NCBI RefSeq assembly: GCF_013201935.1
Contig: NZ_CP053833.1
Span: 1,240,001 to 1,304,000, forward strand
DNA from: Arcobacter cloacae
GTDB lineage: Bacteria; Campylobacterota; Campylobacteria; Campylobacterales; Arcobacteraceae
Direction: 5' to 3'
Length of the DNA: 64,000 nucleotides
Below are positions 1-64,000 of the stretch, piece by piece; position 1 is the stretch's first letter, and every line of letters begins with the position of its first letter. The notes under the pieces were generated by a model, which saw only the letters and a list, made by a program, of their open reading frames with translations, was not told the origin of the DNA and did no database searches. The position numbers and the translations under genes were made by a program.

Positions 1-2386
1 AACAGCAATTAGAACTGGTTTTGAAGCTGATGATATTGTAGCATCAATTGCCCATGATGCAAAACTAAAAGGTTTAGAAGTTCGAATTGTATCTCATGAT
101 AAAGATTTATATCAATTAATAGATGATGATACAATTTATTTATTTGACCCAACTAAAAAAGTTATTATAAATGAAGAAAAATGTTTTGAAAAATATGGAG
201 TTCATCCCTCACAATTTACAGATTATCAATCACTTTTAGGTGATAGTGCTGATAATATTCCTGGAGTTAAAGGAATTGGAGCAAAAACTGCTGAAGCACT
301 TATAAAAGAGTTTGGAACTTTAGAAAATATCTATGCAAATATTGAAAATATAACTAAAAAAAGAACTAAAGAGTTATTACTTGAAGGTAAAGAGATGGCA
401 TTTATCTCTAAAAAACTTGTAACTTTATCAAAAGATTGCCATGTGATTGATAATCTTGAAGAGTTTGTTTTACCCCTTGAAAATCCTATATTGAAAATTA
501 GTGATATATTAAACAAATATGATATGCATAAAATCTTAGAAAAAGTAAGTAAAAATGGAATGTCCTATAAAACAGAAATTCCAAGAGAAATAGAAAAAAA
601 AGATGACAAATTAGAATATATTTTACTTGATAATGAACATAGTTTATCATTAGTTATAAATACAATTCCAAGAGATTCTATTATCTCTTTTGACACAGAA
701 ACTACTGATATTGATGTAACAAAAGCTAAAATAGTTGGATTTTCTTTTGCCTATGAAGAAAATAAAGCCTATTACGTTCCAATTGCACATTCATATCTAG
801 GAGTTGGAAATCAAATATCAATGGAAGCGGCACGTCAAGCTATTGTTCAATTAAATAGATTTAAATTAGTATTACAAAATTTTAAATATGATTATCAAAT
901 AATAAAATATAATTTTGATATTGAATTAAAACTTTATGCAGATACTATGATTTTATCTTGGCTTTTAAACACAAATGAAAAAGTAGGGCTTGATTATCAA
1001 ATTGATAAACATTTTAGGCATAAAATGATTAGTTTTTCAGATGTTGTAAAAAAAGGTGAAAATTTCTCAAATGTAGAAATATCAAAAGCTTGTGAATATG
1101 CTGCTGAAGATGCTTTAATGACTTTGAAATTATTTCAAAAACAATTAGAAATATTTAAAGAAAAAAATGAAGAAGAGATTTTGAAACTTGCGTTTGATGT
1201 GGAATTTGAGTTTATTTATGTATTAGCAGAAATGGAAAATAATGGAATAAAAATTGATGTAAATCTTTTGAAAGAGTATAAAGAAAAAAGCAATAAATAT
1301 ATTAGTGAATTAACTTCACAAATTCATCAAGTAAGTGGAGTTGAGTTTAATATCAATTCAACAAAACAATTAGGTGTAGTTTTATTTGAAACTTTAGGTC
1401 TAGCAACATCTAAAAAAACAAAAACAGGTTATAGTACAGATGAAGCTGTTTTAAGTGGTCTTGTTGATGAACATCCTGTAATTCCTTTACTTTTAAAATA
1501 TAGAGAAGCTTATAAATTACAATCAACTTATATAGAACCATTGTTAGAACTTGGATTAAAAAATAGTGATAATCGAGTTCATACTTCATTTTTACATACA
1601 GGAACAGCAACAGGAAGATTAAGTTCAAAAAACCCAAATTTACAAAATATTCCAGTTGGAAGTGATTCAATATTACAAATAAGACAAGCCTTTATTCCAA
1701 AAGAAGGATATAAGCTAGTTGGAGTTGATTATTCTCAAATAGAGCTAAGATTATTGGCTCATTTTAGTTGTGATGATGCTTTAGTAGAAGCATTTGAAAA
1801 TAATTTAGATATTCATTACCAAACTGCTGTTAAAATTTTTGGAGCAGAATTAGCAAAAGAAAAAAGAAATATTGCAAAATCAATAAATTTTGGATTATTG
1901 TATGGAATGGGAAGTAAAAAATTAGGAGATACTTTAGGAATTCCATCAAAAGAGGCTAAACTTTATATTGATTCATATTTTGAAGCATTTAAAAGTGTAA
2001 AAGATTATTTAAAATCAATTGAAGATTTTGCTTACACAAATGGTTATGTGAAAACATTATTAAATAGAAAAAGATTATTTGACTTTGATTCAGCTAATGC
2101 AATGATGAAGGCTGCTTATTTAAGAGAGGCTGTAAATACACTATTTCAGGGAAGTGCGGCTGATTTGATTAAGCTTTCTATGATAAAAATCTATGAAAAA
2201 TATAAAAATAACAATAATATGAGATTACTTTTGCAAATTCATGATGAATTGATTTTTGAAGTAAAAGAAGAAGTTATAGAAGAGATATGTAACGATTTAA
2301 AGGCAATAATGGAAAGTATATGTAAATTAAATGTTCCTTTAAAAGTTTCAGTTGCAATAGGAAATTCTTGGCAAGAACTTAAATAA
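1..2386 (+). CDS. polA: DNA polymerase I (5' end outside the window)
   Basis: The reading frame is open from base 2, so the gene begins upstream of the window. The first ~130 residues are the end of the 5'-3' flap-nuclease domain, with the helix-hairpin-helix region GDSADNIPGVKGIGAKTAE. A 3'-5' proofreading domain follows; the acidic motif FDTETTDID and the later YAAEDALMT are present, so proofreading looks intact. The polymerase domain carries motif A (DYSQIELRLLAHF), motif B (KRNIAKSINFGLLYG) and motif C (QIHDELIFEV). It replaces RNA primers and fills repair gaps. The ATG at 395 is internal, not the gene start. Confidence 0.97.
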   Translation, partial: TAIRTGFEADDIVASIAHDAKLKGLEVRIVSHDKDLYQLIDDDTIYLFDPTKKVIINEEKCFEKYGVHPSQFTDYQSLLGDSADNIPGVKGIGAKTAEALIKEFGTLENIYANIENITKKRTKELLLEGKEMAFISKKLVTLSKDCHVIDNLEEFVLPLENPILKISDILNKYDMHKILEKVSKNGMSYKTEIPREIEKKDDKLEYILLDNEHSLSLVINTIPRDSIISFDTETTDIDVTKAKIVGFSFAYEENKAYYVPIAHSYLGVGNQISMEAARQAIVQLNRFKLVLQNFKYDYQIIKYNFDIELKLYADTMILSWLLNTNEKVGLDYQIDKHFRHKMISFSDVVKKGENFSNVEISKACEYAAEDALMTLKLFQKQLEIFKEKNEEEILKLAFDVEFEFIYVLAEMENNGIKIDVNLLKEYKEKSNKYISELTSQIHQVSGVEFNINSTKQLGVVLFETLGLATSKKTKTGYSTDEAVLSGLVDEHPVIPLLLKYREAYKLQSTYIEPLLELGLKNSDNRVHTSFLHTGTATGRLSSKNPNLQNIPVGSDSILQIRQAFIPKEGYKLVGVDYSQIELRLLAHFSCDDALVEAFENNLDIHYQTAVKIFGAELAKEKRNIAKSINFGLLYGMGSKKLGDTLGIPSKEAKLYIDSYFEAFKSVKDYLKSIEDFAYTNGYVKTLLNRKRLFDFDSANAMMKAAYLREAVNTLFQGSAADLIKLSMIKIYEKYKNNNNMRLLLQIHDELIFEVKEEVIEEICNDLKAIMESICKLNVPLKVSVAIGNSWQELK

Positions 2387-2418
2387 AGATAAAATTTATC
2401 TAAATTATAATTTTTTCT

Positions 2419-2447
2419 TTGACAAATAAAGAAATTTTTGTTATTAT
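2419..2447 (+). promoter_or_regulatory. sigma70-type promoter for the 2481 response regulator
   Basis: TTGACA (2419-2424) and TATTAT (2442-2447) are separated by 17 bases, an ideal sigma70 spacing. They lie in the short gap between polA and the next gene. An alternative -10, TATAAC, lies at 2448-2453. Confidence 0.5.
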
Positions 2448-2480
2448 TATAACTTAAACCAATTATTAAAGAGTAATATT

Positions 2481-3185
2481 ATGTTAAAAACAGTAAGAAA
2501 TATAAGAAAGCTATACAACGCGAAGCTACTTTTTATAAGTAGTGATGAGTCTGTTAAGCATGCTATAGAAAGTGAATTCGATGATTATTTCAAAGAATTA
2601 AAAATGACTTCAACTATTGAAGATGCTTTATCTTTAGCTTGTTCAAATAATTATGATATGTGTATTATTGATGCAGATAATGAAAATGTTTCGTTCTCTG
2701 AATTATGTTCACAATTGTCTCAGTTTGCACCAACTTTACCAAAAATAGTTATATCAAGTTCTGATGATAACGAAAATATAGTTACAGCGATTAATTCAGG
2801 TGCTTATACTTTTTTATCTAAACCTTTAAGAGCAAAAGATGTAAAACTAGCTGTTATTATGTGTTTAAATCAGACAAAAAGAGGTGACAAAATAGAGTTT
2901 GAAAATGGTATATATTTTGATGAATATAGAGACCAATTTTTTAAATCGGGTGGAGTATTAATAGACTTTACTAGATTAGAAAAAGCATTTTTAAAGCTAT
3001 TAATTACAAGAAGAAATGAAATTACTGATTATGATACAATTAAAGATGTAGTATGGAAAGGCAAAGATATGTCTATTTATACTATGAGAAATATTGTAAA
3101 TAAAATTAGACAAAAAACTTATTACGAAATTATAAAAAATCATTCTAATAAGGGTTATACAATCGATATTAGTAAAAATAATTAG
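2481..3185 (+). CDS. OmpR-type response regulator (orphan)
   Basis: 234 residues. An N-terminal receiver domain (~13-130) is followed by a C-terminal winged-helix DNA-binding domain (~150-230, ending in a GYTI strand as in OmpR/PhoB proteins). The probable phospho-acceptor is Asp64 in CIIDAD, with Lys114 in the SKPL motif. The N-terminal acidic pocket is weaker than usual (SSDES). No histidine kinase is adjacent, so its partner must be elsewhere, or it may act without phosphorylation. The target genes cannot be told from the sequence. Confidence 0.8.
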   Translation: MLKTVRNIRKLYNAKLLFISSDESVKHAIESEFDDYFKELKMTSTIEDALSLACSNNYDMCIIDADNENVSFSELCSQLSQFAPTLPKIVISSSDDNENIVTAINSGAYTFLSKPLRAKDVKLAVIMCLNQTKRGDKIEFENGIYFDEYRDQFFKSGGVLIDFTRLEKAFLKLLITRRNEITDYDTIKDVVWKGKDMSIYTMRNIVNKIRQKTYYEIIKNHSNKGYTIDISKNN

Positions 3186-3223
3186 TGGTATTATTTGCAA
3201 AATCCAATTAATAAAGTTATAAT

Positions 3224-3418
3224 ATGGAAGAAATGATTGTTCCTAAGCAAGAGTTAATCAAAATGTTTGAAGAACATAAAATCGAAGACACAGGTCGGGG
3301 TTGGATTATGGATGGTAAGGTAGTTGAAATAATTGCCTTACATGAAGTGGAACCGAAATTTCTTCAAGATGTAACTAATGCAAAGTTTTACAAACTAATA
3401 ATAAAAGGTAATAAGTAA
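3224..3418 (+). CDS. small conserved-type hypothetical protein
   Basis: 64 residues, soluble, with no signal peptide or recognised motif. It starts at ATG 3224; a second ATG at 3233 is possible. Its stop codon overlaps the start of the next gene by one base (TAATG), suggesting translational coupling. I do not recognise a function. Confidence 0.6.
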   Translation: MEEMIVPKQELIKMFEEHKIEDTGRGWIMDGKVVEIIALHEVEPKFLQDVTNAKFYKLIIKGNK

Positions 3419-3690
3419 TGTCCCATTGCCCATTTTGCAAAAAAAAGATTGCTATGAGTAAAGCTTTTTGTTCAAGAAGCTGTAAAGAGAATTATTTTCA
3501 ACTAATAGCTATTCAAGTACCAAAACCTTTTTTGAAAAGGATTTTTGTTTTTTGTACGCCTGAACAAAGAGAAGTAGAGATAGAAAATTTTGCAAGTAGG
3601 CATGGTTGGAGAATTGATTTATTAAAAAACAAAATTGTAGAATTAGCTGTAGAATCTGGATATACTAAAGAGATAAAACTAAATAGTTGA
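3418..3690 (+). CDS. small zinc-ribbon-like protein
   Basis: 90 residues. The N-terminus holds CPFCKKK then CSRSCKEN, a CxxC...CxxxC arrangement typical of small zinc-binding treble-clef or FCS-like proteins. The rest is basic and helical. It is coupled to the 3224 gene and ends inside a terminator hairpin shared with lgt. The function is unknown; nucleic-acid or protein binding is a guess from the zinc motif. Confidence 0.6.
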   Translation: MSHCPFCKKKIAMSKAFCSRSCKENYFQLIAIQVPKPFLKRIFVFCTPEQREVEIENFASRHGWRIDLLKNKIVELAVESGYTKEIKLNS

Positions 3691-3711
3691 TTAACTATTT
3701 AGTTTTTTTTT
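3675..3711. terminator. bidirectional terminator spanning two stop codons
   Basis: A perfect 14-bp stem (3675-3688 with 3693-3706), a 4-base loop GATT and a T run to 3711. It contains the stop codons of both convergent genes (TGA 3688-3690 on plus, TAA 3693-3691 on minus). The T run favours plus-strand termination; the A-rich left arm gives a shorter U tract on the minus strand. Confidence 0.85.
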
Positions 3712-4503
3712 GTTTAAATAAATAAGTACACAAATTCCTAAAACAATTAAAGATTGTAATATTCCCATAGTAAGCCAATTGTTATATAAAAAGCCTAATT
3801 GTGAATCTGGCTCTCTATAGAATTCTGCAATTATTCTAGCTATTGAATATAAAATTCCATACATCAATGCTAATTGACCATCAAATGTTTTTCTTTTTCT
3901 AAAATATACTAATATAGCAAATACTAATAATCCTTCCAAAATTGCTTCATAAATTTGAGAAGGGTGTCTTAAAATACCATCAACATATATTGCCCATGGA
4001 ACATCTGTTGTACGCCCAACTAATTCTTGATTGAAGAAATTACCAATTCTTCCAAACACATAAGCTGCACTAATTCCAAGAACAGCAATATCTGTTACAA
4101 ACCAAAAAGATATTTTATTTTTTCTACAGAATAAATAAGATGCAATTATAAATCCAAAAAATGCACCATGATAACTCATTCCTGAAATACCAGTATAAAC
4201 ACCATTTATATAAGGATTAAATATTTGCCATGGATGAGTTAAGTAATACATAGTATTTGTATCATAAAAAATTATATAACCAAGCCTTGCTCCTAAAATT
4301 ACACCAATTTCTGCCCACCAAATATATGAATCAAACAAATCATTTGATATTGGAAGTTTATCTTTTTTTATAAACCATTTAGCTATAAATATTGCACTTA
4401 ATAAAGCAAGTGCATACATAATTCCATACCAGTGAACAGCGATACTTCCTAAATTAAAAGCAATAGGATTAAAATGAGAATATATATTTTGCCAAAATTC
4501 CAT
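3691..4503 (-). CDS. lgt: phosphatidylglycerol-prolipoprotein diacylglyceryl transferase
   Basis: 270 residues, the usual length for Lgt. It transfers diacylglycerol from phosphatidylglycerol to the lipobox cysteine of prolipoproteins in the inner membrane. The family signature GRIGNFFNQE (~151-160) with the following LVGR, and HPSQIYEA (~180-187), are present together with about seven hydrophobic segments. It lies one base downstream of the Fe-S protein gene on the same strand, so the two are probably co-transcribed. Confidence 0.95.
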   Translation of the reverse strand: MEFWQNIYSHFNPIAFNLGSIAVHWYGIMYALALLSAIFIAKWFIKKDKLPISNDLFDSYIWWAEIGVILGARLGYIIFYDTNTMYYLTHPWQIFNPYINGVYTGISGMSYHGAFFGFIIASYLFCRKNKISFWFVTDIAVLGISAAYVFGRIGNFFNQELVGRTTDVPWAIYVDGILRHPSQIYEAILEGLLVFAILVYFRKRKTFDGQLALMYGILYSIARIIAEFYREPDSQLGFLYNNWLTMGILQSLIVLGICVLIYLNKKKLNS

Positions 4504-4504
4504 T

Positions 4505-5803
4505 CTAATTTTCCAAAGCTTCAGCTATTAATTCAATTGGATTTTTAAATTGAACATCAACATTTGCTAAATGCAAAGAGTTTGTTATTTGCATTCTACA
4601 TGCACTACATTCAGCACTTACAATTTGAGCTTTTGTATCTCTAATCATTGCTGCTTTTGGAGCACCTGCTGCTTTTGCAAAATCATATTTTTCAGTTTGC
4701 ATAGTAACTCCACCAAATCCACAACATCTATTTGAATCACTCATTTCTGTTAAAACATAATTTTGTTTTAATAGTGTTCTTGGCTCTTGCCAAACACCTT
4801 GCATTTTTTTAGCATGACAAGGGTCATGATAAGTTACAAGTTGGTCAAATTTTTTACCACTATTTGCTAACATATCCCTTAAACCTGTATTATTTTCAAG
4901 CCATTTTGTTGCTAAAAATATTTTTGAAGATAGTTTTGCTGCTCTTTCTTTCCATTGTGGTTGGTCATGTAAAAAATGTTCCCAATCTTTATTTATCATA
5001 GCGCTACATGTCGCTTCTGGAATGATAACAGCATCAACTTCATCTATCCATGATTCAAAATATTCAATATTATGTTTTACTAAATAATCTACCGTATCAA
5101 ATGCTCCTGTAAAATATGCAGGTGCTCCACAACAAAGTTGTTTTTTAGGAATCATAATATCTAAATCTAATTTTTTTAAAATTTTTACTAATGAATCACC
5201 CGTATTTGTATAAGTATAGTTACTCATACAACCAATAAAAATAGCAACTCTATTTTTTTTACCAACTTCTTCTTTTTTGTTTAAAGCTTTTATATTTGCT
5301 GGATATTTATTTAGAAAACTTTTACTATCTGCAAATGGTAAGGCTCTATCTTTTTTTACTATTGGAAGTGAGAATCTAGGCATTGCTGATTGTTTCTTAT
5401 GGTCAAGTTTTAAGGCACATGTTTGAAACATCCAACCTAACTTTGATAATAAATCCATAGTTTTTCTATGTCTTAAAAGATAAAAGAAAAATCTTTTATA
5501 CCAAGCAATTCCAAATTTTTGAGCAATATCTGAACGAACTTGTTCTATTATCATATCAGTTGGTAAATCATTAGGACAAACTTCTACACAGTTTGTACAT
5601 AAAAAACATGATTCAAATATATCTTTTGCAGTTTTATCTAATTCTAACTCATCTCTTTTATAAGCTCCAAGTAAATCTATAAATCCTCTAGGACTTGTAG
5701 CTTCATCTTGATTTATATTAAAGATTGTACAAACAGGTTTACATTTTCCACATTTTACACAGTCATCACTAATAGCTGTGTAATCAAATTTTTTTATAGC
5801 CAC
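4505..5803 (-). CDS. GlcF-like (Fe-S)-binding oxidoreductase subunit
   Basis: 432 residues. Two 4Fe-4S ferredoxin motifs lie at Cys15/18/21/25 and Cys66/69/72/76. Two CCG cysteine-rich domains follow, with LCCGAPAYF and RCCGFGGVT cores, as in the heterodisulfide-reductase subunit B/GlcF/LldE families. Such proteins pass electrons from a flavoprotein dehydrogenase to the quinone pool or a thiol partner. No FAD subunit (GlcD/GlpA-like) is adjacent, so the substrate is unknown. It is upstream of, and nearly abuts, lgt. Confidence 0.75.
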   Translation of the reverse strand: MAIKKFDYTAISDDCVKCGKCKPVCTIFNINQDEATSPRGFIDLLGAYKRDELELDKTAKDIFESCFLCTNCVEVCPNDLPTDMIIEQVRSDIAQKFGIAWYKRFFFYLLRHRKTMDLLSKLGWMFQTCALKLDHKKQSAMPRFSLPIVKKDRALPFADSKSFLNKYPANIKALNKKEEVGKKNRVAIFIGCMSNYTYTNTGDSLVKILKKLDLDIMIPKKQLCCGAPAYFTGAFDTVDYLVKHNIEYFESWIDEVDAVIIPEATCSAMINKDWEHFLHDQPQWKERAAKLSSKIFLATKWLENNTGLRDMLANSGKKFDQLVTYHDPCHAKKMQGVWQEPRTLLKQNYVLTEMSDSNRCCGFGGVTMQTEKYDFAKAAGAPKAAMIRDTKAQIVSAECSACRMQITNSLHLANVDVQFKNPIELIAEALEN

Positions 5804-5895
5804 TTTATAACCTTTAAAATTTTTAATATTTATAATAAAAATTTAATATACAAAAATTATAGTTAAAAGTTGGTAAATAGCCATTTTATAAAGCT

Positions 5896-6879
5896 TTACG
5901 GCAACTGAGATTTAGCTTTAATTTTCTCTTCTAGATTAAGATTTGTTCTATTTATTCCATAATTTATTAAATCCAAATACTCAATATTTGTTGTTTTCAT
6001 TTTTGCTTCATTATACAAATTATTTGCAATTTGTAATTTCCCCAATGCTTCATAAATCAAAGCAAGATTGTAAATAACTTCAAAACTATTTTGGTTTAGC
6101 TCTTTATCTAAAATTTCAAGTTGCGTTTTTGCAATATCTAAATTTGTATTACTTATTAATTCAACAATATTTTCAAATCTTTTTCTTTGTTCTTTTGTAT
6201 AAGAAAGATTATTTTCATCAAGTTCCTCTATAATATTTATATTAAAATAGACATAGTGAGGAGAAATATCATCAATTATATCGTTTGCTATTTCATTTGC
6301 TATTTGTGAATTTACTCTATATTTTTCTGAAGATAAAACCATATTAAAAGGATATGGTCTATCAAAACATACATTATCAAAGCTAGATTTGTCATAGGTT
6401 TTTGAGAAAATTATTTTATTTGTTATTGGTTGTATTAATTGTACATTTGTAGTTACGTTATATTCTCTATTTTCACAAGGAATATATCTAATAGAATACT
6501 CTATACAATCTTTTTTTTTATGTTTTTCATCATATCTATAATATCTACATCTTGAATAGTCAATCTCTTCTTTATAGTATGTTTGAAAACTAACAGAAGA
6601 GTTTAAAACCTCTCCCGTTATTATGGCATCAACTCCAAAAATATCATTTTTTAGAGTAAATACTCTTTTGTTATCAACAATTTTATTTACAATTTTGTTT
6701 TCTAAACTTAGTGTTTGATTTACATCATCATTTCTAAATCTTTCAATTTTTACTACATTTATTTTCTCTTTTTCTATTTTTGAAGGATGAAGAGTTCTAA
6801 CAGTTAGTTTTTTTGAACTACAAGCTGTGAAAAAATGAGATAAAATAATTATTAAACCAATAGAAAATAAATTTTTCAT
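5896..6879 (-). CDS. outer-membrane-type lipoprotein with C-terminal TPR-like helices
   Basis: 327 residues. The signal peptide ends in a lipobox FFTAC with Cys20 as lipidation site. The middle part is strand-rich, with several cysteines in a tyrosine-rich segment (SRCRYYRYDEKHKKKDC). The last ~90 residues look like one or two TPR helix pairs (FEVIYNLALIYEALGKLQIA). I recognise no specific family; the architecture resembles lipoproteins of cell-envelope assembly systems. It is monocistronic and divergent from rraA. Confidence 0.7.
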   Translation of the reverse strand: MKNLFSIGLIIILSHFFTACSSKKLTVRTLHPSKIEKEKINVVKIERFRNDDVNQTLSLENKIVNKIVDNKRVFTLKNDIFGVDAIITGEVLNSSVSFQTYYKEEIDYSRCRYYRYDEKHKKKDCIEYSIRYIPCENREYNVTTNVQLIQPITNKIIFSKTYDKSSFDNVCFDRPYPFNMVLSSEKYRVNSQIANEIANDIIDDISPHYVYFNINIIEELDENNLSYTKEQRKRFENIVELISNTNLDIAKTQLEILDKELNQNSFEVIYNLALIYEALGKLQIANNLYNEAKMKTTNIEYLDLINYGINRTNLNLEEKIKAKSQLP

Positions 6880-7013
6880 ATATAACCTTTTTTTTATTGC
6901 AAAATTATAACTTATTTGTATAAATAAAGTGTAATATCTATTAAATAAGAAAATTTTAATAGTAAAATGGAATAATAATAGTATTTATTAAGATTTATAA
7001 TTAAGGATGATTT

Positions 7014-7493
7014 ATGGGATTTTTTACAGCTGATTTATGTGATAACTTTAGTGAAAAAACTGAAGTTTTAGGACCTAATTTTAAGTTTTATGGTGGAAAT
7101 AAAAAATTTAAAGGTGAAGTAATAACTGTTAAATTAGATAAAAATAATAAAGATTTAGCTGCTTTATTAAAAAACAATAATGGAGTTGGAAAAGTTGTTG
7201 TTGTTGATGTAAATATGAGATATTTTGCAGTTGTTGGTGATAACTTAATGAAATTTGCAAATGATAATAAATATGAAGGAATTATCGTAAATGGTTATGT
7301 AAGAGATACAATTACTACAAGAGAGTTTGATATAGGTTTAGTGGCTAAAGGGACTTGTCCTAGAAAATATATCCCTGTTCAAGATGGGCAAATTGGTGTT
7401 CCTTTAGTTATTGATGATGTAGAGATTAATTCAGGTGATTATATATATGTTGATATTGATGGAATAGTTGTTTGTAAAGAGAAGTTGGTTTAA
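7014..7493 (+). CDS. rraA: RraA family protein (RNase E regulator-like)
   Basis: 159 residues, the length of proteobacterial RraA. Family hallmarks are TADLCDNF at the N-terminus, KFYGGNKKF, and VNGYVRDT followed by LVAKGTCPRK. RraA binds RNase E and inhibits it in Escherichia coli; many relatives act instead as oxaloacetate decarboxylases or aldolases. Campylobacterota are usually considered to lack RNase E, so the RNA role is uncertain. It is the first gene of an apparent operon, two bases before the GGCT-like gene. Confidence 0.85.
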   Translation: MGFFTADLCDNFSEKTEVLGPNFKFYGGNKKFKGEVITVKLDKNNKDLAALLKNNNGVGKVVVVDVNMRYFAVVGDNLMKFANDNKYEGIIVNGYVRDTITTREFDIGLVAKGTCPRKYIPVQDGQIGVPLVIDDVEINSGDYIYVDIDGIVVCKEKLV

Positions 7494-7495
7494 TC

Positions 7496-8071
7496 ATGTA
7501 TTTATTTGGATTTGGTTCTTTAATAAATCTAGCTTCAGCTCAAAAATCTTTTAAAAGAGTTTTAACTCAAAATGATTTAATAAGTGTAAAGATAAAAGGT
7601 TATGAAAGAGTTTGGAATGCTGTTGAATCAATAGAGTTTGAAGATGGCATTGTAAATGGAGTTTTTTTGAATATACAGAAAAATGAAAATTCTATTTTAT
7701 ATGGTGTTGTTATAAAAATTACAGAAGAAGAGCTAGATGTTTTAAAACTTAGAGAAAAAAATTATAGTTGTATAACTATAAAAAAAGAGTCTATATTAAC
7801 AAAAAATATAGATGATGATTTAATTGCATTTATGACTACTAAAGAAGACAAATTAGCAAAAAAAGATGACAAAAATTCTTTTATTCCTTTAAAATATACC
7901 CAAATAGTAAAAAATGCTTTGGAAAATTATGATGAAGAGTTTAAAGAAAATTTTAAACAAATTTTTGAAAATTATCCATTTGCTTTAAAAGCTGGAGATT
8001 ATACTTTTACAGACCCAATACAAAATAAAGCAGCAAGAGAAGGAACAAAAAATTACAATGATTCAAAATAG
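7496..8071 (+). CDS. gamma-glutamylcyclotransferase-like protein
   Basis: 191 residues. The N-terminal YLFGFGSLIN matches the substrate-binding YGSL-type loop of the GGCT/AIG2 fold, and the KITEEELDVLKLREKNY region is also typical. Enzymes of this fold cyclise gamma-glutamyl amines to 5-oxoproline, as in glutathione turnover. The two-base gap after rraA and a 14-base overlap with the next gene indicate one transcript. Co-transcription with ovoA raises the possibility of a link to thiol metabolism, which is inference only. Confidence 0.7.
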   Translation: MYLFGFGSLINLASAQKSFKRVLTQNDLISVKIKGYERVWNAVESIEFEDGIVNGVFLNIQKNENSILYGVVIKITEEELDVLKLREKNYSCITIKKESILTKNIDDDLIAFMTTKEDKLAKKDDKNSFIPLKYTQIVKNALENYDEEFKENFKQIFENYPFALKAGDYTFTDPIQNKAAREGTKNYNDSK

Positions 8072-10277
8072 TTGTTATATTTATATATCTAAGTTATGTG
8101 ATTCTAAAAGAAAAACTATTGATGAAAGTTGCGTTATAAAAAAAAATGATGAACTTTTTATAACTTATTGCCAAAGTGATACTTTAGATAAATTTGAAGC
8201 AGATATAAATTTAGTAGCTGGAAATTCATCTTTTATTTATTTTTTTAAAAAGAAGTTTTTTTCAATTTTTATATCTATTCTTTCTGTATTAGTTATATTA
8301 ATGGCATTTTTATCAGTTTCTATATACGAAGATTTCTTAAAAAAAGTAGTTTTCGAAGCTCCATTTTCTTGGGAAACAAATGATTTTATTGCTTTGTTTT
8401 TTGTAATTTTATTCTTTTTAGGTGTTTTAATGATGCCTTCTATTTTAGAAGCTGAAGGAAATGAATTTAAAAATTTGATTTTTTCATGGTTTAATAAAGA
8501 TATCAGAAAATTAAGAAAATTAGAACTAACTTTATCTAATTTTGATAAAAAAACAAATATTCATTTGTATAATTTTGATTTAGAAAATTCAGAACATTGG
8601 CTTTGGAAGATATTTATAAGTAGAATTTTAAACAGATTTACAAATGTAAATTTTTATATTAGAAATGACAAACTTCAAAATGTAGTAAGAAGATTAAATA
8701 AATTTGATATTTTGGATATTGAAATAATAAAACCAGAAATTAGCTCTAAAAAGTATGATGTTGAAATTTTATTATCTTCAAAAGAACAAAAATTCTATCT
8801 TTTATTACAACTTTGCTCTACAATTTTATTAAAACAAAGAGATAAGAAAAATTTTATCTCTTTAGAACTTTTTGAGTATTGTGGTAAAAACTTTATAAAA
8901 GAGGAAACTGATTCAAAAAATCAATTGATTTTTGGTTTTCAAAACTTTATAAATCGAAGCTTTGATGATTTTAAATTTTTGGCTCAAGAAAAATCTTTAC
9001 AAATATTTTTTACTTCAAATGTTACATATAAAGATTTAAGTGATGAAGAAAGAAGAATTGCTTATTATTTGAGAAATCATATAGAAGAGTGTATTTCTAT
9101 ATTTGAAAATCCTATATCTCTTTTAATTTTATATTATTATGTAAAAGAGATAGTTTTAGACAAAAAAAGAACTATAAAAATTTTAGAAAAATTTATTAGT
9201 TCAACTAAAAATACGCAACAATATGAATTAATAAACTATTATTGGTTTGAAATAGCTGGATATATGTTTGATTTTAATGATGTAAATACTTTTGAAAGTT
9301 CGAATAATTCATATTATAGAAAATTATCAATAGAAGCTTTAAATAATTTAGCTTTTTTATTTGAAAGAAATGGTCATTTTGATCAAGCAATTTTATTAAA
9401 TCAATATTTATATGAAATAAATCCAAATAAGTATGCTTTAAATATCTGTTCTTTATATGAAAGAATGGGACAGTTTGAAAAAGCTTATGAAACTTTACCT
9501 AAAAAATTAAATTTAGGGAAAAATCAAAAGCCTTCAGATATTGAAATAAGATATTATCAAAGAAAAGCAGCTTGGATTATAATTAGTCAAAGAAATGAGA
9601 CTTTAAAACAAGAAGGAATTGAGTCTTTAGATAAATTAGAAGAACTTTTATTTTCTCATAATGACGAAAATGAACCCTTATGGTTGTGGCATTTTTATAA
9701 TATCAAAGCAAATCTTAATGAGTGGGATGAAAACTATGATGAAGCAATTATCTTTTATAAAAAATGTTTATCAATACCAACTTTAGGTGCTTTTGAATAT
9801 GGTGCAACTTTTGTAAATATGGCTATTTCTTATAGATGTAAATATGTCTTACAAAAAATTAAAGAAGAAAAAACAATAGATAAATCAATAAAACTTGGGC
9901 GACTTGGTATGATTTTAAAAGAATCAGTTGGAGACAGAGATGAAATGCCAGTTGTTTTACATAATTTTGCTTTAAATATTTTATATAAAATCTCAAATAA
10001 TATGGATATTACTCTTTGTAATGAAGTTTTAAAAGCTACAAATGAAGCTTTAGAGATATTAGAGAGAACTAAATCTATAAAAAGATTAGGAATGGTTCTA
10101 ATTGAAAATTATATAGTTAAATGTTTACTTAAAATAGATGCAAAAGATACGGTTATAAAATTGGGAAATCACATGAGACTTTTAGGGCAAAGTGAGTTGA
10201 ACCAACTATTAAATATATACAAAGAGTTTGAAAAAAACAATAAAATAAAAAAACTAGAATTTTTAGATAAATTTTGA
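8058..10277 (+). CDS. membrane-anchored TPR-type protein of unknown function
   Basis: 739 residues. Two hydrophobic segments (about residues 70-90 and 110-132) anchor the protein. A long soluble part follows: ~150-330 is mixed alpha/beta, and ~380-720 is helical with TPR-like repeats (RKLSIEALNNLAFLFERNG; NEWDENYDEAIIFYKKC). I recognise no family. The gene overlaps the GGCT-like gene by 14 bases and lies 22 bases before ovoA. It may be a scaffold or sensor for its operon partners, but nothing in the sequence proves this. Confidence 0.75.
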   Translation: MIQNSCYIYISKLCDSKRKTIDESCVIKKNDELFITYCQSDTLDKFEADINLVAGNSSFIYFFKKKFFSIFISILSVLVILMAFLSVSIYEDFLKKVVFEAPFSWETNDFIALFFVILFFLGVLMMPSILEAEGNEFKNLIFSWFNKDIRKLRKLELTLSNFDKKTNIHLYNFDLENSEHWLWKIFISRILNRFTNVNFYIRNDKLQNVVRRLNKFDILDIEIIKPEISSKKYDVEILLSSKEQKFYLLLQLCSTILLKQRDKKNFISLELFEYCGKNFIKEETDSKNQLIFGFQNFINRSFDDFKFLAQEKSLQIFFTSNVTYKDLSDEERRIAYYLRNHIEECISIFENPISLLILYYYVKEIVLDKKRTIKILEKFISSTKNTQQYELINYYWFEIAGYMFDFNDVNTFESSNNSYYRKLSIEALNNLAFLFERNGHFDQAILLNQYLYEINPNKYALNICSLYERMGQFEKAYETLPKKLNLGKNQKPSDIEIRYYQRKAAWIIISQRNETLKQEGIESLDKLEELLFSHNDENEPLWLWHFYNIKANLNEWDENYDEAIIFYKKCLSIPTLGAFEYGATFVNMAISYRCKYVLQKIKEEKTIDKSIKLGRLGMILKESVGDRDEMPVVLHNFALNILYKISNNMDITLCNEVLKATNEALEILERTKSIKRLGMVLIENYIVKCLLKIDAKDTVIKLGNHMRLLGQSELNQLLNIYKEFEKNNKIKKLEFLDKF

Positions 10278-10299
10278 ATAAGAGTATAAAAGGAGAAAA

Positions 10300-12393
10300 A
10301 TGAATTATATAAAAAATAGTGTAAATTTAAATACAGGTTCAATAGAAGAAAAAAGAGAAGAGATAAGAAAACAGTTTTTACAGACTTTTGAGTTAGATGA
10401 GAAACTATTTGATTTATTAAAAGAGAAAGATTTTATTTATGAACAACCAAATAGGTTAAGACATCCTTTGATTTTTTATTATGGACATACAGCTACATTT
10501 TTTATAAATAAATTGATTTTAGCAAATATAATAAAACAAAGAGTTAATCCTGAATTTGAATCAATATTTGCAATTGGTGTTGATGAAATGAGTTGGGATG
10601 ATTTAAATTCTGGAAACTATAAATGGCCAAAATTTGAAGAGATAAAAGATTATAGGCAAAAAGTTAAAAATATAGTTTTAGAGTTGATTAATAATATAGA
10701 GTTTACTATTCCTATAAATTGGGATTCTTCTATGTGGATAATTTTGATGGGAATTGAGCATGAAAATATTCATATAGAAACAAGTTCTGTTTTACTTAGA
10801 GAACTTGATATAAAATATTTAAGAAAAGATGAAATTTTTACGTATTCAAATGAATTTTCAAATGATTATCCAATAAATGAGTTAATAGATGTAAAAGGCG
10901 GAGATGTTATTTTACAAAAAGATAGAAAGAATCCTATTTTTTATGGTTGGGATAATGAATTTTCATATCATGCATCAAAAATAAATGATTTTAAAGCTTC
11001 TAAATATCTTGTTTCAAATGGAGAGTTTTTAGAGTTTGTAAAAGAAGATGGTTATAACAAACCTGAGTTTTTTTCAAAAGAGGGTAGAGAGTGGTTAGGT
11101 TATACTAATGCAAAACATCCAACTTTTTGGATAAAAGAGGATGAAAACTATTTTTTAAGAGAGATAAATAGAGTAGTTCCTCTTCCACTTAATTATCCTG
11201 TAGACGTGAATTTATATGAAGCAGAAGCATTTTGTAAATATAAAAGTCAAAAACTAGGAATTGAAGTTAGACTTCCAAGTGAAGATGAGTATTATAGACT
11301 TTATGATTTTGTAGATGCAGGAAACAAAGAGGCAAATATTGGTTTAATTCAGTTTAATCAATCGCCTGTAAATAAGTATAAATTTGATGAGTTTTATGAT
11401 GTTGTTGGAAATGTTTGGCAATGGAGTTTAACACCTATTTATCCTTTTGATGATTTTGTTCCTCATCCTATTTATGATGATTTTACAACTCCAACTTATG
11501 ATGATAGACACGCACTTATAAAAGGTGGCTCGTTTATTAGTTTAGGAAATGAAACTTTAAAAGAATCAAGATATGCTTTTAGAAAACACTTTTTTCAACA
11601 TGCAGGTTTTAGATATGTAAACTCTTCAAATGAGTATAGAACAAAATTAAATGATAATGTTTATGAAACTGATGAGTTAATTTCTCAATATTGTGAGTTT
11701 CATTATGGAAATGAAAATTTTGGAGTTAAGAATTTTTGTGTAAATTCTGTTGAGTTATTAGATCCATATTTAAAAAATATAAAAACTTCAAAAGCTTTAG
11801 ATTTAGGTTGTTCTGTTGGAAGGGCATCTTTTGAATTGGCTAAAACCTTTGATGAAGTATTAGGAATAGATTTTAGTGCTAACTTTATAAATGTGGGAGT
11901 AAAATTAAAAAATTATGACTCATTAATTTATAAAATCAAAAAAGAGGGTGAGTTATTTGAAGAAAAATCTGTTTCTTTAAAAGATTTAGGATTAGAGCAA
12001 ATTAAAAATAAAGTAAGCTTTATGCAAGGTGATGCTTGTAATTTAAAAGATATTTATAGTGGCTTTGATTTGATTTTTTGTTCAAATTTGATAGATAGAC
12101 TGTACTATCCTCAAAAATTCTTAGATGATATTCCTTTACGAATAAATAAAGATGGTTTATTGGTTTTATTAAGCCCATATACTTGGCTAGAAGATTATAC
12201 ACCAAAAGAGAACTGGCTTGGTGGATATATAAAAGATAATAAAGAGATTAGCACTTTAGATAGTTTAAAAAACAATTTATCATCTCAATTTGAATTACTT
12301 GATACAATAGATGTACCTTTTGTTATAAAAGAGACAGCAAGAAAATATCAACATACAATCTCACAAATGACTATTTGGAAGAAAAAAGATTAA
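10300..12393 (+). CDS. ovoA: OvoA: 5-histidylcysteine sulfoxide synthase with methyltransferase domain
   Basis: 697 residues. The N-terminal DinB-like domain carries the iron-binding motif HENIHIE (His154, His158), and His63 in FYYGH is a likely third ligand. A sulfatase-modifying-factor (FGE-like) domain spans ~190-440 (VVGNVWQWS, ALIKGGSFIS, HAGFRYV). The C-terminus from ~485 is a SAM methyltransferase (ALDLGCSVGRASF). This order is that of OvoA, which joins cysteine to histidine C5 oxidatively and N-methylates the product toward ovothiol A. The start has a good ribosome site (AAGGAG). OvoB, the PLP lyase, is not in the window. Confidence 0.92.
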   Translation: MNYIKNSVNLNTGSIEEKREEIRKQFLQTFELDEKLFDLLKEKDFIYEQPNRLRHPLIFYYGHTATFFINKLILANIIKQRVNPEFESIFAIGVDEMSWDDLNSGNYKWPKFEEIKDYRQKVKNIVLELINNIEFTIPINWDSSMWIILMGIEHENIHIETSSVLLRELDIKYLRKDEIFTYSNEFSNDYPINELIDVKGGDVILQKDRKNPIFYGWDNEFSYHASKINDFKASKYLVSNGEFLEFVKEDGYNKPEFFSKEGREWLGYTNAKHPTFWIKEDENYFLREINRVVPLPLNYPVDVNLYEAEAFCKYKSQKLGIEVRLPSEDEYYRLYDFVDAGNKEANIGLIQFNQSPVNKYKFDEFYDVVGNVWQWSLTPIYPFDDFVPHPIYDDFTTPTYDDRHALIKGGSFISLGNETLKESRYAFRKHFFQHAGFRYVNSSNEYRTKLNDNVYETDELISQYCEFHYGNENFGVKNFCVNSVELLDPYLKNIKTSKALDLGCSVGRASFELAKTFDEVLGIDFSANFINVGVKLKNYDSLIYKIKKEGELFEEKSVSLKDLGLEQIKNKVSFMQGDACNLKDIYSGFDLIFCSNLIDRLYYPQKFLDDIPLRINKDGLLVLLSPYTWLEDYTPKENWLGGYIKDNKEISTLDSLKNNLSSQFELLDTIDVPFVIKETARKYQHTISQMTIWKKKD

Positions 12394-12401
12394 ATATTAA
12401 C

Positions 12402-12444
12402 AAAATTATTGTACAAAAGCTTTAAGTTTTAGTACAATAATTTT
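12402..12444. terminator. ovoA terminator hairpin abutting the comEC start codon
   Basis: A perfect 13-bp inverted repeat (12402-12414 with 12432-12444) around a 17-base loop that contains AAGCTT, with T45 after the right arm. It can end ovoA transcription. Its right arm also contains TACAAT (12433-12438), a plausible -10 box seven bases before the comEC ATG at 12446. Confidence 0.65.
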
Positions 12445-12445
12445 T

Positions 12446-13684
12446 ATGATTATTAAAATTAAATTACAAAATAAAAAAATCTTAACAATTACTATTTTAA
12501 TTTTTCTTTTTTTAATAAATTTATCAATTGAATATGCTAAATATTTAGATTTAATCGATGAAGAGATTTATGAAACAAAAGTAGAAGTTTTAAATATTTA
12601 CAAAAAAGATAATTTTGATATTTTAAGAGTTAAAGCTGATAATTTTGATTTTTTTACAAATGTAAGTAAAAATGAAAATATAAAAAAATCAGATTTTTTA
12701 AATATTACTTTTATCTCAAGAAATATTAGTTTTTTAGATTATTTAAAAGGTTTTTATACAAAAACTTTATATTTTGATAGGATAAAAAAATCATATAGTT
12801 TCAAAGATAAAATTGTAGAGAAAATAGATTCAAATCATGAAAATGAGATGGTAAAAGAGTTATTTGGTGCTCTTTTTTTAGCAATTCCTATTTCAAAAGA
12901 GTTAAGGGATATTTGTACAAACTATGGAATTAGTCACTTAATAGCTTTAAGTGGTTTTCATTTAGTTGTTTTATCTTTTATTATTTATTGGATTTTTTAT
13001 TATCCATACTCTTTTTTTCATCAAAAATATTTTCCATATCGCAATAAAAAATATGATTTATTGATAATTACCATATTTTTACTCTTTTTTTATTTACTTT
13101 TAACAGGAATAATCCCTTCTTTATTAAGGGCATTTGTGATGTTTTGCTTAGGAATTTTTCTTTTACGTTCAAATATAAAAATATTTTCTTTTGAAACTTT
13201 ACTTTTTACTTTTTTAATTGTTATAGTTTTTTTCCCTAAATATTTATTTTCATTGGGTTTTTGGTTTTCAATTATGGCTGTTTTTTATATCTTTTTGTAT
13301 ATTAGATATTTTACTTTCAAAAATAAGATATTTCATCTTATTTTTTTTAATAGTTGGATGTTTTTTATTTTTAATCCAATAGTGCATTTTTATTTTCCTG
13401 CAACTTCATATGAACAATTTTTATCAATAATAATTACTATATTTTTCACAATTTTTTATCCATTTGAAATAGTTGCTCATATTTTTGATTTTGCAATATA
13501 TTTTGATGAGTATATTAGATATTTTTTAGAGTACAAAATGTATGTTTATGAAGTAAAAACACCCTTTTATTTTTTTATTATTTTTATAACTTTCTCTTTT
13601 TTATCAATATTTTATAAAAAGGCATTTTATATTTTGAATATTTTGATGATTTTATTTAATCTATTTTTGTATTTAAGATTTTAA
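12446..13684 (+). CDS. comEC: ComEC/Rec2-family competence channel, short form
   Basis: 412 residues with about eight membrane segments. The competence-domain signature GISHLIALSGFHL (~162-174) is present, followed by PSLLRAFVMF and LGFWFSIMAVFYI. ComEC carries single-stranded transforming DNA across the inner membrane. The C-terminal metallo-beta-lactamase nuclease domain of Bacillus ComEC is absent, as in other Campylobacterota of this length. No Shine-Dalgarno precedes the ATG, which sits directly after a hairpin. The 3' end overlaps the convergent exonuclease gene by 12 bases. Confidence 0.88.
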   Translation: MIIKIKLQNKKILTITILIFLFLINLSIEYAKYLDLIDEEIYETKVEVLNIYKKDNFDILRVKADNFDFFTNVSKNENIKKSDFLNITFISRNISFLDYLKGFYTKTLYFDRIKKSYSFKDKIVEKIDSNHENEMVKELFGALFLAIPISKELRDICTNYGISHLIALSGFHLVVLSFIIYWIFYYPYSFFHQKYFPYRNKKYDLLIITIFLLFFYLLLTGIIPSLLRAFVMFCLGIFLLRSNIKIFSFETLLFTFLIVIVFFPKYLFSLGFWFSIMAVFYIFLYIRYFTFKNKIFHLIFFNSWMFFIFNPIVHFYFPATSYEQFLSIIITIFFTIFYPFEIVAHIFDFAIYFDEYIRYFLEYKMYVYEVKTPFYFFIIFITFSFLSIFYKKAFYILNILMILFNLFLYLRF

Positions 13685-14416
13685 AACTTTATCTAAAGTG
13701 TATTTCATATCTTCATCTAAATCACTCATAGATGTTCTCATCCAATTAAGATAGTTTGCATCTACTTTAGCTACTTCTTCAATGTCTTTACCTTTATATT
13801 TTCCAAATCTAAAAGTTTTGATAAATACAGGAGTTTTTGTTAAATCTACCAGTTTTTCTATTGGATTATAATCTGGATAAATCTCTCTACATTTAGCTAC
13901 AAGTTTTGTTAAAAAAAGTTTCATTACAAGCACATCACCGATTGCATCATGAGCTTTTATAGTTATATTGTGTTTTGCTGCTTCAAGTTCTTCAACTTTA
14001 TAAAGTTCAAGAGCATATCTTATATATTGAAGTCTGTGATAAGGAAGTTCAGGAAATAAATGTTTTGCACATCTTAAAGTATCAATTATTTGATATTGGT
14101 TTACAAATCCTTCTTTTTTTATCATTCCTAAATCAAAAGAGATATTATGAGCAATTAAATAATTTTCATTTGAATTTAATTCTTCTAATCTTTTATAAAA
14201 ATCTGTTTGGGTTGCCTTTGGTTTTCCAAGTAATAAATTAGGAGTAATATTATGAACTTCCATAGCTTCAAGTTTTATATCAATATCAGTTGAACACAAC
14301 TCATCAAAAGCTTCAACTTTCCCCTTTTGGTCAACAATCATCGCACCAAATTGAATAATTTTATCTTCTTCTTGATTTCCTGTTGTTTCTGTATCAAATA
14401 AAACGTAATATGCCAT
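13673..14416 (-). CDS. DnaQ-like 3'-5' exonuclease with C-terminal DUF3820-like domain
   Basis: 247 residues. A DEDDh exonuclease domain covers 1-170: FDTETTG, LIAHNISFD and AHDAIGD supply the metal-binding acidic residues and the general-base histidine. The last ~60 residues (FRFGKYKGKDIEEVAK, then YLNWM) resemble the DUF3820 domain often found after such exonucleases. It is too divergent to be called the replicative epsilon subunit; repair or RNA-processing roles are possible. It is transcribed with queA, 12 bases downstream of it. Confidence 0.85.
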   Translation of the reverse strand: MAYYVLFDTETTGNQEEDKIIQFGAMIVDQKGKVEAFDELCSTDIDIKLEAMEVHNITPNLLLGKPKATQTDFYKRLEELNSNENYLIAHNISFDLGMIKKEGFVNQYQIIDTLRCAKHLFPELPYHRLQYIRYALELYKVEELEAAKHNITIKAHDAIGDVLVMKLFLTKLVAKCREIYPDYNPIEKLVDLTKTPVFIKTFRFGKYKGKDIEEVAKVDANYLNWMRTSMSDLDEDMKYTLDKVLKS

Positions 14417-14428
14417 AATAAATCTCCT

Positions 14429-15451
14429 TTAAAGTATTAACATACCATCACCATAAGAGTAAAATCTATATTTTTCTTTTATGGCTTCATGGTAAATTTC
14501 AAGTGTTTTTTCTAATCCTACGAATGATGCTATTAGCATTATAAGTGTAGATTTTGGTAAGTGAAAGTTTGTAAGTAAGCAATCAACTTTTATAGGTTTA
14601 TTTGCAGGATTTAAAAATAAATCACATTCACCTTGTATTTTATTTGTTCTTACATAATACTCAACTGTTCTTGTTACTGTTGTTCCAACAGCCAAAACTT
14701 TTGAAGCATTATCTAAAGCTTTTTTTGCATCTATTCCTATTTCAAAATATTCACTATGCATTGGATGATTTAAAATATCTTCAGCATCAACTGGTTTAAA
14801 TGTTCCAGCTCCCACATGAAGTGTTAGATAATTTACATTATATTTATTATTTATCTTTTCTAGAAGTTCAGGTGTAAAATGTAGTGATGCTGTAGGCGCT
14901 GCTACTGCTCCATAATTTTTAGCAAATAAAGTTTGATAATCTTGTTCATCTTTTTTTTCATCAGCTCTATTCATATAAGGAGGAAGAGGAAGGTGACCTA
15001 TTTTATTTAAAATTTCTACAACTTCTAAAAAATCAAGTTTTTTCTCATTTTGGAAAAACTCCACAACACGACTACCATCTTCATTGATTTCTAAAACTAA
15101 AGCTGTTAAATTTTCGTCAAAAAATAGTTTTGTTCCTACTTTTACTTTTCCACCAATCATTACTAAATATCTATCCATAAATAATGGTTTATTAAGTAAT
15201 AATTCTATTTTTCCACCAGTTTCTTTTGTACCAAAAATTCTAGCTTTTATAACTTTTGTATCATTTAAAAATATAGATAAATCATCAGGTAAAAAATCCA
15301 TTAGGTTTTTAAAAGTTGAGTGGGTGATTTTATCTGTTTTTCTATCATAAACCAAAAGCCTAGCACAATCAGCTGGACTTACTGGATGGGTTGCAATTAA
15401 TTCTTTTGGTAAATCATAGTCATAACTTGAAGTTTTTAATGGGTCTAGCAA
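14429..15451 (-). CDS. queA: S-adenosylmethionine:tRNA ribosyltransferase-isomerase
   Basis: 340 residues, normal QueA length. Signature stretches are SYDYDLPKELIATHP, LPPYMNR, GAVAAPTASLHFTPELL, LHVGAGTFKPV and the C-terminal YRFYSYGDGMLI. QueA transfers and isomerises the ribosyl part of SAM onto preQ1 in tRNA to make epoxyqueuosine. It lies two bases downstream of tatC, in a tatB-tatC-queA-exonuclease operon. Confidence 0.97.
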   Translation of the reverse strand: MLDPLKTSSYDYDLPKELIATHPVSPADCARLLVYDRKTDKITHSTFKNLMDFLPDDLSIFLNDTKVIKARIFGTKETGGKIELLLNKPLFMDRYLVMIGGKVKVGTKLFFDENLTALVLEINEDGSRVVEFFQNEKKLDFLEVVEILNKIGHLPLPPYMNRADEKKDEQDYQTLFAKNYGAVAAPTASLHFTPELLEKINNKYNVNYLTLHVGAGTFKPVDAEDILNHPMHSEYFEIGIDAKKALDNASKVLAVGTTVTRTVEYYVRTNKIQGECDLFLNPANKPIKVDCLLTNFHLPKSTLIMLIASFVGLEKTLEIYHEAIKEKYRFYSYGDGMLIL

Positions 15452-15453
15452 TT

Positions 15454-16182
15454 TTACTCTTCCTCTTCTTCTTTTGGAGCTGGATTAAATACTTTTGCTA
15501 TGTAAATAGATATTCCATAAAGTAAAGTTAATGGACCAGCCATTAATAATTGACTAATAACATCAGGAGGAGTTAAAAGTGCTGAAATAATAAAAATAAG
15601 AATTATTGCATATCTAAAAAAGTTTTTTAACATTTTATCATCAACAAGTCCTATTTTTGCAAGGAAAAATGTGATAACAGGTAATTCAAAAGCAATTCCA
15701 AAACCAATTAGAAGTTTTGTAAAAAATCCAACATACTTACCAATACTTGGTAATACTGTAACAACAGCCGAACCAAAATTTACTAAAAATTCAAATCCAA
15801 CAGGAACAACAATATAATAAGCAAAAGAAGCTCCAACTAAAAACATAAGTGTTGCAAAAAATACAAAAGGAATTACAAGTTTTTTTTCATGGTCATAAAG
15901 CCCAGGTGCTAAAAACAACCATAATTGCCAAAATATCACGGGTAAAGATATAACAAAACCACCAAAAAATGCAACTTTTAAAGCTGTAAAAAATGTCTCT
16001 TGAATTTCAACAGCAACCATGTGAGAATTTTCAGGTAAAATAGTTTTAACAGGAATCATCATCCAACTAAGAATTGGTTCATAAAATGCAAAACATACAA
16101 AAAACATAGCAACAACAGTTAAACTTGAAATTACTAATCTTTTTCTCAAATCTGCTATATGTGGTTTTAAATCTTCAAACAT
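15454..16182 (-). CDS. tatC: Sec-independent translocase subunit TatC
   Basis: 242 residues with six predicted membrane helices. It opens with the usual cytoplasmic segment (LKPHIADLRKRLVIS, E. coli-like H-L-x-E-L-R region) and contains the conserved FWQLWLFLAPGLYDHEKK. It is the receptor for twin-arginine signal peptides. Its ATG overlaps the tatB stop region, so the two are translationally coupled. Confidence 0.96.
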   Translation of the reverse strand: MFEDLKPHIADLRKRLVISSLTVVAMFFVCFAFYEPILSWMMIPVKTILPENSHMVAVEIQETFFTALKVAFFGGFVISLPVIFWQLWLFLAPGLYDHEKKLVIPFVFFATLMFLVGASFAYYIVVPVGFEFLVNFGSAVVTVLPSIGKYVGFFTKLLIGFGIAFELPVITFFLAKIGLVDDKMLKNFFRYAIILIFIISALLTPPDVISQLLMAGPLTLLYGISIYIAKVFNPAPKEEEEE

Positions 16183-16601
16183 TAAGCATTATCCTCTTTT
16201 TTTTCATCTAATTTTACTTTAAATTTATCCTCTTTTTTGAAAGAGACTTTTTCACTTTTTTTCTCTTCAACAATCTGTGTTTCAACTTTTTTTTCATTTG
16301 TTGATGATTTTACATCATCATTTAGAATATCATTTAATCCTAAATCTATTTTTGAATCCATTGATAAAGAAGCCTTTGTCTCTTCAATTTGCGATTTAAA
16401 TTTATTAGCTTCTGCTTTCATTTCTGAAATATTTAGTTCATTATCTAAAGTTGTCTTTGCATCTGCAAGTCCATTTTTAAATTTATTGATAAATTTTGCT
16501 ATCTCAACCATAGCTGTAGGTAGTTTATCAGGTCCTAATGCAATAATTGCAACTATTGCAATTAAAAAAATTTCCATAAAGCCCATTCCAAACATTTGCA
16601 A
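16182..16601 (-). CDS. tatB: Sec-independent translocase subunit TatB
   Basis: 139 residues. One N-terminal membrane helix (GMGFMEIFLIAIVAIIALGP) with the Tat hinge motif GPDKLP, then an amphipathic helix and a long charged tail rich in Lys and Glu. Length and location directly before tatC favour TatB over TatA; a separate TatA is not in the window. First gene of the tatB-tatC-queA-exonuclease run and divergent from the DjlA-like gene. Confidence 0.9.
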   Translation of the reverse strand: MQMFGMGFMEIFLIAIVAIIALGPDKLPTAMVEIAKFINKFKNGLADAKTTLDNELNISEMKAEANKFKSQIEETKASLSMDSKIDLGLNDILNDDVKSSTNEKKVETQIVEEKKSEKVSFKKEDKFKVKLDEKKEDNA

Positions 16602-16685
16602 CTCCCGTATCTATTTAAAGGGAAAGATTTTACCTAAAATTTGTTAAAATCAACCAAAAATTAAAAACAAATCATAAGGGAAAAA

Positions 16686-17441
16686 ATGGAAATCATAGTT
16701 TTAATAGTTGTTATAGCAATTTTATTTCTAATAGGAAAAAATTATAAAACTGAAGAATTTAAAAATATAAATTTGAAGAGAAAAGAGATTTTTCAAGGTG
16801 ATTTGATGCATCATGAAGCTGGACTTTTAGTTGCATTAATGGCGAAAGTTTCAAAAGCAGATGGGAAAGTTTGTGAGTTAGAAGCTGAAGTTTTAAAACA
16901 TACATTTACTGATATTTCAAATCACTTTGAAAATCAAGAAGAGATAAGAGAAAAATTAAAAGCTTTATATGCAAAAGAGAAAGAAAGTTTTGATAATTTA
17001 ATAGATATTTGTAATAAATTATACAATTTAACAAAACATGATTATAATAAACGAGTTAAAATTATGGAATATCTTTTAAATTTGGCTTTTATTGATAAAG
17101 AGTTTTCAAATACAGAAAAGATGATTACAGAAGATATTTCAAATGCTTTAAAGATTAAATTAGAAGATTTTGATAATTTAATCAAAACTTTTGAATCTTT
17201 TTATGCTCAACAAGCTATGAATAAAGCATTGAGTTTAGAAAATGCTTATGATATTTTAGAGTCAAAACCTTCAGATGATGATGCAACACTAAAGAAAAAT
17301 TATAGAAATTTAGTAAAAAAACATCATCCTGATATTATCTCAGGGCAGGGTGCAGCTCAAAGTATTATTGATGAAGCAACACAAAAACTTCAAGAGATAA
17401 ATGAAGCTTATGAAATAATCAAAAAAGATAGAGGTATATGA
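16686..17441 (+). CDS. DjlA-like membrane J-domain co-chaperone
   Basis: 251 residues. An N-terminal membrane segment (EIIVLIVVIAILFLIG) is followed by a TerB-like helical domain (~45-165; LMAKVSKADGKV and LAFIDKEFSN). The C-terminal J domain (~180-250) carries the essential HPD in VKKHHPDI. The order TM-TerB-J is that of DjlA, which stimulates DnaK ATPase at the membrane. It is the first gene of a plus-strand run leading to nadE and lpxK. Confidence 0.85.
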   Translation: MEIIVLIVVIAILFLIGKNYKTEEFKNINLKRKEIFQGDLMHHEAGLLVALMAKVSKADGKVCELEAEVLKHTFTDISNHFENQEEIREKLKALYAKEKESFDNLIDICNKLYNLTKHDYNKRVKIMEYLLNLAFIDKEFSNTEKMITEDISNALKIKLEDFDNLIKTFESFYAQQAMNKALSLENAYDILESKPSDDDATLKKNYRNLVKKHHPDIISGQGAAQSIIDEATQKLQEINEAYEIIKKDRGI

Positions 17442-17442
17442 T

Positions 17443-17682
17443 TTGTTAGGGTTTGAAAAATCTTATGAAGTTTGTAACTGTAAAAAAGTGACAATAAATC
17501 AAATCAAAGATGCAATAATTAACCAAAATGCTTTAACTCTTAGTGAAATACAAGATATAACAACAGCAGGAACAGAGTGTAGGTTTTGTATTTTTCCTGA
17601 GGGTGATTTTGGGAAAATGAAAAAAAAGATTTATTGTAAAGATATTTTAAATGAAATAAAAAAAGAGATGATTAATGGCTAA
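17443..17682 (+). CDS. BFD-like [2Fe-2S] mini-protein A
   Basis: 79 residues, TTG start one base after the djlA-like stop. Cysteines lie at 11, 13, 46 and 49 (VCNCKKVT...ECRFC), the CxC...CxxC pattern of bacterioferritin-associated ferredoxin (BFD)-type [2Fe-2S] domains. Free-standing BFD domains shuttle electrons, for instance to bacterioferritin or reductases. Its stop overlaps the start of a second, related protein by 8 bases. The partner is unknown. Confidence 0.7.
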   Translation: MLGFEKSYEVCNCKKVTINQIKDAIINQNALTLSEIQDITTAGTECRFCIFPEGDFGKMKKKIYCKDILNEIKKEMING

Positions 17683-17905
17683 AAGTTTTCCACATTCATT
17701 TGAAGTTTGTACTTGTAAACATGTAACTTTAGGTGAAATAATATATGCAATAAAAGAAAAAGGTGCAAAAACCTTAGAAGATATAGGAAATATTACAGAT
17801 GCAGGGACTTGTTGTAAGTCTTGCAAAAATTCACAAAGTGATATTGGTGTAGAAAAAATGGAACTTTATATAGAAACCATTTTAAATAAATTTAATAAAG
17901 AATAA
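17675..17905 (+). CDS. BFD-like [2Fe-2S] mini-protein B
   Basis: 76 residues and clearly a paralogue of the preceding gene: both contain FEVCxCKxVT or YEVCNCKKVT, an I-x-x-AI helix, an ITDAGT or ITTAGT loop and a C-terminal cysteine pair. Cysteines are at 12, 14, 46, 47 and 50. The tandem arrangement and overlapping reading frames suggest duplication and equal expression, perhaps acting as a heterodimer. Confidence 0.7.
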   Translation: MAKSFPHSFEVCTCKHVTLGEIIYAIKEKGAKTLEDIGNITDAGTCCKSCKNSQSDIGVEKMELYIETILNKFNKE

Positions 17906-17907
17906 AA

Positions 17908-18120
17908 ATGAAACAACAAATAATAGAGAATATAAAAGAGTTAATTAAAATAAATCCAGAAGAGACAATAGAAATAAATCCAAAGTATTTAGAGTATTTT
18001 GATGAAGAAGAGTTATTAGATATTCAAAAAAAATTAGAAACAAGAAAAAACGATATTTCAAAAATAAGTAATAATTATTTAGATGAAATTTATCAAAAAA
18101 CAAAAAAAGATGAGATATAA
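17908..18120 (+). CDS. small charged hypothetical protein upstream of nadE
   Basis: 70 residues, highly charged and probably helical (EELLDIQKKLETRKNDISK). It starts two bases after the BFD-B stop. No motif is recognised. Position in a tight run suggests it is expressed with nadE. Confidence 0.6.
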   Translation: MKQQIIENIKELIKINPEETIEINPKYLEYFDEEELLDIQKKLETRKNDISKISNNYLDEIYQKTKKDEI

Positions 18121-18141
18121 TTGCTTAATAAAGGATTAAGA

Positions 18142-18903
18142 GTGAAAAATTGGAAAAAAATTAAGGAAGATTTAATATTTTTCTTAAAAGATGAAGTTTC
18201 AAAAGCAGGGCTTAATAAAGTAACGGTTGGCTTATCTGGTGGCTTAGATTCAGCTGTTGTTGCTATTTTATGTCAAGAAGTATTTAAAGAAAATTTAAAT
18301 TGTGTTTTAATGCCTTCACAATTCTCTTCACAAAGTTCAATTGATGATGCTATTGAACTTTGTGAAAAGTTTGATATTAAGTATGAAATTATTTCAATAG
18401 AACCAATGGTTAGTGGTTTTATAAAAAATATGAATGAAGATAGACTTAGAATTGGAAATTTTTCTGCAAGAATGAGAATGGCTGTTTTATATGATGTATC
18501 TTCAAGAGAGAAATCTTTAGTTGTTGGAACTTCAAATAAAAGTGAGATACTTTTAGGATATGGAACTATTTTTGGAGATACAGCTTGTGCTATTAATCCA
18601 ATTGGAGAAATTTATAAAAGTGATGAGTTTGAATTTGCAAAAATATTAGGTGTTACAGATGCAATTTTAAATAAAGCTCCAAGTGCTGATTTATGGGAAG
18701 GTCAAAGCGATGAAGCAGAACTTGGTTATACATACAAGCAAATGGATGATTTATTAAAATTAATGATAGATGAAAATAAATCAAAAGAAGAGTTGATAAA
18801 ATTAGGCTTTGAAGAAGAGTTTATAGATAAAATAACTTATAGAGTTAAAGCAAATGCTTTTAAAGGTAAATTACCAACAATAGCAAAAATAAAATGGAGT
18901 TAA
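18142..18903 (+). CDS. nadE: ammonia-dependent NAD+ synthetase
   Basis: About 253 residues from GTG 18142, which has AAAGGA eight bases upstream; a TTG at 18121 would add seven residues and cannot be excluded. The ATP-pyrophosphatase loop VGLSGGLDSAVV, VGTSNKSEILLGYGT and the later APSADLWEGQSDEAELG are typical of NadE. It amidates deamido-NAD to NAD using ammonia; there is no glutaminase domain. It is followed at 7 bases by a DegT-like gene and then lpxK. Confidence 0.95.
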   Translation: MKNWKKIKEDLIFFLKDEVSKAGLNKVTVGLSGGLDSAVVAILCQEVFKENLNCVLMPSQFSSQSSIDDAIELCEKFDIKYEIISIEPMVSGFIKNMNEDRLRIGNFSARMRMAVLYDVSSREKSLVVGTSNKSEILLGYGTIFGDTACAINPIGEIYKSDEFEFAKILGVTDAILNKAPSADLWEGQSDEAELGYTYKQMDDLLKLMIDENKSKEELIKLGFEEEFIDKITYRVKANAFKGKLPTIAKIKWS

Positions 18904-18910
18904 ATTAATA

Positions 18911-20047
18911 ATGAAAAAAATACCTATATTTAGAGCATCAGTTGATAGTGATGAATTAAATCAATTAAAACAAGTACTTGATTCAAAAGAGTTTTTATCA
19001 AAAGTTTTAGAGTTTGAAGAGAGTATTGAAAAATTCATTGGTGCAAAATATGCTATTGCAACGGCAACTTCAACAGCAGCTATTCATCTTGCTTTAAGTG
19101 CTATAAAATTAAAAAGAGGTGATAAAATTTTAATGTCTGTTAACTCTTTTGTAAATTTACCTGAAGTTGTAAGACATTTTGACGCAGAACCAATTTTTGT
19201 TGATATAAATCCTGATGATATGAATATTGATTTAGATAAATTTGAAGAAGTTTTAAAAGAGAATGATTCAAAAAAATTAAGAGGAGCAATTATTACTTTT
19301 GTAGGTGGTAGAACTCCTGATTTAGAAAGATTATATGATATTGTAGAAAAATATGGGATTATATTGATTGAAGATTGTAGATCAAGTTTGGGTGCAACTT
19401 ATAAAGGGAAAAAAGTAGGTAATTTAAGAGCTGATATGACAATTTTTTCAACAAATCCTTCTATTTCAAGATATGCAGTTAGTAGATCAGGTGTTATTGT
19501 TACAAATAATGAAGAGATTGCTTCAAGAGCAAAACTACTTAGAACACATGCTCTTACAACAACTTATGATAGTTATGGAAACTTAGATTATGTTTATGAT
19601 GTAGTTGATATTGGACATAAATATGATTTATCGGAACTTGATGCTGCTTATGCTTTAGCTCAGTTGAATAAAACTGAAAAATTTGTAAAAAGAAGAAGAG
19701 AAATAGCAGCTTTATATACAAAAAGATTAAGTGGAGTAAAACATATAGAAATTCCTACTTATACTGATGATAATATTTTTACTCAATTTATAATCAAAGT
19801 TTCAAGAAATAGAGATGCTTTTGCTAGAGCTTTAAAAGAAAGAGGTGTTTCAACGGGACTTAATTATATTCCTTTACATCTTTTATCTTATTATAAAACA
19901 AAATATTCTATTAAAATTACAGCATTTCCAAATGCTTTAAATAACTATCAACAAATTTTGTCTTTGCCAATTTATGCAAGTTTAACTGATGAAGAGGCAA
20001 ATTATGTTTGTGATAAAGTTATTGAAGTTGCATCTTCTTGGATATAA
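18911..20047 (+). CDS. DegT/DnrJ/EryC1-fold protein lacking the PLP lysine
   Basis: 378 residues, full length for the sugar-aminotransferase family. Recognisable are ATATSTAAIHLALSA (phosphate loop), Asp155 in ILIEDCRSSLGATYKGKKVG, and the C-terminal QILSLPIYASLTDEE. Where the family has a Schiff-base lysine (FSFxPxK), this protein reads IFSTNPSISRYAVSRSG (178-194), with no Lys and no His. It may bind PLP or a nucleotide sugar without transaminating, or use another chemistry. It sits between nadE and lpxK, so an envelope role is plausible but unproven. Confidence 0.8.
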   Translation: MKKIPIFRASVDSDELNQLKQVLDSKEFLSKVLEFEESIEKFIGAKYAIATATSTAAIHLALSAIKLKRGDKILMSVNSFVNLPEVVRHFDAEPIFVDINPDDMNIDLDKFEEVLKENDSKKLRGAIITFVGGRTPDLERLYDIVEKYGIILIEDCRSSLGATYKGKKVGNLRADMTIFSTNPSISRYAVSRSGVIVTNNEEIASRAKLLRTHALTTTYDSYGNLDYVYDVVDIGHKYDLSELDAAYALAQLNKTEKFVKRRREIAALYTKRLSGVKHIEIPTYTDDNIFTQFIIKVSRNRDAFARALKERGVSTGLNYIPLHLLSYYKTKYSIKITAFPNALNNYQQILSLPIYASLTDEEANYVCDKVIEVASSWI

Positions 20048-20053
20048 AATAAT

Positions 20054-21007
20054 TTGAAACAAAAACTACATCTATGGATTGAAGAGTATCTCTTCTTTCC
20101 AAATAATTTTCAAAAGATTATCTCATTTTTACTAATTCCTCTAACTTTTATTTATATGCTAATTATTCTTACAAAAAGAGCAATGGCTAAAGAGATAGAG
20201 TTTGGAATTCCTATTATTTCAATTGGAAATATAATTGTTGGAGGAAGTGGAAAAACACCAGTTACAATAAATCTTGCATCTAAATATGAAGATGTTTGTG
20301 TAATTTTAAGAGGTTATGGAAGAGCTTCAAAGGGATTACAAATTGTTAGTTTAAGAGGAAAAATCTTACTTGATGTAAAATCAAGTGGAGATGAGGCGAT
20401 GCTTTTAGCAAACTCTTTACCAAAAGCTACAATAATTGTAAGTGAAGATAGAAAAAAAGCTATTTTAAAAGCAAAAGAGTTAGCTTGTAAAATAGTATTT
20501 TTAGATGATGGATTTTCTAAATATCAAATCTCAAAATTTAATATTTTACTTCGACCAAAAGATGAACCAACAAATATTTTTTGTTTACCAAGTGGTGGAT
20601 ATAGAGAACCAAAAAGTTTTTATGCAAGTGCTGATTTAGAATTACTTGAAGGAAGAGATTTTAAAAGAGTTATAACTATTAAAAAAGATGGAAAAGTTTG
20701 TGAACTTCCTCCTAAAACTCTTTTATTAACAGCAATTTCAAAACCTAAAAGATTACTTGAGTATTTACCAAAAGATATAAAAATGGTTTCATTTCCTGAT
20801 CACTATACTTTTACAAAAGAAGATATTTTAAAAATTCAAGAAGAGTATAAAGATTTTTCATTTCTTACAACAGGAAAAGATTTGGTAAAATTAAAAGAGT
20901 TTAAGATAAAAAATCTATATTTAATGGACTTAGAAATAGAGATTTCATCAAATGTTGATTTTTCTTTATTAGATGAATATTTAAATAGTTTTAAAAAGGA
21001 GTCTTAA
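20054..21007 (+). CDS. lpxK: tetraacyldisaccharide 4'-kinase
   Basis: 317 residues, TTG start. The P-loop is GGSGKTP within SIGNIIVGGSGKTPVT, preceded by the N-terminal membrane helix usual for LpxK. The RGYGRASKG segment and FLDDGFSKYQ (catalytic Asp-Asp region) fit the family. It phosphorylates the lipid A precursor at the 4' position on the inner membrane's cytoplasmic face. Confidence 0.95.
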   Translation: MKQKLHLWIEEYLFFPNNFQKIISFLLIPLTFIYMLIILTKRAMAKEIEFGIPIISIGNIIVGGSGKTPVTINLASKYEDVCVILRGYGRASKGLQIVSLRGKILLDVKSSGDEAMLLANSLPKATIIVSEDRKKAILKAKELACKIVFLDDGFSKYQISKFNILLRPKDEPTNIFCLPSGGYREPKSFYASADLELLEGRDFKRVITIKKDGKVCELPPKTLLLTAISKPKRLLEYLPKDIKMVSFPDHYTFTKEDILKIQEEYKDFSFLTTGKDLVKLKEFKIKNLYLMDLEIEISSNVDFSLLDEYLNSFKKES

Positions 21008-21211
21008 ATGACAGGAATTTTAGTCTCTTCTTTTTTGATGATATTTGTAGTTTTCTCTTTCGTTTTATATATTTATATTTTAATAGATATTTTAAGGCAT
21101 GAGTTTACAGGTTATAATAAAATCATTTGGATAATAGTAATTATTTGTTTTCCTATTTTAGGGGCTTTGTTATATTTGGTTTTTGGAAGAGGGCAAAGAG
21201 TAAAAAAGTAG
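21008..21211 (+). CDS. PLDc_N-type two-helix membrane protein
   Basis: 67 residues with two membrane segments and the characteristic C-terminal CFPILGALLYLVFGRGQR, as in phospholipase D/cardiolipin synthase N-terminal (PLDc_N) modules occurring alone. It starts directly after the lpxK stop. The function of free-standing PLDc_N proteins is unknown. Confidence 0.75.
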   Translation: MTGILVSSFLMIFVVFSFVLYIYILIDILRHEFTGYNKIIWIIVIICFPILGALLYLVFGRGQRVKK

Positions 21212-21226
21212 CAAATGCTACTTTTT
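21203..21226. terminator. bidirectional terminator between the PLDc_N gene and hemN
   Basis: A perfect 10-bp stem (21203-21212 with 21217-21226) with a 4-base loop AAAT; the arms end in A5 and T5, so U tracts form in both directions. It overlaps both flanking stop codons. Confidence 0.85.
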
Positions 21227-22592
21227 AAATGGTTTTAGAAAATCTTCTTTTTTCTTCAGGAATTTTATTTAAATATGCATCAAATGGCATACAAATATTT
21301 CTAATAAGCATAGTTCCTGTTTGAGAAACTTCTATTTTATTGTCAGTTATATTTAAAAGTTCAGCTTCTTCAAACTCTTTTAAAGCTTCAATTGCATCAT
21401 CAAAATACTCTTTGAAATTGATATTAAACTCTTTTTCAACCCTTGTAATATTTAAAGAGAAATTACTCATAAGTTCCATAATTACAAATTGTCTTAATTG
21501 GTCATCAGCACTTAAGGCATAACCTTTAAATACTGGTAAATCTCCATTATCAATAGCTTTTTCCCAAGGCTCTATCTCTTTATAGTTTTGAGCGTAATAA
21601 TCAACACCATTTCCAATAGATGTTAAACCAATTCCTATTAAATCAGCTCCACCTTTTGTAGTATATCCTTGAAAATTTCTATGTAATTCACCTTTTTCAA
21701 TAGCTTTAAATAACTCATCTTCAGGTTTTGCAAAGTGATCCATTCCTACCATTTTATAACCATTTGTTGTAAAGAAATCAATAGTATCTTTTAACATCTC
21801 TAGTTTTGTTTCTGGTTTTGGAAAAGTTGATTCATCAAATTTTCTCATAGTTTTCATAAGCCAAGGAACATGAGCATAATTAAATACAGCAAATCTATCA
21901 GTATTTAATGTAAGCATCTTCTCTAAAGTTTTTTTGAAACTCTCTTTCGTTTGAAAAGGTAGTCCATAAATTAAATCTGTATTAACTGAGTGAATTCCCG
22001 CATTTCTGGCTATATTTATAACATTTTGAGTAAGTTCAAAAGGTTGAATTCTATGAATAGTTTTTTGTACAGTTTCATCTAAATCTTGAACTCCAAAACT
22101 AAGACGATTGCAACCACCAGCTTTTAAAACATTCATATGTTCAACTGTAAAATATCGAGGATCCACTTCACAAGAAACTTCTGCATCACTAGCGAAGTTT
22201 GGAAAAATCTCTTTTACAGCAGTTATAACCTCTTCTAATTGAGAAGGAGAAAAATATGTAGGTGTTCCTCCTCCAAAATGCATTTGAGTTACAACTCTTT
22301 TAGTATTTAGATGATTTTTTAAAATATTTAACTCTTTTTTTAAATATTCAATATATCTGCTTTTTTTATCTTCTTTAGAAGTAAAGATTGTATTACAACC
22401 ACAAAAATAACAAGCACTTCTACAAAAAGGCATATGAATATAAAGTGATAATGCTCTATCATCACTTTGATTTTTATAATACTCTTTTAAATCTTTTTGT
22501 GTGAAACTTTCACTAAATTCAGGAGCTGTTGGATATGAAGTATATCTAGGTCCTGGTTTTGAATATTTGACAAATTTAGCAAAATCTATCAT
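21225..22592 (-). CDS. hemN: oxygen-independent coproporphyrinogen III oxidase
   Basis: 455 residues. The radical-SAM motif is at Cys57/61/64 with an extra Cys66 (FCRSACYFCGCN), exactly as in HemN. PGPRYTSYPTAPEF at the N-terminus and MHFGGGTPTYF are also typical. It decarboxylates coproporphyrinogen III to protoporphyrinogen IX without oxygen. Its start overlaps the argF stop by one base, so the two are co-transcribed. Confidence 0.97.
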   Translation of the reverse strand: MIDFAKFVKYSKPGPRYTSYPTAPEFSESFTQKDLKEYYKNQSDDRALSLYIHMPFCRSACYFCGCNTIFTSKEDKKSRYIEYLKKELNILKNHLNTKRVVTQMHFGGGTPTYFSPSQLEEVITAVKEIFPNFASDAEVSCEVDPRYFTVEHMNVLKAGGCNRLSFGVQDLDETVQKTIHRIQPFELTQNVINIARNAGIHSVNTDLIYGLPFQTKESFKKTLEKMLTLNTDRFAVFNYAHVPWLMKTMRKFDESTFPKPETKLEMLKDTIDFFTTNGYKMVGMDHFAKPEDELFKAIEKGELHRNFQGYTTKGGADLIGIGLTSIGNGVDYYAQNYKEIEPWEKAIDNGDLPVFKGYALSADDQLRQFVIMELMSNFSLNITRVEKEFNINFKEYFDDAIEALKEFEEAELLNITDNKIEVSQTGTMLIRNICMPFDAYLNKIPEEKRRFSKTI

Positions 22593-23521
22593 TATTTCTC
22601 ATCTCTTTTTCTATCAAGCCAAACCATTACACCTTTTTGTGCATGAAGTCTGTTTTCTGCTTCTTCAAAAATAAGACTTTGAGAACTTTCCATTACTTCA
22701 TCGCTAACTTCATAACCTCTATATGCAGGTAAACAATGTAAGAAAATTGCTTTTTCTTGTGCTAATTTCATCATATTTGAATCAACCATATACCCAGCAA
22801 AATCTTTTACTCTTTTCTCTTTTTCATCTTCTTGCCCCATAGAAACCCAAGTATCAGTTGTAACAACTGTTGAGTCTTTAATAGCCTCTTTGGGGTCATT
22901 TGTTATAATGATTTTTGCACCACTATTTTTTGCCATTTCAAGAGCTTTTTCTAAAATATTTGCATCTACTTCATAACCTTTAGGCGTTGCAATTCTAAGT
23001 TCAAAACCAAGTTTTGCAGCCATATTTAGCCATGAATGAGCCATATTATTACCATCACCAACATAAGCAACAACTAAATCTTCACTTAGTCCTGCTTCTT
23101 GGATAGTCATATAATCAGCCATAAGTTGTACTGGGTGGTATTCATTTGTTAAACCATTTATTACAGGAACTTTTGAATATTTTGCAAACTCTTCAATTTT
23201 ACTTTGTTCAAAAGTTCTAATCATCACCATATCAACCATTCTAGAAATTACTCTAGATGTGTCACTCATAGGCTCACCACGACCTAATTGAATATCATTT
23301 GATGAAAGAAATAAACCAATACCACCTAACTGATAAATACCTGTTTCAAAAGATACTCTGGTTCTTGTTGAACTTTTTTCAAAAATCATACCTAATGTTT
23401 TTTTAGGCATATAATCTTTAAATTCTCTTCGTTTAGTTTCATCTTTGATTTGTTTAGCTAAGTTTAGTATTTCTAAGATTTCCTCTTTAGAATAATCAGC
23501 TAATGTTAAGAAGTGTCTCAT
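22592..23521 (-). CDS. argF: ornithine carbamoyltransferase
   Basis: About 309 residues from the ATG at 23521 ([11 protein letters not shown]), which has AGAGGA upstream; an in-frame start at 23554 would add 11 atypical residues. The carbamoyl-phosphate motif [10 protein letters not shown], the ornithine-site [10 protein letters not shown] and HCLPAYRG are intact. The enzyme makes citrulline in arginine biosynthesis. Confidence 0.96.
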
Positions 23522-23654
23522 TTTATTTCCTCTGTAATTAATAAAAACAAACATTCTATTTAATTTAACTTTAGAAATTCTTAAAAATTAAAAAAAATAC
23601 CTATAAAAAATATTCAATTTAAAAATCAAAATCTTAAAAAGTACCATAAAATGA

Positions 23655-23673
23655 CACTTTTGTGACAAAAGTG
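23655..23673. promoter_or_regulatory. dyad upstream of nrdD (candidate operator)
   Basis: CACTTTTG-TGA-CAAAAGTG is a perfect 8+8 bp palindrome with a 3-base spacer. It is followed by two GTGCTTA repeats at 23671 and 23681, one helical turn apart. It lies 61-79 bases before the nrdD ATG, in the argF/nrdD divergent gap. It is long and symmetric enough for a regulator site; the regulator (NrdR, a CRP/FNR-type protein or other) cannot be named. Confidence 0.45.
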
Positions 23674-23733
23674 CTTATTAGTGCTTAAGAACAACTCACC
23701 TAAAATTACAAAACTATTACAAAGGATAGGGTT

Positions 23734-25848
23734 ATGATAGTAGATATATTAAAAAGAGATGGTACAAAACAAAAATTTGAATCATATAAAATTGAAGATG
23801 CAATAAAAAAAGCATTTAAGAGTGTAAATACAAAGTTTGATATTTCTGTATTCTTTAATGTTTTATTTGAACTAAAATGCAAAAGAGTAGTTGCAGTTGA
23901 AGATATTCAAGATATTATAGAAAAAGAGCTTTATAAAGCTAGATATTTTGAAGTTATGAAATCATTTATTTTATATAGACATCTTCATAAAATTCAAAGA
24001 GAACAGATTTTACAGATAAATGATGATACAACTTATATAAATTCAACACAAACCATAGAAGAGTACATATCTGGAAGTGATTGGAGAATAAAAGCAAATT
24101 CAAATACTGGATATTCTCACGCTGGACTTATAAATAATAGTGCAGGAAAGATTATCGCAAACTATTGGCTTGATAAAGTTTATACAAAAGAACAAGGATA
24201 TGCCCACAGAAATGGTGATTATCATATACATGATTTAGATTGTTTAAGTGGTTATTGTGCGGGTTGGAGTTTGAGAGTTTTACTTGATGAAGGATTTAAT
24301 CAAGTAAGAGGAAGGGTTGAAAGTGATGCTCCAAACCATTTTAGAGAAGCTTTAGGGCAAATGGCAAATTTTTTAGGAATTTTACAAAGTGAATGGGCTG
24401 GTGCTCAAGCTTTTAGCTCTTTTGATACCTATCTTGCACCTTATGTTTTCAAAGATAAACTTGAATATAAAGAGATAAAAAAAGCAATTAGAAGTTTTAT
24501 CTATAATCTTAATGTTCCAGCAAGGTGGGGGCAAAGTCCTTTTACAAATATTACTATTGATTGGACAGTTCCAAGTGATTTAAAAGAGCAAATTCCTACA
24601 AGAAATCAAAAGCATTTATTCAAAGATTTTTATGATGAAGAACTTTTTTTAGAGATTCAAAAAAAAGGTTTAACTTCATTTGAACAGTTAACTTACAAAG
24701 ATTTTCAAAAAGAGATGAATTTAATAAATAAAGCTTATTATGAAGTAATGACACAAGGTGATAAAACGGGACAACCTTTTACTTTTCCAATACCAACAGT
24801 AAATATAACTGAAGATTTTGATTGGTATGGAGAAAATACAGATTTACTTTTTGAAAATACCGCAAAAATAGGAAGTTCTTATTTTCAAAATTTCATAGGA
24901 AGTCAATATACAAAAGATGAAAAAGGAAATTTGATACAAAACGAACAAGCCTATAAACCAGGACATGTACGAAGTATGTGTTGTAGATTGCAACTTGATT
25001 TACGAGAACTTCTAAAACGAGGTGGAGGTTTGTTTGGAAGTGCTGAGATGACAGGAAGTATTGGAGTTGTAACTATTAATATGGCAAGACTTGGGTATTT
25101 GTATAAAGGTGATATAAACGGCTTATTAAAAAGATTAGAAGAGTTAATGGATTTAGCAAAAGAGAGTTTAGAAACAAAACGAAAATTTATAAATAGTATG
25201 TATGAAAGAGGACTTTATCCTTATACAAAAAGATATTTAAAGAGTTTTAATAACCATTTTTCGACCATTGGAGTAAATGGTATGAATGAGATGTTAAAAA
25301 ATTACTTTGGAGAAAATATTGATATTTCAACAAAAATAGGAAATCAATTTTGTATCGAAATATTAGATTTTATGAGAGATAAAATGATTAAATATCAAGA
25401 AGAGACTGGAAATTTATATAATCTTGAAGCAACACCAGCAGAAGGAACTACTTATAGATTTGCAAAAGAGGATAAAAAAAGATACAAAGATATTATTCAA
25501 GCTGGATTTGATAAAAATATCTATTATACCAACTCTTCTCAACTTCCAGTTGATTTCACAGAAGACCCATTTGAAGCCTTGGAATTACAAGATGAATTAC
25601 AATGCAAATATACAGGTGGAACGGTTCTGCATCTTTATATGAGAGAAAAAATCTCATCAGTTGAAGCTTGTAGAAAATTTGTAAAAAATGTAATCTCAAA
25701 TTTTAGATTGCCTTATATCACTATAACTCCTGTATTTTCTATTTGTGAAATTCATGGATATATAGAAGGTGAACATGAGTTTTGTCCAAAATGTGATGAA
25801 GAGATTTTAAAAAAGGAGTTAAAAGATGACAAATTCAGAATTGCTTGA
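23734..25848 (+). CDS. nrdD: anaerobic ribonucleoside-triphosphate reductase, catalytic core without glycyl-radical tail
   Basis: 704 residues. An N-terminal ATP-cone (IVDILKRDGTKQKFESYKIE) is followed by the class III barrel with DLDCLSGYCAGWSL and the later HVRSMCCRLQLDL. The zinc region is CEIHGYIEGEHEFCPKC. In ordinary NrdD the glycyl-radical loop follows this zinc site, but here the frame stops at 25846 (ending KKELKDDKFRIA). The missing loop is encoded by the overlapping downstream ORF. The enzyme reduces NTPs to dNTPs under anoxia. It has a good ribosome site (AAAGGATAG). Confidence 0.93.
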   Translation: MIVDILKRDGTKQKFESYKIEDAIKKAFKSVNTKFDISVFFNVLFELKCKRVVAVEDIQDIIEKELYKARYFEVMKSFILYRHLHKIQREQILQINDDTTYINSTQTIEEYISGSDWRIKANSNTGYSHAGLINNSAGKIIANYWLDKVYTKEQGYAHRNGDYHIHDLDCLSGYCAGWSLRVLLDEGFNQVRGRVESDAPNHFREALGQMANFLGILQSEWAGAQAFSSFDTYLAPYVFKDKLEYKEIKKAIRSFIYNLNVPARWGQSPFTNITIDWTVPSDLKEQIPTRNQKHLFKDFYDEELFLEIQKKGLTSFEQLTYKDFQKEMNLINKAYYEVMTQGDKTGQPFTFPIPTVNITEDFDWYGENTDLLFENTAKIGSSYFQNFIGSQYTKDEKGNLIQNEQAYKPGHVRSMCCRLQLDLRELLKRGGGLFGSAEMTGSIGVVTINMARLGYLYKGDINGLLKRLEELMDLAKESLETKRKFINSMYERGLYPYTKRYLKSFNNHFSTIGVNGMNEMLKNYFGENIDISTKIGNQFCIEILDFMRDKMIKYQEETGNLYNLEATPAEGTTYRFAKEDKKRYKDIIQAGFDKNIYYTNSSQLPVDFTEDPFEALELQDELQCKYTGGTVLHLYMREKISSVEACRKFVKNVISNFRLPYITITPVFSICEIHGYIEGEHEFCPKCDEEILKKELKDDKFRIA

Positions 25849-25990
25849 GAAAAATAGCCAAAAAAGGACTAAATGTATAGTATATACTAGGGTTATGGGT
25901 TATCATAGACCAGTTGAAAGCTTTAATATAGGAAAAAAAGGTGAACACAAACAAAGAGTTAAATTTACTGAATCAAAAACTAATTTATGA
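25826..25990 (+). CDS. separate glycyl-radical subunit of anaerobic ribonucleotide reductase
   Basis: 54 residues in the +1 frame relative to the nrdD core, overlapping its last 23 bases. A strong Shine-Dalgarno AAGGAG (25813-25818) sits seven bases before the ATG. The protein contains KCIVYTRVMGYHRPVESF; Gly25 in RVMGYHRP matches the radical glycine at the C-terminus of NrdD, and the following FNIGKKGEH is also NrdD-like. It therefore supplies the piece missing from the 704-residue core, analogous to the small GrcA/YfiD protein for pyruvate formate-lyase. An indel joining the two ORFs is the main alternative. It overlaps the nrdG start by 50 bases. Confidence 0.85.
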   Translation: MTNSELLEKNSQKRTKCIVYTRVMGYHRPVESFNIGKKGEHKQRVKFTESKTNL

Positions 25991-26645
25991 TTTCACAAAA
26001 TTTACAACAACAGATTATGTAGGACAAATGTCATGCATAATTTGGTTTATAAAGTGTAATTTTAGATGTTTGTATTGTTATAATGATAATATAGTTTATA
26101 CAAAAGAGGGGAATTACAGTTTTTTAGAAATTTTTGAGTTTCTAAAAACAAGGATTGGTTTACTTGATGCTGTTGTTTTAAGTGGTGGAGAAGCAAGTTT
26201 ACATGACTTGGAAATTTTTTCTAAAAAGATAAAAGAGTTGGGTTTTAAAATAAAACTTGATACAAATGGAACAAATTTAAATTTAGTAAAAAATCTAACA
26301 GATAAAAGTTTAGTTGATTTTATAGCTATTGATTTTAAAGCTCCTAAATATAAATTTTCTCAAATTACAGCCACAAATTTTTATGATAAAGTAATAGAAA
26401 CTATAAAATATCTAATAAAAATAGATTTTGATTTTGAACTAAGAACTACAATAAATACAAATCTTTTAGATGAAAAGGATATAAATTCTATGATTGAAAC
26501 TATTGGTTGTTTAGATTATAAAGGTATTTATTATTTACAAAATTTCATAGAAACCTCATCAAATATAGGAAATATCAAAAAAAGTAGGGCTATAGATAAA
26601 AGTTTAATTGATAGTAAAAATTTAACTATTCAATACAGAAATTAA
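25941..26645 (+). CDS. nrdG: NrdG-like radical-SAM activating enzyme
   Basis: 234 residues, GTG start with AGGA seven bases upstream. The radical-SAM cluster motif is Cys39/43/46 (KCNFRCLYCYN), then LSGGEASLH for SAM binding and KLDTNGTN. It generates the glycyl radical on the ribonucleotide reductase. Its start lies inside the small glycyl-radical ORF, so core, radical subunit and activase are tightly coupled. Its 3' end overlaps the convergent response regulator by 24 bases. Confidence 0.88.
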   Translation: MNTNKELNLLNQKLIYDFTKFTTTDYVGQMSCIIWFIKCNFRCLYCYNDNIVYTKEGNYSFLEIFEFLKTRIGLLDAVVLSGGEASLHDLEIFSKKIKELGFKIKLDTNGTNLNLVKNLTDKSLVDFIAIDFKAPKYKFSQITATNFYDKVIETIKYLIKIDFDFELRTTINTNLLDEKDINSMIETIGCLDYKGIYYLQNFIETSSNIGNIKKSRAIDKSLIDSKNLTIQYRN

Positions 26646-27299
26646 ATAACCTTGTCCTGAAATATTTTCTATCAAATCTTTAGAAGTTTTTAGACGTAAT
26701 CGTTTAATAAATGTTCTTAATCTCTCATCATTTATCTCTTCATCCCAAAGAGAGGTTTTAATAGTTTGGGTTTTAACTATTGAGTTTTTATTTTTGATAA
26801 GAAGATATATAAACTCTTTTTCTCTTTTTGTAAGATTTATAAGTTGTTCATTTTTATGTAAAGAGAAGTTGTTATTATCAAAAATAAATTCATCTTTTAA
26901 AATAGAAATTTTCTGTTTTTCTATTTTGGGAGCTAATTTTTTTATATGTTCTATTACTTCATCTGGGTCAAAAGGTTTGATAAAATATTTATTTATTCCA
27001 ACATCAATAGCTTTTAAAAGTTTTTCTTTATCAGAATGGGCACTTAAAACTATAATAGGTGTGTTTGAATCAATCTCTTTTATCTTTAAAGTCATCTCCA
27101 ATCCATCAAATTGAGGCATCATAATATCAGTGATTACAATATCAGGTTTAAAACTTTTGTATTTTTTTAACCCTTCAATTCCATCTTTTGCAATGATTAC
27201 TTTAAAAAATGAATCACTTATAGCCTCTTTTAAAAGTTGAGCTAACCTTTTTTCATCTTCAACAATAAGGATTTTTAAAGTTTTTAATAAATCTTGCAT
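26622..27299 (-). CDS. OmpR-family response regulator
   Basis: 225 residues. The receiver domain has the acidic pair in VEDE, Asp58 in VITDIMMP and Lys108 in FIKPF. The C-terminal winged helix (LTKREKEFIYLLIKN...GQGYLIS) is of OmpR type. It lies three bases downstream of a PAS histidine kinase, its obvious partner. Confidence 0.9.
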   Translation of the reverse strand: MQDLLKTLKILIVEDEKRLAQLLKEAISDSFFKVIIAKDGIEGLKKYKSFKPDIVITDIMMPQFDGLEMTLKIKEIDSNTPIIVLSAHSDKEKLLKAIDVGINKYFIKPFDPDEVIEHIKKLAPKIEKQKISILKDEFIFDNNNFSLHKNEQLINLTKREKEFIYLLIKNKNSIVKTQTIKTSLWDEEINDERLRTFIKRLRLKTSKDLIENISGQGYLISVLNS

Positions 27300-27302
27300 T
27301 TT

Positions 27303-28526
27303 TTACTCTTTTTCATTTAAAAAAATTGTGATTGTAAAAATTGAACCATTTTTACTGTTTCTATGACTCAAAGTTCCTTCTAAACTCTTTTCTATAATCA
27401 TTTTTGACATAAATAATCCAAGTCCAGTTCCTTGTGATTTATGTTTTGTTGTAAAGTAAGGCTCAAAAATAGAATTTAAGTTTTCCTCTTTTATTCCACC
27501 TGCATTATCTTCAATCTCTAAAATTACAGATTTTTTATCAAAAATTTTTTTCTCTTTTAAACTTATAAAAATATTTTTATCTTTTATTTTATTTTGTTTA
27601 AAAGCATCTTTTGAATTTTGAATTAGGTTTATTAAAACTTGAGCTAACTCATTTGAAACCCCTAAAACTTTATAGTTTATGGGAACATCTACTTTGATTT
27701 TTATCTCTTCTTGTTCTATTACTTTTCTTAAAATTGTTAAAACTTCATTTATCACATCTTTTATTTCAAAGCTTTTTTTCTCTTTTAAAGGATTAAAAAA
27801 GTTTGTAAAATCTTCAATAGTTGAAGACATACCAAAAATTAGATTTTTACTCTCTTTGTATAACTCTTCTACCTTTTTTTCATCTTTATTTAAAGAGGCT
27901 TTTTTCATATTAAATAAAGTAAGATTTAATTCAGTTAAAGGTTGTCTCCATTGGTGAGCGATATTTCCAAGCATTTGCCCTAAACTTGCCATTCTTGATT
28001 GCCAAAAAAGAAGTTTTTGTTTTTCATCATTTTTAGAAATCTCTTCTTGCACTCTTTTTTCTAAAGTTTTATTTAACTCTTTTAACTGTTTTGTTTGCTC
28101 AAGAACTTTTAGTTCTAAATTTTGATTTAACTCTTCAAGTTCTTTTTCTTTTTGTTCTAAACTTTTTTTAAGTTCAACCTCAAAAGTTACATCATATCTT
28201 ATTGCAATAAATTCTATTATATTTCCAAAGTCATCTAAAATAGGGGTTATTGTAGTATTTAAGTAAAGAGTTTTTTTATCTTTTGTAAGATTTTTTACTG
28301 TTGCTTTGTAGGGTTTTTTATCTAAAATAGTTTTCCATAAAACTTCAAAACTAGAAGCTTGTACATCTGGATGTCTTACGATGTTATGGTTTTGACCAAT
28401 TAGTTCATCATAAGAATATCCAGAGATTTTGCAAAACTCATCATTTACAAAAGTGATAATTCCATTTATATCAGTTTTAGACACAATATTTGAATTTTCA
28501 ATTGCTTCTTGATAAGTTTTGTTCAT
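27303..28526 (-). CDS. PAS-domain sensor histidine kinase (soluble)
   Basis: 407 residues with no membrane segment. An N-terminal PAS domain (~5-110) contains GQNHNIVRHPDVQASSFEVL, strongly like the FAD-binding PAS of Aer-type redox sensors. A coiled coil (~115-175) leads to the dimerisation/phosphoacceptor helix with His191 in NIAHQWRQPL, and a HATPase domain (NLIQNSKDAF, GTGLGLFMSK). The likely signal is cytoplasmic redox state or respiratory flux. It is paired with the 26622 regulator. Confidence 0.88.
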   Translation of the reverse strand: MNKTYQEAIENSNIVSKTDINGIITFVNDEFCKISGYSYDELIGQNHNIVRHPDVQASSFEVLWKTILDKKPYKATVKNLTKDKKTLYLNTTITPILDDFGNIIEFIAIRYDVTFEVELKKSLEQKEKELEELNQNLELKVLEQTKQLKELNKTLEKRVQEEISKNDEKQKLLFWQSRMASLGQMLGNIAHQWRQPLTELNLTLFNMKKASLNKDEKKVEELYKESKNLIFGMSSTIEDFTNFFNPLKEKKSFEIKDVINEVLTILRKVIEQEEIKIKVDVPINYKVLGVSNELAQVLINLIQNSKDAFKQNKIKDKNIFISLKEKKIFDKKSVILEIEDNAGGIKEENLNSIFEPYFTTKHKSQGTGLGLFMSKMIIEKSLEGTLSHRNSKNGSIFTITIFLNEKE

Positions 28527-28527
28527 A

Positions 28528-29502
28528 TCATTTGTTTCTTAAAATCTCACAAACCTCTTTTGCATGGTAAGAGATTATGATATTAGCTCCTGCTCTTTTA
28601 AATGCAATCATAGTTTCCATCATAACTCTTTTATAATCAATAAGTCCTGCAAGTCCTGCGTGTTTAAGCATAGCATATTCACCACTTACATTATAAACAC
28701 ATAAAGGAAGATTTGAAGCATTTCTTATATCTCTAATCACATCTAAAAAGGCAAGTGCTGGTTTTACCATAAGTATATCTGCACCTTCTTTTTCATCTTC
28801 AAGTGATTCTTCAATTGCTTCAAGTCTATTTGCCACATTCATTTGATATGTTCTTCTATCACCGAAACTTGGCGAAGATTGCGCAACATCTCTAAATGGT
28901 CCATAATATCCACTTGCAAATTTTGTTGAATATGCCATAATTGGAAGATTTTTAAATCCATTTTCATCTAAAGCATTTCTAAGTGTTGTGATAATCCCAT
29001 CCATCATACCTGATGGTGCAATCATATCTGCACCTGCTTTTGCATGAACTATTACTTGTTGAGCTGAAATTTCTAATGTTTTATCATTATCAACACTTCC
29101 AGTTTTTGGGTCAAGTATTCCACAATGTCCATGGTCTGTATATTCACAAAAACATAAATCAGTTACGATAAACATATCAGGAAATTTTGCTTTAATTGCT
29201 TTTATTGTTCTTGCAATTATACTCTCACCACATAAACACTCACTTCCAACTGAATCTTTAGTATCAGGAATTCCAAATAAAATAATTGATTTTAAATTTA
29301 TACTTACTAAATATTCACACTCTTTTAAAATTTCATCAATACTCATTTGGTAAACACCAGGCATTGAAGAAACTTCAGTTTTTATATTTTGACCTTCTCT
29401 TACAAATAATGGATAAATGAAATCATCAGGTGTTAAAACAGTCTCTTGTACTAAATTTCTTAGGGTTTCATTTATTCTTAATCTTCTAAATCGTTTAAAC
29501 AT
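28528..29502 (-). CDS. hemB: delta-aminolevulinic acid dehydratase (porphobilinogen synthase)
   Basis: 324 residues. Active-site lysines are Lys194 ([15 protein letters not shown]) and Lys247 (LMVKPALAF). Zinc-site cysteines 117, 119 and 127 occur in [14 protein letters not shown]. It condenses two ALA molecules in tetrapyrrole synthesis. It is one base downstream of the kinase's start, so the three genes form a hemB-kinase-regulator transcript. Confidence 0.97.
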
Positions 29503-29561
29503 TCTATTTACCTCTTTTGGTTATAATCTTTGGATTTTAACAGTTTAAGGTTTAAATACAA

Positions 29562-30137
29562 ATGAATATTAAAAAGTCAAATATTGCTAAATTACCAACA
29601 AAACATGGAAATTTTAAGATAAAAGCTTATAAAGATAATATTCAAGAGCATCTAGCAATTATGAGTGAAGATTTTGAAAAAATTGAAGTTCCTTATGTAA
29701 GAATTCATTCAGAATGCCTAACAGGAGATGCTCTTGGAAGCCTAAAATGCGACTGTCAAGCACAGTTAAACTTAGCATTGGATTTTATAGCTAAAAATGG
29801 TGGTTTAGTGATTTATCACAAACAAGAAGGAAGAAATATAGGTCTATTTAACAAAGTAAACGCATATTCTTTACAAGATTTAGGGAAAAATACAATAGAA
29901 GCTAATTTAGAATTAGGTTTTAAAGAAGATGAAAGAGATTATTCAATTATTGGATATATTTTAGAAGATTTAAATGTAAAAAAATTAAAACTTATTACAA
30001 ATAATCCTAAAAAAATAGAGTATGTTGAAAGTTTAGGAATACAAATAGCTCAAAGAATCCCAGCAATTATCGAAGCAAATAAATATAATGAAAAATATCT
30101 AGCTACAAAAAAAGAGCAAATGGGGCATTTACTTTGA
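29562..30137 (+). CDS. ribA: GTP cyclohydrolase II
   Basis: 191 residues, the single-domain RibA form. Zinc ligands are Cys52, Cys63 and Cys65 (SECLTGDALGSLKCDCQ), with the conserved YHKQEGRNIGL and NNPKKI. It opens GTP at the first step of riboflavin synthesis. It overlaps rsmG by four bases. Confidence 0.96.
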   Translation: MNIKKSNIAKLPTKHGNFKIKAYKDNIQEHLAIMSEDFEKIEVPYVRIHSECLTGDALGSLKCDCQAQLNLALDFIAKNGGLVIYHKQEGRNIGLFNKVNAYSLQDLGKNTIEANLELGFKEDERDYSIIGYILEDLNVKKLKLITNNPKKIEYVESLGIQIAQRIPAIIEANKYNEKYLATKKEQMGHLL

Positions 30138-30718
30138 TATTAAAAGAGTTACTTGAATCAAATAATTTAAAATTTGATGATAAATTTTATGAAGATTGTG
30201 AAGTTTTTACTAAACTTTTACAACAATGGGGGAAAGTTCATAATCTAAGTGGAAGATTAACAAAAGAGGATATAAATGAAAATATTTTAGACTCTTTATA
30301 TCCTTTAACTTTTATAGAAAATCACGAAAGTTTTGCAGATATTGGAACAGGGGCAGGATATCCTGGACTTATACTTGCAATTGCTTTAAGAGATGTAAAA
30401 TCTTATTTAATTGAGCCACGAATAAAAAGAGTATCTTTTTTAAATTTTGTAAAAGCTTCTTTAAAACTTGAAAATCTTACAGTTTTATGTAATAGAGTAG
30501 AAGAGGTTAAAGATTTAAAAGTTGATTTAATAACTTCAAGAGCAGTTACAAATACTTCTTTACTTTTAGACATTACAAAAAATATTAAAAAAGAGAATAG
30601 CTCATACCTTTTTTACAAAGGTAGTATGTTAGAAGAAGAGCTTGAAATTGCAAAAATAAATAATTATAAAATTGTAAATAGAAAAGATAGAAACTATTTA
30701 TATGTAAAAGGTAAATAA
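30134..30718 (+). CDS. rsmG: 16S rRNA (guanine527-N7)-methyltransferase
   Basis: 194 residues, TTG start inside the ribA stop. The SAM site FADIGTGAGYPGLILAI and HNLSGR near the N-terminus are typical of RsmG. The LITSRAV stretch also fits. It overlaps the next small gene by one base. Confidence 0.95.
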   Translation: MILKELLESNNLKFDDKFYEDCEVFTKLLQQWGKVHNLSGRLTKEDINENILDSLYPLTFIENHESFADIGTGAGYPGLILAIALRDVKSYLIEPRIKRVSFLNFVKASLKLENLTVLCNRVEEVKDLKVDLITSRAVTNTSLLLDITKNIKKENSSYLFYKGSMLEEELEIAKINNYKIVNRKDRNYLYVKGK

Positions 30719-30936
30719 TGATTTTAAAAATATTAGCGGTTATTGTAGTGGGATTTTTAGCTTATATTCTTTTATTTAAAAAGGGTAGAGAAAAAGATGT
30801 TATTACTAAAAAAGATGAAAAAATAGAAGATGAAATGGTTGAATGTCCCACTTGTAAAACTTATGTTTCTCAAAAAGAAGCAATTTTAAGTAATGGGAAA
30901 TTTTATTGCTCTAAAGAGTGTTTATTAAATAAATAA
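30718..30936 (+). CDS. PP0621-like small membrane zinc-ribbon protein
   Basis: 72 residues. One N-terminal membrane helix, then a zinc-ribbon-like tail CPTCKTYVSQKEAIL...YCSKECL with four or five cysteines. This matches the small conserved PP0621-type family. The function is unknown. It is translationally coupled to rsmG. Confidence 0.75.
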   Translation: MILKILAVIVVGFLAYILLFKKGREKDVITKKDEKIEDEMVECPTCKTYVSQKEAILSNGKFYCSKECLLNK

Positions 30937-30945
30937 GGAAAAAGT

Positions 30946-31323
30946 ATGATTATAATAGGTGATAAATTAGTTCCTTTTGAAGAGTTTTCTAATATAAAAG
31001 AGATTGAAGATATAAAAAATACAAAAGCAAATACTACTTTATTATTTGATTATAAAGATAGTTTATTAAAGTATTGTTATGAAAATCAATTATCGTTTGC
31101 AGTAATTGTAAGTGATATAAAAGAAGCTATATATTCTAATAGTTTAAGTGCTAAATATATAATTAGTAAGAAAAAACTTGCAAAAAAATTACAAAAAATA
31201 GCAGATAATTATATGTATGATTCTAAAATTTTAGCAATTATAGACTCAAATGAAGAGTTAGAAAATATTTCTAAAAATGAAATAGATGGTGTGATTTATA
31301 AAGATTTACTTAGCAATAAGTGA
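30946..31323 (+). CDS. conserved-type hypothetical protein (125 aa)
   Basis: A soluble alpha/beta protein with alternating strands and helices (LLKYCYENQLSFAVIVSDIKE; KILAIIDSNEELENIS). No catalytic motif is recognised. A good ribosome site (AAGGAAAAAG) precedes its ATG. It lies between the PP0621-like gene and a tiny TM protein before glyS. Confidence 0.65.
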   Translation: MIIIGDKLVPFEEFSNIKEIEDIKNTKANTTLLFDYKDSLLKYCYENQLSFAVIVSDIKEAIYSNSLSAKYIISKKKLAKKLQKIADNYMYDSKILAIIDSNEELENISKNEIDGVIYKDLLSNK

Positions 31324-31371
31324 TTTTTAGCTAGAATCTTGACCTTTTAAGAGATAAAAAATAGGATAAAT

Positions 31372-31527
31372 GTGAAAGATATATTAGATACAGTAATACT
31401 TATTATGTTTGTTATTATGGTTGCAATGTTTATAATCAATTTTAATAGACAACAAATAAAAAAACATACTGATAGAATTGAAGAAAATGAAAAAAAGAAT
31501 TTGAATAAGGATAAAATAGATGAATAA
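31372..31527 (+). CDS. 51-residue single-TM peptide overlapping the glyS start
   Basis: GTG start with AGGA (31363-31366) five bases upstream. The sequence is a short head, one membrane helix (TVILIMFVIMVAMFIINF), then a charged tail of ~25 residues. The last eight bases overlap the glyS ATG, so it is probably translated and coupled. I recognise no family. Confidence 0.55.
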   Translation: MKDILDTVILIMFVIMVAMFIINFNRQQIKKHTDRIEENEKKNLNKDKIDE

Positions 31528-33535
31528 ACCATTATTAATTGAGATTGGTGTAGAAGAATTACCAGCGATTCCATTTTTAAATGAATTACCAAATATTGAA
31601 AAAAAGTGGAGTGATATTTTAGAAAAAAATAGACTTTTATGTGATTTTGATTTCTATTATACACCAAGAAGATTAGTATTATGGCATAGAGAATTCCAAG
31701 TAAAACAAGAAGATTCGATAGTTGAGCAATATGGAGCACCTGTTAAAATAGCTTATAAAGATGGTGTTCCAACTGGAGCTGCTATTAGTTTTGCAGCTAA
31801 ATGTGGAGTTGATGTAAGTGCTTTAGATAAAATTGATTTAGGAAAAGGTGAGGTTTTATATTTTAAACAAGAAGTTAAAGGAACGGAATCTAAAGTTTTA
31901 TTAAATGAAATGGTAAATGAATTTGTTTATTCTTTAAACTTTGGAAAATCTATGAGATGGGCAAGTAGAACTGATAGTTTTATTAGACCAATTAGAAGTT
32001 TATCTATTATTTTAGGTGAAGAGATAGTTGAAGCTGAGCTTTTTGGAGTTAAATCATCTAATTTTTCATTTGCTCATAGAATGGTTTCTTATGAGCCGTT
32101 TTCTTACTCTTTTGCAGGTGATTATTTTTGTAAGCTTGATAAAAATGGAGTTATTTTATATCCAGATGAAAGAAGAGAGAGAATTCTTTCTCAAATGAAA
32201 GATATTGAACAAAGACACAATATTAAAATAGAAATTGATACAGAATTACTAGAAGAAGTTGTTGCAATAACAGAGTATCCAACAGCTTTAATTGGAAAGT
32301 TTGATGAGGAATTTTTAGAGCTTCCACCTGAAGTAATCGTAACTTCTATGAAAGAAAATCAAAGATATTTTGCAGTTTATAAAGATGGAAATTTAACAAA
32401 TAATTTCATCGTTGTTTCAAACTCAAAAACAGATGATTTTGGATATATAATTGCTGGAAATGAAAAAGTATTAAGACCAAGACTTGCTGATGCTATGTTC
32501 TTTTACAAAAATGATATTAAAAATGGTTTATCAAATGAAAGACTTAAAAAACTTGTCTTTGTTGAAGGACTTGGTTCAATGTATGAAAAATGTGAAAGAG
32601 AAGCAAAAATTGCTTCTTATTTAGCAGATACTTTTGAATTAAAAGAAAAAGAACTTTTACAAAAAGCTATTATGCTTTCAAAAGCTGACTTAATGTCTGA
32701 GATGGTTTATGAGTTTACAGAGCTTCAAGGATTAATGGGATACTACTATGCAAAACTTGCAGGTGAAGATGAATTAGTTTATACAGCACTTAAAGAGCAA
32801 TATTTACCAGATGGTGAAGATTCAGAACTTCCATCAAATCTTTTTTCTTCAATAGTTGCTTTATCAAATAAACTTGATAATTTAATGGGATTATTTAGTG
32901 CAGGAAAAATTCCAACAGGTTCAAAAGACCCATTTGCTCTACGAAGAGCAGCAGCAGGAATCGTAAAAATTGCAATGGAGCATAAATTATCAATTGATTT
33001 ATCAAAAATTATTGATGAATTAGCTCATAACTATAAAAATTTAGATAAAAAAGTTTTAATAGAGTTTTTCAATGAAAGATTATTTAAAATCTTTGAAGTA
33101 AATCCAACGGTTTTAAAAGCAGTTCTTGCAAGTGGAGAAACAGATATTTATAAAATTTCTCAAAAAATTTGTGCATTAAATCCAATAGTTCAAAGTGACA
33201 ACTTTAAAGATTATGTTGCAACATTTAAAAGAGTTGCAAATATCATCAAAGATATTGATACATCAGTTAAACTTACAATCGATGAAGATTTATTAGAAAA
33301 TAAAGAAGAGAAAGAGTTATATACAAAATTCCATGAAGCACAATTTAAAAAATATGTTACAGTAGATGAAGAATTAGAAGCTTTATTTGCTTTAAAACCG
33401 CAACTTGATAACTTCTTTGATAATGTATTTGTAAATCATGAAAATGAAAAAATTAAAACTAATAGAAAAAATCTAATTGGTTTAGTATATCAAGGATTTA
33501 GAAAAATAGCTGACATTAAAGAGATAACAATTTAA
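31520..33535 (+). CDS. glyS: glycyl-tRNA synthetase beta subunit
   Basis: 671 residues, normal for GlyS of the alpha2-beta2 bacterial enzyme. The opening LLIEIGVEELP, VTSMKENQRYFAVY and GSKDPFALRRAAAGI are diagnostic. The alpha subunit (glyQ) is not in the window. Confidence 0.97.
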   Translation: MNKPLLIEIGVEELPAIPFLNELPNIEKKWSDILEKNRLLCDFDFYYTPRRLVLWHREFQVKQEDSIVEQYGAPVKIAYKDGVPTGAAISFAAKCGVDVSALDKIDLGKGEVLYFKQEVKGTESKVLLNEMVNEFVYSLNFGKSMRWASRTDSFIRPIRSLSIILGEEIVEAELFGVKSSNFSFAHRMVSYEPFSYSFAGDYFCKLDKNGVILYPDERRERILSQMKDIEQRHNIKIEIDTELLEEVVAITEYPTALIGKFDEEFLELPPEVIVTSMKENQRYFAVYKDGNLTNNFIVVSNSKTDDFGYIIAGNEKVLRPRLADAMFFYKNDIKNGLSNERLKKLVFVEGLGSMYEKCEREAKIASYLADTFELKEKELLQKAIMLSKADLMSEMVYEFTELQGLMGYYYAKLAGEDELVYTALKEQYLPDGEDSELPSNLFSSIVALSNKLDNLMGLFSAGKIPTGSKDPFALRRAAAGIVKIAMEHKLSIDLSKIIDELAHNYKNLDKKVLIEFFNERLFKIFEVNPTVLKAVLASGETDIYKISQKICALNPIVQSDNFKDYVATFKRVANIIKDIDTSVKLTIDEDLLENKEEKELYTKFHEAQFKKYVTVDEELEALFALKPQLDNFFDNVFVNHENEKIKTNRKNLIGLVYQGFRKIADIKEITI

Positions 33536-33539
33536 TTAT

Positions 33540-33570
33540 AAAAGAAATACCTTTTTTAGGTACTTCTTTT
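33540..33570 (+). terminator. glyS terminator
   Basis: A 13-bp stem (33540-33552 with 33558-33570) with one mismatch and a T5 loop, ending in TTTT. It begins five bases after the glyS stop. Confidence 0.7.
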
Positions 33571-33710
33571 ACTTCATCAAATTATAAATATTTTTATTTT
33601 TAGAAATAAATCTAAAAAATAACTTCTATAAACTAAAATTCGCGCATAATAATTTATGACTAAACTTATAATGATTTCTTGTTTTGTGAGAAAAAATTTT
33701 TGATTTTAGA

Positions 33711-33787
33711 TGGAGCTGGTGAAGGGAGTTGAACCCCCGACCTGCTGATTACAAATCAGCTGCTCTAGCCAACTGAGCTACACCAGC
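33711..33787 (-). tRNA. tRNA-Thr (anticodon TGT)
   Basis: A full cloverleaf on the minus strand. The acceptor stem is GCTGGTG/CACCAGC, the D arm is GCTC...GAGC, and the anticodon stem GCTGA/TCAGC encloses TTTGTAA, giving anticodon TGT. The T arm has loop TTCAACT. The discriminator is T and a CCA end is encoded (33713-33711). Confidence 0.96.
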
Positions 33788-33801
33788 AAAAATAGACTGA
33801 A

Positions 33802-33807
33802 ATTATA
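33802..33807 (-). promoter_or_regulatory. -10 box of tRNA-Thr
   Basis: TATAAT on the minus strand, about 14 bases upstream of the mature tRNA 5' end. No clear -35 is visible. Confidence 0.5.
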
Positions 33808-33871
33808 TATTAAAAAACTTAAAATAAAATATAAAAATAATTAATTTAACACAAATTTAATTCTTTTTTAC

Positions 33872-33877
33872 TATACT
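33872..33877 (+). promoter_or_regulatory. -10 box of the 33898 two-component operon
   Basis: TATACT preceded by a T-rich run, 20 bases before the TTG start; a ribosome site AAGGA (33888-33892) lies between. Confidence 0.4.
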
Positions 33878-33897
33878 CTTAGAAAAAAGGATAGTTA

Positions 33898-34560
33898 TTG
33901 TATAAAATATTAGTTTTAGAAGATGATGAACTTTTTGCTTCAACTTTAGAAGATTTTTTGAGTGATGAGGGGTTTGAAGTTGATATTGCAAATGATGGAC
34001 AAGAGTGCTTAAATTTAAACTTTGAAAAAAACTATGATTTATATATTTTTGATATAAATGTTCCTAAAATAAATGGTTTAGATTTACTTCAACAACTAAG
34101 AAATAGTTCTGATAATACTCCTACTATATTTTTAACTTCCTATAAAGATAAAGATACTTTACAAGATGCTTTTTTAAAAGGCTGTGATGATTATTTAAAA
34201 AAACCTGTTGATTTAGATGAACTACTTTTACGAATAAAAGCTTTATTAAAACGAAACAAAAAGATATTTGATATCATAAAGTTATCAAATAATTTAACTT
34301 TTAACCCTTTAAATAAAAGAGTTTATGAAAATGATATAGATTTAAATCTCCCTATTAAAGTATTAGAATTAATGGAACTATTTGTTGAAAATCGAGGTGA
34401 AATAGTTACTAAAGAGATGATTATTTCGAAACTTTGGGCAACAAGTGAAGATTATAGTGAAGGTTCTATTAGGGTTTATATTAATCAAATTAAAAAACTT
34501 TTTGAAAATAAAGATAGTATATTAAATATTAAAGGTGTAGGATATAAAATTGAATTCTAA
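33898..34560 (+). CDS. OmpR-family response regulator
   Basis: 220 residues from a TTG start with AAGGA upstream. Receiver: VLEDDE, Asp52 in IFDINVP and Lys102 in YLKKPVD. The C-terminal winged helix ends GVGYKIEF. It overlaps the downstream kinase by 11 bases and forms a pair with it. Confidence 0.9.
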   Translation: MYKILVLEDDELFASTLEDFLSDEGFEVDIANDGQECLNLNFEKNYDLYIFDINVPKINGLDLLQQLRNSSDNTPTIFLTSYKDKDTLQDAFLKGCDDYLKKPVDLDELLLRIKALLKRNKKIFDIIKLSNNLTFNPLNKRVYENDIDLNLPIKVLELMELFVENRGEIVTKEMIISKLWATSEDYSEGSIRVYINQIKKLFENKDSILNIKGVGYKIEF

Positions 34561-35401
34561 GAAAAAAGATTTTTTAATCTCTATTTCCATAATTTTTACT
34601 TTTTGTTTAGTAGTAATTTTGTATTTAAATTATTTCTTTATTTCGAAATTTGGACTTAATCAAGAGAATTTTATTTATGTAATTATTCCTTTGATAGTTT
34701 TAGGATTAGCAATTTTTTTAAGTTTTTCAATTTCTATTTTAAAACCACTTTTTAAAAGTGATGAAAAACTAGAACTTAGTATAAAAGAGACAATTCACGA
34801 ACTAAATATTCCTGTTTCAACTATACAAATGAACATACAACTTTTAGAAAAAACAATAAAAGATGAAAAAAGTATAAAACGCCTTGAAAGAATAAAACAA
34901 GCTTCAAATAATCTTTTAAAACTTTATGAAACTATGGAATACAATATAAAAAAAGAGATAGATAAAATAGAAAAACAAGAGTTTTATCTTGATGAAATAA
35001 TTTTTAAATCTTGTGATAAATTTGATGATATAAAAAAAGATACAAAGATTATTGTAAATGTTCCAAATAAAGCCCTTTTAAGTGATTTAAATGGCTTTGA
35101 AAAAACAATTGATAACTTAATTTCAAATGCCATAAAATATAACTCAAAAGATAATCCTTTGGTTGAGATAACTTTTAAAGACTCTATTTTATCTATTTAT
35201 AATAATGGTGAAAAAATTGATACAAAAAATCTATTTATAGTTTTTGAAAAATATTTTCAAGAAAATCCTTCAAATGATGGTTTTGGATTAGGACTTGCTA
35301 TGGTAAAAGAGTTTTGTGACAAAAATAAAATTACTATAAATATAGAAACTTTAGAATTTGGAAATAAATTTAATTTAAATTTGAAAAATATTATTATTTA
35401 A
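34550..35401 (+). CDS. membrane sensor histidine kinase
   Basis: 283 residues from a TTG start. Two membrane helices (~8-32 and ~42-65) enclose only about ten periplasmic residues, so the signal is probably sensed in or near the membrane. There is no PAS or HAMP domain. His83 in ETIHELNIPV is the phosphoacceptor; NLISNAIKYNS and GFGLGLAMVKEF are the ATPase boxes. Cognate regulator is immediately upstream. Confidence 0.9.
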   Translation: MNSKKKDFLISISIIFTFCLVVILYLNYFFISKFGLNQENFIYVIIPLIVLGLAIFLSFSISILKPLFKSDEKLELSIKETIHELNIPVSTIQMNIQLLEKTIKDEKSIKRLERIKQASNNLLKLYETMEYNIKKEIDKIEKQEFYLDEIIFKSCDKFDDIKKDTKIIVNVPNKALLSDLNGFEKTIDNLISNAIKYNSKDNPLVEITFKDSILSIYNNGEKIDTKNLFIVFEKYFQENPSNDGFGLGLAMVKEFCDKNKITINIETLEFGNKFNLNLKNIII

Positions 35402-35438
35402 AATATAATGTTATTTAGATTTAAAAAAAGGATTTCAA

Positions 35439-36368
35439 ATGGAAGAGAGTTTAGCTCTTGCTATTGCAATAATATTTTTTGCAGTAATAATAATCATAAA
35501 AGGTGTGAAGATAGTTCCACAATCTGATCTATATTTAGTAGAAAGATTAGGAAAATATCACAAAGTTTTACATGGTGGATTTCATATAATAATCCCAATA
35601 ATTGATAGCGTAAGAGCCATTTTGACTTCAAGAGAGCAATTAGTTGATATTGAAAAACAATCTGTTATTACAAAAGATAATGTGAATATTTCTATTGATG
35701 GGATAGTTTTTTGTAAAGTTGATGATGCTGTTCAAGCAACTTATAATGTGGTGGATTTTAAAAATGCAATAGCAAATCTTGCAATGACTACTTTAAGAGC
35801 TGAAATTGGTGGGATGGATTTAGATGATACTTTATCAAATAGAGAGACTTTAAATGCAAAACTTCAAAGTGAATTAGGAAGTGCAGCAACAAACTGGGGA
35901 ATAAAAGTAACAAGAGTTGAAATAGCTGATATTTCAGTACCTCCTTCTATTGAAAAAGCTATGAATATGCAAATGGAAGCAGAAAGAGAAAAAAGAGCTA
36001 TTCAAACAAAGGCAGAAGCACAAAAAGAGGCACAAATTAGAGAAGCAGAGGCTTTTAAACAAAGTGAAATTTTAAAAGCAGAAGCAATAGAGAGAATGGC
36101 TGATGCAAAAAGATATGAACAAGAACAAACAGCAGCTGGACAACAAGAGGCTATGAGACTTATAAATATTTCTATGATGGAAAATGAAAAAGCAGCAGAG
36201 TTTTTACTAGCAAAGGATAGAGTAGCAGCATTTGAAGCTTTAGCTAAAAGTAATAGCACTAATAAAATGATTTTACCTTATGATGTAACACAAATAATAG
36301 GTTCTACTTCTGTTTTAGGAGATGCGTTTTTTAAAGGAATAAGTGACTCAAAGGCCAATAATGCTTAG
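35439..36368 (+). CDS. SPFH/stomatin-like membrane protein (QmcA type)
   Basis: 309 residues. An N-terminal membrane helix is followed by the SPFH/band-7 domain (VERLGKYHKVLHGGFHIIIP; VVDFKNAIANLAMTTLRAEIG) and a long Ala/Glu/Lys coiled coil (~190-260). Such proteins form membrane microdomain scaffolds and regulate FtsH-type proteases or quality control. It is coupled to an NfeD-like gene, the usual pairing. Confidence 0.92.
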   Translation: MEESLALAIAIIFFAVIIIIKGVKIVPQSDLYLVERLGKYHKVLHGGFHIIIPIIDSVRAILTSREQLVDIEKQSVITKDNVNISIDGIVFCKVDDAVQATYNVVDFKNAIANLAMTTLRAEIGGMDLDDTLSNRETLNAKLQSELGSAATNWGIKVTRVEIADISVPPSIEKAMNMQMEAEREKRAIQTKAEAQKEAQIREAEAFKQSEILKAEAIERMADAKRYEQEQTAAGQQEAMRLINISMMENEKAAEFLLAKDRVAAFEALAKSNSTNKMILPYDVTQIIGSTSVLGDAFFKGISDSKANNA

Positions 36369-36786
36369 TGCAATTGACCCATATATTCTAATAGCTTTAG
36401 GAGTTGCTTTTATAGCTTTAGAAGCTTTAATAGTCTCTTTTATAGTTATTTGGTTTGGAATAGGTTTTATTTTAGTTGGAATAATTAGTTATATTTATCC
36501 TTTTTCTGATGCCATTTGGCAAATAGCAATGGTTTGTTTAATCTCTTTAGTATTTATAATTCTTTTAAGAAAAAAAGCCTTAGAAACATTTTTTAGTTCA
36601 AAAAAAGAGCTCACAGATGATTTTTTAAATGAAAAAGGAGTAGGGGAGATAAAAAACTCAAAAGTTTTTTATAAGGGAACTTATTGGGAAATTGATTCAA
36701 AAATTGATGAAAAAGAGTTTATAGATGGTGAAAAGGTTGTAGTTTTAAAAACTTCAAAAAATCATGCAACTATTGAAAAGAAATAG
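36361..36786 (+). CDS. NfeD-like membrane protein
   Basis: About 141 residues from ATG 36361 (AAAGG six bases upstream, overlapping the SPFH gene by 8 bases). Three membrane helices are followed by a C-terminal OB-like strand domain (GVGEIKNSKVFYKGTYWEI). NfeD proteins partner stomatins in the same operon, as here. Confidence 0.85.
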   Translation: MLSAIDPYILIALGVAFIALEALIVSFIVIWFGIGFILVGIISYIYPFSDAIWQIAMVCLISLVFIILLRKKALETFFSSKKELTDDFLNEKGVGEIKNSKVFYKGTYWEIDSKIDEKEFIDGEKVVVLKTSKNHATIEKK

Positions 36787-36842
36787 ATTTTTAAGTTAAA
36801 AATTATTAGAATTCGCAAAAATAATTTTTAAATGGGTGAGAT

Positions 36843-37205
36843 TTGGAACATATTAGAGAAATTTTTTATGCCCTAAGTGTTTTTATTATGGGCTATTTGA
36901 TTTTTAAATATGACATATTTAAACGACTTAGTGAAAAAGGAATAATAAATAGAGATTTTAGTGATTGTTACATACTTAAATATCCAAAACATGCAGAATT
37001 ACATAATAAAGATTTAGTTTATAAAATTGACTTTGATGAATTTTTTAGATTAAATCCTAAACTAAAAGGAAAAATTACTATTATTGAAAGACCAGAAGTA
37101 GACTCTACAAAAGCTTTTGCAGTAAGAGAAGAAGTAGAAGCTAGAAGACAAATAAGAGAAGATTTTTGGGAAAAAAGAAAAAAAAGTAAACAAAAAACTG
37201 CATAA
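36843..37205 (+). CDS. single-TM hypothetical protein (120 aa)
   Basis: TTG start with GGTGAG upstream. One N-terminal membrane helix (IFYALSVFIMGYLIF), then a cytoplasmic domain with many charged residues and a strongly basic tail (WEKRKKSKQK). I recognise no family. It ends in a strong terminator. Confidence 0.65.
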   Translation: MEHIREIFYALSVFIMGYLIFKYDIFKRLSEKGIINRDFSDCYILKYPKHAELHNKDLVYKIDFDEFFRLNPKLKGKITIIERPEVDSTKAFAVREEVEARRQIREDFWEKRKKSKQKTA

Positions 37206-37228
37206 AAAGAGTGAATTTCACTCTTTTT
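37204..37228. terminator. bidirectional terminator between convergent genes
   Basis: A perfect 11-bp stem (37204-37214 with 37218-37228) with a 3-base loop ATT and A5/T5 ends. It sits between the 36843 gene and the minus-strand DsrE-like gene. Confidence 0.85.
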
Positions 37229-37229
37229 A

Positions 37230-37658
37230 TTAATAGCTTATATTTTGATAATCTTTATCTAATAATTTAGCTGCAACTTCAGCTGGTTTTGCTACAGTTA
37301 CTCCTTCAATTAATACAGATTCATCTTTTGAAGCATTTGGTAAGTATAAAGGACAAACTTGAACTTTTGCTCCTTGTTTGATTAACCCTTCAAGTAACAT
37401 TTTTGGAGATTTATCTTGAGGTTTTAAAGTAGGGCTTTCCATACCTTTTACAGCTAAATCTCCAGCATCTGAACATAATGTTACATTTACTTCTTTGTTT
37501 TGTTTTAATGCCATTGTAGATAAAACCATAGCCATCATTTGAGTTTGAGCCTCTTTTACAGTAACTAAAACATTTAAACCTTTTGCACTATTTTCATTTG
37601 CAACAGCAGCAGTTGATAAAACTAAAGATGATAATAAAACTAATAAACCTTTTTTCAT
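37230..37658 (-). CDS. periplasmic DsrE-like protein
   Basis: 142 residues. A Sec signal peptide is cleaved around AVA/NEN (residue 20). The mature part has the DsrE/F fold pattern: VLVTVKEAQTQMMAMVLSTMALK, then Cys62 in VTLCSDAGDLAV and Cys102 in VQVCPLYLPN. DsrE-fold proteins handle sulfane sulfur through cysteines; a periplasmic form suggests sulfur or thiol trafficking. It lies downstream of the membrane protein on the same strand, but a terminator separates them. Confidence 0.7.
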   Translation of the reverse strand: MKKGLLVLLSSLVLSTAAVANENSAKGLNVLVTVKEAQTQMMAMVLSTMALKQNKEVNVTLCSDAGDLAVKGMESPTLKPQDKSPKMLLEGLIKQGAKVQVCPLYLPNASKDESVLIEGVTVAKPAEVAAKLLDKDYQNISY

Positions 37659-37739
37659 ATTAGAAATCCTTATATTAAATTGTTTTAATAAAATAATTAA
37701 AACTTATATAGTTTAGATACTTTTAGCTTATATAAAGAT

Positions 37740-37768
37740 AAAAAGAGAAGTAAATTACTTCTCTTTTT
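37740..37768. terminator. terminator after the membrane protein at 37768
   Basis: A perfect 13-bp stem (37740-37752 with 37756-37768) with loop AAT. It overlaps the membrane-protein stop codon and provides a U tract on the minus strand. Confidence 0.8.
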
Positions 37769-38928
37769 TAGAATGAAAATTTTTTGTATAGTTTAAAAAA
37801 ATAGATAATAGTTTTGAATTGAATATAAATAAATGGAATCATTAAAATAAAGTAGGCAATTGAATATTTAGCAACTATTTCATTAAATGAAAGTCCAAAA
37901 TTTACAAAAAACATACCAAAAACAAAAAAGGCAACACCTGGACAAATAAGTGCAAAAGAAAGAGCTGATTTTTCATTTGATTCTATAAACTTTTCAAAAT
38001 ATCCCATTTTTTTCATAACCATATAACCTAAAATTCCAAAGATAATTTGTAAAGATAAAACAAATGATGTAAATACAAATAATGATGATTTATCTAAAGG
38101 TGTATTATAATTGTGGTCAAGTCCAAAAGATACTCTAATAAATGTAATTCCAAGTAGTGTTAGAATTGGAATAATAATCCAAATAGATGGTGCTGCTTCA
38201 AGATTTAAACCTTGTTCTAACATACTTTTAAAACCAATAGTTAGTTTTATTAACATCAATAACATAGCTAATGAAGCAAAAAATAGAGCTCCAAATATAC
38301 CAATAGAATTAACAACAATATTATGACTCATAGCTCCTGGTGCTGCAAATCCAACAGCTATCATAGATAGAGCAAATATTGAAATCATTTGAGATAAGTT
38401 ATTGTTTTTTGTAAAGTCAAAATCACCTGTTGTTAAAAGTCTTGAGAAATATTCAAAAAATATTTTTAAAGCAAAATATCCAACAACAATAAAACCAATC
38501 AAAGCAAAAGGAAATAAAAACTCAACAACTCCCCAAAGACCAGGGATAAAAACAGCACCTAAAACAAAACAAACATTTATTGTCATAGCATAAGTTAATG
38601 GTAAAGTCATCAAACTTATTTGTGCATTTGAGTTAATCAAGCTTTTATAAGCATCAGTTTTTTTATATAAATTATATTGCTTTGTATTCCAAATTAAAAG
38701 TTTAAAATGTAAAAAAGCAAAGGCAATTATAAAAACCAATGAAAAAGAGATTACAAAAGATAACCAATCTGCTTTTAATAAAGCAGGCATTATATAATCA
38801 TAGGTTGCCATTGGAGTAGTTGGGTGTGGAACTAAAAACATCAAATACATAAAAAATGAGACACTTAATCCTCCAGCACCAAGTGCTGATAAAAAACAAG
38901 TTGGTGAGAATTTTTCTCTTAACGTCAT
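37768..38928 (-). CDS. multi-pass membrane protein, TsoY/TDT-like
   Basis: 386 residues with about ten hydrophobic helices. The N-terminus KFSPTCFLSALGAGGLSVSF (Cys11) resembles the family that I recall being called TsoY (seleno)protein in Campylobacterota, in which some members may carry selenocysteine; the overall shape is like the TDT/SLAC1 transporters. I am moderately sure of the resemblance but not of any function. It is divergent from the outer-membrane/TonB cluster and next to a DsrE-like sulfur protein. Confidence 0.55.
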   Translation of the reverse strand: MTLREKFSPTCFLSALGAGGLSVSFFMYLMFLVPHPTTPMATYDYIMPALLKADWLSFVISFSLVFIIAFAFLHFKLLIWNTKQYNLYKKTDAYKSLINSNAQISLMTLPLTYAMTINVCFVLGAVFIPGLWGVVEFLFPFALIGFIVVGYFALKIFFEYFSRLLTTGDFDFTKNNNLSQMISIFALSMIAVGFAAPGAMSHNIVVNSIGIFGALFFASLAMLLMLIKLTIGFKSMLEQGLNLEAAPSIWIIIPILTLLGITFIRVSFGLDHNYNTPLDKSSLFVFTSFVLSLQIIFGILGYMVMKKMGYFEKFIESNEKSALSFALICPGVAFFVFGMFFVNFGLSFNEIVAKYSIAYFILMIPFIYIQFKTIIYFFKLYKKFSF

Positions 38929-39070
38929 ATTAATCCTTAATAAAATTTTTTCTTATGGTACTTTAAATTATATTAAAAACTTATGAATAAATTATAATTT
39001 ATTATTATACTGCAACTAAGTTGCATATAAACTTTTTTTGGTTAGTATTCAAAAAAATAGAGGAAAATAT
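38929..39070. promoter_or_regulatory. divergent control region, membrane protein / outer-membrane barrel
   Basis: 142 bases between divergent starts. TATACT (39006-39011) is a plausible -10 for the plus-strand genes. The adjacent ATTATAATTTATTATTATA stretch is AT-rich and could cover a Fur-type site, but no convincing 19-bp Fur box can be drawn by eye. Confidence 0.3.
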
Positions 39071-39913
39071 ATGAAAAAAATCATTTTAACAACAGCATTT
39101 TTAACTTCATGTTTATTTGCTAATAGTGAGATTTCTACAAATTATACTTATAAAGATTATATAAATTCAAAAACTAAAACTAAAGGAAAAACTTTTGATT
39201 ATAGATTTTTACACAATTTTGAAAATAGTCAAATAACTATAAATTTTGAAGATAGTTTGACTAAAAGAGAGAATGAAATAACTAAAGCAAAACTTACTTC
39301 ACTAGAAGTTGAAAAACTAAGCTTTAAATATCTTTATAATTTAAATGAGAATTATTCAGTAAAAACTTCTTTTTTAAATATAGAAGACAATTTAGCTCCA
39401 ACTGATGATGGAAAAGTTTATGGTATAGGAATAATAAATAAAAATAGTTTTTTTGATATAAAAGTAGATACATATTTGAGTGACTATGAGGATTTTAATG
39501 TAAATCAATATGATTTGACATTTATTAAAAAATTTAAAATAGAAGAGGTAAATTTTCAAGCTTCATTAGGAACAAAATACATAAATATAAATGGTGAAAA
39601 ATATGGTAATTATATCTTAAAAGATAAAGAATTTTTAAGCACTTTTTTTAATATAAATGGAAATTATAAAGGATTTATTGCTGGTATTGGTTTTGTAAAA
39701 GGTGATAGATTATTTACAGTTTTTGATGATGGATTAAAAGTTGAGCATCACGCTTTAAGACAAAATGAGACTTATAGTTTGAATCTTGGAAAAAAATTTA
39801 AACATATTGACATTATGGCTAGATATATCTATTCTAAAGGTGATGAATTACCTGAAAATAGAGATGATGTAAAATCTAAATTTACATCAATTGCAGTAAG
39901 TTATAAATTCTAA
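39071..39913 (+). CDS. outer-membrane beta-barrel protein
   Basis: About 280 residues from ATG 39071 (AGGAAAATAT upstream). The signal peptide is cut near LFA/NSE. The mature chain is a series of alternating amphipathic strands and ends in SYKF with a terminal Phe, the outer-membrane insertion signal. It has no TonB plug. It is 66 bases before the TonB-dependent receptor and probably works with it. Confidence 0.75.
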   Translation: MKKIILTTAFLTSCLFANSEISTNYTYKDYINSKTKTKGKTFDYRFLHNFENSQITINFEDSLTKRENEITKAKLTSLEVEKLSFKYLYNLNENYSVKTSFLNIEDNLAPTDDGKVYGIGIINKNSFFDIKVDTYLSDYEDFNVNQYDLTFIKKFKIEEVNFQASLGTKYININGEKYGNYILKDKEFLSTFFNINGNYKGFIAGIGFVKGDRLFTVFDDGLKVEHHALRQNETYSLNLGKKFKHIDIMARYIYSKGDELPENRDDVKSKFTSIAVSYKF

Positions 39914-39979
39914 AAAAAAATTAACAAAAAGTTAACAGTTTCATTCTATGATTTCGAAAATTTACTTTTAAGGAACAGA

Positions 39980-42088
39980 ATGAAACTGAAGTATTCTATA
40001 TTTGCATTAATTGCACTAAATGCAAGTTTATTAGCAGATGAAGTAGTAACATTAGAACAAATGTCAGTTACTGCAACAAAAATTGAAAAAGCTACAAAAG
40101 AAATAAGTGAAAGTATTGCAGTTGTAGATGAAAAAACTATTGAAGATAAAAATATTTTAAATATTCAAGATGCTTTACAAAATATTCCAGGTGTTATAGC
40201 TGAATCTTCATCAAATAGTCCAAGTCCAAGACTTATAATAAGAGGTGCTGGATTAAAAGCAAGATTTGGAGTAAGAGAAATTATGGTGATGAAAGATGGT
40301 GTTCCTATGACTGACCCTGATTCATTTACTAGATTTGATTTTATTGATATGCAAGATGTTTCAAGTATTGAAGTTCAAAAAGGACCTGGTTCTATAAATG
40401 CTGTTAATTCAACTGGTGGAGTTATTCAATTAATCACAAAATCAGTTTTTGATGAAGATAAAAATAGTATTAAAGTTGGTGCGGGAAATGATAATCAAAG
40501 AAATGTAAACCTTAAATTAAGAGGCGCAATAGATGAAAATGATTTTGCTTCGTTCACACTTAGTTCTAGAAAAATAAATAACTCATGGAGAGATAATAAT
40601 GAATTTGATACAACGCAAGTTACTTTAAAATATGGTCATATTTTTGATGATGAAGCAACAATTGAAAATGAACTTTCATATACAGAATCAAATTTGAATC
40701 TTCCAGCTTCTATGACAAAAAATGAGTTTGAAGAGTTTAAAAAAAGTGGAAAACAACATGACACTTCAAATCAATGGCAGCATAGTGCAAGAGATTCAAA
40801 AATAATATCATTAAATAGTAAATATGAAAAAGAAGTAGGAGATATTACTTATAAACCTAGATTTTATTTTAACTCTTGGGAACATTTTCATCCTGTTACA
40901 GGTCTTATAAATGATGCAGATGATAATAAAGTTTTTGGAACAGATTTAGAGTTTAATCTAGCTCATAAATTATTCTCAAAAGATGCAATGCTTGTTGGTG
41001 GTTTAACTTTGAAAATGGATAAAACAAATGATGCTAAGAAGTATCAATATAGAGATATTCAAACTCAAACTGTAACATCAGGTTGGCCACCTTCAAGTGT
41101 AACTCAAATAGTAAAAACTTTATCAAATGAAAAAGGTGCATTGTCATCAACTGAAGATTCTCAAACTTTACTTTATGGTGCTTATTTAATGGAAAGTTTT
41201 AAAGTAACTGATAAATTAGGTTTTGATATTAGTACAAGAGTAGATAAATTGAAATTTGATATAGATGGAAATGAAATTACTAAATATGATTATGCATCAA
41301 AAAGTTATAAAGCTGGTATTGGTGAATATGCAATTGATAGTTCATTTACACTTTTATCAGGAAAACTAGGTTCAACTTATGCAATTACAGATAATACAAA
41401 TATTTATGCCTCAATTGCAGGTGCAAACCAAGCACCAACAACAAGTGAATTAGGTGAAAATGAAGATTTAAAAAAATCACAAAGTATAAATTATGAAGTT
41501 GGTTTAAAAACTAGAACTGATAAATATAGTTCTGATTTAGCACTTTTTCAAAATTTTGTAGATGATGAAATTATTCAAATCAAAGATGCAAATGGAAATT
41601 CTATTTATGATAATGCAGGAAAAACAGATAAAAAAGGTTTGGAGTATAATATAGCTTATGATTTAACTTCTTCTATACAAGTAGGTGGAGCTTACGCTTA
41701 TAGTGATTTTAAATTTGATACTTTTAATGAACAGGTACGAGGAAGTTTAGTTTCAAGAGATGGAAATTACCTACCATATATTCCAAAAAATCAATACTCA
41801 TTATTTGCAGCTTACAATTTAGCAAATGGATTCAAAACAAGAGTAACTACAAGAACATATGGAAGTTATTATATGGATAATGCAAACACGCAAAAATATG
41901 AAGGTTATGATTTAATCACTGATTTTATGATTGGTTATGAAAAAAATAATCACAATATTCAGTTAAATATCAACAACTTATTTGACAAATATTATGCTTC
42001 AGAAGCTTCAAAAGATGTTTTTGGTGTTGAGTCATATAAAGCTGCAACTCCTAGAATGACGATGCTTACTTATACATACAAATTTTAG
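39980..42088 (+). CDS. TonB-dependent outer-membrane receptor
   Basis: 702 residues. Signal peptide (LNASLLADE), a TonB-box-like segment VTLEQMSVTATK, a plug domain (LNIQDALQNIPGV, RLIIRGAG, SIEVQKGPGS) and a 22-strand-type barrel ending YTYKF. The ligand is unknown; a metal chelate is likely given the polyferredoxin and ExbBD-TonB genes that follow directly. Confidence 0.92.
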   Translation: MKLKYSIFALIALNASLLADEVVTLEQMSVTATKIEKATKEISESIAVVDEKTIEDKNILNIQDALQNIPGVIAESSSNSPSPRLIIRGAGLKARFGVREIMVMKDGVPMTDPDSFTRFDFIDMQDVSSIEVQKGPGSINAVNSTGGVIQLITKSVFDEDKNSIKVGAGNDNQRNVNLKLRGAIDENDFASFTLSSRKINNSWRDNNEFDTTQVTLKYGHIFDDEATIENELSYTESNLNLPASMTKNEFEEFKKSGKQHDTSNQWQHSARDSKIISLNSKYEKEVGDITYKPRFYFNSWEHFHPVTGLINDADDNKVFGTDLEFNLAHKLFSKDAMLVGGLTLKMDKTNDAKKYQYRDIQTQTVTSGWPPSSVTQIVKTLSNEKGALSSTEDSQTLLYGAYLMESFKVTDKLGFDISTRVDKLKFDIDGNEITKYDYASKSYKAGIGEYAIDSSFTLLSGKLGSTYAITDNTNIYASIAGANQAPTTSELGENEDLKKSQSINYEVGLKTRTDKYSSDLALFQNFVDDEIIQIKDANGNSIYDNAGKTDKKGLEYNIAYDLTSSIQVGGAYAYSDFKFDTFNEQVRGSLVSRDGNYLPYIPKNQYSLFAAYNLANGFKTRVTTRTYGSYYMDNANTQKYEGYDLITDFMIGYEKNNHNIQLNINNLFDKYYASEASKDVFGVESYKAATPRMTMLTYTYKF

Positions 42089-42097
42089 GAAATAGTT

Positions 42098-43528
42098 ATG
42101 GTTAATTTTGTTGATAGAGATAAAAATGATATTTTTGGAATGCCAATTTTAAACATTATTTTTAAAAATAGAGTTTTTTTAAGAATTATTCAATTTTTAG
42201 TTTTAGGATTATTTATTTATGCAATTTATTTTGGTTTTATAAATCCAACAAAAGAAGAAAATCTTTTTACAACAGGACTTTTTTGGGGATTGTTTTGGCC
42301 ATTTTTTATGGTTACAACACTTTCAACTTTAGGAAGAGTTTTTTGTGGGGTTTGTCCCCATGGTTTCATAGGAAAATATATCACTAACTTTGGATTGAAG
42401 AAAAAAATTCCAAAAGCTTTGGCTAATCCTTTTATTGGAGTATTTTTACTATTTCTTGGTTGGTGGGCTACATATTATATGTATCCTGAGTTTTTTAAAA
42501 CACCTTATGCAACAGCACTTTTATTTTTTATTATGACTTTAGTTGCTGTTGTTTTTTATTATATTTATGATGAGATGGCTTACTGTAAATACATTTGTCC
42601 AATTGGAACTATGACAAAAGTTTTTTCAAAAGTAGGGTTTACAAAACTTGAAACATATAAAGAACATTGCTCAAATTGTAAAACTTTTGATTGTGCAATT
42701 GCTTGTTCTTATAATTTAAAACCATTTACTTTTGAGAAAAAAAATTCTATGGAAGATTGTACTTTATGTATGGATTGTAGTAGTGTTTGTGAAAGTGTGG
42801 CTTTTAAATTTAAAAAACCTTCAAGCACTTTATTTGATAAATTTAAAACTTCGAAATCAGAAGTTTGGGCTTTGATTTTTATAACTGCTGCCATTAGTAT
42901 AACTATGGGATTTCATCACGCTTTAGGAAGAAGTGCTATTGTTGAAGAGTTTTTTTGGACAAAAACTGCTAGATATTTTGAAACATTTATAAATTTTGGA
43001 ACTATTGATACTGTGGGGCTTTTTGCATTTTTTTATGCCGTTTTAATCTCTATAGTTTTAAGTGTTGGTGGAATGTTTATAGCTTCTAAGATTATGAGAG
43101 TTGATTTTAATACTACATTTTATACTTTAGGTTATGCTTTTGCTCCATTGTTTATAATTGGTGGTTTATCTCATATTGGAGAGTTCTTCTTTTATTCTTA
43201 TGCTTCAAATATAGTAAATGGTTTTAACCAAGCTTTTGCTTTAGGATTAGAGAGTATGAAACCATTAGCAACCAGAAAAGATTCATGGGTACATATTTTT
43301 AATATTTTTACTCATATAGGTTATATTTGGGCTTTTTTATTAATGATTGTTAGGTTAAAACTTATAAATAGTACAAAAACTTTGAAAATATTAGCATTTC
43401 CTTTTGCCTCTGCTTTAATAGTTTTTTATATGAGTATTAGCTTTTACAAAGGATATGTTTTTAAAACTTATGGTGTAAATAAAAATGGTCATAATCATTC
43501 ATCTCATCAAATAAAAATTAAGGAATAA
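42098..43528 (+). CDS. membrane polyferredoxin (NapH/CcoG/NosR-like)
   Basis: 476 residues with about ten membrane helices. The membrane motifs FCGVCPHG (near helix 3) and YCKYICPIG are the NapH/NosR pair, followed by two 4Fe-4S motifs (HCSNCKTFDCAIAC; DCTLCMDCSSVCES). The C-terminal helical half contains several His residues (MGFHHALG, GGLSHIGEFF) that might bind heme or metal. It could carry electrons across the inner membrane to reduce an imported metal or its chelate. It lies between the receptor and exbB. Confidence 0.75.
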   Translation: MVNFVDRDKNDIFGMPILNIIFKNRVFLRIIQFLVLGLFIYAIYFGFINPTKEENLFTTGLFWGLFWPFFMVTTLSTLGRVFCGVCPHGFIGKYITNFGLKKKIPKALANPFIGVFLLFLGWWATYYMYPEFFKTPYATALLFFIMTLVAVVFYYIYDEMAYCKYICPIGTMTKVFSKVGFTKLETYKEHCSNCKTFDCAIACSYNLKPFTFEKKNSMEDCTLCMDCSSVCESVAFKFKKPSSTLFDKFKTSKSEVWALIFITAAISITMGFHHALGRSAIVEEFFWTKTARYFETFINFGTIDTVGLFAFFYAVLISIVLSVGGMFIASKIMRVDFNTTFYTLGYAFAPLFIIGGLSHIGEFFFYSYASNIVNGFNQAFALGLESMKPLATRKDSWVHIFNIFTHIGYIWAFLLMIVRLKLINSTKTLKILAFPFASALIVFYMSISFYKGYVFKTYGVNKNGHNHSSHQIKIKE

Positions 43529-43529
43529 T

Positions 43530-43955
43530 ATGGATATAGAGACACTAAAACATATGGTAGATTATGGAGTAATAGGACTTCTAGTATTTATGAGTTTTAT
43601 AGCTGTTTGGTTTTTTATAGAAAGGGTAATTTTTTATAGAAAAATTAATATAAGAAATTATAAAAATAAAAAACAACTAGATGTAGCATTAACAAAACAT
43701 TTAACAATAATAGGAACAATAGCTTCAAATTCACCATATATTGGATTACTAGGAACCGTATTAGCTATTATGCTAACTTTTATGACAATGGGAAGTGGAG
43801 ATATAGATGCAGCAAATATAATGAGTTCATTAGCACTAGCATTAAAAGCAACAGCAGTAGGTTTAGTAGTAGCAATTATATCAATGGTGTTTTATAATAT
43901 TTTAGGAAGATATGCAGAAGTATTGGAGAGTTTATATGAAACTGAAGAAGTATGA
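43530..43955 (+). CDS. exbB: ExbB-like proton channel subunit
   Basis: 141 residues of the MotA/TolQ/ExbB family, three membrane helices with the conserved LLGTVLAIMLTF and ALKATAVGLVVAIISM. It is on the short side, typical for Campylobacterota. It powers TonB with ExbD. Confidence 0.9.
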   Translation: MDIETLKHMVDYGVIGLLVFMSFIAVWFFIERVIFYRKINIRNYKNKKQLDVALTKHLTIIGTIASNSPYIGLLGTVLAIMLTFMTMGSGDIDAANIMSSLALALKATAVGLVVAIISMVFYNILGRYAEVLESLYETEEV

Positions 43956-44313
43956 TTCAATAAATGTAATACCATTTATTGATGTATTACTTGTATTATT
44001 AGCAATAGTTTTATTAACTTCTACTTTTATTACAAGAGGCATTATTCCTATTTCTTTACCAGAAGCTTCAAATGCAAATACTCTAAAAGCAAATAAAGAG
44101 ATAATCATAGTTATAAGAGATGATGGAACTCTATTTTGTAATAATAATATAGAGGGTTTAAAGAATATAGAAGAACATATTTTACAATTTCCCAAAGATA
44201 CGCCAATACATATAAATAGCGATAAAAATTCAAAATTTGAAATTTTTGTATCTGTTTTAGATATGTTAAAAAGATACGAATATTCAAACATTTCAATAGT
44301 GACTGAAAAATGA
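43936..44313 (+). CDS. exbD: ExbD-like TonB-motor subunit
   Basis: About 126 residues from ATG 43936 (GGAG upstream; MKLKKYDSINVIPFIDVLLV), overlapping exbB by 20 bases. A single N-terminal helix holds the conserved membrane aspartate in IPFIDVLLVLLAIV. The C-terminal periplasmic domain is of ExbD/TolR type. Confidence 0.9.
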   Translation: MKLKKYDSINVIPFIDVLLVLLAIVLLTSTFITRGIIPISLPEASNANTLKANKEIIIVIRDDGTLFCNNNIEGLKNIEEHILQFPKDTPIHINSDKNSKFEIFVSVLDMLKRYEYSNISIVTEK

Positions 44314-45038
44314 ATAGATATTTCAACTCGTTTTTAATAACTTTAGTTTTTTATGCTTTTTTTGCCTTTTTGATTTTTTATCTTTTTATGGATAAAAAGA
44401 TAATTTTAGATGAACCTAAAACTATTCAAAAAATATCTTTAAGTCATATTGAGTTAGAAAAAAAGCCAGTTGTTAATCAATTAATTGAAGAAAATATTAT
44501 ACAAGAAGAAAAAAAAGAGCAAATCAAAGAAGAGATTAAGCCAACATCAAAAAAAGAAGTTGTTAAAAAAGAAGAGAAGAAAAAGGTTCAAGAAAAACCA
44601 AAAGAGAAAAAAATAGAAAAAGAAGAAGTAGCTAAGAAAGAGGAAACTAAAGAGCAAAAAAATCCTATAAAAGAGGAAAATGTAAAAGAAAATATAATAA
44701 ATAATGATATACAAAAAGAAACAAAAGAATTGGTAGCTACAAAACCAGTAATTGATGAAAAAAAAGAGTATTTAGAAAAACATTTGGCACTTATTAGAGA
44801 TTTGATAAATCAAAATGTAAAATATCCTCTAAAAGCTAAAAAGTTATCAATTCAAGGAGTTGTAACTGTAAAATTTAAACTAAATGAAAATGGAACAGTT
44901 CAAAATATTATCATAGTAGATGGGCATAAATTTTTACAAAATGCAACAATTGAAGCAATTGAAGAGGCTTCAAAAAAGTTCCCAAAAACAAATAAAAGTA
45001 TAGAGATTCAAATTCCAATAGAGTATAAGTTAATCTAA
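44310..45038 (+). CDS. tonB: TonB protein
   Basis: 242 residues. One N-terminal membrane helix, a very long Lys/Glu-rich (not Pro-rich) spacer (~50-150), and a C-terminal TonB domain (NVKYPLKAKKLSIQGVVTVKF; IEIQIPIEYKL). It overlaps exbD by four bases. It transmits the ExbBD-derived energy to the receptor. Confidence 0.9.
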   Translation: MNRYFNSFLITLVFYAFFAFLIFYLFMDKKIILDEPKTIQKISLSHIELEKKPVVNQLIEENIIQEEKKEQIKEEIKPTSKKEVVKKEEKKKVQEKPKEKKIEKEEVAKKEETKEQKNPIKEENVKENIINNDIQKETKELVATKPVIDEKKEYLEKHLALIRDLINQNVKYPLKAKKLSIQGVVTVKFKLNENGTVQNIIIVDGHKFLQNATIEAIEEASKKFPKTNKSIEIQIPIEYKLI

Positions 45039-45106
45039 AAAAGTCATTTGTGAGTAAATAGTTTGTTATAATCTTTTAATAATTTTTAATAAAGAAAGAT
45101 TTAACA

Positions 45107-46225
45107 TTGAAAATACTACATTTTAGCGATACTCACTTAGGTTTTAATGACCTAGATATTATAAATGAAAACAATATAAACCAAAGAGAAGCAGACTTTT
45201 ATGATGCTTTTACTCAAGTTGTTAAACAAATAAAAGTAATCAAACCTGATTATATTATTCATACGGGAGATTTGTTTCATAGAGCAAGTCCTAGTAATAG
45301 AGCTATTACTTATGCACTTGAAAAGTTCAATGAAATAAATAGTTTAAATATTCCATTTATTTTAATAGCTGGAAATCACTCAACACCACGAACAAATCTT
45401 AGTTCTCCTATTTTAAAGATATTTGAAAACTTTAAAAATATCTATGTTTCATATAATCAAGAGTATAAAAAAATAGAGTTTGAAGATGTAGTATTTCATA
45501 CTTTGCCACATATGAATGATGAAAATATAGCACTTGAGCAAATAAACTTATGTGAAGCAAATATAGATGAAAACAAAAAAAATATTATGATGATGCACTG
45601 TTCAGTTGGTGCTTGGTATTTGATGAGTGAGTTTGGAGAGTGGGTATATCCCTCAAACAAAGAGTATATATTTGAAAAGATGGATTATGTGGCTCTTGGG
45701 CATTGGCATGGTTTTGGAAAAGTTGGAAAGTATGAAAATGTTTATTATAGTGGAAGCCTTGAGCGAACAAGTTTAAATGATAAACGAAACTCAAAAGGTT
45801 TTATAGTTGCAACTATAAAAGATACACTTACTATAGACTATAAAGAGATAAACATAAGAGCTATTAGACAAAAGCAGATAGATTGTGAAGATTTGGAAGC
45901 TTCAATACAAGCTTTAGATACAAGTGATTGTCAAAATGCAATAGTAGAAGTAAAACTAACAAATCTTACACCACTTGGCTCAATAGATATTCAAAACAAA
46001 CAAATCAAAGAGTTATTTCCAACTGCTTTAAGTGTTAGTATAAAAAGAGAGTTTAAAAAAGATATTACCTCATCAAATATTGACAATCTTGAAGCTATAT
46101 CACTTGAAGAGTATTTTTTAGAACATATAAAAGAGAGTTGTAACGATATAGAGTATGAAAGACTAAAACAAAAGACACAAGAATTATTTTCTAAATATGA
46201 AGAGGTAAGTTATGATACTAACTAA
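45107..46225 (+). CDS. sbcD: SbcD/Mre11-like nuclease
   Basis: 372 residues from a TTG start. Calcineurin-type phosphoesterase motifs are HFSDTHLGF, IIHTGDLFHR, LIAGNHST and the later LGHWHG. It is the nuclease partner of SbcC in processing hairpins and blocked DNA ends. It overlaps sbcC by 14 bases. Confidence 0.88.
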   Translation: MKILHFSDTHLGFNDLDIINENNINQREADFYDAFTQVVKQIKVIKPDYIIHTGDLFHRASPSNRAITYALEKFNEINSLNIPFILIAGNHSTPRTNLSSPILKIFENFKNIYVSYNQEYKKIEFEDVVFHTLPHMNDENIALEQINLCEANIDENKKNIMMMHCSVGAWYLMSEFGEWVYPSNKEYIFEKMDYVALGHWHGFGKVGKYENVYYSGSLERTSLNDKRNSKGFIVATIKDTLTIDYKEINIRAIRQKQIDCEDLEASIQALDTSDCQNAIVEVKLTNLTPLGSIDIQNKQIKELFPTALSVSIKREFKKDITSSNIDNLEAISLEEYFLEHIKESCNDIEYERLKQKTQELFSKYEEVSYDTN

Positions 46226-48596
46226 ACTAAAACTAGAAAACTTCAAAAAGTACAAATCTTTTGAAATCTCTTTTGATTTAGGACTTATTGGTATTATAGG
46301 GAAAAATGGGAGTGGGAAATCTACTATTTTTGAAGCTATCTTATTTGCTTTATATGGAGAACTAAGAAACAAAGGTGATAAAGAAGTAGTAAGAAATGCA
46401 AATGCTACTTCAAAAGATATTGTAAGTGTTGGATTAGAGTTTGAAATAGGTGAGAGTATATATAAGATAATTAGAGAATTTAGAGGAAAAACTTTAAGTG
46501 CTAATGCAAAACTATATAAAAACGAAGAACTTATAACAACTGGAGCAAAAGAGGTAACAACATCAATATCTAATCTAACAAAGATGAGTAAAGATGCTTT
46601 TATGCATACTTTATTTGCCAGTCAAAAGGAACTTACAAGTTTAAGTAATAGTAAACCAGAAGATAGAAAGAAGATGATTAGAAAACTTCTAGGTCTTGAA
46701 AAGATTGATTTTGTAGAAAAAGAGTTAATAGAAAAGAGTAGGGAGCTAAAAAGAGAAATAGATGCTTTTAAAGAAGTATTACTAAGTAGTGAAGATATAA
46801 CTATAAAACAAGAGAATATAGTTGAGCAAACAGCTCAAAAAGAAGAGTTTTTAAAAGAGATAGATAAACAAAGTTTAGTTTTAGAAGAGTTAAATAAAAA
46901 AGCTTCTACTATAAAACAAGAGTTAGAACTATTTACAAAAACAAAAGAGCAAAAACAAAGTTTAAAAGCTAGATGTGAACTTCTAACAAATACAATCAAC
47001 TCTCATCAAAAAACTCAAGAAAAACTACAAAATGAATTAAATACACTATATACAAAACAAGAAGAGTTAAAAGGTTTACAAACTATAAAGCAAGAGTATA
47101 TAAATCTATATGAAACTCTAAAAGAGCAAGATAAACTAAAAGAGTATAGTTTAAGAAAAGATGGATTACTTTTAGAGCAAAAAGAGTTAAGAGAACAATA
47201 CACAAAAGCAAAGGATAATATAAAAGTTTTAGAGTTTGAAACAAAAGAGTATTTAGAGTTAGTAGAAAAAGAAAAAGAGTTAGATAAGAGTATAGAGAAG
47301 TATAAACAACTACTAACAAATAAAGAGTTAGATGAAAAAAGAGTATTACAAGAAATAGCAGGTGAAGAAAAACTAATAGCTGATATAAAAAAGAAAATAG
47401 AAAATATTACAACATTAGGCAAAGAATCAAACTGTCCAACTTGTACAAGACCACTACTTGATGAATATGATAGTGTTATATTCTCACTTGAACAAATAGT
47501 AACTCAAACACAAAATACAAAGATTGATTTTTCTAAAGAACAACTAGCAAATATAAAAGATGAAAAAGAAAAACTAGAAGAACTACAAAAAGCACATATA
47601 AAAGAGCATTTTGAAATCTCTAAAAAGATAAATCTAATAGAAAATAAAAAAAGAGATTTATTAACCCTAAAAGAACACTTTGAAAAAGTGACACAAAAGG
47701 GAGTAAAAAACAAAGAAGAGTTAGCAAAACTTGAGATTTATAGTTATGATAAGAACTTACATGAAGAACTACTTTTAAAACAAAAAGAGTTAAAAACTAA
47801 GTATGAGTATATATTGTCACTTGAAACTATGCTAAAAAGAGTTGATACTATAAAAGAGGAGTTACAAACTTCAATACAAAATCAAGATAAATACAACTTA
47901 GAACTTCTACAAAAAGATTTAGAGTATAAAGCTATAAACTATGATGAGGTAAAACATCAAGAGAAAGCAAAAGAGTTTGATGAGGTACAAAAACAAAAAG
48001 ATGCTTTAGTAAGCCTAATAAATGATTTAAAAGTAAAAATAGCAACTATACAAGGGCAAATCAAGACAATACAAGAGAGTTTATCAAACAATGAAACTCA
48101 ACTAAAAAAAGTACAAACAAAAAAAGATGACCTAAACGACTATGAAAAAATCAAAATAAATCTAGCAGAGTTTAAAACAAAACTGAACTCAAAAGTAGCT
48201 CCAAGAATCTCTGATATTGCTTCAAATATGTTTGCACAAATCACAAAAGGAAAATATCAACATATCGAGGTTTCAAATGAGTTTGACTTTTATATCTATG
48301 ATGAAGGCAAAAAGTATCCAATAGAGCGATTTAGTGGTGGAGAAATCGACCTTGCAAACTTGGTGTTAAGAATTGCCATTTCAAAGACTTTGAGTGAATT
48401 AAGTGGTGCAAATAGTGTAGAGTTTTTAGCTTTTGATGAAGTTTTTGGAAGTCAAGATGATACAAGAAGAATGGAAATACTTGAAGCCTTTCATACAATC
48501 AAAGAGCAATATAGACAAATATTTTTAATCAGCCATGAAATGGAGATAAAAGAGATGTTTGAGCGGGTTGTGGTGAATTTTTTGACTGAAAATTGA
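46212..48596 (+). CDS. sbcC: SbcC/Rad50-like ATPase
   Basis: 794 residues. Walker A is GIIGKNGSGKST near the N-terminus; the middle is a long coiled coil interrupted by the zinc hook NCPTCTRPL (~residue 408). The C-terminal ABC signature is RFSGGEIDLANL with Walker B FLAFDEVFGSQD. It clamps DNA for SbcD. Its TGA stop coincides with the first three bases of the downstream IS21 element, so the native last residues may have been replaced by the insertion. Confidence 0.92.
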   Translation: MILTKLKLENFKKYKSFEISFDLGLIGIIGKNGSGKSTIFEAILFALYGELRNKGDKEVVRNANATSKDIVSVGLEFEIGESIYKIIREFRGKTLSANAKLYKNEELITTGAKEVTTSISNLTKMSKDAFMHTLFASQKELTSLSNSKPEDRKKMIRKLLGLEKIDFVEKELIEKSRELKREIDAFKEVLLSSEDITIKQENIVEQTAQKEEFLKEIDKQSLVLEELNKKASTIKQELELFTKTKEQKQSLKARCELLTNTINSHQKTQEKLQNELNTLYTKQEELKGLQTIKQEYINLYETLKEQDKLKEYSLRKDGLLLEQKELREQYTKAKDNIKVLEFETKEYLELVEKEKELDKSIEKYKQLLTNKELDEKRVLQEIAGEEKLIADIKKKIENITTLGKESNCPTCTRPLLDEYDSVIFSLEQIVTQTQNTKIDFSKEQLANIKDEKEKLEELQKAHIKEHFEISKKINLIENKKRDLLTLKEHFEKVTQKGVKNKEELAKLEIYSYDKNLHEELLLKQKELKTKYEYILSLETMLKRVDTIKEELQTSIQNQDKYNLELLQKDLEYKAINYDEVKHQEKAKEFDEVQKQKDALVSLINDLKVKIATIQGQIKTIQESLSNNETQLKKVQTKKDDLNDYEKIKINLAEFKTKLNSKVAPRISDIASNMFAQITKGKYQHIEVSNEFDFYIYDEGKKYPIERFSGGEIDLANLVLRIAISKTLSELSGANSVEFLAFDEVFGSQDDTRRMEILEAFHTIKEQYRQIFLISHEMEIKEMFERVVVNFLTEN

Positions 48597-48627
48597 CCCA
48601 CTATTTTGAAAACTTTTGACCCACCTG
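48594..48627 (+). repeat. IS21 left terminal inverted repeat
   Basis: Starts TGACCCACT and ends TGACCCACCTG. 27 of 34 positions match the inverted right end. Confidence 0.88.
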
Positions 48628-48689
48628 TAAACTAAAAAAACATACTCTTTTCTCATAAAAATAATAATTATGAAGAAAGGTAAAAGGAG

Positions 48690-50201
48690 ATGATTAGTAT
48701 GGAGGATTGGGTAACTATTCGTAATCTAAAAAAGAAAGATCCAAACTTAGGAACTAGAACAATTGCTTTAATGTTAGGTATTAGTAGAAATACTGTAAAA
48801 AAAGCATTATTAAATGATGAATTACCTTTATATAACAGAGGTGAGAAAAAAATAAATGAAGCAGTTGAACCATTTATTGATTTTATCAAAGAGTCATTTT
48901 TAAAGAAAAATTTAAAAGCTAGTAGAATTTTAAAAGATATAAAATCAAAAGGATATAGAGGAAGTCAATATGCTTTATATGCTTACATAAGAGAAATTTT
49001 AAAACCAATAGCAAACGATGTAAGTAAAAATTCACCTCATGCTTACATGAGATATGAAACAAAACCAGCTGAACAGATGCAATATGATTGGAGTCCATAT
49101 ACAGTTACTATTGGTGAAAATCTTGTAAAAATAAATATACATCAAACAATCTTAGGATTTAGTAGATATAAATTTTATGATGTAAGTTTAAATGTATCAG
49201 GAAGTGATGTATATACAGCATTAGAAGAGAGTTTTATCTTCTTTGGAGGAGTTTGTGAAAGAATACAAGTTGATAATGCAACAGTATTTATAACAAATGC
49301 TTCTAAAGATAATCTTATTTGGAATCCAAGATTTTTATCATTGTGTGGATTGTATGGAATAAAACCAACAAGAAGTATGCCATCACATCCATGGAGTAAA
49401 GGTAAAGTTGAATCACCTTTTAGTTATCTTGAAACACATTTTATTAGTGGTAATGAATTTAAAAGCTTTGAAGATTTAAGAGAACGATTAAAACAATTTC
49501 AAGATGAGCATAATTTAGAGATTCATGGCACAACTAAACAAATTTCAAAAATACTCTTTGAAAAAGAGGAACAAAGTTTTTTAAAACCACTACCAATAAA
49601 TCCAATAACTGGGGAATTAAAACGATATGTTGGATTTAAAGAAGAGTTTAGAAAGGCAAATTCTGAATGTTTAGTCTCTTACAAAGGTAATAAATATTCA
49701 GTTCCACATTACTTTGCAAGTAAAGAGGTTTGGTTAAGAGTATTATATGGAACAACTTTGCAAATATACTCAAGTAAAAATAAACTAATAGCAACTCATA
49801 CAATTAGCCTTAAAAAAGGTGAAGTCCTTGTTAATAAAGAGCATTTCAATGGATATAGAAAAGAAAATCAGTTTGATTCAATTGCAATTTCAATATCAAG
49901 ACTTATAAAAAGATTTGCTAACTACATAAATATTCATAAATTCATTGAAAATATTAAAGTTCAAAAAAGAATTAGCCCAGCTTATCACCTTTATAAAATA
50001 GCAAACTTGTTTGAATACTACGATGAGGCTGATTGTATTATGGCAATGGAAGAAGCAATTAGTTTAAATATTTATAGCTTCTCTTTTATCAAAGGAACAA
50101 TTACACATCAAACCAAGCCAAAAAATGAACAGTTAAATCTGTTTAATATCAAATTACCCCAAGCAAATATAAAAAGAGATTTAGGAGATTATAAAATATG
50201 A
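48690..50201 (+). CDS. istA: IS21-family transposase IstA
   Basis: 503 residues. An N-terminal helix-turn-helix (GTRTIALMLGISRNTVKKAL) and a retroviral-type DDE core with Asp133 (YDWSPY), Asp195 (QVDNATVF) and Glu241 (KGKVESPF). The frame is intact, so the element may still be active. It overlaps istB by four bases (ATGA), as usual for IS21. Confidence 0.95.
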   Translation: MISMEDWVTIRNLKKKDPNLGTRTIALMLGISRNTVKKALLNDELPLYNRGEKKINEAVEPFIDFIKESFLKKNLKASRILKDIKSKGYRGSQYALYAYIREILKPIANDVSKNSPHAYMRYETKPAEQMQYDWSPYTVTIGENLVKINIHQTILGFSRYKFYDVSLNVSGSDVYTALEESFIFFGGVCERIQVDNATVFITNASKDNLIWNPRFLSLCGLYGIKPTRSMPSHPWSKGKVESPFSYLETHFISGNEFKSFEDLRERLKQFQDEHNLEIHGTTKQISKILFEKEEQSFLKPLPINPITGELKRYVGFKEEFRKANSECLVSYKGNKYSVPHYFASKEVWLRVLYGTTLQIYSSKNKLIATHTISLKKGEVLVNKEHFNGYRKENQFDSIAISISRLIKRFANYINIHKFIENIKVQKRISPAYHLYKIANLFEYYDEADCIMAMEEAISLNIYSFSFIKGTITHQTKPKNEQLNLFNIKLPQANIKRDLGDYKI

Positions 50202-51037
50202 GAAATAAAAATACTACAAACTTAAGAAACAGTGGACCAGTTAATTTAGAGAATGGTTCACTAAAAGCAAATATAGAGAGTTATTGTAAACTTTTATCTC
50301 TTTCATCAGTGGCAGATAATTATGAAAGTGCAGCACTTGATGCTGCTAAAGCAAAACTATCATATCAAGATTATCTGTATAAACTATTGCAACAACAAAT
50401 AGTTGATAGAGTAGATAGAAGTGTAAATGCTAGAATTAAAAAAGCAGGATTCAAATATATGGCAACTTTGGATGAGTTTGATTTTAGCTTTCAACCTCAA
50501 ATAGATGAAAAACTAATACGAGAATTAGCAACTCTAAGCTTTTTAGATAGTGCTACAAATGTACTTTTAGTTGGTGCTCCAGGAGTTGGAAAAACTCATC
50601 TTTCAATAGCATTAGGACTTGAAGCCACCAAACAAAGAAGAAGAGTAAAATTTATAAGTGCTGAAGATTTAACCAATGAACTAATAGCTGCAAATCACTC
50701 TAATACTATAACAGATTATCTTGAAAGTATGAGTAGAATAGAGTTACTAATAATTGATGAAATTGGATACTTAGACCTTTCAAGAGAAGTAGCATCACTT
50801 TTTTTTAGACTTATTTCAAAGAGATATGAAAAATCTTCAACAATAATTACATCAAATAAAGAATTTCAAGAATGGGGACAGATATTTAATGATGATGTGA
50901 TAGCAACAGCAATACTAGATAGACTTTTACATCATTCACATCCATTTTTAATAAATGGTCCAAGTTATAGAATGAAAGATTTATTGCCAAAAAGTAAAAA
51001 GAAACAAAATTTAGAGAATAAAAATAACGAAATTTAA
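50198..51037 (+). CDS. istB: IS21-family helper ATPase IstB
   Basis: 279 residues. AAA+ ATPase of the DnaC type with Walker A GAPGVGKTH (126-134) and Walker B LLIIDEIGYL. It helps IstA choose and join target DNA. Intact and full length. Confidence 0.95.
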   Translation: MRNKNTTNLRNSGPVNLENGSLKANIESYCKLLSLSSVADNYESAALDAAKAKLSYQDYLYKLLQQQIVDRVDRSVNARIKKAGFKYMATLDEFDFSFQPQIDEKLIRELATLSFLDSATNVLLVGAPGVGKTHLSIALGLEATKQRRRVKFISAEDLTNELIAANHSNTITDYLESMSRIELLIIDEIGYLDLSREVASLFFRLISKRYEKSSTIITSNKEFQEWGQIFNDDVIATAILDRLLHHSHPFLINGPSYRMKDLLPKSKKKQNLENKNNEI

Positions 51038-51055
51038 TGTTATAATTTCAATCTG

Positions 51056-51089
51056 CAGGTGGGTCATTTTTAATCAAAAAAGTGGGTCA
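51056..51089 (-). repeat. IS21 right terminal inverted repeat
   Basis: Reads CAGGTGGGTCA...GTGGGTCA on plus; reverse complement matches the left end at 27 of 34 positions. Confidence 0.88.
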
Positions 51090-51211
51090 AATTTCAATCA
51101 AAATTTTCATGTGGAGGTTTAACATATAAAAAAACAATAAGTTATTAATAAAATTAATATTATTATTTTTTATCTTATGGTATTCTAAGTAAAATGATTT
51201 AAGGTTAAATT

Positions 51212-51613
51212 GTGGAAAATAGAAAAACAAAGTGGCTAATATATACTGTTGTTATTGGTTTATTACCTGTTATTATAAGAGCATTACTTTGGTTAGTTAC
51301 TGAAGATTCATCATTAGAGTTATTAAATATATCTGATATTATTATATTTGGATTAATTATACATATTTCAATAATTAATGAACTTGAACATAGTAATGAA
51401 AAAGCTGAATGGAAAACTAAACAAAATGGTATGTCTATATTATTTATTACTGTATATAGTGCTTTATTTGCTTTAATTTTATTATCAAATGAAGTTTCTC
51501 CCATGATCGATAAAAATAATATAACAGTCTTGGTTATAGTAATGAGCATGGTCTCATTTTTTATAGGTTATTCTGTTCATTATAATAATAAGTTACAAAG
51601 GGTTGTTTTATGA
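51212..51613 (+). CDS. four-helix membrane protein of the accessory cassette
   Basis: 133 residues, GTG start with AAGG upstream. About four membrane segments (WLIYTVVIGLLPVIIRALLW; IIIFGLIIHISII; MSILFITVYSALFALILL; VLVIVMSMVSFFIGY). I recognise no family. Its stop overlaps the ATG of the next small gene (ATGA), which in turn overlaps the DUF6414-like gene, so the three are one coupled unit. It could anchor or be the membrane effector of that unit. Confidence 0.65.
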   Translation: MENRKTKWLIYTVVIGLLPVIIRALLWLVTEDSSLELLNISDIIIFGLIIHISIINELEHSNEKAEWKTKQNGMSILFITVYSALFALILLSNEVSPMIDKNNITVLVIVMSMVSFFIGYSVHYNNKLQRVVL

Positions 51614-51765
51614 ATGAAATTACTATAGCTATAATTATATTTACAATTATTATTGGAATTATTTTTTCTTTTTGGTCTATAATTCAGACTCGAAAAAAAT
51701 ATTATAACGACTTTATAAATCAAAGAAATAATAGAAAGAAACAAAAGGATATTATAAATGATTAA
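51610..51765 (+). CDS. 51-residue single-TM peptide of the accessory cassette
   Basis: A membrane helix (ITIAIIIFTIIIGIIFSFWS) followed by a basic, Asn/Lys/Arg-rich tail. It overlaps the previous gene by four bases and the next by eight, which argues for real, coupled translation. Size and shape resemble holin-like or regulatory membrane peptides, but no family is recognised. Confidence 0.6.
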   Translation: MNEITIAIIIFTIIIGIIFSFWSIIQTRKKYYNDFINQRNNRKKQKDIIND

Positions 51766-52615
51766 AAACTTTATCTATTTAGATGAATATAAAATGTATT
51801 CACTATCATCTCAGATTTTCGAAGGAATAACAGAATATTTAGTGAGTACTAATTACAAAGAAGAAGAAAATAATGATAAGCAAAAAGGTGGTTTTGCTAG
51901 TGGTAGAATATTAGCAGATATAATTAAAGATGGTAGTAAAACAGAAGAAAGAAAATATCTACATGATTATTCATATACTTTATTTGAAAAATATTTAATT
52001 GAAAATAATAAAGTAGCAGATATTAATTCTTTAGACAGTGATGTAAATATAGTTGATACTTGTATCAATACATCATTTATCAAAATCAAAGGTAAAGCTA
52101 CATTTAATGATATCGAATCACTAATGCATACTTTAAAAGATTTCAATAAAATTGGCAAAGCATTCGCTCATATGCGAATTATTAATGATAAATCAAAAGA
52201 CTCTAAAAATATTGATGAATACGCAAAAAATAATAAGTTACAACTAGATCAAAAATTTATAGATAGTTTAAATACATTATTAGAATATGGATTTGATAAA
52301 CAACTTGAAATACAAATAAATTATAATCATAATCTATTTTCAACTAATATCAAAAGAGAGTATTTAAGAGAAAAAGAGAATTTACTTATAAAAAGATATG
52401 CAAGAGAGACAGAAAAAGAATTTGTTTTATTTGGGATTGTTACACAATGTCAAGAATCTATTGCAGAAAAGAAAGTTGAAAAAGAAAGTTTTAATAATAT
52501 TAAAGAATCTATAATGAATATGGTAACAAAATTAACAGATGTAGAAACTGCATTTACTGGTAAACTTCCACATGAAATTATTATTGATCCTATTGCTATA
52601 TACACAGAATTATAA
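51758..52615 (+). CDS. DUF6414-like cytoplasmic protein
   Basis: 285 residues, soluble. The opening NFIYLDEYKMYSLSSQIFEG resembles, from memory, the start of DUF6414 proteins, whose function is unknown. The middle has a strand-helix domain with FIKIKGKATFNDIESLM, and the C-terminus FVLFGIVTQCQ...GKLPHEIIIDPIAIYTEL. No catalytic motif is visible. It is the last gene of a three-gene coupled cassette next to an IS21 element. Confidence 0.6.
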   Translation: MIKNFIYLDEYKMYSLSSQIFEGITEYLVSTNYKEEENNDKQKGGFASGRILADIIKDGSKTEERKYLHDYSYTLFEKYLIENNKVADINSLDSDVNIVDTCINTSFIKIKGKATFNDIESLMHTLKDFNKIGKAFAHMRIINDKSKDSKNIDEYAKNNKLQLDQKFIDSLNTLLEYGFDKQLEIQINYNHNLFSTNIKREYLREKENLLIKRYARETEKEFVLFGIVTQCQESIAEKKVEKESFNNIKESIMNMVTKLTDVETAFTGKLPHEIIIDPIAIYTEL

Positions 52616-52825
52616 AATAGCAGGGATATACTACAAAATTATTTTATAAAGTCATTAAAAAAAGAAAGTTTTAAAAATTAATTTAAAAGTCTGATTGGTA
52701 ACTCATCTATTAAGATGGGTCGCTCCGTAGGAATTAGAACATAATTGTAACATACAATTATAATATATTTGGAAATCGTAAATATAAAAGCAAATTAGAT
52801 ATAATTATTTCATTAAGGATTGAAA
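52616..52825. other. 210-base gap with two hairpins
   Basis: Hairpin 1: ACTCATCT (52701-52708) with AGATGGGT (52713-52720), one G-U pair. Hairpin 2: perfect 8-bp ATAATTGT (52741-52748) with ACAATTAT (52754-52761). GGTCGCTCCGTAGG between them is unusually GC-rich for this genome. It could be a small RNA or the worn end of a former mobile element; no ORF is seen. Confidence 0.35.
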
Positions 52826-53107
52826 ATGACTCAAGATATAATCATTAACTATTTAACAGAACATAAAGAGCAATTCAAAAAAGATTTTGGTATTACAAAA
52901 TCATACGCTAGAAATGAAGCAAAAAATGATAGTGATATAGACATATTAATCGAATTGAAAAAAGATTTAACAGATATTTATGAAAAAAAATCTTTATTAA
53001 AAGAGATTATGGAAAAAGCATTTGATAAGAAAGTAGATATTGCAAGGGAAAAATATCTAAAACCTCTTGTAAAAGATGAAGTTTTAAAAGAAGTAAAATA
53101 TGTCTAA
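52826..53107 (+). CDS. MNT-type minimal nucleotidyltransferase (orphan)
   Basis: About 93 residues from ATG 52826 (AAGGA upstream). The nucleotidyltransferase core is SYARNEAKNDSDIDIL, with metal-binding Asp37 and Asp39. The usual GS of the loop is changed to KS (Lys25-Ser26). Such proteins normally pair with a HEPN toxin and modify it; no HEPN gene is adjacent here. It overlaps the S24-like gene by eight bases. Confidence 0.8.
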   Translation: MTQDIIINYLTEHKEQFKKDFGITKSYARNEAKNDSDIDILIELKKDLTDIYEKKSLLKEIMEKAFDKKVDIAREKYLKPLVKDEVLKEVKYV

Positions 53108-53477
53108 AATAAAACTAGAATACCACCAAGAAATAGACAACAAAATAGTAAAAAAAGAGTTGGAATTTGAAGAGGATTTGATAAAAGTTCCATACTCTAA
53201 AACTTCACTTTTTGTTTCAAAAGTAAAAGGTAAATCTATGCAACCAGTTATTCTTGATAACTCTTTGGTTGTTGCTGATTTATCTCAAAAAGAGTTTGAA
53301 GATGAAGCTATATTTTTGATTCACAAAGATAAAAATATGTGGATAAAAAAAGCTAGTCTTATAGAGCAAAAAGAGTTTTTTGTATCTATCAATCCTGATT
53401 TTTCTCATCTTGTTTATAAAAAAGAGGATTGTAGAATTATCGCAAAAGTTTTGATATATTTTGAAAATGAAAACTAA
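53100..53477 (+). CDS. S24/LexA-like peptidase without DNA-binding domain
   Basis: 125 residues. The S24 fold motif VKGKSMQPVILDNSLVVADL gives nucleophile Ser46; Lys83 or Lys84 in MWIKKAS is the likely catalytic lysine. Full S24 regulators carry an N-terminal HTH; here there are only ~35 preceding residues and none. It may be a self-cleaving accessory, a protease acting on another regulator, or a remnant. It overlaps both neighbours (8 and 11 bases). Confidence 0.75.
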   Translation: MSKIKLEYHQEIDNKIVKKELEFEEDLIKVPYSKTSLFVSKVKGKSMQPVILDNSLVVADLSQKEFEDEAIFLIHKDKNMWIKKASLIEQKEFFVSINPDFSHLVYKKEDCRIIAKVLIYFENEN

Positions 53478-53838
53478 TCAAATAATCCTATTTTACGATG
53501 AAGAGTGTCCTTTTTGTAAAAACTATACAAACTTTTTGAAGCTAAAAAAGAGTTTTGATTTAAAACTAATAGATGCTAGAAAAAATAAAATAGAACTAGA
53601 AAATATTTGTAAAAACTTAGATATAAATGATGGTTTTATAGTTGTATATGAAAATCATTGTTTTCAAGGAGCTAAAGCTTTAGAGTTTTTAAATAGTGCA
53701 GTTGATAAAACTACGATTTTGGGAAAATTGCATTTTTTCTTTGCATATGAAAATATTTTTTCAAAATTTTTATACAAAATTCTTTTTATTTTGAGAAAAT
53801 TTATACTTTTTATTTTAAGAAAAGATAGCAAAATCTAA
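53467..53838 (+). CDS. DCC-family thiol-disulfide protein
   Basis: About 123 residues from ATG 53467. LFYDEECPFCKNY contains the DxxCxxC signature (Cys14, Cys17) of the DCC (DUF393) family. The C-terminus is hydrophobic and basic (FLYKILFILRKFILFILRK) and may associate with the membrane. It likely acts in thiol redox, substrate unknown. Confidence 0.8.
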   Translation: MKTNQIILFYDEECPFCKNYTNFLKLKKSFDLKLIDARKNKIELENICKNLDINDGFIVVYENHCFQGAKALEFLNSAVDKTTILGKLHFFFAYENIFSKFLYKILFILRKFILFILRKDSKI

Positions 53839-53847
53839 TCTTTTCTT
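53817..53847 (+). terminator. possible terminator after the DCC gene
   Basis: A perfect 10-bp stem (53817-53826 with 53838-53847) around an 11-base loop spanning the stop codon. There is no long T run after it. Confidence 0.4.
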
Positions 53848-53858
53848 AATAGTTAAAA

Positions 53859-54461
53859 TCACTCATAAAAAGAATCTATATTTTTTTTGTGTCTATCTGC
53901 CCACTCTTCAAAACTTAAAGCAGACTCTTTTTTAACTTTTTCTTTACACTCTTGATATATCTCTTCAGCTTTTTCTTTTGGAATAACTGCAATTCCTTCC
54001 TCATCAGCAACTATTATATCGCCTGGATTTACATTTATTCCACCTGCAATTATTGGTGTGTTTACTGGAACAGCTTGTTTTTTTGTTCCTGGCATTGCTA
54101 AAACACCACGTCCAAACATTGGAATTCTTTTTTCTCTGATTTCTGCTATATCCCTTACTATACCATCAATCACAAAACCTACAATTCCTCTGTTATATGC
54201 AATAGTGGCTACATTTCCACCAATTACTGCATAATCCATTGTATTTGATTGAGCTACGATTATAGAACCAACTGGCGCTTCATAAATAGCTCTGTGAAGT
54301 GCTAAATTTTCTCCTGCAACCATATTTACAGTAAATGCAGGACCTGAGATTCTAGGAATATTTGACCAAAGCTCTTTTATTCCAGCATCCATAAAATTTT
54401 CTCTTTTTAAAGTTCCTGCATAATCACAAGGTGAAATTTCACTAAATTTTTTATAATCCAC
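53859..54461 (-). CDS. RraA-family aldolase/decarboxylase-like protein
   Basis: 200 residues, longer than the rraA at 7014. NMVAGENLALHRAIYEAPVG, the metal-site region VIGGNVATIAYNRG and FVIDGIVRDIAEIRE match the HMG/CHA aldolase branch (pyruvate aldolase or oxaloacetate decarboxylase). The C-terminal helical tail DIIVADEEGIAVIPKEKAEE is also typical. The substrate is unknown. It is monocistronic. Confidence 0.82.
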   Translation of the reverse strand: MDYKKFSEISPCDYAGTLKRENFMDAGIKELWSNIPRISGPAFTVNMVAGENLALHRAIYEAPVGSIIVAQSNTMDYAVIGGNVATIAYNRGIVGFVIDGIVRDIAEIREKRIPMFGRGVLAMPGTKKQAVPVNTPIIAGGINVNPGDIIVADEEGIAVIPKEKAEEIYQECKEKVKKESALSFEEWADRHKKNIDSFYE

Positions 54462-54580
54462 ATATTCTCCTTATTATTGGTAAGAAATATTACACTATTA
54501 AAATAAAAAGTTGCAAATACTTAGAAAATCAATAATACAATTTTCATTATCAATAGGATAAAATAACAAAAAGAAGAGAT

Positions 54581-55522
54581 ATGTCAAACACAAAAACACT
54601 ACATCCAAGAAATTTTCATAACAATAGATATGATTTTACTACTTTAATAAAATCTCAAGATAGCCTAAAAGAGTTCGTAAAACCAAATAAATATGGTGAT
54701 TTGTCAATAGACTTTGCAAATCCTGATGTTGTTATTGCTTTAAATAAAGCCTTATTATCGCATTTTTATGGGATTAAAAATTGGGAAATCCCAAAAGGTT
54801 ATTTATGTCCTCCTATTCCTGGACGAGCTGATTATATTCATCATATTGCTGATTTGTTAGCTTTAAGTAACAATGGAAAAATTCCTAAAGGAAAAACTAT
54901 AAAAGGTTTAGATGTTGGAGTTGGAGCAAATTGTATTTATCCTATTATTGGTGTTAGCATTTATGGTTGGCAGTTTTTAGGAAGTGATATAGAAAAAGTT
55001 TCTATTGAATCAGTTTTAAATATCATAAATTCAAATGAAATTTTAAAAGAAAATATCAAAATAAAACAACAAGAAAATCCTTCTAATATTTTTGTAAATA
55101 TTATAAATAAAGATGAAAAATATGATTTTACCTTATGTAATCCACCATTTCATAAATCATTAGATGAAGCATTAGCAGGAAATAAAAGAAAAGTTCAAAA
55201 TCTTACAAAACAAAGAAATACAAAAAGTGCTTTAAATTTTGGTGGGAAAAACAATGAACTTTGGTGCCAAGGTGGAGAAATATCATTTATTAAAAATATG
55301 ATAAAAGAGAGTTTATCGTTTTCAAAAAACTGTCTTTGGTTTACAACTCTTGTATCAAAAAAAGAGAACATTCCTGTTATTTATAAAGTATTAAAAGATG
55401 TAAAAACAGTAGAAGTAAAAACTATAGAGATGGCTCACGGACAAAAAATAAGCAGAATAATAGCTTGGACTTTTTTATCAAAAGATGAGCAAAAAACTTG
55501 GGTTAAAAATAGAGTAAATTAA
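54581..55522 (+). CDS. rlmF: 23S rRNA (adenine1618-N6)-methyltransferase
   Basis: 313 residues. N-terminal LHPRNFHNNRYDF and PPIPGRADYIHHIADLL, SAM motif GLDVGVGANCIYP and catalytic NPPF in TLCNPPFHKS are diagnostic of RlmF (YbiN). Its 3' end overlaps aat by four bases in convergent orientation. Confidence 0.95.
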   Translation: MSNTKTLHPRNFHNNRYDFTTLIKSQDSLKEFVKPNKYGDLSIDFANPDVVIALNKALLSHFYGIKNWEIPKGYLCPPIPGRADYIHHIADLLALSNNGKIPKGKTIKGLDVGVGANCIYPIIGVSIYGWQFLGSDIEKVSIESVLNIINSNEILKENIKIKQQENPSNIFVNIINKDEKYDFTLCNPPFHKSLDEALAGNKRKVQNLTKQRNTKSALNFGGKNNELWCQGGEISFIKNMIKESLSFSKNCLWFTTLVSKKENIPVIYKVLKDVKTVEVKTIEMAHGQKISRIIAWTFLSKDEQKTWVKNRVN

Positions 55523-56187
55523 TCTATACCCAATATTTTAAAATACTCAACTCTGTTTATTTCATTAGCTCCCAAACTAGCTAAATGGTCGTTATAAACT
55601 TGACAATCTATAATTTTGATTTCATTCTCTTTTGCCCATTGGCAAAGGTGATAAAAAGCGACTTTTGAAGCATCTGTTACTTTTGCAAACATACTTTCTC
55701 CACAAAAAACATCACCAATTACAAGTCCATAAAGCCCACCAACTAACTCATCATTTAAATATGTTTCAACTGAAAATGCAATTTCAAGTTCATACAAATT
55801 TGTATAAGCTTCTATGAACTCTTCACTTATCCAAGTGCTATCTTCATGTTTTCTTTTTATATTTGCACATTCACGCATAACTTTTTCAAAGTTTTCATTT
55901 GATTTAACTATAAAACCTTTGTTTGTTATTGATTTTTTCAGGCTTTTTGATACTTTCATTTCATTTGGATTTAACACCATTCTTTTATTTGGAGAAAACC
56001 AATGAATATAACCATAATCATCAATATACCAAGGGAAAATTCCATTTTCATAAGCATTTATAAGTCTTTGAGGATGAAAGTCGCCACCAACTGCAACTAA
56101 ATCATCTTTCATCATCTCTAAAGTTGGAAAATCAAAGTTTTCATCATCAAGTAAATATATTTTATTTTTTTTATCAAGTATTTTCAT
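55519..56187 (-). CDS. aat: leucyl/phenylalanyl-tRNA-protein transferase
   Basis: 222 residues. YENGIFPWYIDDYGYIHWFS, PNKRMVL, WISEEFIEAYTNLYE and VGGLYGLVIGDVFCGESMF are family signatures. It adds Leu or Phe to N-terminal Arg/Lys to mark proteins for ClpAP. Its 3' end overlaps rlmF. Confidence 0.95.
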   Translation of the reverse strand: MKILDKKNKIYLLDDENFDFPTLEMMKDDLVAVGGDFHPQRLINAYENGIFPWYIDDYGYIHWFSPNKRMVLNPNEMKVSKSLKKSITNKGFIVKSNENFEKVMRECANIKRKHEDSTWISEEFIEAYTNLYELEIAFSVETYLNDELVGGLYGLVIGDVFCGESMFAKVTDASKVAFYHLCQWAKENEIKIIDCQVYNDHLASLGANEINRVEYFKILGID

Positions 56188-56250
56188 GTTTGTATTTTAT
56201 TGAAAAAAATGTTAATATCCGACCAATTTAAAAGAAAAAGATAGGAATTT

Positions 56251-56937
56251 ATGGCAAATAGTTATAAAAGAATAGATGCACATCTGTCAAGTTTAGGATA
56301 TTGTACAAGAAGTGAAGCAAAGAAGTTTTTGAAAATTTTTGAAGTTTTTGTAAAAGATAAAAGAGTTTTTGATGTATCTTTAAAAGCTAATCATGAAGAT
56401 ATTTTTATAAATAATGAACCACTAGATGCCCAAACAATTACAATATTATTAAATAAACCAAGCGGTTATATATGTTCTCACAATGATGCAGGAAGCTTGA
56501 TTTATTCGTTGTTACCCGAGCGTTGGAATAGAAGAAATCCAAAAATCTCAACAGTTGGAAGACTTGATGTTGATACAACAGGAGCTATTATTTTAACAGA
56601 TGATGGAGATTTAAACCATAAACTAACAAGTCCAAAAAGTGATGTAATAAAAGTTTATGAAGCGACTTTAGCAGAGCCTTTAAAAGGTGATGAAACACAA
56701 ATCTTTGCAAGTGGAGAGCTTATGTTAAATGGTGAAAAAAAACCTTTACTTCCAGCAAAACTTGAAGTTATAACTTCTACACAAGTGCGACTTGAAATAG
56801 TTGAAGGAAAATATCATCAAGTAAAAAGAATGTTCGCAGCAGTTGGAAATAGGGTGATTAAACTTCACAGAGTTAGTTTTGCAGGATTTCAAATAGATGA
56901 TTTAAAAGAGGGTGAGTATAAGTTCATAGAACTTTAA
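56251..56937 (+). CDS. rsuA: RsuA-type 16S rRNA pseudouridine synthase
   Basis: 228 residues. An N-terminal S4 domain (RIDAHLSSLGYCTRSEAKKF) and catalytic Asp in VGRLDVDTTGAIILT. HQVKRMFAAVGNRV fits the RsuA/RluF group; the small size favours RsuA (position 516), though RluE/RluF-like cannot be excluded. Its stop region overlaps the small convergent gene. Confidence 0.88.
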   Translation: MANSYKRIDAHLSSLGYCTRSEAKKFLKIFEVFVKDKRVFDVSLKANHEDIFINNEPLDAQTITILLNKPSGYICSHNDAGSLIYSLLPERWNRRNPKISTVGRLDVDTTGAIILTDDGDLNHKLTSPKSDVIKVYEATLAEPLKGDETQIFASGELMLNGEKKPLLPAKLEVITSTQVRLEIVEGKYHQVKRMFAAVGNRVIKLHRVSFAGFQIDDLKEGEYKFIEL

Positions 56938-57098
56938 CACTCCTCTTTTTTTGTAATAGTCCAATCTTTATGTTCTTCTTTTAGTTTATCAATTTGTTTT
57001 TGAGTTAAATCAAGATATTTCATCTTTTTCCCATCAAAAATGATACATGAAAAAGTCTCTTCTTTTTTAAATAGATTTTTTATAGTTTCAAACATCAT
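56934..57098 (-). CDS. small protein downstream of the HAD phosphatase (54 aa)
   Basis: Starts MMFETIKNLFKKEETF and ends TKKEEC. It lies 7 bases after the HAD gene stop on the same strand, so coupled translation is likely. One internal and one terminal Cys are present; otherwise no motif. Its stop overlaps the rsuA stop in the opposite direction. Confidence 0.5.
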   Translation of the reverse strand: MMFETIKNLFKKEETFSCIIFDGKKMKYLDLTQKQIDKLKEEHKDWTITKKEEC

Positions 57099-57105
57099 TT
57101 TTTCT

Positions 57106-57729
57106 TTAACTAAATTTTGCTTTTATTCTATTTTCTAATTCTAAAACCGTTTCTATTGCATCTTTTTCATGATTTGAAAAACCCCAATTTACTAAAACAG
57201 AATCAACACCTGCTTTTGTAGCAGCCATAATATCTTTGTGTGAATCTCCAATTAGTTGAGCATTTTGTTTTTCTATATTGTGTTTATCTAAAATTTTATA
57301 AACCATTTCAGGATGTGGCTTTGGATTTTTTACACTGTCGTATCCTAAAATAGTTGAAAAATATTTTGCTAATCCTACATGATTTAACATTTTGTAAGCA
57401 TAAGCAGAATTTGCATTTGTTGCAACTGCTAAAGTAAAATCACCTTTTAAATCATCAATCAATTTAGAAATACCATCATAAACAACCAAATCACTCAAAC
57501 AATGCTCATTGTAATACTCTTCAAAAAGTTTAGTTTGTTGTTTTGTAAACTCTTTTGTACCATAAAAAAACTCAGCTGAGTTTATAGATGGGTCATTTAC
57601 TTTTTCTAAAATATAATTCTTTTCTAATTTCTCAAAACCTAGGTTTTCTCTTACATAATTTATAGTATTTGTGATAGCATAACCGCTATCTATTAGTGTT
57701 CCGTCCATATCGAACATTATTAAACGCAT
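57106..57729 (-). CDS. HAD-family phosphatase (Gph/PpaX-like)
   Basis: 207 residues. Motif I MFDMDGTLID, motif II AVATNANS, Lys in NPKPHPEMV and motif III IGDSHKDIMAA place it among the phosphoglycolate phosphatase/pyrophosphatase group. The substrate cannot be assigned. Confidence 0.88.
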   Translation of the reverse strand: MRLIMFDMDGTLIDSGYAITNTINYVRENLGFEKLEKNYILEKVNDPSINSAEFFYGTKEFTKQQTKLFEEYYNEHCLSDLVVYDGISKLIDDLKGDFTLAVATNANSAYAYKMLNHVGLAKYFSTILGYDSVKNPKPHPEMVYKILDKHNIEKQNAQLIGDSHKDIMAATKAGVDSVLVNWGFSNHEKDAIETVLELENRIKAKFS

Positions 57730-57835
57730 TTATTTCCTTATTTTATTATGGATATTTTTAATAAAAAATAGCATAACATAATAGTACTTAACAATAAAAA
57801 ATTATGTATACTACTTTTTTACTTAAAGGAAAAAG

Positions 57836-58342
57836 ATGCAAAATAGAATAAAAAAATATTTAAAAGAGATAATTGTTTTTATATTAATATTATTAGTAGC
57901 TACAAATGTGATGAGTTATTTTAATTCACAAAATCTAAATAAAGAGAAATTATCAATAACCAACTTCACCCTTTTAAATGGAAAAGAGTATTTAGTTTTA
58001 CAAGACAAACCATTGATTATTCATTTTTGGGCGACATGGTGTCCTACTTGTAAATTTGAAGCATCTAATATTGAAAAATTATCAAAAGATTATGAAGTTA
58101 TAACAATAGCTGTTCAATCAGGAACAAAAGAAGAGATAGAAAAATATTTAAAAGAACATAATCTTACTTTTAATGTTGTAAACGATGAAGAGGGTACTTA
58201 TTCACAAAATTTTAATATAAAAGCTTTTCCAACAACTTTTATTTATGATGAGAATAAAAATCTAAGATTTAGTGAAGTAGGTTATACTTCAACTTTTGGT
58301 TTATATCTTAGAATGAAATTTGTAGAATATTTTAAAAAATAA
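57836..58342 (+). CDS. membrane-anchored TlpA/ScsD-like thioredoxin
   Basis: 168 residues. An N-terminal membrane helix, then a periplasmic thioredoxin fold with active site WCPTC (Cys69, Cys72) and cis-Pro in AFPTTFIYDE. It resembles suppressor-of-copper-sensitivity ScsD and TlpA reductases. It lies upstream of copper-type genes, though a terminator intervenes. Confidence 0.87.
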   Translation: MQNRIKKYLKEIIVFILILLVATNVMSYFNSQNLNKEKLSITNFTLLNGKEYLVLQDKPLIIHFWATWCPTCKFEASNIEKLSKDYEVITIAVQSGTKEEIEKYLKEHNLTFNVVNDEEGTYSQNFNIKAFPTTFIYDENKNLRFSEVGYTSTFGLYLRMKFVEYFKK

Positions 58343-58460
58343 AAGAATTTAAAAAAAGAGGATAGATTTTATCTTATTTTAATTTTTCTAGTGCTAATAT
58401 TCTTTCATAGGATATCTGTATTAAATCCTCCTACTACTAAATACATATAAGTTCTTATCC

Positions 58461-58522
58461 TATACTATGAAATATATTTGAATGCGGGCTTTACAGTTTT
58501 TCCCTCTGTAAAGCCTTTTTTT
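58461..58522 (+). ncRNA. possible short RNA ending in a strong terminator
   Basis: TATACT (58461-58466) is a plausible -10; a transcript from about 58473 would be roughly 50 bases and end at the hairpin 58487-58515. The 145 bases between the TlpA-like stop and this hairpin hold no ORF. It could equally be just a distal terminator. Confidence 0.3.
58487..58522 (+). terminator. strong intrinsic terminator
   Basis: A perfect 10-bp stem GGCTTTACAG / CTGTAAAGCC (58487-58496 with 58506-58515), 9-base loop, then seven T. It is unusually GC-rich for this genome. Confidence 0.9.
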
Positions 58523-58586
58523 ATGCACCAATAATCTAAAATTTATATACAACTGAATATAATACCGCAAAATATCGGGAGTTTTT

Positions 58587-59090
58587 ATGAAAAAGATTTT
58601 ACCTTTTTTTACAATAATCGTAATAATTGCAATAATTGTTATAATATTTTTATCTATGTCAAATAGCAAACAAATGGTTGTTTTAAAAGAGGGTAATAAA
58701 GCTCAAACACCACTTGAGATAATTTTGGGAAAATACCAAGATAGTGATTGTGGAATGATTATTGATACTTTAGATTATGCTTCTCAAGTTATCTCAAGTG
58801 ATGGAAAAACATGGTTTTTTCATGACCATGGTGGTATGGCAAATTGGTTAAAAGATAAAGCATTCAAAGATGATGCAAAAATTTGGGTTAGAACAGTTGA
58901 CACAAAAAAGTATATAGATGGAAGAACAGCTTGGTATAGCAGAACAGATATTACTCCTATGAGATATGGATTTGGTGCTTATGAGCAAAAGCAAGATGGA
59001 TTTATTACTTTTGAAGAGATGAGTTTAAAAATGCTTCGAGGTGAAACTATGGCAAATCCAATTTATAAAAAAGAGCTATTGGGTAAATAA
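58587..59090 (+). CDS. NosL-like copper protein
   Basis: 167 residues with an N-terminal membrane helix. The segment DCGMIIDTLDYASQVI (Cys55, Met57) and TWFFHDHGGMANWL match the NosL family of periplasmic copper chaperones. It overlaps the next gene by one base. No nos operon is near, so a role in cbb3 oxidase copper supply is inferred. Confidence 0.78.
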   Translation: MKKILPFFTIIVIIAIIVIIFLSMSNSKQMVVLKEGNKAQTPLEIILGKYQDSDCGMIIDTLDYASQVISSDGKTWFFHDHGGMANWLKDKAFKDDAKIWVRTVDTKKYIDGRTAWYSRTDITPMRYGFGAYEQKQDGFITFEEMSLKMLRGETMANPIYKKELLGK

Positions 59091-59800
59091 TGGAAACAAT
59101 AAGTATTATTTCTATTATTACAATAGCTTTTTTAGGCTCTTTTGGTCATTGTGTTGGAATGTGTGGTGGAATTGTAATAGCATATTCAAGTACAAAAATA
59201 AAAAGTGAATGGACAAAACAAGTCCAAGCACTTGCTCATTTGCTTTACTCTTTTGGAAGAATCTCTACTTATATGATTTTAGGAGCTTTATTTGGGCTTG
59301 TTGGTGGAGTTGTAACTTTTGATAATCTAACAAGTGGAATATTTTTGCTTTTAACTGGTTTGATGATGGTTTTAGTAGGGCTTTCATTACTTGGTAAGAT
59401 TAAATTTTTAACTATTTTAGAACATAGTTGTTCAAAATCACCCCTTTATCAAAATACATTTAAAGCACTTTTAGGTTCTCAATCACTTTTTAGTTTTTAC
59501 CTTTTAGGTATGTTAAATGGCTTACTTCCATGTGGATTTGTATATGTTTTTGCAATCATAGCAGCAAGTACAGGAAGTGCATTTTGGGGTGCAATTGTAA
59601 TGTTGATATTTGGACTTAGCACAGTTCCCGCACTTTTTTCTTTGGGATTTTTCGTAGGAATATTTAAGCAATCAAATTTAAGAGATTTATTCATAAAACT
59701 AGCTTCGATTTTAGTGATAGCTTTTGGAATTTATATAGCTTATTTAGGTTATGAATATTTAGTTGATCCTACAAAAACTATTTTAAACTGTCATATTTAA
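59090..59800 (+). CDS. TauE/UreH-like membrane protein (DsbD_2 type)
   Basis: 236 residues, six membrane helices. FGHCVGMCGGIVIAY and LNGLLPCGFVYVF are the cysteine motifs of the UreH/DsbD_2 group often next to copper and cytochrome oxidase genes. It probably moves copper or electrons across the inner membrane together with the NosL-like protein. Confidence 0.8.
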   Translation: METISIISIITIAFLGSFGHCVGMCGGIVIAYSSTKIKSEWTKQVQALAHLLYSFGRISTYMILGALFGLVGGVVTFDNLTSGIFLLLTGLMMVLVGLSLLGKIKFLTILEHSCSKSPLYQNTFKALLGSQSLFSFYLLGMLNGLLPCGFVYVFAIIAASTGSAFWGAIVMLIFGLSTVPALFSLGFFVGIFKQSNLRDLFIKLASILVIAFGIYIAYLGYEYLVDPTKTILNCHI

Positions 59801-59831
59801 AAAATAATATATTTTATAAAGGAGGAAAACA

Positions 59832-60017
59832 ATGATTAGTAAACACAAAAAATACTTTAGTTTTTTTGGAATTTTAGCTGCAACTGTAGATAGAAAAATG
59901 CAATCTTTTTACTGTAGTATTGATTCTATTATCAGTAATAATTTACCAAAAATAATAAAACTTTTATTATCAAAAGTATTGAAACCAATCAAGTTATATT
60001 CAACAAACAACATATAA
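59832..60017 (+). CDS. small basic protein before the TonB receptor (61 aa)
   Basis: It has an unusually strong Shine-Dalgarno AAAGGAGG (59818-59825). The sequence is basic with a Ser/Ile/Leu-rich middle and no recognised motif. It ends 23 bases before the TonB receptor, so it may be a leader or coupling ORF. Confidence 0.5.
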   Translation: MISKHKKYFSFFGILAATVDRKMQSFYCSIDSIISNNLPKIIKLLLSKVLKPIKLYSTNNI

Positions 60018-60040
60018 ATAAAAAATTAGGAAAATAAATA

Positions 60041-61978
60041 ATGCAAAAAAAATTATCTATAAGCTTAGTTGCAAGCTTTCTTCTAGCAACAACAAACCTT
60101 TTTTCAGCCGAAAGTTTAGAAACAATTACAGTTAATTCATCTGCTATAAAAACAGATGAAAAAAAAGCAACATTTGCCACTGAAATTTATACAAAAGAAG
60201 ATATTCAAAACTCAAAATCAAAAGATGTATATGATTTTTTATCTTCTCAAACTTCAATAAATGTAAGTCCTAGTTATGGAAATACTTTTTCTCAAAAAAT
60301 TGATTTAAGAGGATATGGAATTGGTGATGGTTATCAAAATATTATAGTTTTAGTTAATGGAAGAAGATTAAATAATATTGATATGAGTTCACAACTATTA
60401 AGTTCTATACCACTAGAAAGTATTGAAAAAATAGAAATTTTAAAAGGTACAGGTTCTGTGGCTTTTGGAGATGGAGCAAATGCAGGAGTTATAAATATCA
60501 TAACAAATGGAAAAAATGATAATTATGTAAAAGCTTATGTTGGAAATAATGGAACTAAAAATGGAACTGCAAGTTTAGGTTTTGTTCATGAAAAAATAAT
60601 TGCAAATGCTTTAATTGATTATACTTCAACAGATGGAACTAGAATTGATTTAAATGATGATAAAGATAAAAATTATAATAAAAATAAAAACTTTAATCTT
60701 ATTTATTTTCCAAGAGATGATTTGGAATTAAATTTAACAAGAAATTATTCTAATATGAATATCAATTATGCTGGTTCATTAACACTAGATGAATATAAAA
60801 ATAATCCAAATAAAGCAAATAGTTTTACTGAACAATATTTTAGCTCTTATGTAACAACAGGTGGATTTAAATATAATTTTAACCCTAATTTATCTTGGGA
60901 ATCTACTTATAGTGATGAAGATAAAACAAGTAATTATATTACTTATTCATCAAAATCAGATTATGAATATAAATCTTTTTCTTCTAAATTAAATTACCAA
61001 CAAGATAACTATAAGTTATTATTGGGAGTTGATGGTTTTGACGGTGATAGAATAGCAACTTCAAATATTACGAATAAAAGTAATAAAGCAGTTTTTGTTT
61101 CAGGGGAATACAATATAAGTGATGATTTAAAAGTATCATCTGGAATTAGAAGAGAAAATGTTGAATATAAATATGAACCAAATGGTTCTTCTACTTTAAA
61201 AAATGATGATTATCTAAATGCTTATGATTTGGGCTTAAATTATCAATTAGATGAAAATTCTTCTTTATTTGCAAATTATAATAAATCTTTTCAAGCTCCT
61301 GATATAGATAGATTTTTTGCTTCAACTTGGGTAAATGTTGGAGGTGTTTGGACTTCAACAACTACTTTCAATGGTTTTATTGAACCTGCAAAAGTAAATA
61401 ATTATACAGTTGGATATAACAATATTCAGAAAAATAATAAATTAAAAATATCTTTATTCAGAGCTGATTTAAAAAATGAGATTTATTATTATAGTGTTGG
61501 ATTTGTAAATAGAAATACGAATATAGATGAATCACATAAATATGGAGTAGAAGTTTTTGATAAATATCTTATAAATGATAATTTATATACTTCAGCGAAC
61601 TATTCATATATTATTGCGAAAATTGATGAAGAGAATGAAGGAAGTGGAGCTTACAATGGTAAAGATTTACCAGGAGTTTCAAAACATAATATTACTGTTA
61701 ATTTAGGATATAACATTAATAATATAAATACAGTTTTATCTCACACATATAGAAGTAGTGCTTATGCAGCTAATGATTTTGGAAACAATTTTAATCAAAA
61801 GCAAGAAGCTTATCACTCTACTGATTTAGGAACTTCATATACATATCAAAACCTTGAATTATTTGCAAAAATTCAAAATATTTTTGATGAAAAAAATGGA
61901 TTATGGATAAGAGATAATGCGATTTATCCTGTTAATTTTGAAAGAACATATTATGCTGGTATGAAAGTAAAATTCTAA
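60041..61978 (+). CDS. TonB-dependent receptor (BtuB-like)
   Basis: 645 residues. Signal peptide ending FSA, TonB box ETITV, plug (DVYDFLSSQTSI, VLVNGRRLNN, SIEKIEILKGTGS) and a C-terminal barrel ending MKVKF. Its length and plug are BtuB-like. It precedes a BtuF-BtuD-BtuC-like transporter, so cobalamin or a heme/siderophore chelate is the likely cargo. Confidence 0.9.
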   Translation: MQKKLSISLVASFLLATTNLFSAESLETITVNSSAIKTDEKKATFATEIYTKEDIQNSKSKDVYDFLSSQTSINVSPSYGNTFSQKIDLRGYGIGDGYQNIIVLVNGRRLNNIDMSSQLLSSIPLESIEKIEILKGTGSVAFGDGANAGVINIITNGKNDNYVKAYVGNNGTKNGTASLGFVHEKIIANALIDYTSTDGTRIDLNDDKDKNYNKNKNFNLIYFPRDDLELNLTRNYSNMNINYAGSLTLDEYKNNPNKANSFTEQYFSSYVTTGGFKYNFNPNLSWESTYSDEDKTSNYITYSSKSDYEYKSFSSKLNYQQDNYKLLLGVDGFDGDRIATSNITNKSNKAVFVSGEYNISDDLKVSSGIRRENVEYKYEPNGSSTLKNDDYLNAYDLGLNYQLDENSSLFANYNKSFQAPDIDRFFASTWVNVGGVWTSTTTFNGFIEPAKVNNYTVGYNNIQKNNKLKISLFRADLKNEIYYYSVGFVNRNTNIDESHKYGVEVFDKYLINDNLYTSANYSYIIAKIDEENEGSGAYNGKDLPGVSKHNITVNLGYNINNINTVLSHTYRSSAYAANDFGNNFNQKQEAYHSTDLGTSYTYQNLELFAKIQNIFDEKNGLWIRDNAIYPVNFERTYYAGMKVKF

Positions 61979-61979
61979 A

Positions 61980-62813
61980 ATGAAAAAGCTACTATTTATA
62001 CTCCTTTTTTGTATAAATTTATCAGGTGAAGAAAGAGTAGTTACTCTTTCTCCTTCTGTAAATGAGATTGTATTTGCTTTAGGTGTTGGAAATAGTGTAG
62101 TTGCAAATACTAAACATTGTGATTTTCCAATAGAATCAAAAGATGTTCCAAAACTTGGTGGATATAACAATATTTCATTAGAAAAAGTCTTAAGTGTTAA
62201 ACCTACTGTTGTTATAGGTCAAGATTATGATGAAAAATTAAATTCAAATCTAAAAGCTTTAGGAATAGAGACTTTGATTTATAAAACAAATACAATTTCA
62301 TTGATTAAAAATACTATTTTTGAATTGGGAACTTTTTTCAAAAAAGAGGAAAATGCAAATATACTTATTTCAAATATAGACAATGCTTTGGCTTCTTTGG
62401 ATAATATAGTAAAAAATAAAAGAATTTTGATAGTAATAAGCCCTAAAAAGTCATTGTCAAATGATATTTATGTAACTGGGAATTTTTTATATTTTGAAGA
62501 TATTATAAAAGCAAGTGGAAATCAAAACGCATATTTTTCTACTTCGCAAGCACAACCTGTTGTAAATACAGAAAAAATTATAAATATGAATCCAGATATA
62601 ATAGTTTTATTAGCACCATTTTTAGAAGCAAATATAAAAGAGCAAGAAAAAATTATAAACTCATGGAAAGAGTTACCTATAAATGCAAGTAAAGATGACA
62701 ATATTTATGCAATTGACAAAGAATACGCAGGAATTCCAAGCCATAGAGTAGAGTTATTTATAAATGATTTTAGAAAGATATTAGAAAATGTTAGAGATAA
62801 AAGATTACAATAG
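61980..62813 (+). CDS. periplasmic substrate-binding protein (BtuF/FecB-like)
   Basis: 277 residues. The signal peptide (LLFILLFCINLSGEE) lacks a convincing lipobox. VVTLSPSVNEIVFALG, TKHCDFP and LGGYNNISLEKVLSVKP match BtuF-type binding proteins. It starts one base after the receptor stop. Confidence 0.85.
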   Translation: MKKLLFILLFCINLSGEERVVTLSPSVNEIVFALGVGNSVVANTKHCDFPIESKDVPKLGGYNNISLEKVLSVKPTVVIGQDYDEKLNSNLKALGIETLIYKTNTISLIKNTIFELGTFFKKEENANILISNIDNALASLDNIVKNKRILIVISPKKSLSNDIYVTGNFLYFEDIIKASGNQNAYFSTSQAQPVVNTEKIINMNPDIIVLLAPFLEANIKEQEKIINSWKELPINASKDDNIYAIDKEYAGIPSHRVELFINDFRKILENVRDKRLQ

Positions 62814-63486
62814 TTCAATTTTACATGAAATCTCATTTCATGTAAAGCAGAATGAAAACCTTATAATTTTAGGTGAAAATGGAGCAGGGAAATCTACCCT
62901 TGCAAAAGTTTTATCAAACCTTATTTCAAATGAAAAAGTTAAATTATTTGGTGAAAATATCTCTAAAATTAGTGATTTTAAAAGAGCAAAACTTATAAAT
63001 TATATTCCTCCTAAACTCTCTATTTTTGATGAATATGTAACTTTAAGAGAGTTTTTAGAACTATCATTTATAAGTAGTGTAGATAATCAAAAAGTAGATG
63101 AAATCATAAAATTATTAAATCTAAAAAAATTAGAAGATAAATATTGTAAATCTTTTAGTTCTGGTGAAAAACAACTTTTACTTCTTGCAAGTGCGATTAT
63201 ACATGATGCCAAAATTACTATTTTTGATGAATTAACAGCAAATTTGGATATTAGTAGATTAAAAGAGGTTTATGATATTTTTAATTCTGATTTACTTCAA
63301 CAAAAAATTATTATTACTCATAACCTTGATTTAGCGTATGCTTTAAAATATAAAGTTCTATTTTTAAATGATGGAATTATTGAGTTTTTTGGAGAACATG
63401 AAGAGTTTTTTTCAAATGAAAATTTAAAGAGATTTTATAATAATACAATCATAAAACTAGATAAGCATTTGGTAGTTAATTTATGA
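62788..63486 (+). CDS. ABC transporter ATPase (BtuD/FecE-like)
   Basis: 232 residues. Walker A ILGENGAGKST, signature FSSGEKQLLLLA and Walker B ITIFDELTANLD. It overlaps the binding-protein gene by 26 bases and the permease by four. Confidence 0.92.
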   Translation: MLEIKDYNSSILHEISFHVKQNENLIILGENGAGKSTLAKVLSNLISNEKVKLFGENISKISDFKRAKLINYIPPKLSIFDEYVTLREFLELSFISSVDNQKVDEIIKLLNLKKLEDKYCKSFSSGEKQLLLLASAIIHDAKITIFDELTANLDISRLKEVYDIFNSDLLQQKIIITHNLDLAYALKYKVLFLNDGIIEFFGEHEEFFSNENLKRFYNNTIIKLDKHLVVNL

Positions 63487-64000
63487 AAATAGTTTTATAT
63501 ATATTTAGTTTTATAATCATTTGTTTAGCTCCTTTTTTAGGAGAAATATCTCTAACTTTTAAAGATATTTTTGATTCAAGTTCAACAACACATACAATTT
63601 TTTGGGATTTAAGAGTTTCAAGGGTTGTTTTGGCATTTTTTGTTGGTGGAATATTAGCCTTAGGTGGTTTGATTTTTCAAATTATTTTTAAAAATGAACT
63701 AATAACTCCATATACTTTAGGAATTGCAAGTGGAACTACGCTTTTTACAGCTATTTCAATCGTATTTTTCCCAGCACTTTATTTGAGTATCTCTTCTGTT
63801 TTTGGCTCGATTATTACCATATTGATTCTATATTTTATTTCAAAACAGATAAATAAAAGCTCTATTTCAGTATCTACTAACTCTATTTTATTAATTGGAA
63901 TTGCTTTATCATATTTTTATAGTTCAGCTTTAATGTTGGTTTTTTATATGAGTAATTTACAAGAAAACTATTCAATTGTTAGATTTACCCTTGGAAGTTT
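63483..64000 (+). CDS. FecCD/BtuC-like permease (3' end outside the window)
   Basis: The ATG overlaps the ATPase stop (ATGA). At least four membrane helices are visible with WDLRVSRVVLAFFVGGILAL and LGIASGTTLFTA, typical of FecCD permeases. The frame is open at the window end. Confidence 0.9.
   Translation, partial: MKIVLYIFSFIIICLAPFLGEISLTFKDIFDSSSTTHTIFWDLRVSRVVLAFFVGGILALGGLIFQIIFKNELITPYTLGIASGTTLFTAISIVFFPALYLSISSVFGSIITILILYFISKQINKSSISVSTNSILLIGIALSYFYSSALMLVFYMSNLQENYSIVRFTLGS

What the first reader, a model, noticed from the sequence alone, without database searches (positions are those of the whole stretch)
7014..12393. Ovothiol synthase in an operon with RraA, a GGCT-fold protein and an unknown membrane TPR protein
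Gaps are 2, -14 and 22 bases, so the four genes look like one transcript. OvoA makes the redox thiol precursor; a GGCT-type enzyme and a 739-residue membrane TPR protein could process, export or sense the thiol. I know of no described role for such partners in ovothiol biology.
Basis: partly seen in the sequence, partly recalled or inferred. Interest (0 to 1): 0.6.

Follow-up and report, generated by a model that had tools for sequence, protein, structure and literature searches.

The report
Ovothiol gene beside separate GGCT–TPR pair
Four neighbouring genes in an Arcobacter-type bacterium do lie together as if in one transcript and are kept together in many relatives, but two of them (a GGCT-type enzyme and a membrane helper protein) also travel as their own pair with or without the ovothiol gene, so they are probably not dedicated ovothiol partners.

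Summary
In detail: rraA, ggct, tpr and ovoA lie head to tail with gaps of 2, -14 and 22 bases. OvoA is a complete sulfoxide synthase plus methyltransferase. The GGCT fold is supported by a confident model (pLDDT 91; Z 13.6 to human GGCT). The order rraA-ggct-tpr-ovoA recurs in 37 of 104 family genomes, 24 of them outside the window's genus.

The partner reading is only partly supported. ggct-tpr behaves as an autonomous two-gene module: present without ovoA in 9 of 104 genomes, on another contig than ovoA in 3, and in 2 of 48 genomes of another family without ovoA or rraA beside it. No pair was found in 33 of 79 ovoA genomes, and its presence changes at least 9 times on the OvoA tree. Pair and ovoA are barely associated (p 0.067). 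Only the locus rraA tracks ovoA (50 of 50), and in two genomes it stands beside comEC with ovoA elsewhere.

Best reading: independent modules sharing one locus between rraA and comEC; GGCT–TPR is a probably membrane-tethered gamma-glutamyl-cleaving unit, substrate unknown.

The parts
6880..7013 (.). 134-base gap between the divergent lipoprotein-like gene (5896-6879, -) and rraA; the likely promoter region of the cluster (inferred)
   Evidence: sigma-70-type matches in the region are not above shuffles (53 found, 68.8 expected), so no promoter is claimed
7014..7493 (+). rraA: RraA/HMG-aldolase family protein, 159 aa, with the metal-site pattern D76-X20-R97-D98
   Evidence: locus clade separate from the family's other rraA copies (98/91)
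7496..8071 (+). ggct: GGCT-fold protein, 191 aa; FGFGSL loop at residues 4-9 and invariant Glu87 (codon 7754-7756)
8058..10277 (+). tpr: 739-aa protein with two hydrophobic helices near the N-terminus, a middle alpha/beta region of low model confidence and a C-terminal TPR-like solenoid; overlaps ggct by 14 bases
8241..8342 (+). first hydrophobic stretch of tpr (19-residue windows starting at residues 62-77 score 1.6 or more)
8370..8459 (+). second hydrophobic stretch of tpr (windows starting at residues 105-116)
10300..12393 (+). ovoA: bifunctional 5-histidylcysteine sulfoxide synthase and thiohistidine N-methyltransferase; HENIHIE (HX3HXE) at 10759-10779, methyltransferase motif DLGCSVGR at 11800-11823
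12402..12445 (+). AT-rich inverted repeat (stem of 13 pairs around an inner stem) followed by a T run: likely transcript end after ovoA
   Evidence: MFE -16.0 kcal/mol, z -5.87, 0 of 200 shuffles as good
12446..13684 (+). comEC-like gene, 412 aa (Competence domain only): the conserved downstream neighbour of the locus

Best explanation
The four genes are very likely one transcription unit, but they are not one pathway. They are independent modules that share a conserved spot between rraA and comEC. Module 1 is ovoA, which makes the sulfoxide from histidine and cysteine and methylates 5-thiohistidine (shown for the family; sequence and motif tested here). Module 2 is ggct-tpr, two genes inherited together: a catalytically competent-looking GGCT-fold enzyme that would release 5-oxoproline and a free amine from a gamma-glutamyl amide (fold and conserved Glu shown, activity inferred), held at the inner membrane by a co-translated TPR protein with two N-terminal helices (helices predicted; binding and topology inferred). 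Its substrate is unlikely to be glutathione made by the cell, since the window's genome has no GshB-type synthase. Module 3 is rraA, which keeps an aldolase-type metal motif and so is more likely a small 2-oxo-acid (pyruvate-type) aldolase or decarboxylase than an RNase E regulator; its tie to ovoA is mainly positional, though a supporting role is not excluded.
For: Order kept in 37 of 104 genomes over nine genera, while in 20 fetched loci of 12 kb or more outside the genus none holds the window's genes upstream of the lipoprotein gene or downstream of comEC that were tested. ggct and tpr adjacent in 52 of 52 genomes with an orthologous ggct; the 3 tpr without ggct (G012, G018, G095) lie at contig edges. 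The pair without ovoA in 9 of 104 genomes, with comEC still within 2.2 kb downstream in 8 of 9; on other contigs than ovoA in 3; in 2 of 48 genomes of another family, G289 next to tonB-exbD-exbB-like genes and G253 in an nrdB-ggct-tpr-nitrilase-pcm array. Pair not found in 33 of 79 ovoA genomes; presence needs 12 changes, at least 9 forced by supported branches, on a 61-row OvoA tree. rraA directly before comEC with ovoA elsewhere in G084 and G085. GGCT fold Z 13.6 to human GGCT and 11.7 to ChaC2; FGFGSL/FGYGSL and REK in 27 of 27 rows. No GshB: 17 of 104 genomes have a match of 170 bits or more, the window's genome has one of 74 bits, which is a RimK-like gene. D or E at the motif place in all 60 distinct RraA rows; E. 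coli RraA has A and RQ there; no RNase E/G in the genome.
Against: When the pair and ovoA are both present and on one contig they are side by side in 43 of 43 genomes (one with a gene between), and the pair never stands at this locus in another order, which fits a working link in some lineages. Locus rraA occurs with ovoA in 50 of 50 genomes. The pair-without-ovoA genomes of the family all belong to the window's genus, so they may be few events. Many of the 33 ovoA genomes without the pair are drafts or carry a divergent OvoA. No activity, topology, binding or transcript was measured. The sequence link of GGCT to ChaC is weak (hhalign probability 23%).
Confidence: 0.7

Rival explanations
1. 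Dedicated ovothiol operon: GGCT frees cysteine from gamma-glutamylcysteine (or trims a gamma-glutamyl thiohistidine conjugate), TPR tethers or senses, and RraA removes the pyruvate-type by-product of the beta-lyase step.
For: Same order in 37 of 104 genomes; locus rraA only in ovoA genomes (50 of 50; Fisher p 2.4e-9, not corrected for kinship); adjacent whenever pair and ovoA are on one contig.
Against: Pair without ovoA in 9 of 104 and beyond the family in 2 of 48; 33 of 79 ovoA genomes without the pair found; pair-ovoA association p 0.067. In the 1.5 kb on each side of seven OvoA loci outside the family no rraA, ggct or tpr was found. rraA is missing beside ovoA in G003, G016 and G078.
Confidence: 0.15
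2. Only RraA is an ovothiol-linked enzyme (for example acting on the 2-oxo acid left by the OvoB-type lyase); GGCT-TPR is a passenger between rraA and ovoA.
For: rraA stays next to ovoA when the pair is absent (11 genomes, 7 with 65-136 bases between and 4 with about 1.2 kb that in the locus read, L108, holds an ADP-ribosylglycohydrolase-family gene); rraA absent from its locus in 9 of 9 pair-only genomes; a separate clade from other copies.
Against: G084 and G085 carry rraA of this clade's sister group directly before comEC with a divergent ovoA on another contig; ovoA persists without locus rraA in 29 of 79 genomes.
Confidence: 0.12
3. The conserved order is nothing but general synteny of the family.
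For: Within the window's genus the flanking genes are also kept in order (L127-L135).
Against: Outside the genus none of 20 loci of 12 kb or more keeps the tested genes beyond the lipoprotein gene and comEC, while the cluster is kept.
Confidence: 0.03

Closest known systems
OvoA, bifunctional ovothiol synthase (TIGR04344 + TIGR04345; PDB 8khq)
   Same: Both domains over their cut-offs, full-length match, HX3HXE motif.
   Different: Nothing tested differs; only the neighbourhood is lineage-specific.
GGCT / ChaC gamma-glutamylcyclotransferases (PDB 3cry, 6ky0, 2qik)
   Same: Predicted fold over residues 1-182 (Z 13.6, 11.7, 13.1), FG(F/Y)GSL loop, invariant Glu in a place that matches ChaC Glu in a weak profile alignment.
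   Different: Below Pfam and NCBIfam cut-offs; always paired with a membrane TPR protein; host lacks a GshB-type synthase.
RraA / HMG-CHA aldolase family (PF03737)
   Same: Full-length match, D-X20-R-D pattern.
   Different: Second copy specific to this locus; host has no RNase E/G.
5-thiohistidine N-acetyltransferase beside ovoA in Bacteroidota (PMC12631010, parts 1 and 2 of 3 read)
   Same: A gene co-encoded with ovoA; same neighbourhood reasoning, including setting aside partners that occur in genomes without OvoA.
   Different: There the enzyme was found beside ovoA in over 50 genomes and shown to act on 5-thiohistidine; here the pair fails that test and nothing was assayed.

Membership tests
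OvoA | sulfoxide synthase domain over the curated cut-off | tested here: met
   TIGR04344 630.5 bits, cut-off 400
OvoA | C-terminal thiohistidine N-methyltransferase domain | tested here: met
   TIGR04345 334.3 bits, cut-off 170
OvoA | HX3HXE iron-binding motif (motif recalled) | tested here: met
   HENIHIE at residues 154-160; a motif of this form in 61 of 61 OvoA rows
OvoA | makes 5-histidylcysteine sulfoxide / ovothiol | not testable with these tools
   -
GGCT/ChaC | GGCT fold | tested here: met
   model pLDDT 91.4; Foldseek E 9.8e-06; Z 13.6
GGCT/ChaC | catalytic Glu | tested here: inconclusive
   Glu87 invariant in 27 of 27 rows and RE kept in both distant homologues; placed on ChaC Glu by hhalign at probability 23% only
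GGCT/ChaC | curated family score (ChaC PF04752) | tested here: not met
   15.6 bits, cut-off 21; so it is called GGCT-fold, not a ChaC
GGCT/ChaC | releases 5-oxoproline | not testable with these tools
   -
RraA as RNase E regulator | host has an RNase E/G to regulate | tested here: not met
   PF10150: 0 of 1 (own genome); 6 of 14 control genomes positive
HMG/CHA-type aldolase | metal and catalytic motif D-X20-R-D (exact form recalled; PMC5065237 passages speak of two motifs) | tested here: met
   D76, R97, D98; E. coli RraA has A and RQ
HMG/CHA-type aldolase | aldolase or oxaloacetate decarboxylase activity | not testable with these tools
   -
TPR protein | TPR repeats | tested here: inconclusive
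   five TPR models hit, none over its cut-off; designed CTPR E 1.3e-05 by profile; Foldseek TPR chains
Ovothiol-dedicated operon | neighbours absent from genomes without ovoA | tested here: not met
   ggct-tpr in 9 of 25 family genomes without ovoA; rraA of the locus type in 0 of 25

The most novel reading that the evidence does not exclude
GGCT-TPR is a new kind of membrane-bound gamma-glutamyl cyclotransferase complex of Campylobacterota; in the lineages where it is fused into the ovoA transcript it has been recruited to free cysteine for OvoA or to recycle gamma-glutamyl thiohistidine conjugates, with the locus RraA clearing the 2-oxo acid left by the lyase step.
Probability: 0.15. Interest if true: 0.7.

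Novelty: new variant of a known kind. Interest (0 to 1): 0.38.

Why it matters
Very few proteins that use or make 5-thiohistidines beyond OvoA are known (stated in PMC12631010), so ovoA neighbours are a natural hunting ground. This survey shows that conserved adjacency alone misleads here: the closest neighbours form a separate module, and only rraA is worth testing first. It also brings out a small two-gene family, a GGCT-fold enzyme with its own membrane TPR partner, for which no curated family of its own turned up in the libraries searched and whose substrate in bacteria without GshB is an open, testable question.

Tried and rejected
RNase E regulation by RraA: set aside because the genome has no RNase E/G match and the aldolase-type motif is kept. 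Glutathione breakdown as the plain role of GGCT: made unlikely by the lack of a GshB-type match in the window's genome and in 41 of the 55 tpr genomes (17 of 104 genomes have a match of 170 bits or more, 14 of them with tpr); GshA and GshF were not searched. Defence system: no PADLOC match for GGCT or TPR. Mobile element: TPR has no match in 72,556 plasmid or 50,697 phage records. STAND-type ATPase: Foldseek's top row for TPR is a STAND protein with TPRs, but TM is 0.27 to 0.30 and no Walker A pattern occurs in 24 of 24 rows. Wider spread: the genome-contig scan gave 21 loci whose titles name Arcobacter, Aliarcobacter, Malaciobacter, Poseidonibacter, uncultured Campylobacterales or just 'bacterium'; it is pattern-based and missed most genomes already known, so it is no proof of absence. 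In the phylum sample 28 of 397 genomes matched (26 in the family), 29 with the wider profile, the extra one a 17.8-bit partial match that I discounted. ovoB was not located; PMC12631010 calls it a broad-specificity beta-lyase, and no search for one was made.

Rows dropped before counts: 5 genomes with only weak GGCT matches under 35 bits, 2 with an 18-bit TPR match, 20 of 70 genomes whose best RraA match was under 173 bits (18 such rows, including second copies, went into the tree and fell outside the locus clade). All 79 OvoA genomes were counted, though several have a broken or methyltransferase-less OvoA. The OvoA tree used 59 of the 79 plus 2 from another family; the 20 left out were divergent, fragmentary or of unlinked contigs. 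Fisher tests are not corrected for kinship.
Full report
Observation. The four ORFs are at the stated coordinates with gaps of 2, -14 and 22 bases. OvoA passes both OvoA domain models (630.5 and 334.3 bits), matches solved OvoA 8khq over residues 15-695 and has HENIHIE at residues 154-160. RraA passes PF03737 and NF006875 by 1.1 bits. The GGCT protein is below the ChaC cut-off, but its model (pLDDT 91.4) matches human GGCT at Z 13.6, YkqA at 13.1 and ChaC2 at 11.7. The TPR protein (model pLDDT 76.9, low in residues 57-73, 125-144 and others) has two hydrophobic stretches near the N-terminus in 24 of 24 orthologues and a TPR-like C-terminal half.

Transcription. Ends of the unit are inferred only. 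A 13-pair AT-rich stem with a T run follows ovoA (12402-12445; MFE -16.0, shuffles -4.4, z -5.9). Hairpins of different sequence follow ovoA in several relatives (for example L013, L024, L029, L107) and none as strong was seen in others (for example L003, L006, L023, not counted). The promoter scan gave fewer matches than shuffles and is no evidence.

Conservation. In 104 genomes of the family OvoA was found in 79, TPR orthologues in 55 (57 less 2 weak), GGCT orthologues in 52 (57 less 5 weak), locus-type RraA in 50. By pattern: all four in 37; rraA and ovoA in 13; ggct, tpr and ovoA in 6; tpr and ovoA at contig edges in 3; ggct and tpr in 9; ovoA alone in 20; none in the other 16. Of the 37, 13 are in the window's genus and 24 in eight other genera. 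Outside the genus the flanks are scrambled: in 20 loci of 12 kb or more (19 genomes) none of the tested window genes upstream of the lipoprotein gene or downstream of comEC was found; the lipoprotein gene was in 9 of 20 and comEC in 17 of 20. So the array is kept by more than general synteny. These loci are 12-16 kb long, so only near genes could have been seen.

The pair is separable. In 8 of the 9 comEC still lies 1 to 2184 bases downstream of tpr, and in G005 it is far away: ovoA and rraA are gone from both sides of a kept pair. In G076, G086 and G087 pair and ovoA are on different contigs. In another family of the order 2 of 48 genomes of one genus hold the pair: G289 beside tonB-exbD-exbB-like genes, G253 (26-28% identical TPR) in an array nrdB-like, ggct, tpr, carbon-nitrogen hydrolase, PCMT. 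Neither stretch holds an rraA; in OvoA searches G253 gave only a 19.8-bit methyltransferase-region match and G289 is not among the matches. Conversely 33 of 79 ovoA genomes gave no pair (some are drafts). Fisher: TPR with OvoA p 0.067, locus RraA with OvoA p 2.4e-9. On a tree of 61 OvoA rows the presence of the pair changes 12 times, at least 9 by supported branches.

Against this reading: in the genomes that hold pair and ovoA on one contig, tpr always lies just before ovoA (43 of 43, with gaps of 4-210 bases except G032, where an ADP-ribosylglycohydrolase-family gene lies between). This is what a shared promoter, a recent functional tie, or a fixed insertion site would each give.

RraA. The locus copies form one clade of 40 rows (98/91), apart from 18 other copies. 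G084 and G085 carry the sister group directly before comEC (about 100-115 bases), with a divergent ovoA on another contig. So rraA-comEC may be the older frame into which ovoA and the pair came, or ovoA may have left. All 60 distinct RraA rows have D or E 21 residues before RD, where E. coli RraA has A and RQ; PMC5065237 (passages) says that most homologues keep one of two aldolase motifs. The genome has no RNase E/G match.

GGCT-TPR mechanism. FG(F/Y)GSL and REK are in 27 of 27 rows, and RE in the two distant homologues. The reading frames overlap in the window (14 bases), in G289 (56) and G253 (4), which suggests coupled synthesis. The window's genome has only a RimK-like match to the GshB domain. 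I infer a membrane-held enzyme that splits gamma-glutamyl amides taken up or made by the cell. None of this was assayed.

Literature. PMC12631010 (parts 1 and 2 of 3) used the same approach and set aside ovoA neighbours that also occur without OvoA. No held paper has both 'ovothiol' and 'arcobacter', 'ovothiol' and 'gene neighborhood', or 'gamma-glutamylcyclotransferase', 'tetratricopeptide' and 'operon'; the library holds open-licence papers only, so this is no proof of novelty.

Verdict. A real, conserved gene array; the ovothiol-partner idea is weakened for GGCT and TPR and left open for RraA.

Noticed in passing
L172 4928-10023 (G253): A distant ggct-tpr pair in an array with an nrdB-like gene, a carbon-nitrogen hydrolase and PCMT (isoaspartyl methyltransferase), which hints at peptide or metabolite repair.
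   Followed up: partly
L171 6555-10992 (G289): ggct-tpr alone beside tonB-exbD-exbB-like genes, with a feoB-like and a DUF4198 gene on the other side.
   Followed up: partly
L108 7826-8896; L107 10402-11472: An ADP-ribosylglycohydrolase-family gene sits directly before ovoA in these genomes; G033, G067 and G068 have a gap of the same size.
   Followed up: partly
L108 9460-10503: A low-specificity threonine aldolase / beta-eliminating-lyase-family PLP gene just before rraA; a possible but untested lyase candidate.
   Followed up: no
window 12402-12445: Strong AT-rich hairpin between ovoA and comEC, reaching up to the comEC start codon.
   Followed up: partly
window 12446-13684: The comEC-like protein has the Competence domain only; no other Pfam domain was found.
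   Followed up: partly
window 53970-54281 (-): A third, distant RraA-like stretch (41.6 bits, inside a 203-aa open frame) in the same window.
   Followed up: no
G000:C1 2435812-2438234 (L173 3803-6235, -): RimK-like glutamate ligase with neighbouring aspartyl-protease-like and succinylglutamate-desuccinylase-like genes (names from reading the translations).
   Followed up: no
G043, G045, G048, G049, G084, G085, G102 and others: Divergent OvoA about 620-660 aa long whose methyltransferase part matches only in pieces.
   Followed up: no
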